Positions 1-64,000 of a DNA stretch of 64,000 nucleotides are shown here, one piece after another; the first letter of the stretch is position 1, and each line of letters opens with the position of its first letter. The stretch is taken from NCBI GenBank assembly GCA_018384595.1, contig JAHAYO010000018.1, forward strand, positions 62,001-126,000, given 5' to 3'. Source of the stretch: Thiopseudomonas sp. GTDB lineage: Bacteria > Pseudomonadota > Gammaproteobacteria > Pseudomonadales > Pseudomonadaceae. Made by a program: the position numbers and the translations under genes. The notes below the pieces were generated by a model. That model searched no databases. It was not told the origin of the DNA and worked only from the letters and a program-made list of their open reading frames with translations.

Positions 1-95
1 CCTTCGGGACTCTTTTTTTATGCCTGCAAAATATCGGGTACAAAAAAGCGCAGCCATGGCTGCGATTTTTGCTGAATACCACCGGCTTGGCGTAT

Positions 96-692
96 TTAAC
101 CAAACACACGAAAGCGCTGGGCGTCGTCCATATAGTCCTTGTCAGCAAACTCTGCTGCGTTGCCGCCAAAGGGCATTTGTGCACTCAGCTGCCAGCTGGC
201 GGGCAGATTCCAAGCGCTATGTACCTGTGCGTCAATCACTGGATTGTAATGTTGCAGGCTGGCACCTATGCCGGCCTCGGCCAGGGCGGTCCAGACCGCA
301 AACTGGGCCATGCCGGCCGCGTTGGCAGAAAACTCTGGAAACTTGTCGGCATAGAGGGCGAATTTTTCTTGCAGGCCGCGAATAACGTCTTGGTCTTCAA
401 AAAACAGGATGGTGCCGGCCCCGGCGGCAAAGCTGGCCATTTTCTTTTCTGTATTGACGAACTGCTCGGCTGGCGTCAGTGGGCGCAGGGCGTCCTTGAC
501 CAGTTGATTCCAGAATTTCTGATGTTCGTCACCAAACAGAATAACCACGCGCGAGCTTTGCGAGTTAAAGGCCGACGGCGCTTCGCGCACCACCGACTTG
601 ATCAGGGTTTCTAGGGCTGCGCGCGGCAGCGGCAGCTGGTCATTCAGGGCGTACTGGGTGCGGCGTTGCTGATAGAGGTTCAGGGCGTGCAT
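96..692 (-). CDS. nitroreductase family protein
   Basis: 198-aa ORF; nitroreductase-like N-terminus (RRTQYALNDQLP) and AGIGASLQHYNPVID motif. Confidence 0.85.
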   Translation of the reverse strand: MHALNLYQQRRTQYALNDQLPLPRAALETLIKSVVREAPSAFNSQSSRVVILFGDEHQKFWNQLVKDALRPLTPAEQFVNTEKKMASFAAGAGTILFFEDQDVIRGLQEKFALYADKFPEFSANAAGMAQFAVWTALAEAGIGASLQHYNPVIDAQVHSAWNLPASWQLSAQMPFGGNAAEFADKDYMDDAQRFRVFG

Positions 693-695
693 GGG

Positions 696-1269
696 TTACT
701 CCTTGCCTTGAGGGGCGGCATCTTCCTCACGGGCGCGTTTCATCAAACCGCGGGCGAGGAAGAGTTCAAACTGTTCAAAGGGAATGCGATCGCCGGCGTC
801 CTTGCCGTACCAGGTCTGGCTGATTTCGCCAGATTCGTCGATCAGAAAGTCGGCTGGCATCAGATTAGTGGTAAACAGTCCGGCCAGTCCGGTGATTTTT
901 AGATCCTGCAGGGCCGTGGGCAGGCGGCTAAGAATGCCCTTGTACTTGCCCCAGCGCGAGTGGATATTGACGCCGAACGCCTCATAGATAGCGGAGTCGG
1001 AGTCAGCAATCAATGGAAAGGGCGCGGGCGTGCCGCTTCGTACCGTTTGAGTGTATCAGTATCGGCAGGAAATAGCGCAACCACTTGCAGGTCCAAGGCG
1101 TCACGTTCTTTGTGCTTGTAGGTCAGTTCAAAAATACGGAAATTACAGAATGGGCTGTCAGGGTCGCGGAATAAACAAAGCAGGGAGCGTTTGCCGCCGG
1201 TTTCAATGCGCGTGCCGTGCCTGTCGATAAATTCACGAATGGGGGCTTGGCCGGGGCTATGAGTTGCAT
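696..1269 (-). pseudogene. peroxiredoxin-like (AhpC/TSA-type) protein, apparently frameshifted twice
   Basis: Manual reverse translation gives MQLIAP / GQAPIREFIDRHGTRIETGGKRSLLCLFRDPDSPFCNFRIFELTYKHKERDALDLQVVALFPADTDTLKRYEAARPRP / FPLIADSDSAIYEAFGVN...ADFLIDESGEISQTWYGKDAGDRIPFEQ across three frames; joins lie at G-runs near 1253-1256 and about 1020-1028. Confidence 0.75.
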
Positions 1270-1405
1270 GCGGGAGTCCTGCAAAAACACGGGCAAGAGT
1301 CCTGTTGCGGCTGTCGTCGTAATTACCAAGAAGGCTGCTGGCGTGCTTGTATAAAAAGAAGCCGGCATGGCCATAAAACGAAGACCATGCCGGAAGCGGT
1401 CTTGA

Positions 1406-1621
1406 TTAGGGGTTCTGGTCTGAATTTTTTTCAGATTTTTTGATTTGCTCCAACGCTTCCCAAGCTTTGGCAAACACGAAAGGAATGATGGCAAACGCGA
1501 GGGCAATGGTGGCTGTTGCTGTTTGCTGAGCCGCATCCTTAGCACCACCTAGCCACAGCAGCAGTACGGCCGCTGCAATGCCGCTGCCAACAAGGGTGAC
1601 AATCCAAGTGTTTTTTTGCAT
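1406..1621 (-). CDS. small hypothetical membrane protein
   Basis: 71-aa ORF with two hydrophobic segments. Confidence 0.5.
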   Translation of the reverse strand: MQKNTWIVTLVGSGIAAAVLLLWLGGAKDAAQQTATATIALAFAIIPFVFAKAWEALEQIKKSEKNSDQNP

Positions 1622-1843
1622 GAGGTTTGGTCCTGTTTAAGTATAAATGTAGTGTGTGGAAAAGGTGGTGCCAATAAAACAATTAAGCGTATGCCTGTCA
1701 AGCGCGGGCGGTTAGACATTTGAGGTAGATCATGCAATCACTGCGCAGTCCGCAGCCCTTACAGGGTGGTGTTGCAAGAGAAAGGTGTTGGCGTTTCGGG
1801 CTAAAATACCGTCTTGTCCATACACCGAAAGAAAGAGGAAACC

Positions 1844-1906
1844 ATGCAGAATACGAAGCCTTGTACAGCGCAAACAGATGGCGGCGAGCGGGGGTTGCAA
1901 CCATGA
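1844..1906 (+). CDS. possible 20-aa upstream/leader ORF (MQNTKPCTAQTDGGERGLQP) overlapping the NUDIX start
   Basis: Strong purine-rich SD (AAAGAGGAAACC) before ATG; stop TGA overlaps downstream ATG (ATGA). Confidence 0.4.
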   Translation: MQNTKPCTAQTDGGERGLQP

Positions 1907-2472
1907 ATATGACTGAAACGCGCCTGAGTTCGCAACGCTGCTTTGACGGCAAGATCATTCGTATCTGTCTTGATCAGGTGCGATTGCCGGATGGCAGCCA
2001 AGCCAGTCGTGAGTGCGTGTTGCACCCAGGTGGTGCGGCGGTATTGGCGGTGACGCCGCAGCAACAGGTGGTGCTGGTGCGCCAACATCGCTATGTGTGC
2101 GGCGGTGACCTGTTGGAGCTGCCTGCTGGCAAGCTCGATGGCGACGAGGATCCGGCTGACTGCGCGTTGCGCGAACTGGCCGAAGAAACGCCCTATACCG
2201 CAGGCTCCGTGCAGTTGCTGCATGCGTTTTTCTCGTCGCCGGGTTTTTGTAACGAAAGGATTCACCTGTTCTGGGCGCAAGACGTGCAGGCCAACAGCCA
2301 AGCAAGCCCAGACGAGGGCGAGTTGCTGGAGCTGGTGCTGTTGGATCGTGCCCAGGTGCGCGAGGCGCTAGCCCGCCAGCAGATCGAAGACGGCAAGACG
2401 CTGGTCGCGTTGTATTGGTGGCTGGCGATGGCGTCTGATGACCCGTCCGCCTGTTCCATGGTGGAGGGGTAA
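1903..2472 (+). CDS. NUDIX hydrolase, ADP-ribose diphosphatase-like
   Basis: NUDIX box GKLDGDEDPADCALRELAEET; start chosen at MNMTETRLSSQRCFDGKI. Confidence 0.85.
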   Translation: MNMTETRLSSQRCFDGKIIRICLDQVRLPDGSQASRECVLHPGGAAVLAVTPQQQVVLVRQHRYVCGGDLLELPAGKLDGDEDPADCALRELAEETPYTAGSVQLLHAFFSSPGFCNERIHLFWAQDVQANSQASPDEGELLELVLLDRAQVREALARQQIEDGKTLVALYWWLAMASDDPSACSMVEG

Positions 2473-2511
2473 CTGTGCTAGAATCGGCCGCTTTATAAAC
2501 AGTGGCGGGGT

Positions 2512-3255
2512 ATGGCCGACATGGGTGCAAGTCAATGGGGCAAGTTGCTGGCAGGGCTGGTGTTCGGGGCATGTATGAGTGCGCCGGCTATAGCCGCGCC
2601 AGAGGTTATACGCCAGCAGCTCGTACAATTGCAGCCGGACCTGGTGATCGAGCAAATTAGCGCCGTTGAGGGCTCCGGTCTGTATCAGGTGCAGATCAAG
2701 GGCGGCCAGTTTCTTTATACCGATGCCAAAGCCGAATACATCCTACATGGCGAGCTGTACCGCGTGGGCAAGGGCGATGCGGTCAACCTGACCGGTCTGG
2801 CGCGCCAGCAGGTGACCGCTGAACTGATGGCGGGGCTGGATACTAAGGATATGGTGGTGTTTCCCGCCCAAGACAGCAAAGCCTATATCACGGTCTTTAC
2901 CGATGTTGACTGTGGTTTCTGCCAGAAGCTGCACAATGAAGTGCCGCAGCTCAATCAAGCGGGCGTCGAGGTGCGTTATTTGGCTTGGCCGCGTCAGGGG
3001 TTGTCTGGCGCAACCTACGACAGCATGGTTAGCATCTGGTGTGCGGACGACCCACAAACAGCGATGACCCGTGCCAAGCGTCGTCAAGCTGTAACGCCGG
3101 CACAGTGCAAGCACCCTATTGATCGTCAGTACGCGCTGGGGCAACAGCTCGGGCTGTCTGGAACACCGGCCATTGTGCTGGAAAATGGCGAGCTGGTACC
3201 TGGCTATATGCCGGCTGCCCAACTGGTCGCTAAAGCCTTGCAGGCAAAACAATAA
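2512..3255 (+). CDS. dsbC: thiol:disulfide interchange protein DsbC
   Basis: N-terminal signal peptide, CGFC active site, position directly upstream of hom. Confidence 0.92.
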   Translation: MADMGASQWGKLLAGLVFGACMSAPAIAAPEVIRQQLVQLQPDLVIEQISAVEGSGLYQVQIKGGQFLYTDAKAEYILHGELYRVGKGDAVNLTGLARQQVTAELMAGLDTKDMVVFPAQDSKAYITVFTDVDCGFCQKLHNEVPQLNQAGVEVRYLAWPRQGLSGATYDSMVSIWCADDPQTAMTRAKRRQAVTPAQCKHPIDRQYALGQQLGLSGTPAIVLENGELVPGYMPAAQLVAKALQAKQ

Positions 3256-3304
3256 TCATTAGGTGCTCCGCTTGAGCGGGGCCAGAGAAGAGAGGTTGGT
3301 ACGC

Positions 3305-4609
3305 GTGAAATCCGTCAAGGTCGGAATTTGTGGGCTGGGTACTGTCGGTGGCGGTACCTTCAATGTATTGCAGCGCAATGCGGATGAGATTTTCCGCCGC
3401 TGCGGTCGGCGTATCGAGGTGGTGCAGATTGCCGCACGCAGCATCAACCCAAAGTGCGATACCGGCAGTATCGAAATAATTGATGATGCGCTGGCGCTGG
3501 CCCGCAACCCCGATATTGATCTGGTGGTGGAGCTGATTGGCGGCGATGGCATTGCCAAAGAGGTGGTGCTGACTGCCATCGAACACGGCAAGCATGTAGT
3601 AACCGCCAACAAGGCGTTGATTGCCGTACATGGCAACGAGATTTTTGCCCGTGCCAGCGAAAAGGGCGTTAGCGTTGGTTACGAGGCGGCAGTGGCCGGT
3701 GGGATTCCGGTAATCAAGGCGATTCGTGAAGGGCTGGCCGGCAACCGCATCAACTGGCTGGCGGGCATCATCAATGGCACCGGTAACTTTATTCTGACCG
3801 AAATGCGTGAGAAGGGTCGCGCCTTTGATGACGTGCTCAAAGAAGCTCAGGCGCTAGGCTATGCCGAGGCCGATCCGACATTTGACGTAGAAGGCATTGA
3901 TGCCGCCCACAAACTAACCATTCTGGCCTCAATTGCCTTTGGTATCCCCCTGCAATTTGACAAAGCCTATACCGAAGGCATCACCCAGCTCACTACCGAA
4001 GATGTTAATTACGCCGAAGCGCTGGGTTACCGCATCAAACATCTGGGCGTGGCGCGTCGTACCGCTGAAGGTATCGAGCTACGCGTGCATCCGACTCTGA
4101 TTCCAGCCGCGCGCCTGATTGCCAACGTCAATGGCGTAATGAACGCGGTGATGGTCAATGGCGATGCCGTGGGTAGCACTCTATATTACGGCGCTGGTGC
4201 CGGCATGGAGCCAACCGCTTCTGCGGTGGTGGCGGATTTGGTGGATATCGCACGTACACTGGAAACGGCCAGTAATCAGCGTGTGGCGCCGCTGGCCTTC
4301 CAGACTGATGCATTGTCTGATGAGCCAGTGCTGCCTATTGCACAGTGTGAAACCGCTTATTACCTGCGCATTCAGGCCAAGGACCATCCTGGCGTTTTGG
4401 CGCAGGTGGCCAGTATTCTGTCTGAGCGCGGTATCAATATCGAATCCATCATGCAAAAAGAAGCCGAAGGGCAAGATGGTCTGATCCCCATTATTCTGTT
4501 GACACACCGGGTGCAGGAGGCGCGCATGCTTGATGCCATTGCCGCCCTGGAAGCCCTGGAGTCAGTGATTACGCCGGTTGTGCGTATCCGTGTCGAGCAA
4601 CTGGATTAA
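3305..4609 (+). CDS. hom: homoserine dehydrogenase
   Basis: VKVGICGLGTVGGGTFNVL; TANKALIA; C-terminal ACT domain; GTG start. Confidence 0.95.
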   Translation: MKSVKVGICGLGTVGGGTFNVLQRNADEIFRRCGRRIEVVQIAARSINPKCDTGSIEIIDDALALARNPDIDLVVELIGGDGIAKEVVLTAIEHGKHVVTANKALIAVHGNEIFARASEKGVSVGYEAAVAGGIPVIKAIREGLAGNRINWLAGIINGTGNFILTEMREKGRAFDDVLKEAQALGYAEADPTFDVEGIDAAHKLTILASIAFGIPLQFDKAYTEGITQLTTEDVNYAEALGYRIKHLGVARRTAEGIELRVHPTLIPAARLIANVNGVMNAVMVNGDAVGSTLYYGAGAGMEPTASAVVADLVDIARTLETASNQRVAPLAFQTDALSDEPVLPIAQCETAYYLRIQAKDHPGVLAQVASILSERGINIESIMQKEAEGQDGLIPIILLTHRVQEARMLDAIAALEALESVITPVVRIRVEQLD

Positions 4610-4630
4610 TTTTTACGAAGGCAAAACAAC

Positions 4631-6040
4631 ATGCGTTATATCAGTACCCGCGGCCAGGCACCGGCCCTGAATTTTGAAGATGTGCTGCTGGCCGGTTTGG
4701 CCAGCGATGGTGGTCTTTATGTGCCGGAAAACTTGCCACGTTTTACCGTTGAACAGATGCAATCCTGGGTTGGCCTGCCGTATCACGAGCTGGCGTTTGA
4801 AGTTATGCGCCCCTTTGTGGCCGGCAGTATCAGTGATGCCGATTTCAAAGCAATTCTGAAAGATACCTATGGTGCTTTTGCCCATAGCGCGGTAGCCCCG
4901 CTGCGCCAGATCGACAGTAACGAATGGGTTATGGAGCTGTTCCACGGTCCGACCTTGGCATTTAAAGATTTTGCCCTGCAATTACTGGGGCGCTTGTTGG
5001 ACCATGTGCTGACCAAACGCGGCGAGCGCGTAATAATCATTGGCGCTACTTCCGGCGATACCGGCTCGGCGGCGATTGAAGGCTGCCGCCGCTGTGACAA
5101 TGTGGATATCTTCATCCTGCACCCGCACCAGCGCGTGTCGGAAGTACAGCGCAAGCAGATGACCACGGCCATCAGTGACAACATCCACAACATCGCCATT
5201 GAAGGCAACTTCGACGACTGCCAGGAAATGGTCAAGGCCAGTTTTGCCGATCAGTCCTTCCTCAAGGGCACCCGTCTGGTGGCGGTCAACTCGATCAACT
5301 GGGCGCGCATCATGGCGCAGATCGTGTATTACTTCCATGCCGCCCTACAGCTGGGTGCGCCGCAGCGCTCGGTGTCCTTTTCGGTGCCGACCGGCAACTT
5401 CGGTGACATCTTTGCCGGCTATTTGGCGCGCAACATGGGCTTGCCGGTCAATCAGTTGATTGTTGCCACCAACCGCAATGATATTTTGCACCGCTTTATG
5501 AGCGGCAACCGCTACCACAAGGACGAGCTGCACCCGACCCTATCGCCGTCCATGGACATTATGGTGTCGTCTAACTTCGAGCGTCTGCTGTTTGACATGC
5601 ATGGTCGTAACGGTGCGCTGGTGACCGAGCTGATGGACAATTTCCGTGCTACTGGTCAGTTGTCAGTGGAAGAGGATCGTTGGACCGAGGTGCGCAAGCT
5701 GTTTGACTCTCTGGCTGTGGATGACGAACAGACCTGTGCCACCATTGCCGAGGTGTACGGCCAGTGTGGTGAGATTCTTGATCCACATACGGCTATTGGC
5801 GTGCGTGCTGCGCGTGAATGCCGTCGCAGCCTGAGCGTGCCGATGGTGACCCTGGGGACTGCGCACCCAGTCAAGTTCCCAGAGGCAGTCGAGAAGGCAG
5901 TGTCGGGTGTTGATCCGCAGTTGCCACCGCATATGAGCGATCTGTTTGAGCGTGAAGAGCGCTGTAGCGTGCTGGCCAATGATCTAAAGGCTGTGCAGGA
6001 GTTTGTTAGCCAGCGTGGTAATCGCGGCAAGCCGTTGTAA
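4631..6040 (+). CDS. thrC: threonine synthase
   Basis: MRYISTRGQAPALNFEDVLLAGLASDGGLYVP; GATSGDTGSAA. Confidence 0.96.
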   Translation: MRYISTRGQAPALNFEDVLLAGLASDGGLYVPENLPRFTVEQMQSWVGLPYHELAFEVMRPFVAGSISDADFKAILKDTYGAFAHSAVAPLRQIDSNEWVMELFHGPTLAFKDFALQLLGRLLDHVLTKRGERVIIIGATSGDTGSAAIEGCRRCDNVDIFILHPHQRVSEVQRKQMTTAISDNIHNIAIEGNFDDCQEMVKASFADQSFLKGTRLVAVNSINWARIMAQIVYYFHAALQLGAPQRSVSFSVPTGNFGDIFAGYLARNMGLPVNQLIVATNRNDILHRFMSGNRYHKDELHPTLSPSMDIMVSSNFERLLFDMHGRNGALVTELMDNFRATGQLSVEEDRWTEVRKLFDSLAVDDEQTCATIAEVYGQCGEILDPHTAIGVRAARECRRSLSVPMVTLGTAHPVKFPEAVEKAVSGVDPQLPPHMSDLFEREERCSVLANDLKAVQEFVSQRGNRGKPL

Positions 6041-6074
6041 CCAGGGTGTTTTGCACTGCGGTTGCTGGCTGTGC

Positions 6075-6142
6075 GGGATATCACAGCAGGCTACGCTGGT
6101 CCGGCCTGCGGCCAAACCGCTAATGCCTGCCGTGATACCCCG
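6075..6142. repeat. imperfect inverted repeat / stem-loop downstream of thrC
   Basis: GGGATATCACAGCAGGC ... GCCTGCCGTGATACCCC with internal GGCC-tgc-GGCC. Confidence 0.6.
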
Positions 6143-6270
6143 CCCAGCCTGAATCTACCTTGTGCGGCGGGAGGTTTGTGGCCCGCAAGTGGCGGGCTGC
6201 TGTCGCTTGCTGTGGGATGGATTGTGTAGTTAGGCCTAGATAGGGAGCTTAGTTATTACGCACCACCACT

Positions 6271-6293
6271 GTCATTCTGCGCGCAGCGAAGCG
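6271..6293. repeat. REP-like unit copy 1 (GTCATTCTGCGCGCAGCGAAGCG)
   Basis: Identical 23-mer recurs at 6399-6421; partial copy GTCATTCTGC at about 6353. Confidence 0.7.
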
Positions 6294-6391
6294 GAGACGT
6301 AGAGCTCTTAGTGAGCAAACATTGCTCTGTAGCTAATACGCTTACTGCGTCTGTCATTCTGCATAGATTTTATTCCTCAGCGTCCACGCAC

Positions 6392-6438
6392 TATCTCCGT
6401 CATTCTGCGCGCAGCGAAGCGTAGTCGCAGAAAGACGG
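6392..6438. repeat. REP-like unit copy 2 in a long imperfect hairpin
   Basis: CTCCGTC-a-TTCTGCG ... CGCAGAA-a-GACGGAG. Confidence 0.7.
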
Positions 6439-6497
6439 AGAGCCTCAGTCGTCAGCGAAAGTAGAGTGTGGGGCAATGAAAAGTAAATATCAGGCAC

Positions 6498-6526
6498 AAA
6501 AAAACCGGTCAATTGACCGGTTTTTT
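6498..6526 (-). terminator. bidirectional-looking intrinsic terminator after rpsT
   Basis: AAAAAAACCGGTCAATTGACCGGTTTTTT. Confidence 0.9.
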
Positions 6527-6541
6527 ATAGAACCTGTTGCC

Positions 6542-6811
6542 TTAGGCAGCAGCCAGCGCTTTTAGGTGCTGGTTGAGGCGGCTCTTGTGGCGAGCTGCCT
6601 TGTTCTTGTGAATGATGCCTTTGTCGGCCATACGGTCGATTACCGGAACGGCCTTGGCGTAAGCGTCTTGGGCCTTGGCTAGGTCTTTGGCGTCCAGGGC
6701 CTTGACTACGTTTTTGATATAGGTGCGAACCATAGAGCGCAGGCTGGCATTGTGGCTGTTACGCTTCTCAGCCTGTTTGGCGCGTTTTTTGGCAGAAGGG
6801 CTGTTGGCCAC
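6542..6811 (-). CDS. rpsT: 30S ribosomal protein S20
   Basis: [33 protein letters not shown]. Confidence 0.97.
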
Positions 6812-6999
6812 AGTCGAACTCCTCGAATACTTCTACATGAAAGGGAAAAAATGATTTGCGGATTCTGCCGATTGCTGGGGTGAATGTCAAGGGCCGTATG
6901 TCTTTTGACCGCAGTCAGCCGGCGGTTGGCTGTTTGCTGTGCTGGATGATCATCCTTGCGTGCTGATGGATCATTGTTTTGTGCCCCATGCCTGTCTAG

Positions 7000-9096
<2,097 letters not shown>

Positions 9097-9137
9097 TCGG
9101 TTGCTAGGGCAGGCCGGTCGTCCGGCCTGTTCTGGGA

Positions 9138-10508
9138 TTACCAGAGCTCTTTGTGCCTTGAGCAGCGGTTGGAAATGCCAGGGGTAAAGCGACCGGGATG
9201 GGTTTTGCGCTCCAACGGCAGCCCGCAGGCTTCGCCGGTCACTGGAATGAGGGCGTCACAGGCGGGCGACTCATAGTGTTCCAGCCAAGTTTTGTAGGCT
9301 TCTTCGCTGACCATGCAGTATTTGGCGGCAAAGGCGTGTGGGCTTTTAAGAAACTCGTGCACCTCGTTGACCGGAATGGTGATGTGTCCGGCGCCGGGCT
9401 GCATGGTCACCAGCGATACCCCAGCTTCATCAAGCCGGTGCAGTACCGACTGGGATTCGGCCAACATGTGTTTGTATTCTTGATGCAGGGTCTGGGTGTC
9501 TTGCTGAGCCTTTTGTAGCTGGCTCTGCTGTTCGGCCAGCTGCGCCGCATAGCGTTGTTGCAGCTGCTGCTGTTGTTCTTGCAGGGTGGAAGCCAGCAGG
9601 GCTTTGTGGGACTGCAGCTGCTGATCAAACTCGCTACGCAGGGCGGCGATTTGATTTTGTTCTTGTGCGGCCACGTTTTGCAGACGGTTGCGCGCTTCGT
9701 TACCAATGCTGGCCAGTTGTTCAACCTGCTTGAGCAGTTGCTGATTGTGCTCGTTTTGCTGCTGTAGTGCGCGCTCTAGCTCTTGAATGTTCTGGCGCAT
9801 AGTGGCCAGTTGGCTGTCGGCTTGCAGCTGCAGGCGAGCAATGGCTTGGTCGTGTTCGGCCTCAAGGCTACGGATTCGCAGGCGTTGCTGTTTGATCAGC
9901 TGGGCGGCTTTTTTGCGTTGTTCTTGTTCGCGCTCTAGGTTTTCCTGTTCCAGCTTCTTTTTGCGTGCCACTTCGGACGGCAGTTGCCAGGCTTCTTCGG
10001 CGGCCACCTGCAGGCGGTCGAGCTCTAGCACGGAGGCGGCGGGGGGAAACTCTTCTTCAGTTAGTAGGCGCAATTGGTTGCGGCGGACGCAGTCGCGAAT
10101 CATGGCCAGATGGTTATGACCGGGTGACATATCTGGATCCCACAGGTGCATTTGCAGCCAGGGCACCGGCGTCTGGCTGCGGCAAACCAAACGGACGGGG
10201 CCGCCGCCTAGGTCCGGGCCATATTCGGCTTTTTCTACCAGTTGGCGCAGGGGGATATTCCAGCCTGGATCGGCGCTGCCCTGTTCGTCTATGTCAAGGT
10301 AAAACAGGACGATGGCACGAACTTGCAGCCTGGGGTTGATGGTGATATAGGCCGCGCGTACCTGCTGGTCGGCCCGCTCCGGCATGCTGACAATGTTGTC
10401 CAGTACGGCCTCAAATTCGGGGTAGAGCATCTCGGTAGTGATTCCGCTGTCGCTAAAGAGCAGTACAGCTTCAGTCATCAACTGGCGGCTTGGTTTGGGT
10501 GCGTTCAT
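9138..10508 (-). CDS. conserved hypothetical protein with long central coiled coil
   Basis: MNAPKPSRQLMTEAVLLFSD...; Q/E-rich coiled coil; long ORF. Confidence 0.75.
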   Translation of the reverse strand: MNAPKPSRQLMTEAVLLFSDSGITTEMLYPEFEAVLDNIVSMPERADQQVRAAYITINPRLQVRAIVLFYLDIDEQGSADPGWNIPLRQLVEKAEYGPDLGGGPVRLVCRSQTPVPWLQMHLWDPDMSPGHNHLAMIRDCVRRNQLRLLTEEEFPPAASVLELDRLQVAAEEAWQLPSEVARKKKLEQENLEREQEQRKKAAQLIKQQRLRIRSLEAEHDQAIARLQLQADSQLATMRQNIQELERALQQQNEHNQQLLKQVEQLASIGNEARNRLQNVAAQEQNQIAALRSEFDQQLQSHKALLASTLQEQQQQLQQRYAAQLAEQQSQLQKAQQDTQTLHQEYKHMLAESQSVLHRLDEAGVSLVTMQPGAGHITIPVNEVHEFLKSPHAFAAKYCMVSEEAYKTWLEHYESPACDALIPVTGEACGLPLERKTHPGRFTPGISNRCSRHKELW

Positions 10509-10744
10509 GTAAAACTCGCTTTTGCTTGAACCCTGACAGGGTAAGCTGCTTCTGCAGGAAGGCATCGCACTTCAGCCCCACAAGACTGTATTGGGCGTTT
10601 GTGGAGCATAGTCGGGCGTACAGGTTGGACAGATGCTACAACAAATCAGGCGCTTGGGGTGGCAGCATGGGGAACTTTGTGATCCATTGCTCAGAAGCAA
10701 TGACGACCCGTGTGGCTTTGGTGTAGCGCGTGGGTGTTTGGCCG

Positions 10745-12136
10745 CTAGACGGCGGGGTGCGGGCGGCTCACCTGAGCAAGGGTTTTGCGGCCCATGTGGT
10801 GCAGTCGCCAGCCCAGCAGTAGGGCGGCGCAGGAGAGGCCGACAATCAGCCCTTGCCAGAGCCCAGCCGGCCCTTGGGCGGCACCGAATGTATCGCTAAG
10901 CCCCAGCGCATAGCCAACTGGCAGGCCGACGCCCCAATAAGATACCAGCGTAATCAGCATGGTAATGCGGGTGTCTTGGTAGCCGCGTAAGGCACCGGCA
11001 GCGGTAACCTGCACGGCATCGGAAAACTGGAACACGGCAGCGTAGATAATCAGTGAGGCGGCAATCGCCAGCACCTGTGGATCGCCGGTATAGATACGGG
11101 CGATTGGCTCGCGCAGCAGGGTCATGTAACTGGCCGATAGGCAGGCCAGCAAGAGCGCAGTGCCCATTGCGACCCAGGCAGCAAAACGGGCGTCGGCGGG
11201 GCGGCCTGCGCCCAGATTCTGGCCTACGCGCACGGTCGTGGCCATGCCTAGCGAATAGGGCAGCATAAACACCAGCGAGCTGAAATTGAGCGCAATCTGG
11301 TGACCGGCTACCACGTTGGCCCCCAGCCCACCGATCAACAGCGCAATGATAGAAAAAATGCTGGCTTCAGCAAAAATGGAAATACCGATGGGGGTGCCCA
11401 GCATGAGCAGACTTTTTTGCTCGGCCAGTTGTGGCCATTGCCAGCGGCTGAATGGGCCATGCTGTTGGTAGTGCGGCGCCCAGCGCACCCACCAGAGCAT
11501 GGCCAGCATCATGCATAGCATCACCAGCGCGGTGGCCCAGCCGCAGCCTACGCCACCCATGGCCGGCAGGCCCAGCTTGCCGTAAATAAAGGCATAGTTG
11601 GCGGGAATATTGATGGCCAAACCCAGTAAGCCGATCACCATGCTGGGACGGGTGCGCCCGAGTGCGTCGCTGTAACAGCGCAGCACCGTATAAAGCGCCA
11701 GCGCCGGAAAGCCGCAGGCCACGGCGCGCAGGTAGCCCATGGCTGGGGTGATCAGTTCAGGGCTGATGCCCAGCCACTCCAGCAGCGGGCGGGCGTTCCA
11801 CATCAGTAGCCCCAGCGTGCACCCCAACAGCAGACCCAGCCACAAGGCCTGACGCACCAGCGGGCCGATGCGCTCGCTTTCACCGGCCCCGAAGGCACGG
11901 GATACCTTGGCCGTGGTGGCCAGCAGTACACCGCTCATAAACAGAAATACCGGCATCCAGATCGAGTTGCCCAGCGCCACCGCTGCCAGGTCGACAGGGC
12001 TGACGCGCCCCGCCATCATGGTGTCAACAAACCCCATGGCCGAGTTGGCCAGCTGGGCGATGACAATGGGCGTGGCAAGTTTGAACAGGGCGCGCCACTC
12101 GGCAAACAGGCGCTGGCGAAACAACAGGCTGGGCAT
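10745..12136 (-). CDS. MATE family multidrug/cation efflux transporter (NorM-like)
   Basis: 12-TM hydrophobic pattern; ANSAMGFVDTMMAGRVSPVDLAAVALGNSIW. Confidence 0.9.
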   Translation of the reverse strand: MPSLLFRQRLFAEWRALFKLATPIVIAQLANSAMGFVDTMMAGRVSPVDLAAVALGNSIWMPVFLFMSGVLLATTAKVSRAFGAGESERIGPLVRQALWLGLLLGCTLGLLMWNARPLLEWLGISPELITPAMGYLRAVACGFPALALYTVLRCYSDALGRTRPSMVIGLLGLAINIPANYAFIYGKLGLPAMGGVGCGWATALVMLCMMLAMLWWVRWAPHYQQHGPFSRWQWPQLAEQKSLLMLGTPIGISIFAEASIFSIIALLIGGLGANVVAGHQIALNFSSLVFMLPYSLGMATTVRVGQNLGAGRPADARFAAWVAMGTALLLACLSASYMTLLREPIARIYTGDPQVLAIAASLIIYAAVFQFSDAVQVTAAGALRGYQDTRITMLITLVSYWGVGLPVGYALGLSDTFGAAQGPAGLWQGLIVGLSCAALLLGWRLHHMGRKTLAQVSRPHPAV

Positions 12137-12151
12137 GGACGTGTAGAACAC

Positions 12152-13492
12152 TCAGGTTAGTTGGTATTTGGCGGCGGCCGTGGCCAATGACCCGCATACA
12201 AATAGAATAAAAAACAGCAGCGAGGTGCTGCTTTGCAGCAACCAGAAGCGCGGAGGCAAGGGCGCTGGACTTGGCTGTAGCCGCGCTTTGAGCAGTGGAT
12301 GCTCGAGGACGGCCAGTGCGGCGGCACAACTGGCCATGGCTAGCAGCGCACCCGCTAGGGTGTCGGTGGGCCAGTGGGCGGTCAGCTGCACCCGTGACAA
12401 GGCCACTAAACTGGCCGGCAGGCAGGCCAGCACCACATATATCCAGCGCCACTGCCAGCGCCGCCCCATGCCCAACAGCACCGCCAGTACCAAGAAAAAA
12501 GCAAAACTGCGCACGCTATGCCCGCTGGGCATACTGTAGCCGTCCAGTGGCGGGTTGAGCAGCTGAGGTCTGGGGCGTGCGACCAGCAATTTTAGTAATG
12601 CATTCAGCAGCGTAGCGCCCATCAGGCTGAGCACGCTAAACACCAGCGCCCAGCGTGCGCGGTAGAGCAGTAACAGGGCACAGAGCAAGCCATTGAGCAG
12701 GATTTGCAACTTGATGTCGGCCAGTTGGGTGGCAACCAGCATGACAGAGTCAAGGGTGGGGCTACGCTCGAGTTGACCTAGCTGTTGTAGATACAGATCA
12801 AAGGGTTGCAACCCGTGCCAGCTGCCGAGCAATGCCAGCAGCATCAGGCTGCTGAGCAGGGCCAATAACAGGTGCCGCTGTGGATGTGCCGTGCGGCCCA
12901 GCCAGAGTGCACAACTGGCCAGCGCCAGTAGAGCAACAGCGAACAGGATGATGTGCAGCTTGAATGGGTCCGCTGTGGTGCCGGCCAGTGCGCTACCGGT
13001 GAGCCAGCCGGGCAGCACGGCGCTGAATGACCAGAGGCCCGATACGGCCAAGTTGATTGCCATGAACCGCCTCCGTGGCATGTTGAGCATACCGGCCAGC
13101 AGCGGCAGCAGCGGGCGTACCGGGCCAATGAAATGGCCGCCCAGCAGACTGGCTGCGCCGTAACGTTCAAGGTGCAGTTCGGCGCGTACCAGCCATTGCG
13201 GATGAGTGCGCAGCAGGGGTAACGTGCGTGCGCCGTTTTGTAGGCGGGCACCGAGTAAAAAAGAGCCGCTGTTGCCCGCGAAAGCAGCCAGCCACGCCAG
13301 CAGTGCCAATGGCCATAGTGCCATGTCGCTTTGTCCGGCTAGCAGGGCTACGCCAAACAACAGGATGACGCCCGGCCAGATCACGCCGACCAGTGCGGTG
13401 CATTCGATCAAGGTAATCAAGAACACCCCAGCGCTCAGCCACTGCGGGTGGGCAGTAAACCAGTCAAGTAACGGTGCAAAAAAATCAGGCAT
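12152..13492 (-). CDS. DedA/VTT-domain plus PAP2 phosphatase fusion membrane protein
   Basis: N-terminal DedA-like (GHFIGPVRPLLPLLAGM), C-terminal PAP2 motifs KLLVARPRP, PSGHS, SRVQLTAHWPTD. Confidence 0.88.
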   Translation of the reverse strand: MPDFFAPLLDWFTAHPQWLSAGVFLITLIECTALVGVIWPGVILLFGVALLAGQSDMALWPLALLAWLAAFAGNSGSFLLGARLQNGARTLPLLRTHPQWLVRAELHLERYGAASLLGGHFIGPVRPLLPLLAGMLNMPRRRFMAINLAVSGLWSFSAVLPGWLTGSALAGTTADPFKLHIILFAVALLALASCALWLGRTAHPQRHLLLALLSSLMLLALLGSWHGLQPFDLYLQQLGQLERSPTLDSVMLVATQLADIKLQILLNGLLCALLLLYRARWALVFSVLSLMGATLLNALLKLLVARPRPQLLNPPLDGYSMPSGHSVRSFAFFLVLAVLLGMGRRWQWRWIYVVLACLPASLVALSRVQLTAHWPTDTLAGALLAMASCAAALAVLEHPLLKARLQPSPAPLPPRFWLLQSSTSLLFFILFVCGSLATAAAKYQLT

Positions 13493-13579
13493 GGAAAACC
13501 GGCAGCAGGGGGTGGGTGGCGGATTGTACAGGGTTGCAGGGCGTCTACACACTACGCCCGCGCCGCAATGGACAGCCGT

Positions 13580-14635
13580 TTAGCACTCGGGTTCATTGCG
13601 ACCGGCCAAGCGTCGGTACAGCCCGGGTGGTTGGCCTTGCCAGCGTTTGAATGCGCGCTGGAAGGCTTCGCTGGAGGCAAAACCCAGCGACCACGCAATC
13701 TCGCCAAGGCTTAAGCGGGTGTCGCGCAGATAACTTAGGGCCAGCGCGTGGCGGGTATCTTGCAACAGCTGGCGAAAGCAGGTGCCTTCCTGTTCTAGGC
13801 GGCGCTGTAGAGTCCAGGCCGGCAGTTTGAGCAGACGAGCGATGCTGCAAAGATCAGGCTCGCCTTGACGCAACCTAGAAGCAATCAGTTGGGCCGTTTG
13901 TTGTGACAGGCGTAGCGGCGTTTGCAGCGGCTGCAACTGCTGTTGGCATAGATGCAATAACTCTTGCCAGCTATGGGCGCAGTGCTGGGGGTTGGGCAAT
14001 GCCAGCGTAGCGTGCGACAGCCGCAGCCGGTTGGCGGGTGCGGAAAATTCGACCGGACAACCAAAGGCCGGCTCAAAACGAGCCGCATGGGGCGGCGGTG
14101 GATATTCGATCTGCACCCGCTCCGGCAGCACCGGCTGGCCGCTTAGTTGTTGCAGCTGGGCGAGCCAGCCGCGTAGTACGGCGTCCACCACAAAACGGTT
14201 ATAGCCGTTGTAGGGTGCAATGGAGTAAAAACTGACCCAAGCACCGCGACTGTCTTCTTCTAACCTGCTTTGGCCAAGGTAATTGCGGGCATACAGCAGC
14301 TCGAAATCGGTCAGGCAGCGCACGGCGGCGCGCACATCCGGTGCCAGCGCGGCACAGACGCCGGCCAGCCCCAGCAGCTCCAGTCGTGACTGTGCGCCGG
14401 CCAGCAGACCCAGATCAGGCCGGCTGCAGAGTTCGATGGCAGCATGGCCGAGCCGCATATAGCGGGGAATGGATAAGCGCGCCCCGGCACTGGCTAGCAG
14501 CTGCGCGGTTAGTCCGAAGTGCTGCAACAGGCCGGAGGCGGCAGCGGGACTCACGCCGGCTGCCTGCATGCCCCGTTGCAGGATCAGGGCAAAACCGACC
14601 GACAGGTCGCCCAGTTGTGGCGGCAGGGGGTGCAT
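13580..14635 (-). CDS. AraC family transcriptional regulator (OruR-like N-terminal domain)
   Basis: C-terminal HTH: LSLGEIAWSLGFASSEAFQRAFKRWQGQPPGLYRR. Confidence 0.9.
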   Translation of the reverse strand: MHPLPPQLGDLSVGFALILQRGMQAAGVSPAAASGLLQHFGLTAQLLASAGARLSIPRYMRLGHAAIELCSRPDLGLLAGAQSRLELLGLAGVCAALAPDVRAAVRCLTDFELLYARNYLGQSRLEEDSRGAWVSFYSIAPYNGYNRFVVDAVLRGWLAQLQQLSGQPVLPERVQIEYPPPPHAARFEPAFGCPVEFSAPANRLRLSHATLALPNPQHCAHSWQELLHLCQQQLQPLQTPLRLSQQTAQLIASRLRQGEPDLCSIARLLKLPAWTLQRRLEQEGTCFRQLLQDTRHALALSYLRDTRLSLGEIAWSLGFASSEAFQRAFKRWQGQPPGLYRRLAGRNEPEC

Positions 14636-14636
14636 T

Positions 14637-15455
14637 TTAGCGTGGCTTCAGCGTCAGCCAGATGGGCGCGTGGTCGGACGGTTTATCCATGGCGCGCAGG
14701 TCGTAGTCGATACCGGTTTCGGCAAAGTAGGGCACCAGTGCGCGGCTGGCCATCACCAAGTCGATGCGCAGGCCGCGCTTGGGCGTGTCATCAAAGCCCT
14801 TGCTACGGTAGTCAAACCAGCTGAATAGGTCGTTGGTGTCTGGGTGTTGATGGCGGAAACTGTCCACCAGTCCCCAGTCTTTTAGGCGCTGCATCCACGC
14901 GCGTTCTTCGGGCAGGAAACTGCACTTGCCGGTTTGTAGCCAGCGCTTGGCGTTGGCTGGGCCGATGCCGATGTCGCAGTCTTCGGGTGAGATATTGAAG
15001 TCGCCCATCACCACCACGGCATCATCCGGTGTGAAGGCGGTTTCTAGCAGGGTTTGCAGGTCAGCGTAAAAGCGGGTTTTGCTGGGAAACTTGGTTTCGT
15101 GCTTGCGGTTTTCGCCTTGGGGAAAGTAGCCGTTCATGACGGTGATAGGCTGGCCGTTGGCGTCCAGATAATCGGCGCGAATAAAACGCTTTTGGGCGTC
15201 TTCATCGTCATTGGGGAAGCCACGGACCACGTTGCTGGGGGGCTGTTTCGACAGCAGAGCCACGCCGTAGTGTCCCTTCTGACCATGGTGCACAACGTGA
15301 TACCCTAGCGCGTCAATCATGTCCTGCGGGAACTGTTCGTCGGCGACTTTGATTTCCTGCAGGCCGATCACATCGGGTTGATGACTGTCGATTAGAGCCT
15401 GTAATTGGTGAGGGCGGGCGCGCAGGCCATTGATGTTGAACGATACGATTTTCAT
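14637..15455 (-). CDS. xthA: exodeoxyribonuclease III
   Basis: [35 protein letters not shown]. Confidence 0.93.
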
Positions 15456-15528
15456 TGCAGTCGATAACCCTGTACTACATGGGCTGCGCAAGGCAGCCGG
15501 GCGAATATAAAGAAAGGTACATGCCAGA

Positions 15529-17253
15529 ATGCGTCACATGCTAACACGCCACCTGTCGCTTTTGCTGTTGCTGCTTCTAGCGCAGACAGCCATTGCCGCA
15601 CAGCTGGAGGTGCGCAGCACACCCAAAAACCAAGCCCTGAATGACAACGTAGCCGCGCATATTGGCGGGTTGGACGGCCAAAGTCTGGCCGCGCTGCGGC
15701 GTAGCCAGAGGACGCTGCAGCAGCAAGCGCGCCAGGCCGGTGAGGCGCTGGGGTATTACAACAACCGCTACCGTGTGCGAGTGTTGGATGACAAAAACGG
15801 CCCACGGGTGCGGGTCAGCATTCAGGTGGCGGAGCCGGTGCGGCTGCGCACAGTGGATATCCAAGTGACGGGCGAGGCACGGCGCATGGACGCCTTCCAA
15901 CTCAAGGATGAACGCCTGCAAAGCGGCAAACCGCTGAGCCACGCGGCCTATGACGCGCTAAAAAGCGCCTTGCAGCAACAGGGTTTGCGCTACGGCTTTT
16001 TTGACGCCCGTTTTACCCGCCATCGCCTGCTGATTGACCCCGCTGAGGGCGTTGCCGATATCGAACTGCACTATGACAGCGGCCCGCGCTATCGACTGGG
16101 TGCGGTCGAGTTTGCTGAAACCGGCAAGATCGACAGCAGCCTGCTGGATGCACTGGTCCCCTTTGCGCCCGATGAACCCTATGATTCGGCCCTGCTGGCC
16201 ACACTGACCCAAAACCTGCAAAACACCGGCTATTTTGCAGGCATCCAGGTGGACGCACAGGGCGAAGCGGGTGGCCCGCTTCGTGTGCCGGTGAGTGTGC
16301 AGTTAGAACCGGTCAAGCCGCGCACACTGGGGCTGGGTATTGGGTTTTCCACTGACGTCGGCGTACGGGGTAGCTTCAGTTGGGAAAAACACCGCGTCAA
16401 CCGGCGCGGTCACCGACTGGGCTTTGATAGCGAAATTTCGCAGCCTCGGCAAAACCTCAGCGCTTGGTACGCCATCCCTCTTAGCGCGCCACTGACCGAC
16501 GAACTGCGTTTTGTCGCCGGTTATCAACACGAAGAACAGGTCAACTTGAGCAGCAAGCGCCTGACACTGGGTACCCAGTGGACCAAGCAGGTTGCCCATG
16601 GCTGGCAGCGGGTGGTCGGGCTGCGCTGGGAAGATGAGCGCTACGAATACGAGCGCGGCAGCCGCAGCCGCCACAGCCAGTTTTTGTTGCCCAGCTTGGG
16701 TTTTTCTCGGTTGAGCAGTGACTCGCCACTTGACCCCTCGCGTGGCTATCGCCTGCAGACGACTGTTAGCGCTGGCTCCGCCGATCTGCTTTCGGATGCC
16801 GATGTGGTGCATGTCAGCGCGCTGGCACGCGGCTTGGTGACTCTGGCCGATCGCCACCGAGTGCTGGCGCGTGTGGAATTGGGCGCGGTGACCACCAATA
16901 ACTTTGCCGCTATTGCGCCGTCACTACGATTTTTTGCCGGGGGCGACCAGAGCGTGCGGGGTTATGACTATCAGAGCCTATCGCCGCGTGACGCACAGCG
17001 TAACCGAGTGGGTGCGCGCTATCTGGTGGCGCATAGCTTGGAATATCAGTATCAATTTATTGATAAGTGGCGGGTGGCCACCTTTGTTGACCGTGGCAAC
17101 GCGCTGGACAGCCTGAGCGAAGCTATGAAGGTAGGCGTGGGCGCAGGTATCCGCTGGGTATCGCCGATTGGGCCGCTGCGGCTGGACTTTGCTCACGCGC
17201 TGCATGATGAGCGCGGCTGGCGCATTCACTTTTCCATGGGGCCAGAATTATGA
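15529..17253 (+). CDS. tamA: TamA-like outer membrane translocation/assembly module
   Basis: POTRA repeats, Omp85 barrel, [18 protein letters not shown]. Confidence 0.9.
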
Positions 17254-20200
17254 ATCCTGCCGCACGCATAACCCTAAAAGCCCTGAGCGCGCTGGTGCTG
17301 CTGGTGCTCATGCTGACGGCAGGTGTGCTGGCGTTACTGAGCAGCGAAGGCGGTAGCCGCTGGCTGTTGCAACAGGTGCCTGGGTTAGAAACAGAAGGCT
17401 TTCAAGGGCGCTTGCTGGGCCAGTGGCAGGCCGAACAGCTGATCTGGAAAGACGAGCAGACGCGGCTGGAGCTACGCCAAGCACAGATGTGGCTGGATAC
17501 TGCCTGCCTGTGGCAGGGCGCGCTTTGCCTAAAGCAGTTGTCGGCGCAGCAGCTGCGGCTGGAACTGAGTGAAATCGAAGACAGCAGCAGTCAGCCGCCA
17601 GACGATATTCAGCTGCCCGATGTGCAACTGCCGCTGGCGTTGCGGGTAAAACAGCTGCAGCTGGGGGCGCTGTATCTGAATGATGCGCCGCTCTTAAGTG
17701 CTTTGCAGTTGGTGGCCGAACTGGACGGCAGCCAGCTGCAACTGGATGAATTGAAACTGGAGCTGCAGGGCTATCAGCTGGGCCTGTCCGGTCAGTTGCA
17801 GATGCAGGCCGATTGGCCGCTAGAGTTGACGCTGGAGGCCACCGGCGACTTGCCTGATCTGGGGCCGCAGCAGGTACACCTAGAACTGGGCGGAGCGCTG
17901 CAACAGCGCATTCAGCTCCAAGCTGCGCTGGCAGGAGTAGTGCAGGGTCAGTTGCAAGGGCAGGCAGTGCCGCTGTTGGCTGCCTTGCCGGCGACACTGG
18001 AGCTGAATCTGGATGCGCTGCAGCTGGCTGGCGTGCTGCCGGAAGGCTTGGCGATCAATGGCCTTCAGCTCAAGGCCGAAGGTGATATGGCAACAGGCTT
18101 TGCTTGGCAGCTACAGATACCACTGGCGGCGCAGCAACACCCCTTTGTTCTACGCGGCAAAGGGCAGGCGGGACTGGAGTCGGCTCTCATTGAGCAGCTG
18201 ACGCTCAGTGATGCCGAGCATGGCCAGCTGACGCTGCAAGCGACGGCGAACTGGCAAGCGGAACTGCAAGCCAGCGCTCAGATACAGGCCAATCATTTCG
18301 CGTGGCACTGGCTGGCAGGGATGGAGCAAGCGCCGGTGGCCCTGCGCGATGCCCAGGTGTCGTTGGATTATGCGGATGCTAGCTGGCGCGGCCAGTTGCA
18401 GGCAGCACTGAGCGGGCCAGCCGGTGATTTTGAACTGGCGAGCCGCTTTCAAGGCGATGCCGAGCAGGCGGTACTGGAGCCGGTGTTACTGACCGCAGGC
18501 AGTGGCCGAGTGCAGGGACGTGTACAGGCTGGCTGGGCCGAAGAACCTACGTGGCAGGCACAGCTGGAAATTGACGCTCTGGACCCCGCCTACTGGGCGG
18601 CGGATTGGCCGGGACAGCTCGCCGGCCAGCTGCGCAGCACAGGCCGCTTGGGAGCAATGCTAGAACTGGATGCACAGCTGGATTTGACGGGGCATTTGCG
18701 CCAACACCCGCTGCGGCTGGCGCTGACTGCAGCGGGGCAAGGCGAGTCTTGGCAGGTGCCGCAGTTGGATGTACGGCTGGGCGACAACCGCATTCAGGGG
18801 CAGTTGCAACTGGATAAAAAACTGGCGGGCCAACTGCAGCTGGCGCTGAACCAACCGGCGCAGATTGTACCGGGCGTTAGTGGCAGCGTGCTGGGGAAAG
18901 TCGAGTTGGGTGGCAGCCTGCAGCAGGCAGATGCCCGCCTCGATCTCAAAGCGCACAATCTGGCCTATGACGGCCAACGTGTACGCCAGCTGGCGCTGAC
19001 AGCCAACCTGAAACAGGGGCGTCAGGCAGCGCTGAAGCTTGTGGCCCAAGGGCTGGCCAGTGGTGAAGAGCGCTTGGGCCAGCTGGAGCTCACAGCAGAT
19101 GGCAGCCTGGAGCAGCACCGGTTACAGGCCGCGCTTAAGGGGCCTGTGGCGAACGCCAGTTTGCAGCTAAACGGTGCGCTGGATGCAGAAAAAATGCACT
19201 GGCAGGGCACTTTACAGCAGTTGCAACTGGCAGCGGACACGCAGCACTGGCAATTGCAGCAACCGCTGGCGATTGATTATGCGCACGAACACTATGCTCG
19301 GCTGGCAGCCCACTGCCTAGTCAGCACTCAGGGGCGGCTCTGCGCCGAAGGCCGCCAGCAACTGCTGCCGGACCTGCAGCTGGACTACCGCCTCAGCGAC
19401 CTGTTACTGGCCGGTTTGCAGCCTTGGCTGCCAGACGACTTACAGCTGGAAGGCCGTCTCAATGGCCAAATACGGCTGCAACAGCAGCACAATGCCCTGC
19501 GCGGCCATCTGCAATTGGATGCTGGCCAGGGTGCTTTACAGCTGCAACAGAGCGGTCAGCGCTTTGCTTGGCAACAGCTGCGGCTGGACAGCGAGCTGCT
19601 GCCCGAACGGGTCAACAGCCAGCTGCGTCTGCAGGGCAGTCAGCAAGGAGAGCTGCTGCTGGAAGCCAGCCTAGACCCGCGCCCAGCCAACAAGCCGCTC
19701 AGCGGGCAGTTCAGCCTTAAAGGGTTGCAACTGGAGGCGTTGCACGGCTTTGTGCCGGATTTTGAACAGCTGCAAGGGCTGATTGAGGGACAGGGCCGGC
19801 TGAGTGGCACCCTGCTTGAGCCGCGAATTGATGGCGATATCCGTTTGAGTCAGGGCGAAATCGGCGGTGGTCAGTTGCCGGTCATGCTGGAACAGCTGCA
19901 ACTGGCAGTTCGTATTGACGGGCAGCAGGCCCGCATCGAGGGCGGCTGGCGCAGTGGCGAGCGGGGCACTGCCAGCGTGCACGGCGCGTTGGCTTGGGCG
20001 GACGAGCTGCAGGCCGAGCTGCAGCTCAAGGGGCAGGCGTTGCCGGTGTTTGTGCCACCTTACGCCGATCTGCTGGTAGCCCCTGACCTGCAGGTGAATT
20101 ATGACGCGCAAGGGCTGGCGGTGACGGGTGTGGTTGCTGTGCCCAGCGGCAGCATAGTGATCAAAGAGCTGCCGGCGGATTCGGTCAGCGTATCCTCCGA

Positions 20201-20927
20201 TGCAGTAGTGGTTGGCCGTGAGCCGGCTGATGACAGCGTGCAGGTACGCATGGCGGTTGCCGTGGATGTGGGCAGCGAGCGCCTGCACTTTAGCGGTTTT
20301 GGCCTGACGGCTGATGTGGCCGGCAAGCTGCATATAGCGGATAACCTGACTGGCCGTGGTGTGTTGGAGCTGAACAAAGGCCGTTTTCGTGGCTACGGCC
20401 AGAAGTTAGACCTGCGCCGTGCCCGACTGCTGTTTTCGGGGCCGCTGACGCAGCCCTATATCGACATTGAAGCGGTGCGGGTAACCGGTGAGGTGACGGC
20501 CGGTCTGCGCGTCTCCGGCATGGCCGAGCAGCCGCAAACGCAGATATTTTCCGAGCCGCCCATGGCGCAAGAGCAAGCCATGTCGTGGTTGCTGCTGGGC
20601 AAGCCGTTGGGCGGGGGCGACGACGGCAATATGATGGCCGAAGCTGCGGTGGCCATGGGGCTGATGGGGGCATTGCCGGCCACGCAAAAGCTGGCCGACA
20701 GCCTAGGTATCCGTGACTTCGAGCTGGACAGCGAAGGCAGCGGCAACCAGACCAGCGTAGTGGCCAGCGGCCAGATTACCGAGCGCCTAAGCCTTAGATA
20801 CGGTGTTGGCATCTTCGAACCGAGTAGCACGCTGGGCTTGCGCTACCAGTTGAGCAAGCGTCTTTATCTGGACGCCGCCAGCGGTCTAGCCAACTCGCTG
20901 GACTTGTTTTACCGCAAGCGTTTTTGA
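17250..20927 (+). CDS. tamB: TamB-like translocation/assembly module inner membrane protein
   Basis: 1225 aa, overlaps tamA by 4 nt; C-terminal DUF490 region. Confidence 0.92.
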   Translation: MNPAARITLKALSALVLLVLMLTAGVLALLSSEGGSRWLLQQVPGLETEGFQGRLLGQWQAEQLIWKDEQTRLELRQAQMWLDTACLWQGALCLKQLSAQQLRLELSEIEDSSSQPPDDIQLPDVQLPLALRVKQLQLGALYLNDAPLLSALQLVAELDGSQLQLDELKLELQGYQLGLSGQLQMQADWPLELTLEATGDLPDLGPQQVHLELGGALQQRIQLQAALAGVVQGQLQGQAVPLLAALPATLELNLDALQLAGVLPEGLAINGLQLKAEGDMATGFAWQLQIPLAAQQHPFVLRGKGQAGLESALIEQLTLSDAEHGQLTLQATANWQAELQASAQIQANHFAWHWLAGMEQAPVALRDAQVSLDYADASWRGQLQAALSGPAGDFELASRFQGDAEQAVLEPVLLTAGSGRVQGRVQAGWAEEPTWQAQLEIDALDPAYWAADWPGQLAGQLRSTGRLGAMLELDAQLDLTGHLRQHPLRLALTAAGQGESWQVPQLDVRLGDNRIQGQLQLDKKLAGQLQLALNQPAQIVPGVSGSVLGKVELGGSLQQADARLDLKAHNLAYDGQRVRQLALTANLKQGRQAALKLVAQGLASGEERLGQLELTADGSLEQHRLQAALKGPVANASLQLNGALDAEKMHWQGTLQQLQLAADTQHWQLQQPLAIDYAHEHYARLAAHCLVSTQGRLCAEGRQQLLPDLQLDYRLSDLLLAGLQPWLPDDLQLEGRLNGQIRLQQQHNALRGHLQLDAGQGALQLQQSGQRFAWQQLRLDSELLPERVNSQLRLQGSQQGELLLEASLDPRPANKPLSGQFSLKGLQLEALHGFVPDFEQLQGLIEGQGRLSGTLLEPRIDGDIRLSQGEIGGGQLPVMLEQLQLAVRIDGQQARIEGGWRSGERGTASVHGALAWADELQAELQLKGQALPVFVPPYADLLVAPDLQVNYDAQGLAVTGVVAVPSGSIVIKELPADSVSVSSDAVVVGREPADDSVQVRMAVAVDVGSERLHFSGFGLTADVAGKLHIADNLTGRGVLELNKGRFRGYGQKLDLRRARLLFSGPLTQPYIDIEAVRVTGEVTAGLRVSGMAEQPQTQIFSEPPMAQEQAMSWLLLGKPLGGGDDGNMMAEAAVAMGLMGALPATQKLADSLGIRDFELDSEGSGNQTSVVASGQITERLSLRYGVGIFEPSSTLGLRYQLSKRLYLDAASGLANSLDLFYRKRF

Positions 20928-21303
20928 TACCTGTTGAAAGCGTAAAGTTGGGCGGATAACAGCCTTAATCGCACCAGCAACAGCGGCCTTGCCGGCCAGC
21001 AAGCGCCCGCTGTCGCCAGAATCCTGCTATACTCTGGCGCATGTTAGGCAGCCTGCGAGGCTTTATGTTTACCTTTGCCATAGGTATCTCCCCATCCATC
21101 TCCCCCCATCTTCTTGACTGCCAGTGGCGTGGTGGTCGTTAGCGAATTTTCTGGTCTGTGAATTTCTGGGCAGCACGACCCGCCCAAATAACGATGTTCA
21201 AGACACAAGGAATCTCTTAAAAAGCGCTGTGATACTGGCTTTTTGGCCGTATCAGTAATCTGTTTGGCAAGTATGCCCAGTGTTTTTTCAGAGCATCCCT
21301 GCT

Positions 21304-21322
21304 GCATTGCCCAAGGCAATGC
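21304..21322 (+). promoter_or_regulatory. perfect hairpin just upstream of mdtJ SD
   Basis: GCATTGCC-CAA-GGCAATGC. Confidence 0.6.
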
Positions 21323-21341
21323 CAGAAGAGAGGCTGACACC

Positions 21342-21704
21342 ATGTATTACTGGATCATGCTGGGCCTGGCCGTTATGGCTGAGGTTACCAGCACTGTGGG
21401 CATGAAATATGCCGCCACTCATTCACCGCTAGCCGGCTACGCGCTGATGACGGTGATGATTTCTTTTTCCATCTGGGCTTTTTCCCGCGCGGTGATGCAC
21501 ATCCCGCTGGCAGTTTCCTATGCCATCTGGGAAGGGGCCGGACTGTTCCTGATCGCCATGGCCGGTATGTGGCTGTTTGGCGAATACCTCAACTTCAAAC
21601 AAGTGCTGGCCATCGGCCTGATGATGCTTGGCCTGTTGCTGGTGACCTTTGATAAAGGCGCGCCGGCGGACGAAGCCGAAGCGCAGGGCAGGGTAGCAGC
21701 ATGA
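21342..21704 (+). CDS. mdtJ: SMR family transporter subunit, MdtJ-like
   Basis: MYYWIMLGLAVMAEVTSTVGMKYA; 4-TM SMR protein. Confidence 0.8.
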   Translation: MYYWIMLGLAVMAEVTSTVGMKYAATHSPLAGYALMTVMISFSIWAFSRAVMHIPLAVSYAIWEGAGLFLIAMAGMWLFGEYLNFKQVLAIGLMMLGLLLVTFDKGAPADEAEAQGRVAA

Positions 21705-22018
21705 TGATTCCTGCTACCTTGCTGGTGGGTTCGGTATCGCTGGACCTAGTGGCTAACTACTGCGTTAAACGCTCCGAGGGATTTGAGCGCAAGGTCTGGG
21801 GGTTTGCCGGCCTGTTGCTGATCATTCTGGCCTTTGTGCTGCTTAGCTTTGTGGTGCGCTATATGCCGCTGGGTATCGCCTATTCGGCTTGGGGCAGTTT
21901 AGGCGTGCTGGGCACGGTCACGCTGGACCGCTTTTTATTTAACTCTCGTCTGGGCCGTCGCGGCATTATCGGTATAGCCTGCATCATTGTCGGCATTATT
22001 GGCCTGCAACTGGCCTGA
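21701..22018 (+). CDS. mdtI: SMR family transporter subunit, MdtI-like
   Basis: Paired SMR, overlaps mdtJ by 4 nt; VANYCVKRSEGFERKVWGF. Confidence 0.78.
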   Translation: MMIPATLLVGSVSLDLVANYCVKRSEGFERKVWGFAGLLLIILAFVLLSFVVRYMPLGIAYSAWGSLGVLGTVTLDRFLFNSRLGRRGIIGIACIIVGIIGLQLA

Positions 22019-22083
22019 CTCTGCCACCCCGCTGTAGGCTTGTGCCTGCAGCCGGGCTAGAAAATCTGTCTTTTTTTGCCTGC

Positions 22084-22099
22084 TGGCACGCCTTTTGCT
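22084..22099 (+). promoter_or_regulatory. sigma-54 promoter for flgFGHI
   Basis: TGGCACG-CCTT-TTGCT matches the sigma-54 -24/-12 consensus with correct spacing. Confidence 0.85.
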
Positions 22100-22155
22100 T
22101 TTATTTCTCCAGATAGATTGGGCCGTCAATTTGCGGCCGTTGACGGAGAATAACC

Positions 22156-22896
22156 ATGGACAAGATGCTTTACATTTCCATGACCGGCGCCAGCCAGAAC
22201 ACCAAGGCGCTGCAGGCGCACGCCAACAACCTGGCCAACGTTTCCACCAGCGGCTTTCGGCGTGATTTTGAACAGGCGCGTTCCATGCCGGTGTTTGGTG
22301 ACGGTTTACCGGCGCGGGCCTACGCAATGACGGAACGGCCCGGTACTGACTTTACGCCAGGCACCTTGCAAGAAACCGGCCGTGATCTGGATGTGGCCGC
22401 GCAGGGCGACGCTTGGGTAGCGGTGCAGGCACCGGACGGCTCCGAAGCCTATGTGCGTACTGCCAGCATGACGGTAGACGCCTTTGGCATGCTGCGTACC
22501 GCGGCGGGTTTGCCGGTGCTGGGCAATGCCGGCCCGATTGCGGTGCCGCCTGAACAAAAAATCGAAATTGCCCAAGACGGCACCATCAGTATCCGTGCGC
22601 TGGGTGAAAACCCTGACGTAATGGCTGAAGTGGATCGCATCAAGCTGGTGCTACCTGAACGTGGTCAGCTGCAAAAAATGGACGATGCGCTGGTGCGTGG
22701 CAAGGATGGCCAAGTATTTGAGCCGGATGCCAATGCCCGTCTGATCTCCGGCTTTACCGAATCCAGTAACGTCAACGCGGTGGCGGAGATGACAGCCATG
22801 CTGTCACTGTCGCGCCAGTTTGAGCTGCACGTAAAAATGATGCGCACCGCAGAAGAGAATGCGTCCTCGGTGGCACGAATCATGCAGCTGAGTTGA
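22156..22896 (+). CDS. flgF: flagellar basal-body rod protein FlgF
   Basis: MDKMLYISMTGASQNTKALQAHANNLANVSTSGF. Confidence 0.95.
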   Translation: MDKMLYISMTGASQNTKALQAHANNLANVSTSGFRRDFEQARSMPVFGDGLPARAYAMTERPGTDFTPGTLQETGRDLDVAAQGDAWVAVQAPDGSEAYVRTASMTVDAFGMLRTAAGLPVLGNAGPIAVPPEQKIEIAQDGTISIRALGENPDVMAEVDRIKLVLPERGQLQKMDDALVRGKDGQVFEPDANARLISGFTESSNVNAVAEMTAMLSLSRQFELHVKMMRTAEENASSVARIMQLS

Positions 22897-22952
22897 TAAC
22901 CGCATCATTTGAACACTATGCGTCACCCTTTTGACGCATAAGGAGAAACACC

Positions 22953-23738
22953 ATGTTACCTTCACTTTGGGTCGCCAAAACAGGCTTGTCCGCGCAGGAC
23001 ATGAACCTGACCACCATTTCCAACAACTTGGCCAACGTGTCTACCACCGGTTTTAAGCGTGACCGTGCCGAGTTTGAAGATTTGCTGTACCAGATTCGCC
23101 GCCAGCCCGGAGGCCAGTCCAGCCAGGACAGCGAGTTGCCCAGTGGCTTGCAGCTGGGAACTGGTGTGCGCATTGTCGGCACGCAAAAGATTTTTACCGA
23201 AGGCAGCCTGCAGACCACCGAGCAGCCGTTGGATATGGCCATTAACGGGCGTGGTTTTTTCCAGATCATGATGCCCGACGGCACCATCAGCTATACCCGT
23301 GACGGTAGCTTTCAGCTTAACTCTGACGGACAGGTGGTGACCTCCAGCGGCTATCCGCTGGAACCGGCCATTGTGCTGCCCGAACAGGTACGCAACTTTA
23401 CCGTGGGCGAGGACGGTACTGTGTCGGTCACCATCGCTAACGATCCGCAGCCGCAGATTCTGGGCAATATCCAGACCGTAGACTTCATCAACTACGCCGG
23501 TCTTGAAGCCATTGGCAACAACCTGTTCCTCGAAACCGGTGCCAGTGGCGCGCCGCAGGCCGGTATGCCGGGCACCAACGGGCTGGGCATCATCATGCAA
23601 AATACGCTGGAAAACTCCAACGTCAGCGTGGTGGAAGAACTGGTCAATATGATCACCACCCAGCGTGCCTATGAGATGAACTCCAAAGTCATTTCTACCG
23701 CTGACCAGATGCTGTCTTTTATTACGCAGAAACTTTAA
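22953..23738 (+). CDS. flgG: flagellar basal-body rod protein FlgG
   Basis: MLPSLWVAKTGLSAQDMNLTTISNNLANVSTTGFKRDRAEFEDLLYQ. Confidence 0.97.
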   Translation: MLPSLWVAKTGLSAQDMNLTTISNNLANVSTTGFKRDRAEFEDLLYQIRRQPGGQSSQDSELPSGLQLGTGVRIVGTQKIFTEGSLQTTEQPLDMAINGRGFFQIMMPDGTISYTRDGSFQLNSDGQVVTSSGYPLEPAIVLPEQVRNFTVGEDGTVSVTIANDPQPQILGNIQTVDFINYAGLEAIGNNLFLETGASGAPQAGMPGTNGLGIIMQNTLENSNVSVVEELVNMITTQRAYEMNSKVISTADQMLSFITQKL

Positions 23739-23757
23739 TTAAGGCCGAGGTGATGTC

Positions 23758-24477
23758 ATGAAAATCCGACTGATACTTGCACAACTGGCAGTGGCAGCGT
23801 TGTTGGGCGGGTGCATTCAGACACCGCCCAAGCCCAATGACCCCTATTACGCGCCTGTGGTGCCACGCATACCGGTGCCTGCTGAGCAAAATATGGGTGC
23901 TATCTACCAGCCTAGTTTTGAAAGCAATTATTTCACCGACCGCAAGGCGTTTCGTGTCGGCGATATTATTACCATTGACCTTAACGAGCGGACGCAGGCC
24001 AGCAAACAGGCCAACTCCAGCATGCAAAAAGATAGCGAGATCAACATGGGCGTGCCTAACATTTTGGGCATGGCCGTGGCCCCCAAAAACCCGCTGGCAG
24101 GCGTCAAGGCGCTGGGTATGACCAACCCCAATCTCAGCTTAGAAGCGAGTGCCAATGGCAGCCGCAGTAATAGCGGCTCGGGTCAGGCAGGGCAGAGCAA
24201 CAGCCTCAGCGGGTCGATTACCGTCACCGTGGCCGATGTGCTGCCCAACGGTGTGTTGGTGGTGCGTGGCGAAAAGTGGCTCACGCTCAATACTGGCGAT
24301 GAGCTGATCCGTATTTCGGGTCTGGTGCGCGCCGATGATATCAGCACCGATAACCGAGTATCGTCCACGCGCATTGCCGATGCGCGCATTACCTACTCGG
24401 GCACGGGTGCCTTTGCCAATACCAGCAAACCGGGCTGGCTAAGCCGGTTTTTTATGAGCCCAGCGTGGCCGCTGTAA
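23758..24477 (+). CDS. flgH: flagellar L-ring protein FlgH
   Basis: Lipoprotein signal [29 protein letters not shown]. Confidence 0.96.
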
Positions 24478-24481
24478 CGAG

Positions 24482-25594
24482 GTGCATGTTATGTACAAGT
24501 ATTTTCTGACCCTGCTGTGTACGCTTAGCATGCTGGCCCCAGCCCATGCTGAGCGACTCAAAGACCTCGCCACCATACAGGGGGTGCGTAATAACCAGTT
24601 GATTGGTTACGGTCTGGTGGTTGGCCTAAATGGCAGTGGTGACCAAACCACGCAAACGCCCTTCACCGTGCAGACCTTCAACAATATGCTGTCTGAATTT
24701 GGCATTCGCGTACCGCCGGGCATGGGCAATATTCAGCTGAAAAACGTCGCTGCCGTGTCGATTCACGCTGATTTACCGCCTTTTTCCCGTCCAGGCCAGA
24801 CAATCGACATTACCGTGTCGTCGATTGGTAACGCCAAAAGCCTGCGCGGCGGCAGTTTGCTGATGTCACCGTTGAAAGGCATTGATGGCAACGTCTATGC
24901 CATTGCCCAGGGCAACCTGGTGGTGGGCGGTTTTGACGCCGGCGGTGCCGATGGTTCGCGGATTACCGTCAATGTACCGTCAACCGGACGTATTCCTGGC
25001 GGTGCCACGGTCGAGCGTTCCGTGCCGACGGCTTTTAATCAGGGCGATTATTTGATCCTAAACCTTAACCGGCCTGATTTCACCACCGCGAAAAACATTG
25101 TAGACAAGCTCAACGACATGCTGGGCCCAGGCGTAGCGCAGGCGATGGATGCGGGCTCCATCCGCGTGGCTGCGCCGCTGGACCCAGGGCAGCGGGTGGA
25201 TTACTTCTCGATTATCGAAAATCTGGAGGTGGAAGCCGGCAAAGCGGTGGCTAAGGTGATTATCAATTCGCGTACCGGAACCATTGTCATTGGCCAAGAT
25301 GTGCGGGTGCAGCCGGCAGCGGTGACCCACGGTAGTTTGATGGTGGCCATCAGTGAGGATTATTCGGTGAGCCAACCCGAGCCGTTTTCGGGCGGCGAAA
25401 CCGTGGTTACTCCGCGCTCGAAGGTGAATGCCGAACAGGAACAGCGGCCCATGTTTAAGTTTGCACCGGGCACCACGCTGGAAGAAATTGTGCGGGCGGT
25501 CAATCAGGTGGGCGCTTCGCCTTCCGATCTGATGGCGATTCTGGAGGCGCTCAAGCAAGCAGGAGCCTTGCAGGCCGACCTGATTGTTATTTAA
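24482..25594 (+). CDS. flgI: flagellar P-ring protein FlgI
   Basis: [32 protein letters not shown]; start may be a few codons downstream. Confidence 0.97.
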
Positions 25595-25616
25595 AGGCTG
25601 ATCGAGCCCTTGCTTT

Positions 25617-25645
25617 GCCCCAGCCCTGTGCTGGGGCTTTTTTTT
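25617..25645 (+). terminator. intrinsic terminator after flgI
   Basis: GCCCCAG-ccctgtg-CTGGGGC-TTTTTTTT. Confidence 0.9.
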
Positions 25646-25649
25646 GTGC

Positions 25650-26153
25650 TCAATCCGCTGGGCAGAGGCTCAACAGAAAGGCATCACCGGGCGGCAGCGC
25701 CTCAATATGCAGGGAGTCGCCCGCCCCAGACACCAGATCGCCGGTGGCGCAGTTGAGCATGGCGCGGCTGCTAACGGGTTGATCGCCATAGGGTAGCGAG
25801 AAATACAGGTAGTCAAACTCCAGCATGACGCCGTCCTCGTGCTCAAAGACTTCCTGTATGCCGCTGATCACCTGCAGCCCGCTGACGACCGGTTTCCATT
25901 GTGTCCATGGATGGCCGCTTAGTACCTGCTGTTCCTGTTGCACGATGATGGCATCTGCCGGCAGTGCCTGCAGTACACGCGGGTGCCAGGCGTAGTCGGC
26001 CTGTGCCAGATAGCCGCCGTAGCCAACCAACACCAGCAAAGCACCCAACAAGGCGCGAATCACTATCAACCGTCGGTATAACAACCCGCCAAGTGCCAGC
26101 AGGATGCAGGCAGTACCAAGGGGGAGGGCAGTTAGAAGCAGCGTGGTATTCAT
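25650..26153 (-). CDS. small two-TM membrane protein, paralog A
   Basis: Shares YxxY/W...LP-A/S, W-x-PW/PV, LNC and terminal Cys pattern with ORFs 28813-29331 and 29478-29993. Confidence 0.65.
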   Translation of the reverse strand: MNTTLLLTALPLGTACILLALGGLLYRRLIVIRALLGALLVLVGYGGYLAQADYAWHPRVLQALPADAIIVQQEQQVLSGHPWTQWKPVVSGLQVISGIQEVFEHEDGVMLEFDYLYFSLPYGDQPVSSRAMLNCATGDLVSGAGDSLHIEALPPGDAFLLSLCPAD

Positions 26154-26687
26154 TCATAGGTCCGGTGGCAGCGTGCAGAGGGTGTGCAGTGTACCTACCC
26201 TAAAGCGTGACGGGCAGCCATCTGCGTGACCTTTTCAGCCTTGCGCGCCGCTCATCCTTTGGTCGGTATCGACTGAGCAGCGTGTGTGCACGTCGCCTGT
26301 CATGCATCGGCAAAGTGGTGCAAGCAGTCTCACGGATGGAGGGGGGCTGCAGCGTTGCTTAACTAGATAAATGGATATCGAGCTATCGGCTGCATGCTAA
26401 TAGATACCTTGCTAAGCTATTGTTTTTAAATGATTGCGTGTCTTAGCTAAGGGTTTTTATACGGGTGGCGCATGTGGGTTTTGTTGGCTGGCTCGAGTGC
26501 AAGCATGCTGGCTGGGCTTTCTCGGTGGCGCTCTGGTTAGCTATGTGTGCTACTTGCTAGCTTGCTCATAAGACTAATGTCGGGGCTTTCTAAACCGCTG
26601 CACATTTTGCAATATTCCGCCCCGTAAGCGCTCCAGGCCATGGCCGGCAGGAGCAGTACGACAATAAAAATGAGCGGAGTACGCACT

Positions 26688-26948
26688 ATGGTCGATAAAG
26701 AAGTAGCGCAGGCATATTGGAAGGCGAACCTTCGCCTGATCATGTCCTGTCTGGCTGTTTGGGCTTTCGTGGGATATGGCATTGCCATTTTCCTGCGTCG
26801 AGCCCTGTCCGACATCACCTTTGGTGGTGTCGACATCGGGTTCTGGTTTTCCCACCAGGGCGCCATCATCAGCTTCGTTGGTCTGGTATTTTTCTACGCC
26901 TGGCGTATGAACCAGATCGACAAGCATTTCGGCATGAGCGAGGACTAA
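26688..26948 (+). CDS. DUF4212 domain protein, symporter small subunit (copy 1)
   Basis: VDKEVAQAYWKANLRLIMSCLAVWAFVGYG...; 5 nt upstream of symporter. Confidence 0.88.
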   Translation: MVDKEVAQAYWKANLRLIMSCLAVWAFVGYGIAIFLRRALSDITFGGVDIGFWFSHQGAIISFVGLVFFYAWRMNQIDKHFGMSED

Positions 26949-26952
26949 GATC

Positions 26953-28722
26953 ATGAGTCAGTTTGCTGTAAACCTGATTTTCATTGGCCTGTCCTTTGCG
27001 CTGTACATCGGTATTGCGCTCTGGTCTCGGGCCGGCTCCACCAAGGAGTTCTATGTCGCGGGCGGCGGTATTCACCCAATCACCAACGGCGTCGCTGTTG
27101 CCGGTGACTGGATGTCAGCAGCCTCCTTCTTATCCATGGCTGGTATGGTGGCCTTTATGGGTTACACGGGCTCCGCGTTCCTGATGGGCTGGACCGGCGG
27201 TTACATTCTGCTGGCCATGCTGCTGGCACCGTATCTGCGTAAGTTCGGCAAGTACACCGTGCCTTCTTTCGTGGAAGACCGTTATCAGAGCAAGCCTGCC
27301 CGTATGATTGCGGTGGTCAGCCTGCTGTGTATCTCGCTGACCTACATGATTGGCCAGATGACCGGTTCCGGTGTGGTATTTGCCCGCTTCCTGGAAGTAT
27401 CGGTTGATGCCGGTATCTGGATTGCTGCGGGTATTACCTTCTTCTACGCCGTATTGGGCGGTATGAAGAGTGTGACCTACACCCAGGTAGCTCAGTACTG
27501 CGTACTGATTGTTGCCTTCTTGGTACCACCGATCTTCATCTCCTTCCAGATGACCGGCAACCCCGTTCCTCAGCTGGGCATGATCAGTGAAGTAACCGGT
27601 GAGGACGTATATGTCATCGCCAAGCTGAACAGTGTTCTGAGAGATCTGGGCTTTGCCGAGTACACCGCCTATGCCGCTGATCCGCTGAACCATTTTCTGC
27701 TGACTGCCACCCTGATGGTGGGTACTGCTGGTTTGCCGCATGTGATCATCCGCTTCTTCACCGTACCCAAAGTGGCTGACGCCCGTTGGTCCGCTGGCTG
27801 GGCGCTGGTATTTATTGCGCTGCTTTACCTGACGGCTCCTGCGGTTGCTTCCATGGCGCGTCTGAACCTGATGGATACCGTGTATCCAAATGGCTCCCAG
27901 GCTAACCCCATTGATTATGAGCATCGTCCTGACTGGATGAACAACTGGATGGAAACTGGCCTGCTGAAGTTTGAAGATAAAAACGGTGACGGCCTGATCC
28001 AGTACTACAACGATGCCAACCCTGCATTCAAGGCAACTGCCGATGAGCGTGGCTGGGCTGGTAATGAGCTGACCGTAAACAACGACATCATGGTGATCGC
28101 CAACCCTGAAATTGCCAAGCTGCCAGGCTGGACCATTGGTCTGATGGCAGCGGGTGCGATTGCTGCGGCGCTGTCCACGGCAGCCGGTCTGTTGATGGCT
28201 ATCTCTTCGGCGGTGAGTCACGATATCGTTAAGGTTACGCTGAAACCTGACCTGAGCGAAAAAGCTGAGATGAACGTTGCACGTGTCGCGATGCTGGCAA
28301 CACTGGTGGTGAGTGCCTTCCTGGGTATGAATCCGCCGGGCTTTGCCGCCCAAACCGTAGCCCTGGCCTTCGGTCTGGCAGCCTCCACCCTGTTCCCTGC
28401 GCTGATGATGGGTATCTTCTCCAAGCGCGTGAACGGTAAGGGCGCGATTGCCGGCATGCTGGCGGGCATCACCTTGACCCTGGTATACATCTTCATGTTC
28501 AAGGGCTGGCTGTTCATTGCTGGGACCAACAACTTCCCAGATACCGCTGAGTACTGGTTCTTCGGTGTCAACCCACTGGGTATCGGTTTCTTCGGTGCGA
28601 TTGTTAACTTCATCGTGGCCTATGCGGTATCCTTGGCCACTGAGCCACCTCCCCAGGAAATTCAGGATCTGGTTGAAAGCGTGCGTTACCCGAAAGGTGC
28701 CGGCGCTGCGATTGATCACTGA
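26953..28722 (+). CDS. sodium:solute symporter family protein (VC_2705/ActP-like), copy 1
   Basis: MSQFAVNLIFIGLSFALYIGIALWSRAGSTKEFYVAGG; FAAQTVALAFGLAAS. Confidence 0.93.
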   Translation: MSQFAVNLIFIGLSFALYIGIALWSRAGSTKEFYVAGGGIHPITNGVAVAGDWMSAASFLSMAGMVAFMGYTGSAFLMGWTGGYILLAMLLAPYLRKFGKYTVPSFVEDRYQSKPARMIAVVSLLCISLTYMIGQMTGSGVVFARFLEVSVDAGIWIAAGITFFYAVLGGMKSVTYTQVAQYCVLIVAFLVPPIFISFQMTGNPVPQLGMISEVTGEDVYVIAKLNSVLRDLGFAEYTAYAADPLNHFLLTATLMVGTAGLPHVIIRFFTVPKVADARWSAGWALVFIALLYLTAPAVASMARLNLMDTVYPNGSQANPIDYEHRPDWMNNWMETGLLKFEDKNGDGLIQYYNDANPAFKATADERGWAGNELTVNNDIMVIANPEIAKLPGWTIGLMAAGAIAAALSTAAGLLMAISSAVSHDIVKVTLKPDLSEKAEMNVARVAMLATLVVSAFLGMNPPGFAAQTVALAFGLAASTLFPALMMGIFSKRVNGKGAIAGMLAGITLTLVYIFMFKGWLFIAGTNNFPDTAEYWFFGVNPLGIGFFGAIVNFIVAYAVSLATEPPPQEIQDLVESVRYPKGAGAAIDH

Positions 28723-28779
28723 TCGGTCTGTGTCCTCTCCGTCCTGCCATCCGGCAGGGCGGATTGCGGGAAAACAAAA

Positions 28780-28806
28780 CGGGCTTCCTGGTGAAGCCCT
28801 TTTTTA
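28780..28806 (+). terminator. intrinsic terminator after symporter copy 1
   Basis: GGGCTTC-ctgg-TGAAGCCC-TTTTTT. Confidence 0.85.
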
Positions 28807-28812
28807 TGTCTG

Positions 28813-29331
28813 ATGGAAAACCTAATGCTGATAAAACTGCTTATCGCCGCCGCCGTGGCCTTCTTTGCCGCGGGCATTGCTCAGTACGCCCGCATACTGA
28901 CCCGTAAAAAACTGCCGCGCTGGATTGTTCCGGCCGCTGCAGGATTGGGTATTTTGGGGTATCAGATTTACATGGAATACAGCTGGTTTGAACGCACCCG
29001 TGCGCGTTTGCCCGACAGCGCAGTGGTCACCGAGGTGCGCAAGGTGCCGGCCTTCTGGCGGCCTTGGACCTTTGTTGTGCCGTTGCAGATGGGTTTTAGC
29101 GTAGTGGACAGCAGCCAGATTCAGCTGGCCCACAGCGATGGCGAGCGTATTGCTCGCTTTCGTTTGTATAGTTTTGAACAGGCGTTTATTGATCGTAGTG
29201 AACAGCGGGGCTACTTGCTGAACTGCAGCAACAGTGTGCTGGTGCCGCTGGATGATGCTGAAACACCACAGCCGGAAAAAGCCCTGCAGCTGGACCGCAA
29301 GAGCCAGTTGTTCACCACCGTCTGTAATTAG
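28813..29331 (+). CDS. small two-TM membrane protein, paralog B
   Basis: RKKLPRWIVPAAAGLGILGYQIYMEYSWF; parallels paralog C RNRLPTWIVPVLAALGMFGYLAVYDYTWY. Confidence 0.8.
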   Translation: MENLMLIKLLIAAAVAFFAAGIAQYARILTRKKLPRWIVPAAAGLGILGYQIYMEYSWFERTRARLPDSAVVTEVRKVPAFWRPWTFVVPLQMGFSVVDSSQIQLAHSDGERIARFRLYSFEQAFIDRSEQRGYLLNCSNSVLVPLDDAETPQPEKALQLDRKSQLFTTVCN

Positions 29332-29425
29332 AATAAGCCAGCACAAAGCGCAGTGCGTAGCCCTGTGCTGGTTGCTTCTGTGGCAACAGCTCAGTTATGA
29401 ATCGCGGCTAAAGCCGCCTTTGTAG

Positions 29426-29459
29426 AAAAAAGCCATGCTGGGTTCAGCATGGCTTTTTT
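29426..29459. terminator. bidirectional intrinsic terminator between paralogs B and C
   Basis: AAAAAAGCCATGCTG-ggtt-CAGCATGGCTTTTTT. Confidence 0.92.
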
Positions 29460-29477
29460 GTTGGAAACAGAAACAGA

Positions 29478-29993
29478 TCAGCGGCACAGCTTTTGATAGA
29501 AGAGGTCGCTGGTGTCGATTTTTTCGTGCTGGGTCGCCTTGGCTGTTTTGCCCTGCAGGATAACGGCACGCTCTTGCGTAGTGCAGTTAAGAACTGCCAT
29601 GTAAACCTGCTGGCGCTCGATGGGGTCCTTAATAAATTCGTACATGAAATACTCAACCAAAATTTCACCGTCCTGTTCACGGTGTTTGGATTTGCCGTCA
29701 AAAATATAAAAACTATTGATGGCAGGGTTGATCAGGCTCCAGGGCTTGAAGAAGCCGCGCTCGCGTTTCTGGTTGAAAAACAGGATGTCAGCGTCGGGTT
29801 GGGTGATACGTACCTGCTCGGTTTTGTAGCTGTACCAGGTGTAGTCGTAAACAGCCAAGTAGCCAAACATGCCCAGTGCTGCCAGTACGGGAACAATCCA
29901 GGTCGGCAGCCGGTTACGCGAAAGTTTGCGGGCCAGATAGGCCATGCCGCCTAGGCTTAGGCCTGAAATGAAAACCGCCAATAGGTGCCACAT
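29478..29993 (-). CDS. small two-TM membrane protein, paralog C
   Basis: See paralog B; convergent orientation. Confidence 0.8.
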   Translation of the reverse strand: MWHLLAVFISGLSLGGMAYLARKLSRNRLPTWIVPVLAALGMFGYLAVYDYTWYSYKTEQVRITQPDADILFFNQKRERGFFKPWSLINPAINSFYIFDGKSKHREQDGEILVEYFMYEFIKDPIERQQVYMAVLNCTTQERAVILQGKTAKATQHEKIDTSDLFYQKLCR

Positions 29994-30038
29994 AGAGTTA
30001 CTCCGTTACTTGCCTTGCTAATGCTGTTGGCGTTGGAC

Positions 30039-30068
30039 AAAAAAAGTGGGCTTTCAAGGAAAGCCCAC
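30039..30068 (-). terminator. intrinsic terminator after symporter copy 2
   Basis: Minus strand GTGGGCTTTCCTTGAAAGCCCAC-TTTTTTT. Confidence 0.88.
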
Positions 30069-30102
30069 TAAAGGTCGATTAAAGTTTACAGCAAGTCAGG
30101 GC

Positions 30103-31851
30103 TTATGGGTAACGTACACGACGTACCATCTCCTGAATCTCTTCACTTGGCTTCTCGGTAGCGTTGGACACTACGATGGCGACAGTGAAGTTGATTACGG
30201 CACCGATACACCCGAAGGACAGCGGCGAGATGATACCGAACAGGTAGTATTCAGGGCTGTTCGGAAAGGTGTTGGTGCCAGGGATGAAGAACCAGCCCAG
30301 GTACAGGAAGATATACACCAGGGTGGCGCCTGCACCGGCCAGCATGCCGCATACCGCGCCCTTGCTGTTGATGCGACGGATAAAGATACCCATCATCAGG
30401 CAGGGGAAGATCGAGGACGCGGCGATACCAAAGGCCAGGGCTACGGTTTGCGCGGCAAAGCCGGGCGGGTTGAGTCCAAGCCAGGTAGCGATGGAGATCG
30501 CACCGACCATCGAAATACGCGCATAGAGCATTTCAGTTTTTTCTGAAATATGCGGCATCAGTGTGTTCTTCAGCAGGTCATGACTGACTGCAGAGGAGAT
30601 GGCCAGCATCAGACCGGAAGCGGTAGACAGAGCCGCAGCAATACCACCCGCAGCAATCAGGCCGATAATCCAGCCAGGCATGTTGGCAATTTCCGGCAGG
30701 GCCAGAACCAAGATGTCGTTGTTTACAACCAGCTCATTACCTTCCCACTCAGCAGGAGCAACGAAGTCCTTGTTCGGGGTTGGCAGGGTGCCGTCGTTGT
30801 AGAACTGGATGCGACCATCCTTGTTTTTATCTTCAAACTTCAGCAGACCGGTTTCTTCCCAGTTCTTGAACCACTGTGGACGCTCTTCATAGGACAGTGA
30901 AGGCTCGTGTACACCGTTTGGATAGATGTTATCCAGCAGGTTCATACGGCCCATGGCGGCTACAACAGGCGCTGTGGTGTAGAACAATGCGATGAACACC
31001 AGTGCCCAAGCAGCAGAACGACGGGCGTCCTTAATGTTAGGTACGGTGAAGAAGCGGATAATTACGTGTGGCAGACCAGCAGTACCAACCATCAGGGTCA
31101 GGGTGAACAGGGTCATGTTCCAGCGGTTGGATACGTCAGCCGTATAATCCTGGAAGCCCAGATCGCGTACCACTTCGTTCAGCTTCTGCAGCATCGGAAT
31201 GCCGGATTCAGCATGGGCACCAATGAAGCCGGTTTGTGGCAGGAAGTGACCGGTTACCATCAGCGACAGGTAAACCGCAGGAATCAGGAAGGCCAGGATC
31301 AGTACGATGTACTGGGCCACCTGGGTGTAGGTTACACCTTTCATGCCGCCGAGTACTGCGTAAGCAAATACCACGAAGGATGAAATGATCAGTCCTGTGG
31401 ACACCTTCACTTCCAGGAAGCGGGCAAAAGCAACACCAGCACCGGTCATCTGGCCGATTACATAGGTCAGCGAGATGATGATCAGGCAGACAACCGCGAC
31501 AACACGGGCTGCTTTACTGTCATAACGCTTACCAACGAAGTCGGGCACAGTGTAGGTACCGAAGCGGCGCAGGTAAGGAGCCAGCAGGGTTGCTAGCAGT
31601 ACATAGCCACCGGTCCAGCCCATGATGAACGCGGAGTTCACATAGCCGACCGAGATCAGGCCGGCAACGGAAATGAACGAGGCAGCAGACAGCCAGTCGG
31701 CCGCAGTCGCCATGCCGTTCATCACCGGGTGAACTTCACCACCGGCGATATAGAACTCGCGGGTTGATTTTGCACGAGCCCAGATTGCAATCCAGGTATA
31801 GATTGCAAAGGAACCCATTACAAAAATCAGGTTAATAGCAAATTGGCTCAT
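30103..31851 (-). CDS. sodium:solute symporter family protein (VC_2705/ActP-like), copy 2
   Basis: MSQFAINLIFVMGSFAIYTWIAIWARAKSTREFYIAGG; homologous over full length to copy 1. Confidence 0.93.
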   Translation of the reverse strand: MSQFAINLIFVMGSFAIYTWIAIWARAKSTREFYIAGGEVHPVMNGMATAADWLSAASFISVAGLISVGYVNSAFIMGWTGGYVLLATLLAPYLRRFGTYTVPDFVGKRYDSKAARVVAVVCLIIISLTYVIGQMTGAGVAFARFLEVKVSTGLIISSFVVFAYAVLGGMKGVTYTQVAQYIVLILAFLIPAVYLSLMVTGHFLPQTGFIGAHAESGIPMLQKLNEVVRDLGFQDYTADVSNRWNMTLFTLTLMVGTAGLPHVIIRFFTVPNIKDARRSAAWALVFIALFYTTAPVVAAMGRMNLLDNIYPNGVHEPSLSYEERPQWFKNWEETGLLKFEDKNKDGRIQFYNDGTLPTPNKDFVAPAEWEGNELVVNNDILVLALPEIANMPGWIIGLIAAGGIAAALSTASGLMLAISSAVSHDLLKNTLMPHISEKTEMLYARISMVGAISIATWLGLNPPGFAAQTVALAFGIAASSIFPCLMMGIFIRRINSKGAVCGMLAGAGATLVYIFLYLGWFFIPGTNTFPNSPEYYLFGIISPLSFGCIGAVINFTVAIVVSNATEKPSEEIQEMVRRVRYP

Positions 31852-31853
31852 GG

Positions 31854-32117
31854 TTAGTCCTCCAGACCAAATTCGTCATCCAGCTTGTTCATGCGCCAAG
31901 CGTAGAAGGTGATCAGGGCCAGGAAGGTAAAAATGGAACCTTGCTGGGCAAACCAGAAGCCGAAGTCGGCTCCGCCAATGCTAATACCCATAAACAGGGG
32001 GCGTAGAAGCAGTCCAAAGCCGTAGGACACAGTGGCCCATATGGCAAGGCAAATGATGATCAGACGGAGGTTTGTACTCCAGTATTGCTGATCTCTTTCG
32101 GTAATTTCTTTAGGCAT
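31854..32117 (-). CDS. DUF4212 domain protein, symporter small subunit (copy 2)
   Basis: ERDQQYWSTNLRLIIICLAIWATVSYGFG...FYAWRMNKLDDEFGLED. Confidence 0.88.
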   Translation of the reverse strand: MPKEITERDQQYWSTNLRLIIICLAIWATVSYGFGLLLRPLFMGISIGGADFGFWFAQQGSIFTFLALITFYAWRMNKLDDEFGLED

Positions 32118-32638
32118 GATGAGTGCGCTCCAGATTTAATTGTTTTTGTGATTTGGGTGGGGTTGTTTAAAGTATTTTTATTAAGCAAACCTCCGGCGAA
32201 GTTCAGTTTTATTATGGGGTTAATGGGTGTTTTTAATGGGGTGTACTGTTGATGGTCAGAATGACCATGCGGCCGTGTGGCAAGTGTTTGCGCCGCGAAA
32301 GTGTGGCATGCCTGGCTTGCGCACTATGCTAGGGCGTACAGCTTTATTGTGTATTCGACCTTTAGATTATTCGGTGCTACTTGTTTGCAAGCATATAAAT
32401 AGCTCGCTACCTTATTATAATTGCTTGGCTTGCTATTTAGTTGGGTGATTTTTTATCGGTTGTGTCAGCAGGCTAATTATATAAATAGCTGGTCGTGCTA
32501 ACGAATTACTGGGTGTACTGTATATTTAATATGCGCAGATGCCGCCGCTTTTGTGACGAAGCAGGTGCAGCAGGCGCGTCAAAAAAAGCGGCACAAAACC
32601 AGCAAGGATTGTAAAACTAAGGTATAAACCTTCGTGAA

Positions 32639-32654
32639 ACAGGGCGCGCCCTGT
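32639..32654. repeat. perfect 16-nt palindrome in leader of CBS gene
   Basis: ACAGGGCGCGCCCTGT. Confidence 0.7.
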
Positions 32655-32683
32655 GTAGACCCGTACGAAAACAGGAGAAAAAC

Positions 32684-33091
32684 ATGAAGCAATTGATTGT
32701 ACCGGTGGAAGAATTCACGACACCGGACCCGATCAGCATTGAAGAAACCATGGGCCTAGAAGAGCTGCTGCGCCTGATGAGCAGCAACGGCATTCGTCAC
32801 TTGCCAGTCATGCGTGACGGCGAGTTGGCGGGAATCATCAGTGATCGTGATGTGAGACTGTTTGCCGGCATGCCGCTGGAAGACCGCAAGGGGCTGACAG
32901 CGGGCGATATCATGACGGAGGACTTGCTGTCCATTGATGCCTCAACACCGCTGGACGAAGCAGCGATGCTGATGTCGGCGCATAAGGTAAGCAGCCTGAT
33001 TGTGCGTGAAGACGACCAGTTTTTGGGTATCTTTACCGCAACGGATGCGCTGAATGCGCTGGTGGAAGTGCTGCGCGGCGTAGAAGAATAG
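32684..33091 (+). CDS. CBS-domain pair protein
   Basis: GIRHLPVMRDGELAGIISDRDVRL ... KVSSLIVREDDQFLGIFTATDALNALVEVL. Confidence 0.9.
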   Translation: MKQLIVPVEEFTTPDPISIEETMGLEELLRLMSSNGIRHLPVMRDGELAGIISDRDVRLFAGMPLEDRKGLTAGDIMTEDLLSIDASTPLDEAAMLMSAHKVSSLIVREDDQFLGIFTATDALNALVEVLRGVEE

Positions 33092-33094
33092 CGG

Positions 33095-33505
33095 TTAGCT
33101 CGGCAGATTGCTGATACTGACACCCTGCTGGGCAAAGACTTCCTGCGCAACCTTGAGGGCGTTGAGGGCGCGCGGGAAACCCACATACGGAATCAGGTGT
33201 ACGATACAGCCGGCAATTTCATCGGGCGTCAGGCCCACATTCAGGCCGGTAATCACGTGCATGCCGATTTGAGGCGTGCCCTGAGCCACCAGTGCAGAGA
33301 TAGTTGTCAGCACCTTTTGCTTGTTGTCCAGCCCGTCGCGGGCGTAGATATCGCCAAAGGCAAATTCCACCACCATACGCGTCAGGTCGGGTGCTATATC
33401 CTTAAAGCTGTCGCCAATTTCCATGTGGCCGGTCGGGCTGTGCTCGTCGGCAACGGTTAATTCACGCAGCTTCTCCATGCCCTTTTTAAAACGGTCGCTG
33501 GTCAT
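33095..33505 (-). CDS. carboxymuconolactone decarboxylase family protein
   Basis: RDGLDNKQKVLTTISALVAQG...GLNVGLTPDEIAGCIVHLIPYVGFPRALNAL. Confidence 0.88.
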   Translation of the reverse strand: MTSDRFKKGMEKLRELTVADEHSPTGHMEIGDSFKDIAPDLTRMVVEFAFGDIYARDGLDNKQKVLTTISALVAQGTPQIGMHVITGLNVGLTPDEIAGCIVHLIPYVGFPRALNALKVAQEVFAQQGVSISNLPS

Positions 33506-33517
33506 TACTCTTCCCGC

Positions 33518-33823
33518 TTACAGACGCTGTACATTGGACAGCTTTGGGTTGGCTTTCAGGTTTTTGCGATACACCAGAGCCATTTTGCCAATGCTCTGGA
33601 CCAGTTCGGCGCTGCTTTGTTGGCATAGCTCGGTTAGAATGGCCGCTCGGTCGGCACGGTCTGGCAGGCGTAACTGGATCTTGATCAATTCGTGATCACT
33701 TAGCGCCCGCTCTAGCTCGGCCATTACGCCCTCGCTCAGGCCCTGTTCGGCCACGATCAGCACTGGCTTGAGGTGATGTCCGATCGACTTGAATTGTTTC
33801 TTTTGCTCTTGGGTGAGCGCCAT
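33518..33823 (-). CDS. yhbY: ribosome assembly RNA-binding protein YhbY
   Basis: [37 protein letters not shown] domain. Confidence 0.92.
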
Positions 33824-33888
33824 GGCGTTTGACCTCTGAATGTATAAAGCGCGCATTCTACCCTAGAAGCCCCCTGGTGAGGTATGTA

Positions 33889-34509
33889 GTGGCACGATCA
33901 AAAAGCAGCGCACACTGGATGAAGCGGCATGTGTCGGATCCTTATGTGAAAATGGCACAAAAAGACGGTTATCGCTCCCGCGCCAGCTATAAGTTGCTGG
34001 AGATTCAGGAAAAAGACCGCATCATGGCCCCTGGTATGACGGTGATTGATCTGGGCAGTGCGCCTGGCGGCTGGTCGCAGGTGGCCAGCCGTATTGTTGG
34101 TGAAAAGGGGCGCATGATTGCCTCCGATATTTTGCCTATGGACGGCATGGCAGACGTAACCTTTATTCAAGGGGATTTCACCGAGCAGGCCGTATTCGAT
34201 GAGATTATGGCAGCCGTGAACAATCAACCGGTGGACCTTGTAATTTCTGATATGGCACCCAATATCAGCGGGGTTAGGGCAGCCGACCAAGCAGGCTCCA
34301 TGTATCTGTGTGAGTTGGCGCTGGATCTGGCGCTGCAGGTGCTCAAGCCCGGTGGGGATTTTCTGATTAAGGTGTTTCAGGGTGAGGGCTTTGACGATTA
34401 TCTGAAGACAACCCGCGAGCATTTTGGCAAGGTGATGATGCGCAAGCCCGACAGCTCGCGTGACAGTTCACGCGAACAATACTTGCTGGCTCGTGGTCGT
34501 AAGGCATAG
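33889..34509 (+). CDS. rlmE: 23S rRNA (uridine-2'-O)-methyltransferase RlmE
   Basis: [39 protein letters not shown] start; precedes ftsH. Confidence 0.95.
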
Positions 34510-34646
34510 GTCTGATCTTGGACTAATGAAGCCTTAACCCCTAATCTTCTAGTGTTACACTCCGGCTGCACAAAGCGTGCCGTTTGCGGTACATTGACCG
34601 CTTGGATTTTTATCTGTTGCGTTTTTGGCAGCAAAGGTGATTAAGA

Positions 34647-36587
34647 GTGAATGATTTGTCGAAAAACCTGTTGATGTGGTTTGTGATTGCTGCCGTTCTG
34701 GTGACTGTGATGAACAATTTTTCCACCACCAGCGAAACAGGCAAGATGACCTACAGTACATTCCTTGAAGAAGTGAATTCGGGGCGTGTGCAGCAGGTGA
34801 CCGTGGACGGCTATACCATCAGTGGCCGCCGTAGCGATGGTTCTACCTTTGAAACCGTGCGTCCGGCCATTCAGGACAACGGTCTGATGGGCGACTTGGT
34901 GGAAAACAATGTCACCATCGTCGGTAAGCAGCCTGAGCGTCAGAGCTTGTGGATGCAGCTACTGGTGGCCGCTTTCCCGATCCTGATTGTGTTTGCGTTG
35001 GTGATGTTTTTTATGCGCCAAATGCAGGGTGGCGGCGGTGGCCGTGGTAACCCAATGAGCTTTGGTAAGAGCAAGGCGCGCCTGTTGGCAGAAGACCAGA
35101 TCAAAACCACGCTGGCCGATGTGGCCGGCTGTGACGAAGCTAAAGAAGAAGTGGGCGAACTGGTCGAGTTCTTGCGCGATCCAAGTCGTTTCCAGCGTCT
35201 TGGCGGCAAGATTCCCCGTGGTGTATTGATGGTCGGTCAGCCTGGTACCGGTAAAACTTTGCTGGCCAAGGCAATTGCCGGCGAGGCTAAAGTACCGTTC
35301 TTCACCATTTCTGGTTCTGACTTTGTCGAGATGTTTGTTGGTGTTGGTGCTTCCCGTGTGCGCGACATGTTTGAACAGGCAAAGAAACACGCGCCTTGCA
35401 TCATCTTTATTGACGAGATTGACGCCGTTGGTCGCCACCGTGGTTCCGGTATGGGCGGTGGCCATGACGAGCGCGAGCAGACCTTGAACCAGTTGCTGGT
35501 GGAAATGGACGGTTTTGAAGACAACGATGGCGTGATTGTGATTGCTGCCACCAACCGCCCCGATGTACTGGACCCTGCATTGCTGCGCCCGGGCCGTTTT
35601 GACCGCCAAGTAGTGGTCGGCCTGCCGGATATCCGTGGTCGCGAACAGATTCTGCATGTACACATGCGCAAAGTTCCGGTGGATAAAGATGTGGATGCCG
35701 CGGTGATTGCCCGTGGTACGCCCGGTTTCTCTGGTGCGGATCTGGCCAACTTGGTCAACGAAGCGGCGCTGTTTGCTGCCCGTTCTGACCATCGTCTGGT
35801 CACCATGAAAGAGTTTGAGCTGGCCAAGGACAAGATCATGATGGGTGCCGAGCGCAAGTCCATGGTGATGTCGGAAAAAGAAAAGCTCAACACTGCTTAT
35901 CACGAAGCCGGTCACGCCATTGTTGGTCGTCTGGTGCCTGAGCACGATCCTGTGTACAAGGTATCCATTATTCCTCGTGGTCGTGCTTTGGGTGTGACCA
36001 TGTTTCTGCCGGAAGAAGACCGTTATAGCCTGTCTAAACGCGGCATTATCAGCCAGATTTGCTCGCTGTATGGTGGTCGTATTGCCGAGGAAATGACCCT
36101 TGGTTTTGAGGGCGTAACCACAGGTGCTTCCAACGATATTATGCGCGCGACCCAGCTAGCCAAGAATATGGTGACCAAGTGGGGTCTGTCGGAAAAACTT
36201 GGCCCGCTGCTGTATGCCGAGGACGAAAACGAAAGCTATCTTGGCCGCTCCGGTGGTGGTCATGTTGGTAATGTGTCCGGCGAAACCGCCAAGCTGATTG
36301 ATGCTGAAGTGCGCAAAATCATTGATGACAGCTACGCTACAGCTAAGCAGATTCTGCAAGATAACCGTGACAAGCTAGACGCCATGGCCGATGCGCTGAT
36401 GAAGTATGAAACCATTGACAGCGACCAGATTGACGACATCATGGCTGGCGTGCCAGTGCGTGAGCCAAAAGACTGGTCCGGTGGCGGTAACACACCACCA
36501 CCGAGCACCGAGCAACCTAGCGAGACCAGCGAATCGGAAGAGCCCCGTCCCGATGCGCCCATTGGTGGCCCGGCCGGCGAGCACTGA
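34647..36587 (+). CDS. ftsH: ATP-dependent zinc metalloprotease FtsH
   Basis: [30 protein letters not shown] region. Confidence 0.97.
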
Positions 36588-36740
36588 AACGGCAGCACCC
36601 CGTAGGGCGCCTCAGCGGCGAATAGCGCTATGGCTGGGGCTGCCTACAGGCTCCCATTTCTGCGGACTAAAGGATTCCCCGACACAACGGCGACGCAGAG
36701 TCGCCGTTTGTGGTTAACCACGTTGAACTGGACATTTTTT

Positions 36741-37589
36741 ATGTCAGCCTTTCTACAGTGCGGTAAGCACCGCCTTGATCTTTCCACGCCCCATGTCATG
36801 GGGATTCTCAATATCACCCCCGACTCTTTCTCTGACGGCGGCCAGTACAACAGTCTGGATGCCGCGTTGCACCGTGCTGAAGAGATGCTTGCAGCGGGTG
36901 CATCTTTGCTGGATGTAGGGGGCGAATCCACCCGTCCTGGCGCACAAACTGTGAGTACGCAGCAGGAGCTTGACCGCGTGGCACCGCTGGTGGAAGCGCT
37001 GGTGCAAAATTTCGACTGCATTGTTTCGCTGGATAGCTCGACACCGCAGGTGATGACCGAGTGTGCCGCGCTGGGTGCGGGCTTACTTAATGACGTACGT
37101 TCATTGCAACGTGAAGGAGCCTTGCAGGCAGCAGCACAGACCGGACTGCCGGTGTGCCTGATGCACATGCGGGGCGAGCCGCAGACCATGCAGGATGCGC
37201 CACATTATGAGGATGTGACGGCTGAGGTGATGCAGTTTTTACAACAACGGACTGACGCTTGCTTGGCAGCGGGTATGAGTCGGCAGCAAATCATCCTCGA
37301 TCCTGGCTTTGGCTTTGCCAAGACGCTTGCGCATAACCTTGAGCTCTTTCACCGTTTGCCGCAGCTGCATGCGCTAGAATTGCCGCTTTTGGTGGGCGTG
37401 TCGCGTAAATCCATGATTGGCCAAGTTATCAACAAGCCGGTGGATGAACGCTTGGCGGGCAGTCTGGCGTTGGCGGTCATGGCGTTGGAGCGTGGGGCCA
37501 GCATTATTCGTGTGCATGACGTGGTACAAACCATGGATGCATTACAGCTTTTTCAAGCAGTACAAACAGGATGGCAGGAGCACCCATGA
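36741..37589 (+). CDS. folP: dihydropteroate synthase
   Basis: [25 protein letters not shown]. Confidence 0.95.
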
Positions 37590-38929
37590 GCAAAAAATAC
37601 TTTGGTACCGATGGGATTCGCGGGCGTGTAGGCGAGGCACCAATTACGCCGGATTTCATGCTCAGGCTGGGCTGGGCTGCCGGTATGGCGTTTAAACAGC
37701 AGGGTAAATGCAAAATTCTGGTGGGCAAAGACACGCGTATTTCCGGTTATATGTTTGAGTCGGCCCTGCAAGCGGGGTTGTCTGCAGCAGGGGCTGATGT
37801 GGCGTTGTTGGGGCCCATGCCTACGCCTGGGGTGGCTTATTTGTCGCGTACCTTCAAGGCAGAGGCGGGCATTGTGATCAGCGCCTCGCACAACCCGCAT
37901 TATGATAATGGCATCAAATTCTTCTCGACTTCAGGCAAAAAACTGCCGGACGAAATCGAGCAGATGATCGAGGAGCTGCTGGATACGCCGATGCAGGTAG
38001 CCGAGTCCGAGCACCTAGGCAAGGCATCGCGCATCAATGATGCGGCGGGCCGTTACATTGAGTTTTGCAAGAGCAGTGTGCCGACCAGCACCAATTTTTC
38101 GGGATTAAAAATCGTCATTGACTGCGCCCATGGCGCCACCTATCGCATAGCGCCCAGTGTGTTTAGCGAGCTGGGTGTTGATGTGGTTACCATCGGTAAT
38201 CAACCGGACGGCATTAATATCAATGCGGGTGTGGGTTCGACCAGCATGGCTGCATTGCAGAAAGCCGTGGTTGAGCAGGGTGCAGACATGGGCATTGCTT
38301 TTGACGGCGATGGCGACCGTGTGCAGATGGTAGATCATACCGGTGCGATTCTGGATGGTGATGACTTGCTGTATATCATTGCCACCGACCTGATCGAGCG
38401 CGAGCGCTTGCCTGCCGGTACCGGCGTGGTTGGTACTTTGATGACCAACTTCGGCCTTGAGATGGCATTGGGTCAGCTGGGAGTGCCGTTTGTGCGCGCC
38501 AATGTGGGTGACCGCTATGTCATGCAGGAGATGGAAGAGCGCGGCTGGGTGCTGGGCGGTGAGGGTTCGGGGCATATTCTCTGTACCCAGCATCACACCA
38601 CAGGCGATGGCATTATTGCCGCGTTGCAGGTGTTGTTGGCGGTGCGCCGTCGTGGCAATAGCCTTGCCACGGAGCGTCTAGCTTGGAACAAGTTGCCGCA
38701 AACGCTGATCAACGTGCGCTTTGCAGGTGGCTGCGATCCGCTGGAGCACCCAGAGGTGATTGCGCAGGTTGAGCGAGTGACCACCGAGCTGGCAGGGCGC
38801 GGGCGTGTGTTGCTGCGCAAGTCGGGTACCGAGCCTTTGGTGCGGGTTATGGTGGAAGGCGAGAATAAGGCTGAGGTGTTGCGTCATGCCCAGGCTTTGG
38901 CCGCCGTGGTCGAGCAGGCGTGCGGCTGA
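37586..38929 (+). CDS. glmM: phosphoglucosamine mutase
   Basis: [28 protein letters not shown]. Confidence 0.97.
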
Positions 38930-38994
38930 TTTAGCTTGCATGCGGCTCAAGCCTTGAGTACTATCTGCACCCACTTTGAGGTACGGGGATAGCT

Positions 38995-39744
38995 ATGCGT
39001 CGTCCACTGGTAGCGGGTAACTGGAAAATGAACGGCAGTTTGCAGCAGGTTTCTGCCTTGCTGGCTGCACTCGATTCTCTTGCGTTGCCGGATACGGTTG
39101 ATGTGGCAGTATTTCCGTCCATGCCGCACTTGATTCTGGCAGCAGATAAGCTCAAGGCTATTGCAGTCGGTGCGCAGGACTGCTCCGTACAGGCAGGTTT
39201 TGCTGCTATGACGGGTGAAACCTCAGCAACCCAGTTAAAAGATGCTGGATGTTCGCTGGTGTTGGTCGGGCACTCCGAGCGTCGCGAGTTACAAGGCGAA
39301 ACAGACGATGTGGTTGCCAGCAAATTTGTTGCGGCCCAGTCAGCAGGTTTGGTTCCTGTGTTGTGTGTCGGTGAAACCTTGCAGCAACGCGAGCAGGGTA
39401 AGGCTATTGAAACCGTTACTGAGCAGGTTGAGGCGGTCATTCGTACTGCGGGTGTGGATGCCTTGGCAAATAGCGTGCTGGCGTATGAGCCGGTTTGGGC
39501 TATTGGTACGGGCTTGACGGCATCACCTGAGCAGGCGCAGCAAGTGCATGAGGCCTTACGCAATGCAGTAGCCTGTCATAGTGATGCGGTCGCGCAGGGT
39601 TTGCGGATTGTGTATGGCGGCAGTGTGAAGGCTGCCAGTGCTGCAGAGCTGTTTGCGCAGCAAGATATTGATGGCGGTCTAGTGGGCGGTGCCTCGCTGG
39701 ATCCTGATGAATTTGGCGCTATTATTGTCGCCGCAGGAAAATAA
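38995..39744 (+). CDS. tpiA: triosephosphate isomerase
   Basis: [25 protein letters not shown]. Confidence 0.97.
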
Positions 39745-39745
39745 G

Positions 39746-40153
39746 ATGCTTGAGCCGGTAATTATCATCGTTCATCTGGTCATGGCCATTGCGCTGGTTG
39801 GCTTGGTTTTGATTCAGCAAGGTAAGGGTGCCGAAGCAGGCGCTTCGTTTGGTTCCGGCGCGTCCGCAACCGTATTTGGCGCGCAAGGAACCGGTAGCTT
39901 TTTTAGTCGCATCACTGCTATACTAGCCGCCGTTTTCTTTGCCACCAGCTTGGGTTTGGCGTTTTATGCCAAGCAGCGGGCCAGCGGTGTTGAGGAAATT
40001 GGCTTGCCAAGCCTTGAGGTTCAACAGGCACCGGTTGTTAAACAAGTAACAGGTGATGTTCCTCAGCTTGAGGCGGTAGAGGCAGAGAACGAAAGTGATT
40101 TGCCTGTTGTGGAAGCCCAAGATACAGAAGCGGATATTCCGCAGGCTGAGTAA
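39746..40153 (+). CDS. secG: preprotein translocase subunit SecG
   Basis: [40 protein letters not shown]. Confidence 0.93.
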
Positions 40154-40165
40154 GTAGTCAGTTTT

Positions 40166-40252
40166 GCCGAGGTGGTGGAATTGGTAGACACGCTACCTTG
40201 AGGTGGTAGTGGCCTAACGGCTGTAGGGGTTCGAGTCCCCTTCTCGGTACCA
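40166..40252 (+). tRNA. tRNA-Leu (GAG)
   Basis: Class II cloverleaf; anticodon loop TTGAGGT; TTCGAGTCC; encoded CCA. Confidence 0.95.
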
Positions 40253-40255
40253 TTT

Positions 40256-40287
40256 TCAAGTCGCGCATGTCGCGGCTTGACTTTTTT
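40256..40287 (+). terminator. terminator after tRNA-Leu, overlapping a sigma-70 -35 box
   Basis: TCAAGTCGCGCATGTCGCGGCTTGACTTTTTT. Confidence 0.75.
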
Positions 40288-40305
40288 AGGGCTGGCACAT
40301 AGAAT
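40277..40305 (+). promoter_or_regulatory. sigma-70 promoter for rimP-nusA-infB
   Basis: TTGACT-17 nt-TAGAAT. Confidence 0.75.
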
Positions 40306-40393
40306 TGCGCCGCTTTCATTGCAGGATGTTAGTTGTTCTGCACTGCCTGGGTTCAGCCTGTACGCAAGCAGGTGAAAACAGGATTCTCATCAG

Positions 40394-40414
40394 GCCCCTT
40401 TTAGGGGCTTTTTT
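40394..40414 (+). terminator. attenuator-like hairpin 1 in rimP/nusA leader
   Basis: GCCCCTTTTAGGGGC-TTTTTT. Confidence 0.75.
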
Positions 40415-40451
40415 ATGGGCCGCACACATCAAAGTGCCGCCATTTAGGATG

Positions 40452-40472
40452 TGGGCTTTAGGCCCATTTTTT
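40452..40472 (+). terminator. attenuator-like hairpin 2 in rimP/nusA leader
   Basis: TGGGCTTTAGGCCCA-TTTTTT. Confidence 0.65.
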
Positions 40473-40507
40473 ATTTCCGAAATGTACACGAGCACAGTGG
40501 AGGGCAG

Positions 40508-40963
40508 ATGAGCAAGCTGCAAGAGCTGCAGGCAATCCTGACACCGGTTGTCGAAGCCATGGAATTTCAGTGCTGGGGGATTGAGTTTATATCCCAGGGT
40601 CGGCATTCCGTGCTGAGGGTTTTTATTGAGCATGAACAGGGTATAGGGGTAGATGACTGCGAAAAAGTTAGCCGTCAACTCAGTGCGGTGCTGGACGTAG
40701 AAGATCCAATTGCCGGCGAGTACATGCTGGAAGTGTCATCGCCCGGTATGGATCGGCCACTGTTTACCCTTGAGCAATTCGCTGCCTATGTGGGGCACCA
40801 AGTCAAGATTAAAACGCGGGTGGCCATTGAGGAGCGTCGTAACTTTCAGGGCGCGTTGCGTGGGGTGGAAGATCAGGATGTTGTGGTGCAGGTGGATCAA
40901 TATGAATACCTGATCCCGATTGATTCTATTGATAAAGCAACTGTAGTTCCGGTTTTTGACTGA
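40508..40963 (+). CDS. rimP: ribosome maturation factor RimP
   Basis: [27 protein letters not shown]; precedes nusA. Confidence 0.94.
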
Positions 40964-41005
40964 CAGGGCCAAGCCCTGTGAGCCTGTAATAATAGAGGCA
41001 AACAA

Positions 41006-42487
41006 ATGAGCAAAGAAATTCTGCTGGTAGTTGAGTCGGTTTCCAACGAAAAGGGAGTTCCGGCTGAAGATATTTTCGAAGCGCTGGAAATTGCGCTGGC
41101 AACAGCGACCAAGAAAAACTATGAAGATGAAGTGGATCTGCGTGTTGAGATCAACCGCCAAACAGGTGCCTACGACACCTTCCGCCGCTGGCTGGTGGTG
41201 ACCGACGAAGAGCTGGATGACCCCGCACACCAATACACCCCAGATATGCTGCCGGCGCAGTATGCCGACAAGCAGGTGGGTGACCTGATTGAAGAACAGG
41301 TGGAGTCCATCGAATTTGGCCGGATTGCCGCGCAGACCGCCAAACAGGTAATCGTGCAGAAAGTGCGAGAAGCCGAGCGGGCGCAACTGGTTGAAGCGTA
41401 TCGCAGCAAACTGGGCGAAATTATTTCTGGTACGGTCAAGAAAGTGACCCGCGACAACGTCATCATTGATCTGGGCAATAATGCCGAGGCGTTGCTGGCA
41501 CGGGAAGAAACCATTCCGCGTGAAAATTTCCGTGTAGGCACCCGTATCCGTGCGCTGCTCAAAGAAATTCGCAGCGATCAGCGTGGTCCGCAACTGGTGT
41601 TGTCGCGCACCGCGCCCGAAATGATCATGGAGTTGTTCCGCATTGAGGTGCCGGAAATTTCTGAGGGGCTGATCGAAATTATGGCGGCTGCCCGCGATCC
41701 GGGGGCGCGTGCCAAGATTGCTGTGCGTTCCAAGGACAAGCGCATTGATCCGCAGGGTGCCTGTATCGGCATGCGTGGTTCGCGTGTGCAAGCGGTGACA
41801 GGCGAGCTGGGCGGCGAGCGTGTGGATATCGTCCTGTGGGATGAAAACATGGCGCAGTTTGTGATTAATGCCATGGCCCCTGCCGAGGTGGTGGCCATCA
41901 TCGTTGATGAAGATGCCCATTCCATGGACATTGCCGTTGCCGAAGACAATCTGGCCCAGGCCATTGGTCGCGGTGGTCAGAATGTGCGTTTGGCGTCGCA
42001 GCTCACTGGTTGGACGCTCAACGTAATGACTGAGTCTGATATTCAGGCACGCCAGCAGCAAGAAACAGGCAGCATCTTGCGCCTGTTTGTCGAAGAGCTG
42101 GATGTGGACGAAGAACTGGCTCAGGTTTTGGTGGATGAAGGCTTCAGTTCGCTGGACGAAGTAGCCTATGTCCCCATGGAAGAAATGTTGGAAATTGAAG
42201 GATTTGATGAAAATATTGTCAATGAGCTGCGTGCTCGGGCCAAAGATCGCCTGTTGTCACGTGCCATTGCCACCGAAGAAAAGCTGGCAAATATCCAGCC
42301 GGAGCAGGATTTGCTTGATCTGGAAGGCATGACCAAGGAGCTGGCGGTTGAGCTGGCTTCCCGTGGTGTACTGAGTCGCGAAGATCTTGCCGAACAGTCC
42401 ATTGATGACTTGCTGGAAATTGCAGGCATGGATGAAGAAAATGCCGGCAAGCTGATCATGGCCGCCCGCGCCCACTGGTTTGAATAA
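41006..42487 (+). CDS. nusA: transcription termination/antitermination factor NusA
   Basis: [30 protein letters not shown] domains; C-terminal repeats. Confidence 0.97.
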
Positions 42488-42515
42488 GCACGTAGCGGCT
42501 TGAGGAGGAGTTCAC

Positions 42516-45002
42516 ATGACGCAAGTCACGGTTAAAGATCTGGCACAAACGGTTGACACACCCGTCGAGCGTTTGCTTCAGCAAATGAAAGAAGCCGGTT
42601 TACCGCATAGCAAGGCCACTGATGCGGTCAGTGATGCCGAAAAACAAAAGCTGCTGGCTCATCTGAGTGCAGCACCGGGCGCTGTTGCCGCAGAGGGCAA
42701 GAAAATCACCCTGCAGCGCAAGACCACCACAACCCTGCGTGCGTCTGGCAGCAAAACTATCAGCGTTGAAGTGCGCAAAAAGCGCACTTATGTCAAACGC
42801 GCCGAAGAGGCTACCACCGATAAGCCGGCTACAGCTGCAGCCGCGCCCGCTGCTAGCGCAGAGCCGGTGGTGGACATCATTAAGGAAGCAGAGCGCAAGC
42901 GTATTGAAGCGGTAGGGCAGGCACGTCTGGCTAAGGAAAAAGAAGCAAAAGCCCAAGCAGCTGCTGCCCAGCCTGAGCCAGAGAAAGCGCCTGCGACGCC
43001 TGCCCCTGTGGTGGCTGCGGTAACCGAGCCGGTAGCCAAACCCGTTGAGCGTAAAAAGGAAGAGCCTAAGCGCACCGTGCGCCGCGAAGAGGACGACCGC
43101 CGTGACCGCAAACCGGCTGCTGCGCGTCCGGCCACCGGTCGCAAGATCAGCCTGCGTGATGATGACGAGGGTGGACGCCGTGGCGGACGCCGTGGTGGCA
43201 AGAGTAAGAAGCGCAACGAGCATGGTTTCCAAGCACCTACCGCACCCATCGTGCGTGAAGTGCAGATTGGCGAAACCATTACTGTTGCCGAGCTGGCCTC
43301 GCAGATGTCAGTTAAGGGCGGCGAAGTGGTCAAGTTTATGTTCAAACTTGGCACGCCCGTCACCATCAACCAGGTGTTGGACCAAGAAACTGCCGCTCTG
43401 GTAGCCGAAGAAATGGGTCACAAGTACAAGTTTGTTAGCGATGACATCCTTGAAGAGCAGCTGGCTGAATCCTTGAAGATGGACGGTGAATCCTTCCAGC
43501 GCGCGCCGGTAGTTACCGTAATGGGTCACGTTGACCACGGTAAAACCTCGCTGCTGGACTATATCCGCCGCGCCAAGGTTGCCACCGGCGAAGCGGGCGG
43601 TATTACCCAGCACATCGGTGCTTATCACGTTAAAACCGATGGCGGCATGATTACCTTCTTGGATACCCCTGGTCACGCAGCCTTTACTGCCATGCGTGCG
43701 CGCGGTGCCAAGGCAACCGATATCGTCATTCTGGTAGTTGCTGCCGATGACGGCGTGATGCCGCAAACCATCGAGGGTATCCAACACGCTAAAGCGGCCG
43801 GTGTGCCCATCATTGTTGCGGTAAACAAAATCGACAAGCCTGAAGCCGATCCAGACCGCATCAAAAACGATCTGGCCCAGCACGATGTCATCCCAGAAGA
43901 GTGGGGTGGTGACACTCAGTTTGTGCATGTGTCTGCCAAAAAAGGCACCGGCATTGACGCGCTGCTGGAAGCGGTACTGGTGCAGTCCGAAGTACTGGAA
44001 CTGACCGCTATTCCTAGTGCCTCTGGTCGTGGTGTAGTGATTGAATCCCGTCTGGACAAGGGCCGTGGCCCGATTGCCTCTGTGTTGGTACAGAACGGTA
44101 CTCTGCGTCAGGGCGACATGGTGCTGGTGGGTGTCAACTTTGGCCGCGTGCGTGCCATGATGGATGAAAACGGCAAGCCGATTCAGGAAGCCGGTCCATC
44201 TATTCCAGTGGAAATCCTTGGTTTGGATGGCACCCCGGATGCGGGTGACGAAATGACCGTGGTCGCGGACGAGAAAAAAGCCCGTGAAATCGCGCTGTTC
44301 CGTCAGGGCAAGTACCGCGAGGTCAAGCTGGCCCGTGCCTCCGCCGGCAAGCTGGAAAACATCTTCGAAAGCATGGGCCAGGAAGAGAAGAAAGTTCTCA
44401 ACGTGGTTATCAAAGCCGACGTGCGCGGAACTCTGGAAGCCCTGCAATCCTCGCTCACCGAGCTGGGTAACGATGAAGTTGAAGTGTGCGTAGTGGGTGG
44501 TGGCGTTGGTGGTATCACCGAAAGCGACGCCAACTTGGCGCTGGCGTCCAACGCGGTCATCTTTGGTTTCAACGTGCGTGCCGATGCCGGTGCGCGCAAG
44601 ATTGTCGAAACCGAAAGTCTGGATATGCGCTACTACAACATCATCTACGACATCATCGAGGACGTGAAGAAAGCCCTGACCGGCATGCTGGGCAGCGACC
44701 TGCGTGAGCAGATCGTCGGTATTGCCGAGGTGCGTGATGTATTCCGTTCGCCGAAGATTGGCGCTATTGCCGGTTGTATGGTGATTGAAGGTACGGTACT
44801 GCGTAGTCGTCCGATTCGCGTACTGCGTGATGACGTGGTGATCTTTGAGGGCGAGCTGGAATCTCTGCGCCGCTTTAAAGATGACGTCAGTGAAGTGCGT
44901 CACGGCATGGAGTGCGGTATTGGCGTCAAGAGTTACAACGACGTCAAGGTCGGCGACAAGATTGAGGTGTTCGAGAAGGTCGAAGTGGCCCGTACCCTCT
45001 GA
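42516..45002 (+). CDS. infB: translation initiation factor IF-2
   Basis: [32 protein letters not shown]. Confidence 0.98.
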
Positions 45003-45096
45003 TCAGCATTGCCAAGTGAGTGAATGACAACGGCACGCACGGGTAACCTGCGTGCCGTTTGTTGCTTTGAACTACGCCCGATGAGGCAAGAAAACG

Positions 45097-45486
45097 ATGA
45101 GTAAACAATACAGCCGTGCCCAGCGAGTGGGCGACCAGATTCAGCGAGAGCTGGCAGTGCTGATTCCGCGTGAAGTTAAGGACCCGCGCCTAGGCTTTGT
45201 CACCCTGACCGGCGTGGATGTTAGCCGTGACCTGGGGCATGCCAAGGTGTTTATCACGCTGATGAATAGTGAAGATCAGGCGAGCATTGATGCCAACCTT
45301 GAGTTACTTAACGAAGCAGGTGGTTATTTGCGTATGTTGCTGGGCAAGGCGATTAAGATGCGCAGCGTTCCCCAACTGCATTTTTACTATGACGAAAGCG
45401 TCAGCCGCGGAGCCTACCTGTCATCCCTGATCGACCGAGCCATGGCCAGCGACCGTAACAATCAACATGCGGATGGAGAGGACTGA
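45097..45486 (+). CDS. rbfA: 30S ribosome-binding factor RbfA
   Basis: [27 protein letters not shown]. Confidence 0.96.
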
Positions 45487-46407
45487 GTGAACCAGCAGGT
45501 CAAGCGCAAACGCCGCGCGATCAGCGGCATTCTTATTCTCGATAAACCGTACGGCTTTAGCTCCAACGGCGCACTGCAAAAGGTGCGTTGGCTGCTCAAT
45601 GCAGAAAAGGGCGGCCATACCGGCAGCCTTGATCCGCTGGCCACGGGTGTGTTGCCGTTGTGTTTTGGCGAGGCGACCAAGTTTTCCCGCTATCTGCTGG
45701 ATGCCGACAAAACCTACGAAGCCGACATCCGTCTGGGCGTCACCACCGATACCGCGGATGCCGAAGGGCAGGTGCTGGAAACCCGTCCAGTCACTGTGGA
45801 TGAGGCTGCGGTTGAGGCGGTGTTGCCGCAGTTTCGTGGTGATATTCTGCAGGTGCCCCCCATGTATTCGGCACTGAAAAAAGACGGTCAGCCGCTATAC
45901 AAGCTGGCCCGTGCCGGCGAGGTGGTCGAGCGCAAGGCGCGTCCGGTGCATATTGCCGAGCTAACGCTACTTTCGCTGCAGGACGGCTTGCTGCGTGTGC
46001 GTGTTGCGTGCAGCAAGGGCACCTATATTCGCAGCCTCGCCGAAGACATCGGCGCGGCGCTGGGCTGTGGTGCCCATGTGGCCGGCTTGCGTCGTACGGT
46101 TGCCGGCCCCTTTGATCTGAGCCGCTCAGTCACTTTGGATGCGTTGATTGCCTTGCAGGAAGAGCAGGGTAGTGAGGCGTTGGATTCGCTGTTATTACCA
46201 TCCGACGCTGGCCTTCTGGACTGGCCGCAGGTGCAACTGACCGAGCACAGCAGTTTTTATTGGCAAAACGGCCAGCCGGTGCGAGCGCCAGGTGCACCGC
46301 AGGATGGTCTGCTGCGTGTCTACAATCACCACGACGAATTTATTGGCGTGGCAGAGATGGATGATGACGGACTGGTTGCGCCCAGGCGGCTGGTTAGGTC
46401 ACAATAG
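45487..46407 (+). CDS. truB: tRNA pseudouridine(55) synthase TruB
   Basis: [37 protein letters not shown]. Confidence 0.96.
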
Positions 46408-46535
46408 CCAAGTTTTTCCGGCCCTTTTATGGTCGGTCTGTGGGTGGCTGTCGGCAGGCGCGGTCATTCCATTTCTTAACACGGGATTCGCCCCGCAGGG
46501 CATGCCCGGCCTGTCCACCAGTAAAGGAGCCAGAC

Positions 46536-46805
46536 ATGGCACTTAGCGTTGAAGAAAAAGCCCAGATTGTTAGCGAGTATCAGCAAGCAGCCGGCGACAC
46601 CGGTTCTCCCGAAGTTCAGGTTGCTCTGCTGACCACCAACATCAACAAGCTGCAAGGCCACTTCAAGGAAAACAAAAAAGACCACCACTCCCGTCGTGGT
46701 CTGATCCGCATGGTAAACCAGCGCCGCAAGCTGCTGGACTACCTGAAGAAGAAAGACCTGAGCCGCTACGCCGCTCTGATCGGCCGTCTGGGCCTGCGTC
46801 GCTAA
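46536..46805 (+). CDS. rpsO: 30S ribosomal protein S15
   Basis: [42 protein letters not shown]. Confidence 0.97.
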
Positions 46806-46816
46806 GCGATTGCAGC

Positions 46817-46890
46817 TCAATGCGAAAAGCCGGCGTTCTGAATCATTCCGGGGTGTACTACTTCGGATTTCAGACGCCGGCTTTTTGTTT
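46817..46890 (+). terminator. terminator-like long hairpin between rpsO and pnp
   Basis: AAAAGCCGGCGTTCTGAA ... TTTCAGACGCCGGCTTTTT. Confidence 0.75.
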
Positions 46891-46910
46891 TTTAACCCTG
46901 TTACCCGGTG

Positions 46911-46958
46911 GAAGCTCTGACAAGCCTCTGTGTATGAGCGGCAGCTTGTCAGAGTTTC
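46911..46958 (+). promoter_or_regulatory. pnp leader hairpin (candidate RNase III / PNPase autoregulation site)
   Basis: GAAGCTCTGACAAGC ... GCTTGTCAGAGTTTC, 15-bp stem with one G-T wobble. Confidence 0.7.
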
Positions 46959-47039
46959 CATAAAAGAATGCAAACCGGCCCAAATACCTCACGCCGGTCC
47001 AACTGTTCCCCCAGGTAACCCAGAAAGAAGGAAATAACC

Positions 47040-49145
47040 GTGAACCCGGTGATTAAAACATTTCAGTTTGGTCAGTCGACCGTAACCCTGGAAACTGGCC
47101 GCATTGCGCGTCAGGCTTCCGGTGCCGTACTGGTTAAAGTAGATAACGATGTCACTGTGCTGGTGACTGTGGTGGGTGCCAAGCAGGCCGATGCCGGCAA
47201 GGACTTCTTCCCGCTGTCCGTGCACTACCAAGAAAAAACCTATGCCGCCGGTAAAATTCCCGGTGGTTTTTTCAAGCGTGAAGCGCGTCCTTCCGAAAAA
47301 GAGACCCTGACCTCGCGCCTGATCGACCGCCCCATCCGTCCGCTGTTCCCCGACGGCTTCCGCAACGAAGTGCAAGTTATTTGTACTGTTGTTTCCACCA
47401 GCAAAAAAACCGATCCAGATATCGCTGCCATGCTGGGTACCTCCGCTGCGCTGGCCGTGTCCGGTATTCCGTTTAAGGGCCCGATTGGTGCTGCCCGCGT
47501 TGGTTTTCACCCCGAATCCGGCTACCTGCTCAACCCCACCTATGAGCAACTCAAAGCCTCTGCGCTGGACATGGTGGTTGCTGGTACCGAAGACGCAGTG
47601 CTGATGGTTGAATCCGAAGCCAAAGAGCTGACCGAAGACCAGATGCTGGGTGCTGTGCTGTACGCCCACGAAGAATTCCAAGTGGCCATCAACGCCATCA
47701 AAGACTTTGCTGCCCAAGCCGCTAAGCCTACTTGGAACTGGGAAGCCCCAGCCGAAAACACCCAGCTGCTGGATGCCATTCGTAACCAGTTTGGTGCTCA
47801 GGTGTCCGACGCCTACACCATCACCGTCAAGCAAGACCGCTATGCGCGTCTGGGTGAGCTGCGTGATCAGGCGGTTGCCGCGCTGGCCAATGACGAAACC
47901 GGCCCTTGCACCAAAGAAGTCAAGGACGCCTTTGGCGAAATCGAATACCGCACCGTGCGCGAAAATATCGTGTCGGGCAAGCCGCGTATTGATGGTCGTG
48001 ACACTCGCACCGTGCGTCCGCTGAACATCGAAGTTGACGTACTGGACAAAACCCACGGTTCTGCGCTGTTTACCCGTGGCGAAACCCAGGCGCTGGTGGT
48101 CACTACACTGGGCACCACCCGTGACGCCCAGCTGCTGGACACTCTGGAAGGCGAAATGCGCGATCATTTCCTGTTCCACTACAACTTCCCTCCTTACTCC
48201 GTAGGTGAGTGCGGTCGTATGGGCGCTACCGGCCGCCGTGAAATCGGCCACGGTCGTCTGGCCCGTCGCGGTGTGGCGGCGATGCTGCCAAGCGCAGAAG
48301 AGTTCCCGTACACCATCCGCGTGGTGTCCGAGATCACCGAATCCAACGGTTCCAGCTCCATGGCTTCTGTGTGTGGTGCCTCGCTGGCACTGATGGATGC
48401 CGGTGTGCCACTGAAGGCACCGGTAGCCGGTATCGCTATGGGTCTGGTGAAAGAAGGCGACAAGTACGCTGTTCTGACCGATATTCTGGGTGACGAAGAC
48501 CACCTGGGCGACATGGACTTCAAGGTGGCGGGTACTGCCAAAGGCGTTACCGCACTGCAGATGGACATCAAAATCGAGGGTATTACTGAGGAGATCATGG
48601 AAACTGCGCTGGAGCAGGCCCATGCTGCCCGTATCACCATCCTGGACCAGATGAACCAGGTGATTTCTGCGTCACGCAGCGAGCTGAACGCCAACGCGCC
48701 GACCATGCTGGCCATGCGCATTGATGCCGACAAGATTCGCGACGTCATCGGCAAGGGTGGCGCCACCATCCGCGCTATCTGCGAAGAAACCAATGCGTCC
48801 ATCGACATCGAAGACGACGGCTCCATCAAGATTTTTGGTGAAACCAAAGATGCGGCTGAAGCTGCCCGTGAGCGCGTGTTGAGCATCACCGCCGAAGCCG
48901 AGATTGGCAAAATCTACCACGGCAAGGTTGAGCGCATCGTTGACTTTGGTGCCTTCGTCAACATTCTGCCCGGCAAGGATGGTCTGGTGCACATTTCCAT
49001 GATCAGCAACGAGCGCGTGGAAAAAGTCACCGACTACCTCAAAGAAGGCGAGATGATCGACGTCGTGGTACTGGACGTTGACAACCGTGGCCGCATCAAG
49101 CTGTCCATCAAGGACGTAGAAGCTGCCCGCGCCGAACAGGCGTAA
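47040..49145 (+). CDS. pnp: polyribonucleotide nucleotidyltransferase
   Basis: Two RNase PH domains, KH ([17 protein letters not shown]), S1; GTG start. Confidence 0.97.
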
Positions 49146-49156
49146 GCGCTACCAAC

Positions 49157-49186
49157 AAAAAAGCCACCGCGAGGTGGCTTTTTTTG
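49157..49186 (+). terminator. intrinsic terminator after pnp
   Basis: AAAAAAGCCACCGCGAGGTGGCTTTTTTT. Confidence 0.9.
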
Positions 49187-49196
49187 TGTCCGGTGT

Positions 49197-49508
49197 TTAG
49201 CGGCTGCTGGCAATTTTGACCAGAACGCCGCCTTCAAAGCGCAGGTAGTGGTACATGCCGTTGCGCGGCCCGTACATCCATTCTTCTACTGGCACCTCGC
49301 GGATATTGCCGTAGATGTCGGTGATTTCACGCCAACCGGCTGCGGAGCGGTCTACCGGTTGACCGCAGATGCGGGTGACCTGATAACGGCTGTCGCCCAA
49401 GCTGACCAAGCCGCTGCCGCAGCGCAGGGTGGAGGCCGCATGCACTGGGCTGGCGATAAAACTGGTTAAAAGTAACAGGGCAAGAGCAAGCGGCTGCAGG
49501 GATTTCAT
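49197..49508 (-). CDS. DUF2845 domain secreted protein, copy 1
   Basis: Signal peptide; STLRCGSGLVSLGDSRYQVTRICGQPV...EEWMYGPRNGMYHYLRFEGG. Confidence 0.85.
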   Translation of the reverse strand: MKSLQPLALALLLLTSFIASPVHAASTLRCGSGLVSLGDSRYQVTRICGQPVDRSAAGWREITDIYGNIREVPVEEWMYGPRNGMYHYLRFEGGVLVKIASSR

Positions 49509-49521
49509 AGCAGAACTCCGG

Positions 49522-49812
49522 TTAGGGCTGGCGCAGGGCTTCGATGTGCATCAGCCGGTTGCCTTCAAGGCGCAGAATGTAGCTCATGCCGTTAAACGGG
49601 CCGTATAGCCATTCTTCGATGGGCATTTCGGCGCGTCGGTTGGGGCCGAGGGTGTAGCCGACGCGGTCACGGTAAACCGGCTGACCGCATTTGCGCAGAA
49701 TTTCAAAGCTACGATCCCCAGTGCTAACCAGCTGAGTGCCGCACCTGAGGCTGTCGGCAGCGGCCGGCAGAGCGGGCAGCCAGAGCAGTAAGGCAAGGGT
49801 GACATACTTCAT
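49522..49812 (-). CDS. DUF2845 domain secreted protein, copy 2
   Basis: Signal peptide; DSLRCGTQLVSTGDRSFEILRKCGQPV...EEWLYGPFNGMSYILRLEGN. Confidence 0.85.
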   Translation of the reverse strand: MKYVTLALLLWLPALPAAADSLRCGTQLVSTGDRSFEILRKCGQPVYRDRVGYTLGPNRRAEMPIEEWLYGPFNGMSYILRLEGNRLMHIEALRQP

Positions 49813-52718
49813 AACACATCCAGATGCAGGCGGGTAATAACGATGTTGTTATCTGCTGTGGCTTTTTCATCCACATCCAGCAGATACAGGCGCTCGACAT
49901 CCAAGCCACCCTGTTCGACCAGATAGCTGCGGATGGCCGCCGCCCGTTGTTGCGCCAGCCAACGCAGATACAGCGGCTCAGATGCCATATAGGTTAGCAC
50001 CTGTTGGCGCTGCCAAGCATGGCGTTCGCGGCGTGGCATGGAAGGCATGTCGGCCACCTTACCGGACTGTTGCAGCGCCTGATAAATCTGCGGTAGTAGG
50101 CGATCTTGCAGTTTTTCGGGAACGTCTAGGCTGTAGATATCCGCTGGCAATTGTTTGCCGTGTTCCTGCAGTTGGCGGTACAGCAGTTCTTGATAGCGCC
50201 GGTGCAGCACGCGCCCGGCCAGCGTGGGGCCATCGACAGCTTGTGCACTGGTGCCTTCGATATTCAGTTGCAGCATGGGGCGCTGCTTGAGTGCGTTAGC
50301 CAGGCTGTCAAGCAGGGCGTTGGCTTCAGGGCTGAGCTGTGCCGTGCCGGCGCCGAAGGGGATTTGGCCCAAATCCTTGTTGCCGGCCTTACCAATGGAG
50401 CCCAGCATTTTGAAAGGCGAGGTTGCGGCGCGAGCCACTAGGTTGCGCAGGGTTTGCCAGACAATGGGCATGACGCTGAAGTCAGGGCTGTTGAGGTCAC
50501 CCTTGACCGGAAGGTGAATGCTGATATCGCCCTTGGTGTCTTTGAGCATGGCCACCGCTAGGCGCACGGGCAGATCAACAGCATCGCTGCTGCTGACTTT
50601 TTCGCCCAGTTGCAGTTTTTCCAGCACAACCGTGTTGCTGGCTTCCAGTTGTCCCTTGTTGACTTGATAGTGCAGGGCCAAATTGAGCCGGCCTTTTTTG
50701 ATGCGGTAGCCGGCAAACTTACCGGAATAGGGCGTTAGTGCAGTCAGTTCGATATTTTTAAAGTCGGTGGTGATGTCCAGTTGTTGCATGGGATCAAAGG
50801 GCGTTAGCGAGCCGTGGATGCGCACCGGTGCGTAATTATCCACGGCACCGCTGATGTCCAGTGGCGTGCTGGTGTTTTGGTCGGTGGCTAGGCTGCCGAT
50901 CCGGCCGTTCAACGCCTGGATTGCAGTGGCAAAGTGGGGCTGCAGGCTGTAATCAGCAAAGTTGGCTGAGCCGCTTTCGATCCGTATTTCGCCCAGCGCA
51001 AAGCTAAAGGCGCTGTCGTCATTGGCAGCAGCCGGTTCGCCGGCAGGTGTGGCGGGCAGTATCTGGCTGATGTTGGTGCTTTGATCTTCATTGATAACCA
51101 GTCGGGCATAGGGTTTCACGGCATGGATCTGGCCAATGTCCAGATGGCTATGGCCTTGTTGCTGGGTGAAACGGATGTTGTCTAGGTTGAGTGCTTGCCA
51201 CTTGAGCAGATCACGGTTCTGGAGCGGGTCGCGTATATGCAGCTGCTTGGCCTTGAGACTGCCGCTTAGCTCGGGAATTGGGTTGTGCAGCGTGGCAAAG
51301 CGGGCCTCTAGGTTGGCATCGGCAAATACACTGAGCAGTTCGATGTTGGCATAGGGCTTGATCCAAGCGCGTGCTGGGCGCAGGTCCAAATTAGTGGCTT
51401 GCAGTTTCAGTGTGCTGGCAAGGCTTTGCTGGGCGACCGAAGCGTGCAACCCGATCTGGCCTTGTTCGTCGAGGCGGGTATCCAGGCGGGCTGTTAAAGG
51501 CTGTTCACTACGGCTGTCAAAGCCGTCCACATTTAGATTGAGCGCATGCAGCTTAAGGCGTATCGGCTCCGGTGTATTGTTGAGTGCTAGGTCGAGCGCG
51601 CCGTCTTGCAGCTTGAAGTTAGCCAGCTTGAGGTGCCAAGGAATGTCGGCCAGCCGAAAGGGCGTGCTGGCGGCGGTGCTGACGGTTTGCGCACCGTCGG
51701 TTTTGGCGCTGGGGCTGATGCTGGCCCAGTTGAGTTGGCCCTGTTGATCAATAATCAGCGGTGTCGCCAGTGTGTTGATGCGTAGCTGTTTGGCGGCTAC
51801 CTGTTGTGCGGCAAGGTCAAGGCTGGTCTGTTCAAGTTCTATGGCAGCGGCCTTGAGTAGAGGCTGTTTGGCCGTATCGGCCAGTTCCAGCTGCTGTAAT
51901 TTTACGTCCAGCCCATCGACTTTGAGTTGCAGGGCGTCACCCAGTTGCAGCTGATACTTACCCTGCAGCTGCAGGGTGCCGCTGTTGAGCTGCAAGAGTA
52001 GGTGCTCACGCACGTAGGGCCACCAGCTGACCAGTGCTAGGCGCTCAACACTCAGGTTGCCTTCTAGGCTCAGGTTACCAAGATCAAAGCTGCCGGCGGT
52101 CTTTAGGAGACTGCCGTCAGTGGCAGCCAGTTGTAGCTCAAAGCTGGCCGGTTCTGGCAGGTCAAGGCTGAAATTTTGCAGGTGGATGTCGATCGGGTCG
52201 AACTTAAGGTCGAGCGGCTGCTTGGGGCCAAGGTCGCGGTAATGCACTGAGCCTTGCTCAATACGAACCTGTTGCAGGGTGAGCGGGAAGGGCGGCGACT
52301 GGGTGGTGGGTTGGTTGCTCGTCGGCAGATCAAACAGGTGCAGCAGGTTAAGCTGGCCTTTGGCGTCTAGTTCAATCCGTGCGTAGGGCTGTTGCAGTAC
52401 CACTTCGCTTAGATGAATCCGGCCCTGTAGCAATTGGTTCCAGTCCAGTCGTGTCTGGGCTGCCTGCAGGGCCAGCGTGGGCTGTTCGCCGATCTGTAGC
52501 TGCCATAGGCGCAGCTCAAGGCTTAGCGGGTTAAATTCCAGCCGCTGTAGCTGGGCTGGCTCTTTACTGTAGGTCTGTAACAGCGGGTTGCCGAGATACA
52601 GCCCCAGCGCCGGAATAGCCAAAAAGCCTAGCCACAGATAGCCGAGGCCGGCGATGAGGAGAATCCTGAATGAAAAAGTCAGCAACGTGCGCATGGTGTT
52701 TCCCGTCTGTGGCAACAA
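49809..52718 (-). CDS. DUF748 (AsmA/OmpA-like C-terminal) domain protein
   Basis: 969 aa; KGDISIHLPVKGDLNSPDFSVMPIVWQTLRNLVARAATSPF. Confidence 0.88.
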   Translation of the reverse strand: MLPQTGNTMRTLLTFSFRILLIAGLGYLWLGFLAIPALGLYLGNPLLQTYSKEPAQLQRLEFNPLSLELRLWQLQIGEQPTLALQAAQTRLDWNQLLQGRIHLSEVVLQQPYARIELDAKGQLNLLHLFDLPTSNQPTTQSPPFPLTLQQVRIEQGSVHYRDLGPKQPLDLKFDPIDIHLQNFSLDLPEPASFELQLAATDGSLLKTAGSFDLGNLSLEGNLSVERLALVSWWPYVREHLLLQLNSGTLQLQGKYQLQLGDALQLKVDGLDVKLQQLELADTAKQPLLKAAAIELEQTSLDLAAQQVAAKQLRINTLATPLIIDQQGQLNWASISPSAKTDGAQTVSTAASTPFRLADIPWHLKLANFKLQDGALDLALNNTPEPIRLKLHALNLNVDGFDSRSEQPLTARLDTRLDEQGQIGLHASVAQQSLASTLKLQATNLDLRPARAWIKPYANIELLSVFADANLEARFATLHNPIPELSGSLKAKQLHIRDPLQNRDLLKWQALNLDNIRFTQQQGHSHLDIGQIHAVKPYARLVINEDQSTNISQILPATPAGEPAAANDDSAFSFALGEIRIESGSANFADYSLQPHFATAIQALNGRIGSLATDQNTSTPLDISGAVDNYAPVRIHGSLTPFDPMQQLDITTDFKNIELTALTPYSGKFAGYRIKKGRLNLALHYQVNKGQLEASNTVVLEKLQLGEKVSSSDAVDLPVRLAVAMLKDTKGDISIHLPVKGDLNSPDFSVMPIVWQTLRNLVARAATSPFKMLGSIGKAGNKDLGQIPFGAGTAQLSPEANALLDSLANALKQRPMLQLNIEGTSAQAVDGPTLAGRVLHRRYQELLYRQLQEHGKQLPADIYSLDVPEKLQDRLLPQIYQALQQSGKVADMPSMPRRERHAWQRQQVLTYMASEPLYLRWLAQQRAAAIRSYLVEQGGLDVERLYLLDVDEKATADNNIVITRLHLDVL

Positions 52719-52787
52719 TGCACATTATGCATCAGTCGGGTGCGGGTTGCAGGCTGAAGGCCGGAGGCAGGCTCCGGCCTGCCGTTT

Positions 52788-54443
52788 TTAGGCTTGGCGG
52801 TACAACGCGGCCAGCCCCAGCGTGGATGAATCCAGTCCTGCGCCATCCGAGCTGCCATCCAGCAGCGGATACACCTGATCGCCGAGCTCTTTGCCCAGCT
52901 CCACGCCCCATTGATCGAAGGCGTTGATGCCCCAGATCACGCTCTGCACAAACACCTTGTGCTCATACAGGGCAATCAGTGCACCGAGGCGCTGAGGATC
53001 TAGCTGGGGCAGTACGAGGGTGTTGCTTGGGCGGTTGCCGGGGATGACTTTATGCACGGCTAGGGCTTTGATCTGGGGTTCGCTCAGGCCTTTCTGGCGT
53101 AGTTCGTCTTCGGCACGGGCCAAGGGCTTACCCAGCATCAGCGCTTGGCTTTGCGACAGGCAGTTGGCAAACAGCCACTGCTGATGGTCGGCTACTGGGT
53201 TTTGGCTACGGGCGGCGATGATGAAGTCGGCCGGAACCACCTGGGTACCCTGCAGCAGCAGCTGGTGATAGGCATGCTGGCCGTTGGTGCCGATGTTGCC
53301 CCAGATTACCGGACCACTGGCGTAGGCCAACGGTTGGCCATCGTGGCGCACGCGCTTACCGTTGGATTCCATATCCAGCTGCTGCAGGTAGTCGGGCAGG
53401 CTTTGTAGGTAATTGTCGTAGGCCAGCACGGCATGGCTTTGTGCGCCATGGAAGTTGGCATACCAGATACCGAGCAGGGCCATGATGACTGGCATATTGG
53501 CATTCAACGGCGCATGGAGGGCGTGTTGGTCCATTTGCCAAGCGCCATCGAGCAGCGCGCGAAAATGCGCCATACCGACGCTTAGGGCAATGGGCAAGCC
53601 GATGGCCGACCACATGGAGTAACGTCCACCCACCCAGTCCCACATGGGTAGAATGTTTTCTTCGGCAATGCCGAACGCCACCGCCTTGGATACGTTGCTG
53701 GATACCGCGATAAAGTGGCGGGCCAGATCGGCCTCGCTGCAGCCACTGTCGAGCATCCACTGGCGAGCGGCTTGGGCGTTTTTCAGGGTTTCTAGCGTGC
53801 CGAATGACTTGCTGGAGACAATGAACAGGGTGCGCGCTGGAACGACCTGGCGGCTGATCTGGTGAAACTCGCTGCTGTCGATATTGGCTAAAAAGTGGCA
53901 GCGCAGATGGCCGCTGGCAAAGGGTTGCAGCGCTTCTACGGCCAGCTGCGGGCCGAGAAAGGAGCCGCCGATGCCGATATTGACCACATCGGTGATGGTT
54001 TGGCCGTCAAACCCCGTCCACTGGCCACCCTGTAGTTGGTTGACCAAGTGCTCCATGCGTGCGTGCACCTGATGCACGGCCGCAACAATGTCTTCGCCTT
54101 CAAATATCAGGCTGTCGCTGGCCGGACGGCGCAGGGCGCTGTGCAGTGCCGCACGGTGTTCGGTGGTGTTGATGAGTGCGCCGTCGTACTGAGCTTGGAG
54201 CGCCTGCGGCACGCCGGCCTGTTCGGCGAGCTGGGTCAGTAGCGACAGGGTGGTGCTGTCGATCAGGTTTTTCGAGTAATCCAGTAGCATGTCTTGGTGA
54301 TGGACAGACATGCGCTCAAAGCGCTGCGGGTCGGCGTCGAAGGCCGCCTGCATGCTGTAATACTGCATGGCGGCGCGTTGTTGCAGCAGTGCCTGCCAAG
54401 CGGGGAGGGAAGCTGGGTTCACTGAAGGGTAAGCTTGTTGCAT
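52788..54443 (-). CDS. pgi: glucose-6-phosphate isomerase
   Basis: VVNIGIGGSFLGPQLAVEAL; VGGRYSMWSAIGLPIAL. Confidence 0.97.
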   Translation of the reverse strand: MQQAYPSVNPASLPAWQALLQQRAAMQYYSMQAAFDADPQRFERMSVHHQDMLLDYSKNLIDSTTLSLLTQLAEQAGVPQALQAQYDGALINTTEHRAALHSALRRPASDSLIFEGEDIVAAVHQVHARMEHLVNQLQGGQWTGFDGQTITDVVNIGIGGSFLGPQLAVEALQPFASGHLRCHFLANIDSSEFHQISRQVVPARTLFIVSSKSFGTLETLKNAQAARQWMLDSGCSEADLARHFIAVSSNVSKAVAFGIAEENILPMWDWVGGRYSMWSAIGLPIALSVGMAHFRALLDGAWQMDQHALHAPLNANMPVIMALLGIWYANFHGAQSHAVLAYDNYLQSLPDYLQQLDMESNGKRVRHDGQPLAYASGPVIWGNIGTNGQHAYHQLLLQGTQVVPADFIIAARSQNPVADHQQWLFANCLSQSQALMLGKPLARAEDELRQKGLSEPQIKALAVHKVIPGNRPSNTLVLPQLDPQRLGALIALYEHKVFVQSVIWGINAFDQWGVELGKELGDQVYPLLDGSSDGAGLDSSTLGLAALYRQA

Positions 54444-54666
54444 CCTGATTTCCTTTTGCCGAATTAACAACACCAACCTGCTGGGCAACCGAGCGAAGGT
54501 GCACGGGCCGCTTATTATTAAGGCCATGCTTAAAGATTAGCACTGCATGGCGGTGCAGGGGAAAACAGAACCGGTTTTATTGACCTGTGTAGCAAAAATA
54601 AGGCGTTACCGCTGCCTAAAATGACATCGCCCGGCAAGCCGGGCGATGAGGGAACGCAGAAGCTGT

Positions 54667-55047
54667 TTAGACCAGCTGCACCGGAATGGCGTTGCTGTTG
54701 TGGCTGAGAGAGCCGTCGGCAGCCATGTACAGCAGGCGTGGCTTGTGGGTGTCTAGTTCGTGTTCTTCGTAGTGGCAGTAGGCGCAAATGATCAGCCGAT
54801 CGCCCACTTTGGCCTTGTGTGCAGCCGCACCATTAACGGAAATGATGTGTGAACCCGGTTCGCCACGGATGGCGTAGGTGGTGAAGCGTTCGCCGTTGTC
54901 CACGTTATAAATCTGGATTTGCTCGTATTCACGAATGCCAGACATGTCCAGCCAGTCGCCGTCAATGGCGCACGAGCCTTCGTAGTCCACGACTGCGTGG
55001 GTGGTGATGGCCCGGTGCAGTTTGGCTTTGAGCAGTATGGTTTGCAT
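54667..55047 (-). CDS. panD: aspartate 1-decarboxylase
   Basis: [29 protein letters not shown]. Confidence 0.97.
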
Positions 55048-55087
55048 CAGTGTATCTACCTCTGGTTTGGTGAAGCGGCCCTGTGGC

Positions 55088-55942
55088 TTAGGGCTTCACG
55101 GCAAATGCGATATTGTCGATCAGGCGTGTGGTGCCCAGAAAGGCAGCCCCCAAAATAACCAGCTCGCTGCTGTCGGCAGTGGCCGGTTGCAAGCTGTCTG
55201 CCTGGCGCAGCTCTATATAGTCGGGACGCATGCCTGCTGCCCGTAGCTGGTTGGCAGCCTCTTGCACAATGGCGTGATAATCACGGCGGCCTTGCTGGAT
55301 ACCGGCAACGCTTTGTTGTAGGCAACGGTACAGAGCCGGTGCCGTTGTGCGCTGCGCGGCGTCAAGATACCCGTTTCGGGAGGATAATGCGAGTCCGTCG
55401 CTACTACGCACAATGGGAGCGCCGACGATTTCAACGGGCATGTTCAGTTCGGCCGTCATCTTGCGAATGACGGCCAGCTGCTGGTAATCCTTTTCGCCAA
55501 ACACGGCCACATCGGGCTGAACCATATTGAACAACTTGGTGACCACCGTGGCCACGCCGTCAAAGTGACCCGGGCGGCTGCCGCCGCACAGCCCTTCGCT
55601 GACATCCGCCACCTGCACCAGCGTTTGGCCCTGCATACCGTGCGGGTACATCTGCTCAACCGTCGGGGTAAACAGCAGCTGGCAGCCGGCTGTTTGCAGG
55701 GCGTGCTGGTCATCGGCCAGGGTGCGTGGGTAGCTGTCCAAGTCTTCATTGGGGCCGAATTGCAGCGGGTTGACGAAGATACTGGCCACCACGAAATTAG
55801 CGTGCTGGCGGGCAGTTTCGATCAAGGACATATGGCCGGCGTGCAGATTGCCCATGGTCGGTACCAGTGCGATGCGCTGACCAGACAGGCGTGCCGCGTT
55901 AATTTGCTCACGCAGGGCGGCAAGGGTAGACACTGTGTTCAT
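55088..55942 (-). CDS. panC: pantothenate synthetase
   Basis: [29 protein letters not shown]. Confidence 0.97.
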
Positions 55943-56739
55943 GTGTTAAATTCATGCTCCGGGGCAGGAAAGCGCTGGTCCTTGACGGCGTTGTGGTAGG
56001 CCGCCATGGCCTCGCCGATGGAGCCGGCGTCCTGCATGAAATTGTGGACGAATTTGGGGGTGAAACCGGTCAGGGACAGGCCCAGCATGTCGTGGAGTAC
56101 CAGTACCTGGCCGTCGGTGGAGGGGCCGGCACCAATGCCAATGACGGGCACGCTGGCTGCGGCGGTAACCTCAGCGGCCAGCGTGCTGGGGACGCATTCC
56201 AGTAGCAGCATGGCAGCGCCGGCCTGTTCCAGCGCCTGCGCATCGGCCTTCAGGCGCTCAGCCGCTTCGGCGTCGCGTCCCTGTACCTTGTAACCGCCAA
56301 ATACATGGACCGATTGCGGCGTCAGCCCCAGATGAATGCAGGCGGGAATGCCGCGTTGTGCCAAGCCGGTAACAGCCTCGCACAGCCAAGCACCGCCTTC
56401 CAGCTTCACCATGTGAGCGCCGGCGCGCATCAGCATGGCGCTTTGGCGATAAATTTCTTCTAGGGTGGCGGTGCCCATAAAAGGCAGGTCGGACACGATC
56501 ATGGCACCCTTATTGCCGCGCTTGACGCAGGCGGTGTGGTAGGCCATGTCTTCGATGGTGACCGGCAACGTGCTGTCTTGGCCCTGCATGACCATGCCCA
56601 GCGAGTCACCGACCAGTAGCATTTCGATGCCGGCTTGGCAGGCAGCGGCGGCAAAGGTGGCGTCGTAGCTGGTCAGCATGCTGATTTTTTCACCGCGGGC
56701 CTTGCAGGCCTGCAGGGTAGTCAGGGTTATGTCCGGCAT
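55939..56739 (-). CDS. panB: 3-methyl-2-oxobutanoate hydroxymethyltransferase
   Basis: [35 protein letters not shown]. Confidence 0.97.
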
Positions 56740-56811
56740 GGAGCTTGGTTCCTCGTTCAGTCGCCTGGGTCGGGCGTAGGTGTCGGTGCAGGGCTGTCCG
56801 GGCCTTGAATA

Positions 56812-57306
56812 TTATGGGCTCAGGCGGTGCAGGCTGCTGTCTTGTGGACAGTGCATCAGTATATCAATCAGTGCGCGGCCATCGGGTAAAAGCAGGCTGG
56901 CGGCAGCAAGTTCGGCCAAAGGATACAGGACAAAAGGGCGCAGGTGCATCTGATAGTGGGGCACCTGCAGGCGCTCGTGTGCAATGACCTCATTGCCAAA
57001 CAGCAGAATATCCAAATCCAACGTGCGCGGTCCCCAGCGCTCGCCGGTACGCACCCGGCCATGGTCCTGCTCGATAGCCTGCAGCGCGTCCAAGAGTTGC
57101 AGCGGCTCAAGGGCTGTTTCCAGCAGGGCGACTGCATTGGTATAGCGCGGCTGGTCAGCTGGCCCTAGCGGGGCGCTGGAATACAGTGAAGACGTCTTGA
57201 GCAGCTGTGTGTGCGGCAGTTGGGCCATGGCCTGCAGGGCTTGGCGCAGTTGCACAGCCGGTAAACCCAGATTGCTGCCCAGCCCGATAAAAACCTGCAC
57301 ACTCAT
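56812..57306 (-). CDS. folK: HPPK (2-amino-4-hydroxy-6-hydroxymethyldihydropteridine pyrophosphokinase)
   Basis: VFIGLGSNLG; RWGPRTLDLDILLFG; PHYQMHLRPFVLYPL. Confidence 0.95.
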   Translation of the reverse strand: MSVQVFIGLGSNLGLPAVQLRQALQAMAQLPHTQLLKTSSLYSSAPLGPADQPRYTNAVALLETALEPLQLLDALQAIEQDHGRVRTGERWGPRTLDLDILLFGNEVIAHERLQVPHYQMHLRPFVLYPLAELAAASLLLPDGRALIDILMHCPQDSSLHRLSP

Positions 57307-58670
57307 TGCGGCGTACCTGCCTTGGCGGTCGAGCGTGTGTTGCGTTTGCGCGGGCGGCGGCTTTTGCGTACCGGCCCGCTTAGCTCGCTGATCATGCGGC
57401 GGCGGTTGCCCTCATCGGCAAACTGATAGTCAGTCCACCATTGGCCAAGCTGGCCGGTGTCTTCGCCGGCATCTTCACGCAGCAGCAAAAAATCATAGGC
57501 GGCGCGGAAGCGCTCATGGGCCAGTACCACATCGGCACGCTTGCCGTAACGGTAGGGCAGACGTTCTTGCAGCGACCAGATTTCTTGCATCGGCAGGGTA
57601 AAACGTTTGGGTATGGCCACCTGTTGCAGCTGTAACGGCAGTAGTTTATGCGCTGCTTTTTGCATAGCTGGAACCGGCGCTAGACCGTCGGCCTGATAGC
57701 GCGCGCACAGCGGGATCAAGGCCGGCCACAGCAGTGCAGCAAATAGAAAGGCCGGCGTGACCGTTTTGCCTTCACGCAAGCGCTGGTCGGTGTTACGCAG
57801 GGCCAGACGCACCAGCTCGGTGCTGTAGTCGGGGTCAGCATCCAGCTCGGGAGCTGTGTGTGGAAACAGCGGGGCAAACAGGCCGAATTGGCGCAGCAGC
57901 ATAAAGCTGTCTTCGGCGCTGCCGTTCAGAAACACCTTGAGCAGCTCGTCATACAGGCGTGCTGCAGGAATATCGCCCAGTAAATGCGCCAGTCGATAAA
58001 TGGGCTCAGCCGTTGCATCCGGCAGTTCGACGCCCAGCTTGGCGGCAAAACGTATGGCGCGCAGCATGCGCACTGGGTCTTCCAGGTAGCGAGTTTCCGG
58101 GTCGCCGATCAGGCGCAGCGTGCGCTGCTTGAGGTCGGCCAGACCATGGGTGAAATCGTGAATGATTTGGTTGGCCGGGTCGTAATACAGGGCGTTGATG
58201 GTGAAGTCGCGGCGCAGGGCATCGTCTTCCAGCGTGCCGTAGACATTGTCGCGCAGGATACGTCCGCTGCTGTCAGTCACCGAGTGGCCGGCAGCCGCAT
58301 CTTTGGCCGTATGGTTGCTGCGAAAGGTTGCTACTTCGATGGTTTCGCGGCCAAACAGCACATGCACCAAACGAAAGCGGCGACCAATAATGCGTGAGTT
58401 GCGAAACACGTCACGCACCTGCTCAGGCGTGGCGCTGGTGGCGACGTCAAAGTCTTTAGGTCGCTCGCCCAGTAGGGCATCGCGCACGCAGCCGCCAACC
58501 AGAAAGGCTTGGAAGCCGGCATCCTGCAGGCGCAGTGCCACAGAGACCGCGTTGCGGCTAAAACGGTCGGGTTGCAGGCCGTGTTCGGCCAACGTCAGGC
58601 GTTGTTCTTTGGGGCCGGGCGTGGCTTTCGGGCGTGGCTTTCGGAATGAGCGGATTAGTTTTTTCAGCAT
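57303..58670 (-). CDS. pcnB: poly(A) polymerase I
   Basis: FLVGGCVRDALLGERPKDFDVATSATPEQV; LRRDFTINALYYDP. Confidence 0.95.
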   Translation of the reverse strand: MLKKLIRSFRKPRPKATPGPKEQRLTLAEHGLQPDRFSRNAVSVALRLQDAGFQAFLVGGCVRDALLGERPKDFDVATSATPEQVRDVFRNSRIIGRRFRLVHVLFGRETIEVATFRSNHTAKDAAAGHSVTDSSGRILRDNVYGTLEDDALRRDFTINALYYDPANQIIHDFTHGLADLKQRTLRLIGDPETRYLEDPVRMLRAIRFAAKLGVELPDATAEPIYRLAHLLGDIPAARLYDELLKVFLNGSAEDSFMLLRQFGLFAPLFPHTAPELDADPDYSTELVRLALRNTDQRLREGKTVTPAFLFAALLWPALIPLCARYQADGLAPVPAMQKAAHKLLPLQLQQVAIPKRFTLPMQEIWSLQERLPYRYGKRADVVLAHERFRAAYDFLLLREDAGEDTGQLGQWWTDYQFADEGNRRRMISELSGPVRKSRRPRKRNTRSTAKAGTPQ

Positions 58671-58847
58671 GGCAGCCTGTCTGTGACGTCGAGCGGCAAT
58701 CCGTCTGTAGAGCGAACAGGCGGCGTGTATTGCTGGCGTGTGTCTATACAGGTGTGGCCGGCAAGGTACTCGGTGGTGAAAGGTAGGAAAATCATGCGGC
58801 GGATTCTAGCACCGCCAGCGTGCGGGGTGAATCTGATTCGAGGCAAT

Positions 58848-58870
58848 AAAAAAGGAGGCCTAGGCCTCCT
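58848..58870 (-). terminator. terminator of CrcZ-like transcript
   Basis: Minus strand AGGAGGCCTAGGCCTCCT-TTTTT; 18-nt perfect palindrome plus T-run. Confidence 0.85.
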
Positions 58871-59171
58871 CTTCGTATGCAGCTGTACGGTGTGTTGTTA
58901 TTGTTGTGACTGGGATTGTTGTTGTTTTTGTTGAGTCCCTGTGTTTGTGCATGCTGTTACTGAATGAAAATCAGCGGATTGCTTTGAATGCTGACGCGGT
59001 CAATACCTGCCGTTCGTGCCGTTGCCGGCTATTGTTATTGTTGTTGCGTTTCGTCAGGACTGAGGCAGTCCTCTTCAAAGTAATCAGTTGATTGCGGCTC
59101 CTGCTTGCTATTATTTTTACCGGAGACGGTGCTGTTATTGTTGTTTTATGCGTACTGTTATTTTTGTTATG
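58848..59171 (-). ncRNA. crcZ: CrcZ/CrcY-like Hfq/Crc-sequestering small RNA
   Basis: Five CA motifs on the minus strand (59168-59156, 59145-59133, 59046-59032, 58933-58916, 58908-58893), sigma-54 promoter, terminator, location upstream of pcnB. Confidence 0.82.
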
Positions 59172-59182
59172 TATAGAACAAA

Positions 59183-59197
59183 GCAGGTGGCGTGCCA
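59183..59197 (-). promoter_or_regulatory. sigma-54 promoter for CrcZ-like sRNA
   Basis: Minus strand TGGCACG-CCAC-CTGC. Confidence 0.8.
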
Positions 59198-59257
59198 TGT
59201 TTTGTATCTTTCTGTATTTTAAGTGTTTTGTTGTTTTTTTGGGCGAGTGTGGCGCAC

Positions 59258-59319
59258 AGGTAACACGCAAAGTGTTACCTGGCTGCACGCAGGCGTTACC
59301 GTTCGGCGCTGGGTAACGC
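59258..59319. promoter_or_regulatory. candidate CbrB-type enhancer dyads
   Basis: AGGTAACAC-gcaaa-GTGTTACCT and GCGTTACC-n11-GGTAACGC, about 60-120 nt upstream of the -24 element. Confidence 0.6.
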
Positions 59320-59327
59320 TGCCGTCA

Positions 59328-60248
59328 TCAGACTGCCTGCGAAATGTCTTCGCCGCCCAGGGCTTGCAGCAATTGCGGGATGAAGCTCTGCAAGGTCAAC
59401 ATCATCAGGGTAAAGCTGGCGTCAAACTGGCTTGCGGCATCGTCACCGCCATCCTGCTCGGCCTGTGACTGCAGCAGGTCTTCAAAACGTAGGCGCTTGA
59501 TCGCCAGCTTGTCGTCTAGCAGGAACGACAGCTTGTCTTCCCAGGCCAGTGAAATTACCGTGGCCAGTTTGCCGGCCGCTAGATGGTTTTGTACTTCTTC
59601 ACTGGCCAAATCTTCGCGCTTGATACGGATGATGCCGCCGTCTTCGGCGCTGTCACGCAGCTCGCATTCGTCCAGCAGCATCAGACCGTGGCTGGCTTCG
59701 TGGTTTTTCAGCCAGCTGGTAAAGGTGGCCAGCGGGGCTTGTTTAACATTGACCGGACGCACCGGCAGGCTGCCCATTGCTTCGCGCATGGCTGACAGCA
59801 GCTCTTCTGCGCGTTTGGCGCTGGAGGCGTCCACATAGATCAGGCCGGCTTGGCTGTCGATAGCGGCAAAGGTGGTGGACTTGCGAATAAAAGCGCGCGG
59901 CATCAGGGTCTGGATGATTTCATCCTTGATCTGGTCTTTTTCTTTCTTGTAAACCTTGCGGGCTTCGGCGGCCTCGATCTCGTCGGTTTTTTCCTTGACG
60001 GCATCACGCACGACCGAACTGGGCAAAATGCGCGCTTCTTGGCGTGCAGCAATCAGCATGAAACCTTGGCTGGCGTGCACCAGTGGGGCGTCTGCGCCCT
60101 TGCCCCACGGCGCGACAAAGCCGTAGGTGCTGGGTACTTGGCTGCCGCAGGCTTTGGCGGGTTGAGTGGCCAGTGCGGCTTCCAGCACATCGGGCTGCAA
60201 GGGGGATTCAAGGTTGAGGCGGTAAACCAGCAGGTTGCGAAACCACAT
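59328..60248 (-). CDS. rdgC: recombination-associated protein RdgC
   Basis: [49 protein letters not shown]. Confidence 0.95.
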
Positions 60249-60489
60249 AAAGAGAAGCTCCAAGCATCTATAAAGAGGGCGCACATTATTCCTGCTGGGG
60301 GCCGGCAAGCCAAGGGCGGTTATTTGTCCATAGGCTGTAATGCAGTGCTAGCGGGGCTTTGCGCTGTTTTTGAGGCTGTTTTGCATACGGGCTTAAGGCA
60401 GCGCTGGGCAAATAAATGAAAATATTTTCAAATAGTGCTTGCCAAGAGTTAAAACGGTCTATATCATGCGCACCACTTCGAGAGACAAA

Positions 60490-60565
60490 GGGTGATTAGC
60501 TCAGCTGGGAGAGCGTCTGCCTTACAAGCAGAATGTCGGCGGTTCGATCCCGTCATCACCCACCA
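60490..60565 (+). tRNA. tRNA-Val (TAC)
   Basis: GGGTGATTAGCTCAGC...CTTACAA...GGTTCGATCC...ATCACCCACCA. Confidence 0.95.
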
Positions 60566-60585
60566 CTCTTGAATAGATCTACCGC

Positions 60586-60662
60586 GCAGTGGTAGTTCAG
60601 TTGGTTAGAATACCGGCCTGTCACGCCGGGGGTCGCGGGTTCGAGTCCCGTCCACTGCGCCA
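60586..60662 (+). tRNA. tRNA-Asp (GTC)
   Basis: GCAGTGGTAGTTCAGTTGG...CCTGTCACG...GGGTTCGAGTCCCGTCCACTGCGCCA. Confidence 0.96.
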
Positions 60663-60667
60663 TATTT

Positions 60668-60703
60668 AAAAGCCCTTAGCTATTAAAAGCTAAGGGCTTT
60701 TTT
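60668..60703 (+). terminator. intrinsic terminator after tRNA-Val/tRNA-Asp
   Basis: AAAAGCCCTTAGCT-attaaa-AGCTAAGGGCTTTTTT. Confidence 0.93.
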
Positions 60704-61121
60704 CATTTCTAAAGATTTTTTTATTGCTCGGTTCAGGGGCGGGCTGGCGTTGCTGTGACCAAAATGTGACCTATGGGCTGAGCAAGCCGGTGTTCATTGA
60801 GCGCAGAGGAAGGGTTATAGAAGTGCCTATGCCGAAATGATAAATGGCAGCTTTGCTAACTCGCACACCGAGGCCCATGGTGCAGGCTTTCTTTTTATTG
60901 TCTGACTGGCCCCCAGTGAATGCTGCATGGGCTTGTGTTGGCAAAATATCTGTATGAGTGCGCGCCAGACAAAGCGCGAGTCCCAAAACGGGCTTGTGCA
61001 ACACACTAGGATGAAGTCTTCCGCAACGGTACTGGCTCAATCATCGAAGAACCTTATCCAGTCCAGTACAGACGGGCACACTCTGGCGTCGCCAATGGAA
61101 AACGAAGCGTTGCCAGCTGCC

Positions 61122-61472
61122 TTAAAACAATGCCGGCAACACCCCGTTGGCCAGTAATACGCAGATAGCGGTACCCGCTGAAATGCTCAGAAACAAATTG
61201 CGCTGCCAGCGGTGTACCAGAAAGGTCACCAGGCAGGCGATCAGCTGAGCTGTGGCCAGTGGAGGATCGGCAAGGTCGATAGCCGCCAGGCAATACACCA
61301 CCAGAATAACCATGATACCCAGCGGCATGGCGCGGTTGAGTGCCAGCAGCAGGGGCGAGTCTTTGATGGTGTTTTTCAGCACAAAGGGCAGGGCGCGCAG
61401 CGCTAAGGTAACGATGGCAGCAGTGGCAATAGCCAGCAGGATATAGCTGTTATCAGGCATTGCTTCAGACAT
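61122..61472 (-). CDS. AzlD family branched-chain amino acid export subunit
   Basis: TLALRALPFVLKNTIKDSPLLLALNRAMPLGIMVILVVYCL; directly downstream of azlC. Confidence 0.87.
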   Translation of the reverse strand: MSEAMPDNSYILLAIATAAIVTLALRALPFVLKNTIKDSPLLLALNRAMPLGIMVILVVYCLAAIDLADPPLATAQLIACLVTFLVHRWQRNLFLSISAGTAICVLLANGVLPALF

Positions 61473-62163
61473 GGCTGTTGTCCTGTGCGGCGGGTCGTTT
61501 ACGCTGGTCAAACCGGTAACGCACCATCAGGAAGATCGCAAAAGCGGTCATGGCCACCACCAGCATGTGCTGGCTGGCCAACAGGCTGGCCAGAATGCCC
61601 AGGGTGGCAGCACTGAGCAGCGTACTGCGGTCGGGGTTGTGCCGGTAGGCATCCATGGCCAGGGTGATGAACAGTGCGGTAAGAATGAAGTCGAGCCCGC
61701 GCACGTCCTGCAACAGGGTGCTGCCGATGAGTGCGCCGGTGATCGAGCCGGAAATCCAGCACAGCTGCAGGCCAATCTGGCTGCAGAGAATCCAGCCGTG
61801 ATTCAGTTGGCGCGGCTCGCGGGTGGCGGTCAGGGCAAAGGCTTCGTCGGTCAGGGCGAAAATGCTGTACAGCTTGCCCAGCCCGCGTACTTTTTGCAGT
61901 GGAAATGACAGGCCGTAGAATAGGTGGCGTGAATTGACCAGCAGTGTGGTCATGGCGATGGTGGACAGCGGTGCGGCGACCGCCAGCAGGCCGACCAGTA
62001 AAAACTCAACCGAACCGGCATAGACGCTGCCGGACAGCAGCGGCGCCACCCACAGGGGCAGGCCGCTGCTGGCGACCATCACGCCCAGGCCGCTGCCCAA
62101 TACAAACATACTTAGCCATAGAGCGCCGGCATCCAGGGCCGCGCGTTTAAAGGATTTGATCAC
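61465..62163 (-). CDS. AzlC family branched-chain amino acid export subunit
   Basis: YAGSVEFLLVGLLAVAAPLSTIAMTTLLVNSRHLFYGLSF. Confidence 0.9.
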   Translation of the reverse strand: MIKSFKRAALDAGALWLSMFVLGSGLGVMVASSGLPLWVAPLLSGSVYAGSVEFLLVGLLAVAAPLSTIAMTTLLVNSRHLFYGLSFPLQKVRGLGKLYSIFALTDEAFALTATREPRQLNHGWILCSQIGLQLCWISGSITGALIGSTLLQDVRGLDFILTALFITLAMDAYRHNPDRSTLLSAATLGILASLLASQHMLVVAMTAFAIFLMVRYRFDQRKRPAAQDNSHV

Positions 62164-62622
62164 ATAACCTCTGGGTGTTGCGCCCGCGCTGGCTGTTGTG
62201 CCGCGCGCCTGCTGTACAAGGTTTGCCGGTGGGCAAAAGGCTGGCCATTATACGCGGGCTGCAGGGGTTTGGGGCTTGTGCTGGCTAACCGCCGACCTGC
62301 TTCGGCTATGCGCAAAGCGTGTGAAGTGTCCAGTGGGCAGAATGGCCTTTTCTGCAAGGCGCTGGCTTGCGTTTTACTTTGGCGTGCCGGATTGCTTGTG
62401 GTTTTGATCAATGCGTGTGAATTAAGGCGGGATGAGAGAGTCCGTCCCAGCTTGCGACAGGCCCGCACGCGGAAACCCGCGCACAGTCCCTGCCGCTTAA
62501 TCCCAACAGCGCTGTTGCCCATGCCCTCCAGCGGCAGCAATTCAAAAGCATGACCCATGCCCCGCAATAGATGTTCCTGGCAGGGCTATACTTCGGCCTC
62601 ATTGTAGGGAGGCGAAGAGCTC

Positions 62623-62787
62623 ATGTTGGTCCACAAGAACCCTGTTTATTGGCTGATTGAACTGCTGGCATGGTGGGAGGGCAGCATACAGCCCCGCCAG
62701 CTGGCGCTGTATTGGCAATGTACCCGGCAACATGCCAGTAAAAAACTCAACGCGTACAGGCGTGAACCCAAGGCGCTGCAATCCTGA
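62623..62787 (+). pseudogene. 54-aa HTH fragment resembling the N-terminus of WYL-domain transcriptional regulators
   Basis: MLVHKNPVYWLIELLAWWEGSIQPRQLALYWQCTRQHASKKLNAYRREPKALQS; SD GGGAGG upstream; no WYL domain follows. Confidence 0.45.
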
Positions 62788-62800
62788 GTCAGTCGAAAGA

Positions 62801-62880
62801 GATTTCCCCACGCCCGTGGGGGTGTTTCTCAGCTGGGGCAAGCAGGGCCTCAAGTGCCGCAAATTCCCCACGCCACGCAA
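62801..62880 (+). CRISPR. one-spacer type I-E-like CRISPR remnant
   Basis: Repeat 1 GATTTCCCCACGCCCGTGGGGGTGTTTCT (62801-62829), spacer CAGCTGGGGCAAGCAGGGCCTCAAGTGCCGCAA, degenerate terminal repeat ATTCCCCACGCC...; repeat period 60 nt. Confidence 0.6.
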
Positions 62881-62909
62881 CAGGCTTTGCTAGTTCATAA
62901 CCCCACGTC

Positions 62910-64000
62910 TTAAAAATCTTCATACCGATTCATATCCAGCACGGCTTTTTCCAGTGGCTGGCTTTCACCGATGTGGCGGCTCAGGTCGTGGAAATACTCC
63001 CAGAACTGCGGGTGGGTGCGGCGGATGCCGTAGCGTGCGACCAGTGCCTCAAAGTCCTGCTGTTTGCTGACCTGCTGCATGGCGGCGACAAAGTTTTCTA
63101 GCTCGCCGGCTTGCACGCGGAAGATGAAATTGGGGTAGCTGGACAGCACTTCGGGGTAAAGGGTCAGGGTGTCTAATCCGGGTTGATAGCGCAGTGACTC
63201 GCCCAGCAAAAACGCTACATTGCTGTGGGCGCGGTTACGCAGCAGGCTGTAGACCTCGCGGCTGCCATCGGTAAATTCGACGCGCAGCATGCTGGCCTCG
63301 GGTAAGAAGTTGATCACCGGCAAGCCGGCGGCGGGGCGGCTGGCCAGACGTGACAACAGCTGCTCGCCGGCGGCTTGTTCCTTGCCCAGGCCCGGGCGGT
63401 GGCAGTACGCCGAATCGCAGCGGTTGATGGGGTCGGGGCGGGCATTGAGGCTGGCTGTGCGCTCGGCCAGTTCGCGGCCAAATGCCTGCACGCTGCGCTC
63501 AAGTGGCAGCTTTAGGCCACTGGGGCTGTCGTCGTCGATTTTGGTATAGGTTAGCCACTTTTTAACCTTGCCACTGCGCTGATACCAGCTATTGAGCAAG
63601 ACTTTGCGGCTATCGGCGGGCATCAGGCGCAAAAAGTTGACTTCGCCGCCGTTGCGGATTAGGTCGAAATACAAGCGGGTCTGCAGCTGGTGCGAGAGGC
63701 TGTCGAATACGTCGAAATTAACCACCAGCTGATAATAGGTGCGCTCCAGCAGCGGGTAGTCCATCAGCCACAGGGTTTGTGGCACGTCACCGAGCAGTCC
63801 TTTGCGCACTGAGGCGCTGTCATGGTGACGGAAAATACTCAGCAGCGCGTTGTCGTTACCCTGCCAGATGTGATCCCAATCGGGCGCGGGTTGGCGGGCG
63901 TAGGCTTTGCTGCGGATTTTTTCGTAGGTATTGCGCGATTTGCTATAGCGTCGCCAAGCAGACAGCAGTTTGTCCTGCTCGGCATTGATGCCGGGCAGAG
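62910..64000 (-). CDS. cti: fatty acid cis/trans isomerase (CTI), C-terminal part; runs off the window
   Basis: SIFRHHDSASVRKGLLGDVPQTLWLMDYPLLERTYYQLVVNFDVFDSLSHQLQTRLYFD; frame is open to the window edge. Confidence 0.85.
   Translation of the reverse strand, partial: LPGINAEQDKLLSAWRRYSKSRNTYEKIRSKAYARQPAPDWDHIWQGNDNALLSIFRHHDSASVRKGLLGDVPQTLWLMDYPLLERTYYQLVVNFDVFDSLSHQLQTRLYFDLIRNGGEVNFLRLMPADSRKVLLNSWYQRSGKVKKWLTYTKIDDDSPSGLKLPLERSVQAFGRELAERTASLNARPDPINRCDSAYCHRPGLGKEQAAGEQLLSRLASRPAAGLPVINFLPEASMLRVEFTDGSREVYSLLRNRAHSNVAFLLGESLRYQPGLDTLTLYPEVLSSYPNFIFRVQAGELENFVAAMQQVSKQQDFEALVARYGIRRTHPQFWEYFHDLSRHIGESQPLEKAVLDMNRYEDF

What the first reader, a model, noticed from the sequence alone, without database searches (positions are those of the whole stretch)
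58848..59320. Unannotated CrcZ/CrcY-like sRNA locus upstream of pcnB
The 'empty' gap between rdgC and pcnB carries everything expected of a Crc/Hfq-titrating sRNA on the minus strand. It has five separate CA-rich motifs (AACAAAAATAACA, AACAACAATAACA, CAACAACAATAACAA, CAACAAAAACAACAACAA, CACAACAATAACAACA), a sigma-54 promoter (TGGCACG-N4-CTGC) and a perfect-palindrome terminator with a T-run. The predicted length is about 320 nt. In Pseudomonas aeruginosa crcZ lies directly upstream of pcnB, so synteny supports the call.
Basis: partly seen in the sequence, partly recalled or inferred. Interest (0 to 1): 0.85.

Follow-up and report, generated by a model that had tools for sequence, protein, structure and literature searches.

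The report
CrcZ decoy RNA gene before pcnB
The gap holds a gene for CrcZ, a small RNA that soaks up the RNA-binding proteins Hfq and Crc when good carbon sources run out; the RNA is of a known kind, but here its activator genes have moved elsewhere in the genome, and following it up showed the same gene arrangement in dozens of bacterial families where it was thought not to exist.

Summary
On the minus strand, 59171 to about 58848, lies a roughly 324-nt RNA gene with a sigma-54 box, six (ARN)n>=4 Hfq-binding stretches (six are reported for P. aeruginosa CrcZ), a conserved covarying core helix and a palindromic terminator. Rfam's CrcZ model matches over its full length (82.7 bits, E 2e-21) but falls below its 95-bit cut-off, which explains why the gene goes unannotated. 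The genome is a Thiopseudomonas-type MAG that also encodes CbrA, CbrB, Crc, RpoN and Hfq.

Verdict: a genuine CrcZ orthologue, a new member of a known kind. One twist: in Thiopseudomonas cbrAB has left the locus and rdgC stands in its place, yet promoter and enhancer are kept.

Wider result: outside Pseudomonadaceae, 34 of 41 sampled families of the same order (57 of 77 genomes) show cbrB, CbrB half-sites, sigma-54 box and A-rich RNA, with pcnB seen downstream in 50; crc sits beside pyrE in 17 of 20 loci inspected. A 2022 review calls CbrAB unique to Pseudomonadaceae. Transcription and Hfq/Crc binding were not tested here.

The parts
58848..59171 (-). crcZ RNA gene, about 324 nt (predicted +1 at 59171 or 59170)
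   Evidence: Rfam RF01675 hit 59170-58818; sigma-54 spacing; terminator
59182..59197 (-). sigma-54 promoter TGGCACG-N4-CTGCT (-25/-24 GG at 59196/59195, -13/-12 GC at 59184/59183)
   Evidence: GG-N10-GC conserved in three congeners
59260..59318 (-). predicted CbrB enhancer: CGTTAC 59318-59313, GTAACG 59299-59294, GTAACA 59278-59273, TGTTAC 59265-59260
   Evidence: densest GTTAC/GTAAC cluster in the window, 4 in 80 bp against at most 2 elsewhere; subsite sequences from PMC6296734
59154..59168 (-). A-rich stretch 1, (ARN)5
59131..59145 (-). A-rich stretch 2, (ARN)5
59104..59118 (-).
59028..59045 (-). A-rich stretch 4, (ARN)6
58915..58932 (-). A-rich stretch 5, (ARN)6
58894..58905 (-). A-rich stretch 6, (ARN)4
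59075..59085 (-). 5' arm of the conserved CrcZ core helix (GAUUACUUUGA)
   Evidence: invariant pairs plus G-C/A-U and U-A/C-G exchanges
58977..58987 (-). 3' arm of the core helix (UCAAAGCAAUC)
58848..58869 (-). intrinsic terminator GGAGGCCTAGGCCTCC followed by six T
58803..58831 (-). sigma-70-like promoter of pcnB after the crcZ terminator, well conserved in two congeners
57303..58670 (-). pcnB, poly(A) polymerase
   Evidence: TIGR01942, 526.6 bits
59331..60248 (-). rdgC, occupying the place that cbrAB has in Pseudomonas
   Evidence: NF001461, 513.9 bits, matching from residue 21 of the listed ORF

Best explanation
This is the crcZ gene of a Thiopseudomonas species. When preferred carbon is scarce, CbrA activates CbrB; CbrB binds the half-sites at 59318-59260 and drives sigma-54 RNA polymerase from the box at 59197. 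The roughly 324-nt RNA carries six single-stranded (ARN)n stretches that bind the distal face of Hfq, with Crc as partner, drawing Hfq/Crc off the A-rich leaders of catabolic mRNAs and so relieving catabolite repression. Shown here: sequence features, homology, conservation, and presence of every protein of the circuit. Inferred from Pseudomonas work: transcription, regulation and Hfq/Crc titration. Particular to this genus: cbrAB has been separated from crcZ, so CbrB must act on it from a distant locus.
For: Full-length Rfam CrcZ match, E 2.3e-21; all three sampled congeners match, one above the cut-off at 102 bits. The CrcZ core motif lies upstream of pcnB in 77 of 80 named loci and only once in this window, at 59087. 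Core helix kept with compensatory changes in 10 sequences. A-rich stretches predicted 96% unpaired against 47% for the rest of the RNA; six ARN stretches, 0 of 5000 shuffles. CbrB half-sites at -121/-102/-81 from the box, as in PA7 (-124/-104/-82) and the congeners. CbrA and CbrB on contig C82, CbrB 74-84% identical in the congeners; Crc orthologue next to pyrE/rph, E 1e-121 to the crystallised P. aeruginosa Crc; RpoN and Hfq present. Mechanism of P. aeruginosa CrcZ: PMC4063720.
Against: Score is below Rfam's gathering threshold. No transcript data. No good IHF consensus between enhancer and box (best has two mismatches). The F1 and R1 subsites are one-base variants (CGTTAC, GTAACG), although a GTAACg subsite is functional at P. 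putida crcZ (PMC6296734).
Confidence: 0.94

Rival explanations
1. The A-rich segment is a long 5' leader of pcnB, not a free RNA: transcription from the sigma-54 box runs into pcnB and Hfq acts on pcnB expression.
For: Same strand, directly upstream of pcnB.
Against: A strong palindromic terminator with six T ends the A-rich segment, and a separate, conserved sigma-70-like promoter follows it.
Confidence: 0.03
2. The segment encodes a short protein (ORF of 105 codons, 58971-59288, minus strand).
For: The ORF exists.
Against: It would begin upstream of the promoter and run through it, starts with GTG, and the alignment of congeners shows conserved A-rich and core blocks separated by indels of varied length; conservation follows RNA pairs.
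Confidence: 0.01
3. A decaying CrcZ: the circuit is being lost in this small genome after cbrAB moved away.
For: Small genome (about 2.2 Mb), weak Rfam score, cbrAB displaced.
Against: Promoter, A-rich stretches, core helix and terminator are kept in four species and CbrB half-sites too; cbrA, cbrB, crc, hfq and rpoN are present as open frames.
Confidence: 0.02

Closest known systems
CrcZ of Pseudomonas aeruginosa (Rfam RF01675; PMC4063720)
   Same: Position before pcnB, sigma-54 box, CbrB half-site spacing, six ARN stretches, core helix, terminator
   Different: About 324 nt instead of 407; below the Rfam cut-off; preceded by rdgC instead of cbrB
CrcY / CrcX (P. putida, P. syringae)
   Same: Same decoy kind
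   Different: Those are additional copies; only one copy was found here, at the crcZ position
RsmY/RsmZ and CsrB/CsrC decoy RNAs (own knowledge)
   Same: Titration of a translational repressor by repeated binding sites
   Different: They bind RsmA/CsrA through GGA motifs; this one carries A-rich Hfq sites

Membership tests
CrcZ (RF01675) | Covariance-model match | tested here: inconclusive
   82.7 bits over positions 1-398, E 2.3e-21, under the 95-bit cut-off; a congener scores 102.1
CrcZ (RF01675) | Directly upstream of pcnB | tested here: met
CrcZ (RF01675) | Neighbour, not essential: directly downstream of cbrB | tested here: not met
   rdgC is upstream; cbrAB is on contig C82. Usual in Pseudomonas, but not defining: extra family members (CrcY, CrcX) lie apart from cbrB and CbrB acts in trans
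CrcZ (RF01675) | Sigma-54 promoter | tested here: met
CrcZ (RF01675) | CbrB subsites F1-R1-R2 upstream, about 20 bp apart | tested here: met
   compared with PMC6296734
CrcZ (RF01675) | Several (ARN)n>=4 stretches for Hfq | tested here: met
   six; six in P. aeruginosa
CrcZ (RF01675) | Conserved core helix | tested here: met
CrcZ (RF01675) | Crc, Hfq, CbrAB, RpoN in the genome | tested here: met
CrcZ (RF01675) | Induction by poor carbon; binds and titrates Hfq/Crc | not testable with these tools
   needs experiments

The most novel reading that the evidence does not exclude
The CbrAB-CrcZ-Hfq/Crc circuit is not a Pseudomonadaceae speciality but ancestral to the whole order. In 34 of 41 sampled other families, the stretch downstream of cbrB (or upstream of pcnB) carries CbrB half-sites near -122/-101/-80, a TGGCAY-N6-TGC box and a fast-evolving A-rich RNA, sometimes in tandem copies, usually followed by pcnB. 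Most lie beyond the reach of Rfam's CrcZ model.
Probability: 0.85. Interest if true: 0.68.

Novelty: new member of a known kind. Interest (0 to 1): 0.5.

Why it matters
For the window itself it completes the annotation of a catabolite-repression circuit in Thiopseudomonas and shows that crcZ keeps its CbrB enhancer after cbrAB has moved away. The survey it prompted contradicts the published statement that CbrAB is unique to Pseudomonadaceae (PMC8871633). If the RNAs are expressed, Hfq decoy control of carbon use would be an order-wide system, testable in many environmental bacteria, and the Rfam family would need rebuilding.

Tried and rejected
Rfam at gathering thresholds finds only tRNAs in the window; the E-value mode was needed. 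A genome pattern scan with seven instead of six spacer bases was mistyped and its hits are irrelevant; it was repeated correctly. The simple terminator scan missed the real terminator, probably because its stem takes up the T-run. A single-sequence minimum-energy fold does not show the long-range core helix; the alignment does. The CRISPR-repeat match at 59217-59266 is chance (E 1.6). No coupling of RNA loss to Crc loss could be drawn: some families without the RNA still have Crc-like proteins (f43: G078, G109), and some genomes with an A-rich RNA gave no Crc hit at 1e-40 (f44; G125; G054).

Full report
OBSERVATION. Six (ARN)n>=4 stretches lie between 59168 and 58894, against a shuffled mean of 0.5, none antisense and at most three per 328 nt elsewhere in the window; AAYAAYAA occurs nine times, 0 of 2000 dinucleotide shuffles reaching that. 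The sigma-54 box at 59197 scores 11 of 12. The terminator is a perfect 16-base palindrome followed by six T.

IDENTITY. Rfam CrcZ matches 59170-58818 over all 398 model positions with 82.7 bits, E 2.3e-21, under the 95-bit gathering score, so a search at gathering thresholds leaves it out. All three sampled congeners have the match (87, 94 and 102 bits). The CrcZ core motif CTGATT-N2-TTTGRA occurs once in the window (59087) and upstream of pcnB in 77 of 80 named loci. An alignment of ten core regions keeps a helix, 59085-59075 with 58987-58977 here, in which Thiopseudomonas UUUGA/UCAAA replaces Pseudomonas UUUGG/CCAAA, a compensatory change, with further exchanges at the helix end. The A-rich stretches are predicted to be single-stranded.

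CONTROL REGION. CbrB subsites in P. putida are TGTTAC (F) and GTAACA (R), arranged F1-R1-R2 at 20-25 bp (PMC6296734). The window has CGTTAC, GTAACG, GTAACA and TGTTAC at -121, -102, -81 and -68 from the sigma-54 box; P. aeruginosa PA7 has half-sites at -140, -124, -104 and -82, and the congeners have them at matching places. No other place in the window has more than two GTTAC/GTAAC words within 80 bp.

CIRCUIT. The genome encodes CbrA (991 aa, histidine kinase with a long N-terminal region) and CbrB (receiver plus sigma-54 activator domain) together on contig C82, Crc beside rph and pyrE with E 1e-121 to the solved P. aeruginosa Crc, RpoN and Hfq. CrcZ is found once.

WHAT IS UNUSUAL HERE. 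In 74 of 80 named loci cbrAB precedes crcZ; in the three Thiopseudomonas-group loci and in the window rdgC does. Downstream of cbrB there is no A-rich RNA in G000, G002 and G003. Two further genomes of the family (G021, G036, one genus) also have crcZ at pcnB with cbrB far away. So crcZ stays with pcnB while cbrAB can leave.

BEYOND THE FAMILY. A review states that CbrAB is unique to Pseudomonadaceae and that the cbrA-cbrB-crcZ order has been described only in Pseudomonas and Azotobacter (PMC8871633). CbrB orthologues were nevertheless found in 122 of 139 genomes drawn evenly from the order. I read the region after cbrB, or before pcnB where the two are apart, in 77 genomes of 41 other families. 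The criterion was at least five A-rich motifs within 350 nt on the sense strand and a sigma-54-like box 15-90 nt before a motif with at least two CbrB half-sites within 220 bp upstream. 57 genomes in 34 families meet it; no antisense strand reaches five motifs; half-site positions pile up near -123, -102 and -81; pcnB was seen downstream in 50. Full-length CbrA homologues (40-52% identity over about 975 residues) precede cbrB in six of six checked. Crc homologues lie beside pyrE in 17 of 20 loci. The CrcZ core helix is recognisable in two of these families, f2 and f22; elsewhere only A-rich stretches and control elements remain recognisable. Paper searches for CrcZ or CbrB together with several other taxa found no report of this; most subscription papers are not held, so prior description cannot be excluded.

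VERDICT. The window finding is a CrcZ orthologue: new member of a known kind, well supported, with a displaced activator operon as its peculiarity. The order-wide distribution is the part worth pursuing.

Noticed in passing
genomes of 34 families, e.g. L172-L235, L153-L168: cbrB, CbrB half-sites, sigma-54 box and A-rich RNA, usually followed by pcnB, outside Pseudomonadaceae; tandem RNA copies in several (e.g. L168, L181-L183).
   Followed up: partly
L157 (G051:C160:6500-9500), 1271-1500: A second A-rich RNA with sigma-54 box and CbrB half-sites away from cbrB, a CrcY-like paralogue in another family.
   Followed up: no
window 26663-26690 (+) and 32182-32118 (-): A-rich sites (AATAAAAA; CACAAAAACAATTAAA) just before the starts of two small membrane-protein genes, each followed by a sodium/solute-symporter-like gene (26953-28722 +, 30103-31851 -): candidate Hfq/Crc targets relieved by this CrcZ.
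   Followed up: partly
window 58831-58803 (-): Well conserved sigma-70-like promoter (TTCACC-17-TAGAAT with TG) between the crcZ terminator and pcnB.
   Followed up: partly
L223-L225 (family f44): cbrB-pcnB gap with CbrB half-sites and A-rich stretches but no recognisable GG-N10-GC box before them, and no Crc hit at 1e-40 in these three genomes: possibly a different promoter or an Hfq-only decoy.
   Followed up: no
window 60490-60565 and 60586-60662 (+): tRNA-Val(tac) and tRNA-Asp(gtc) next to rdgC, on the other strand.
   Followed up: no
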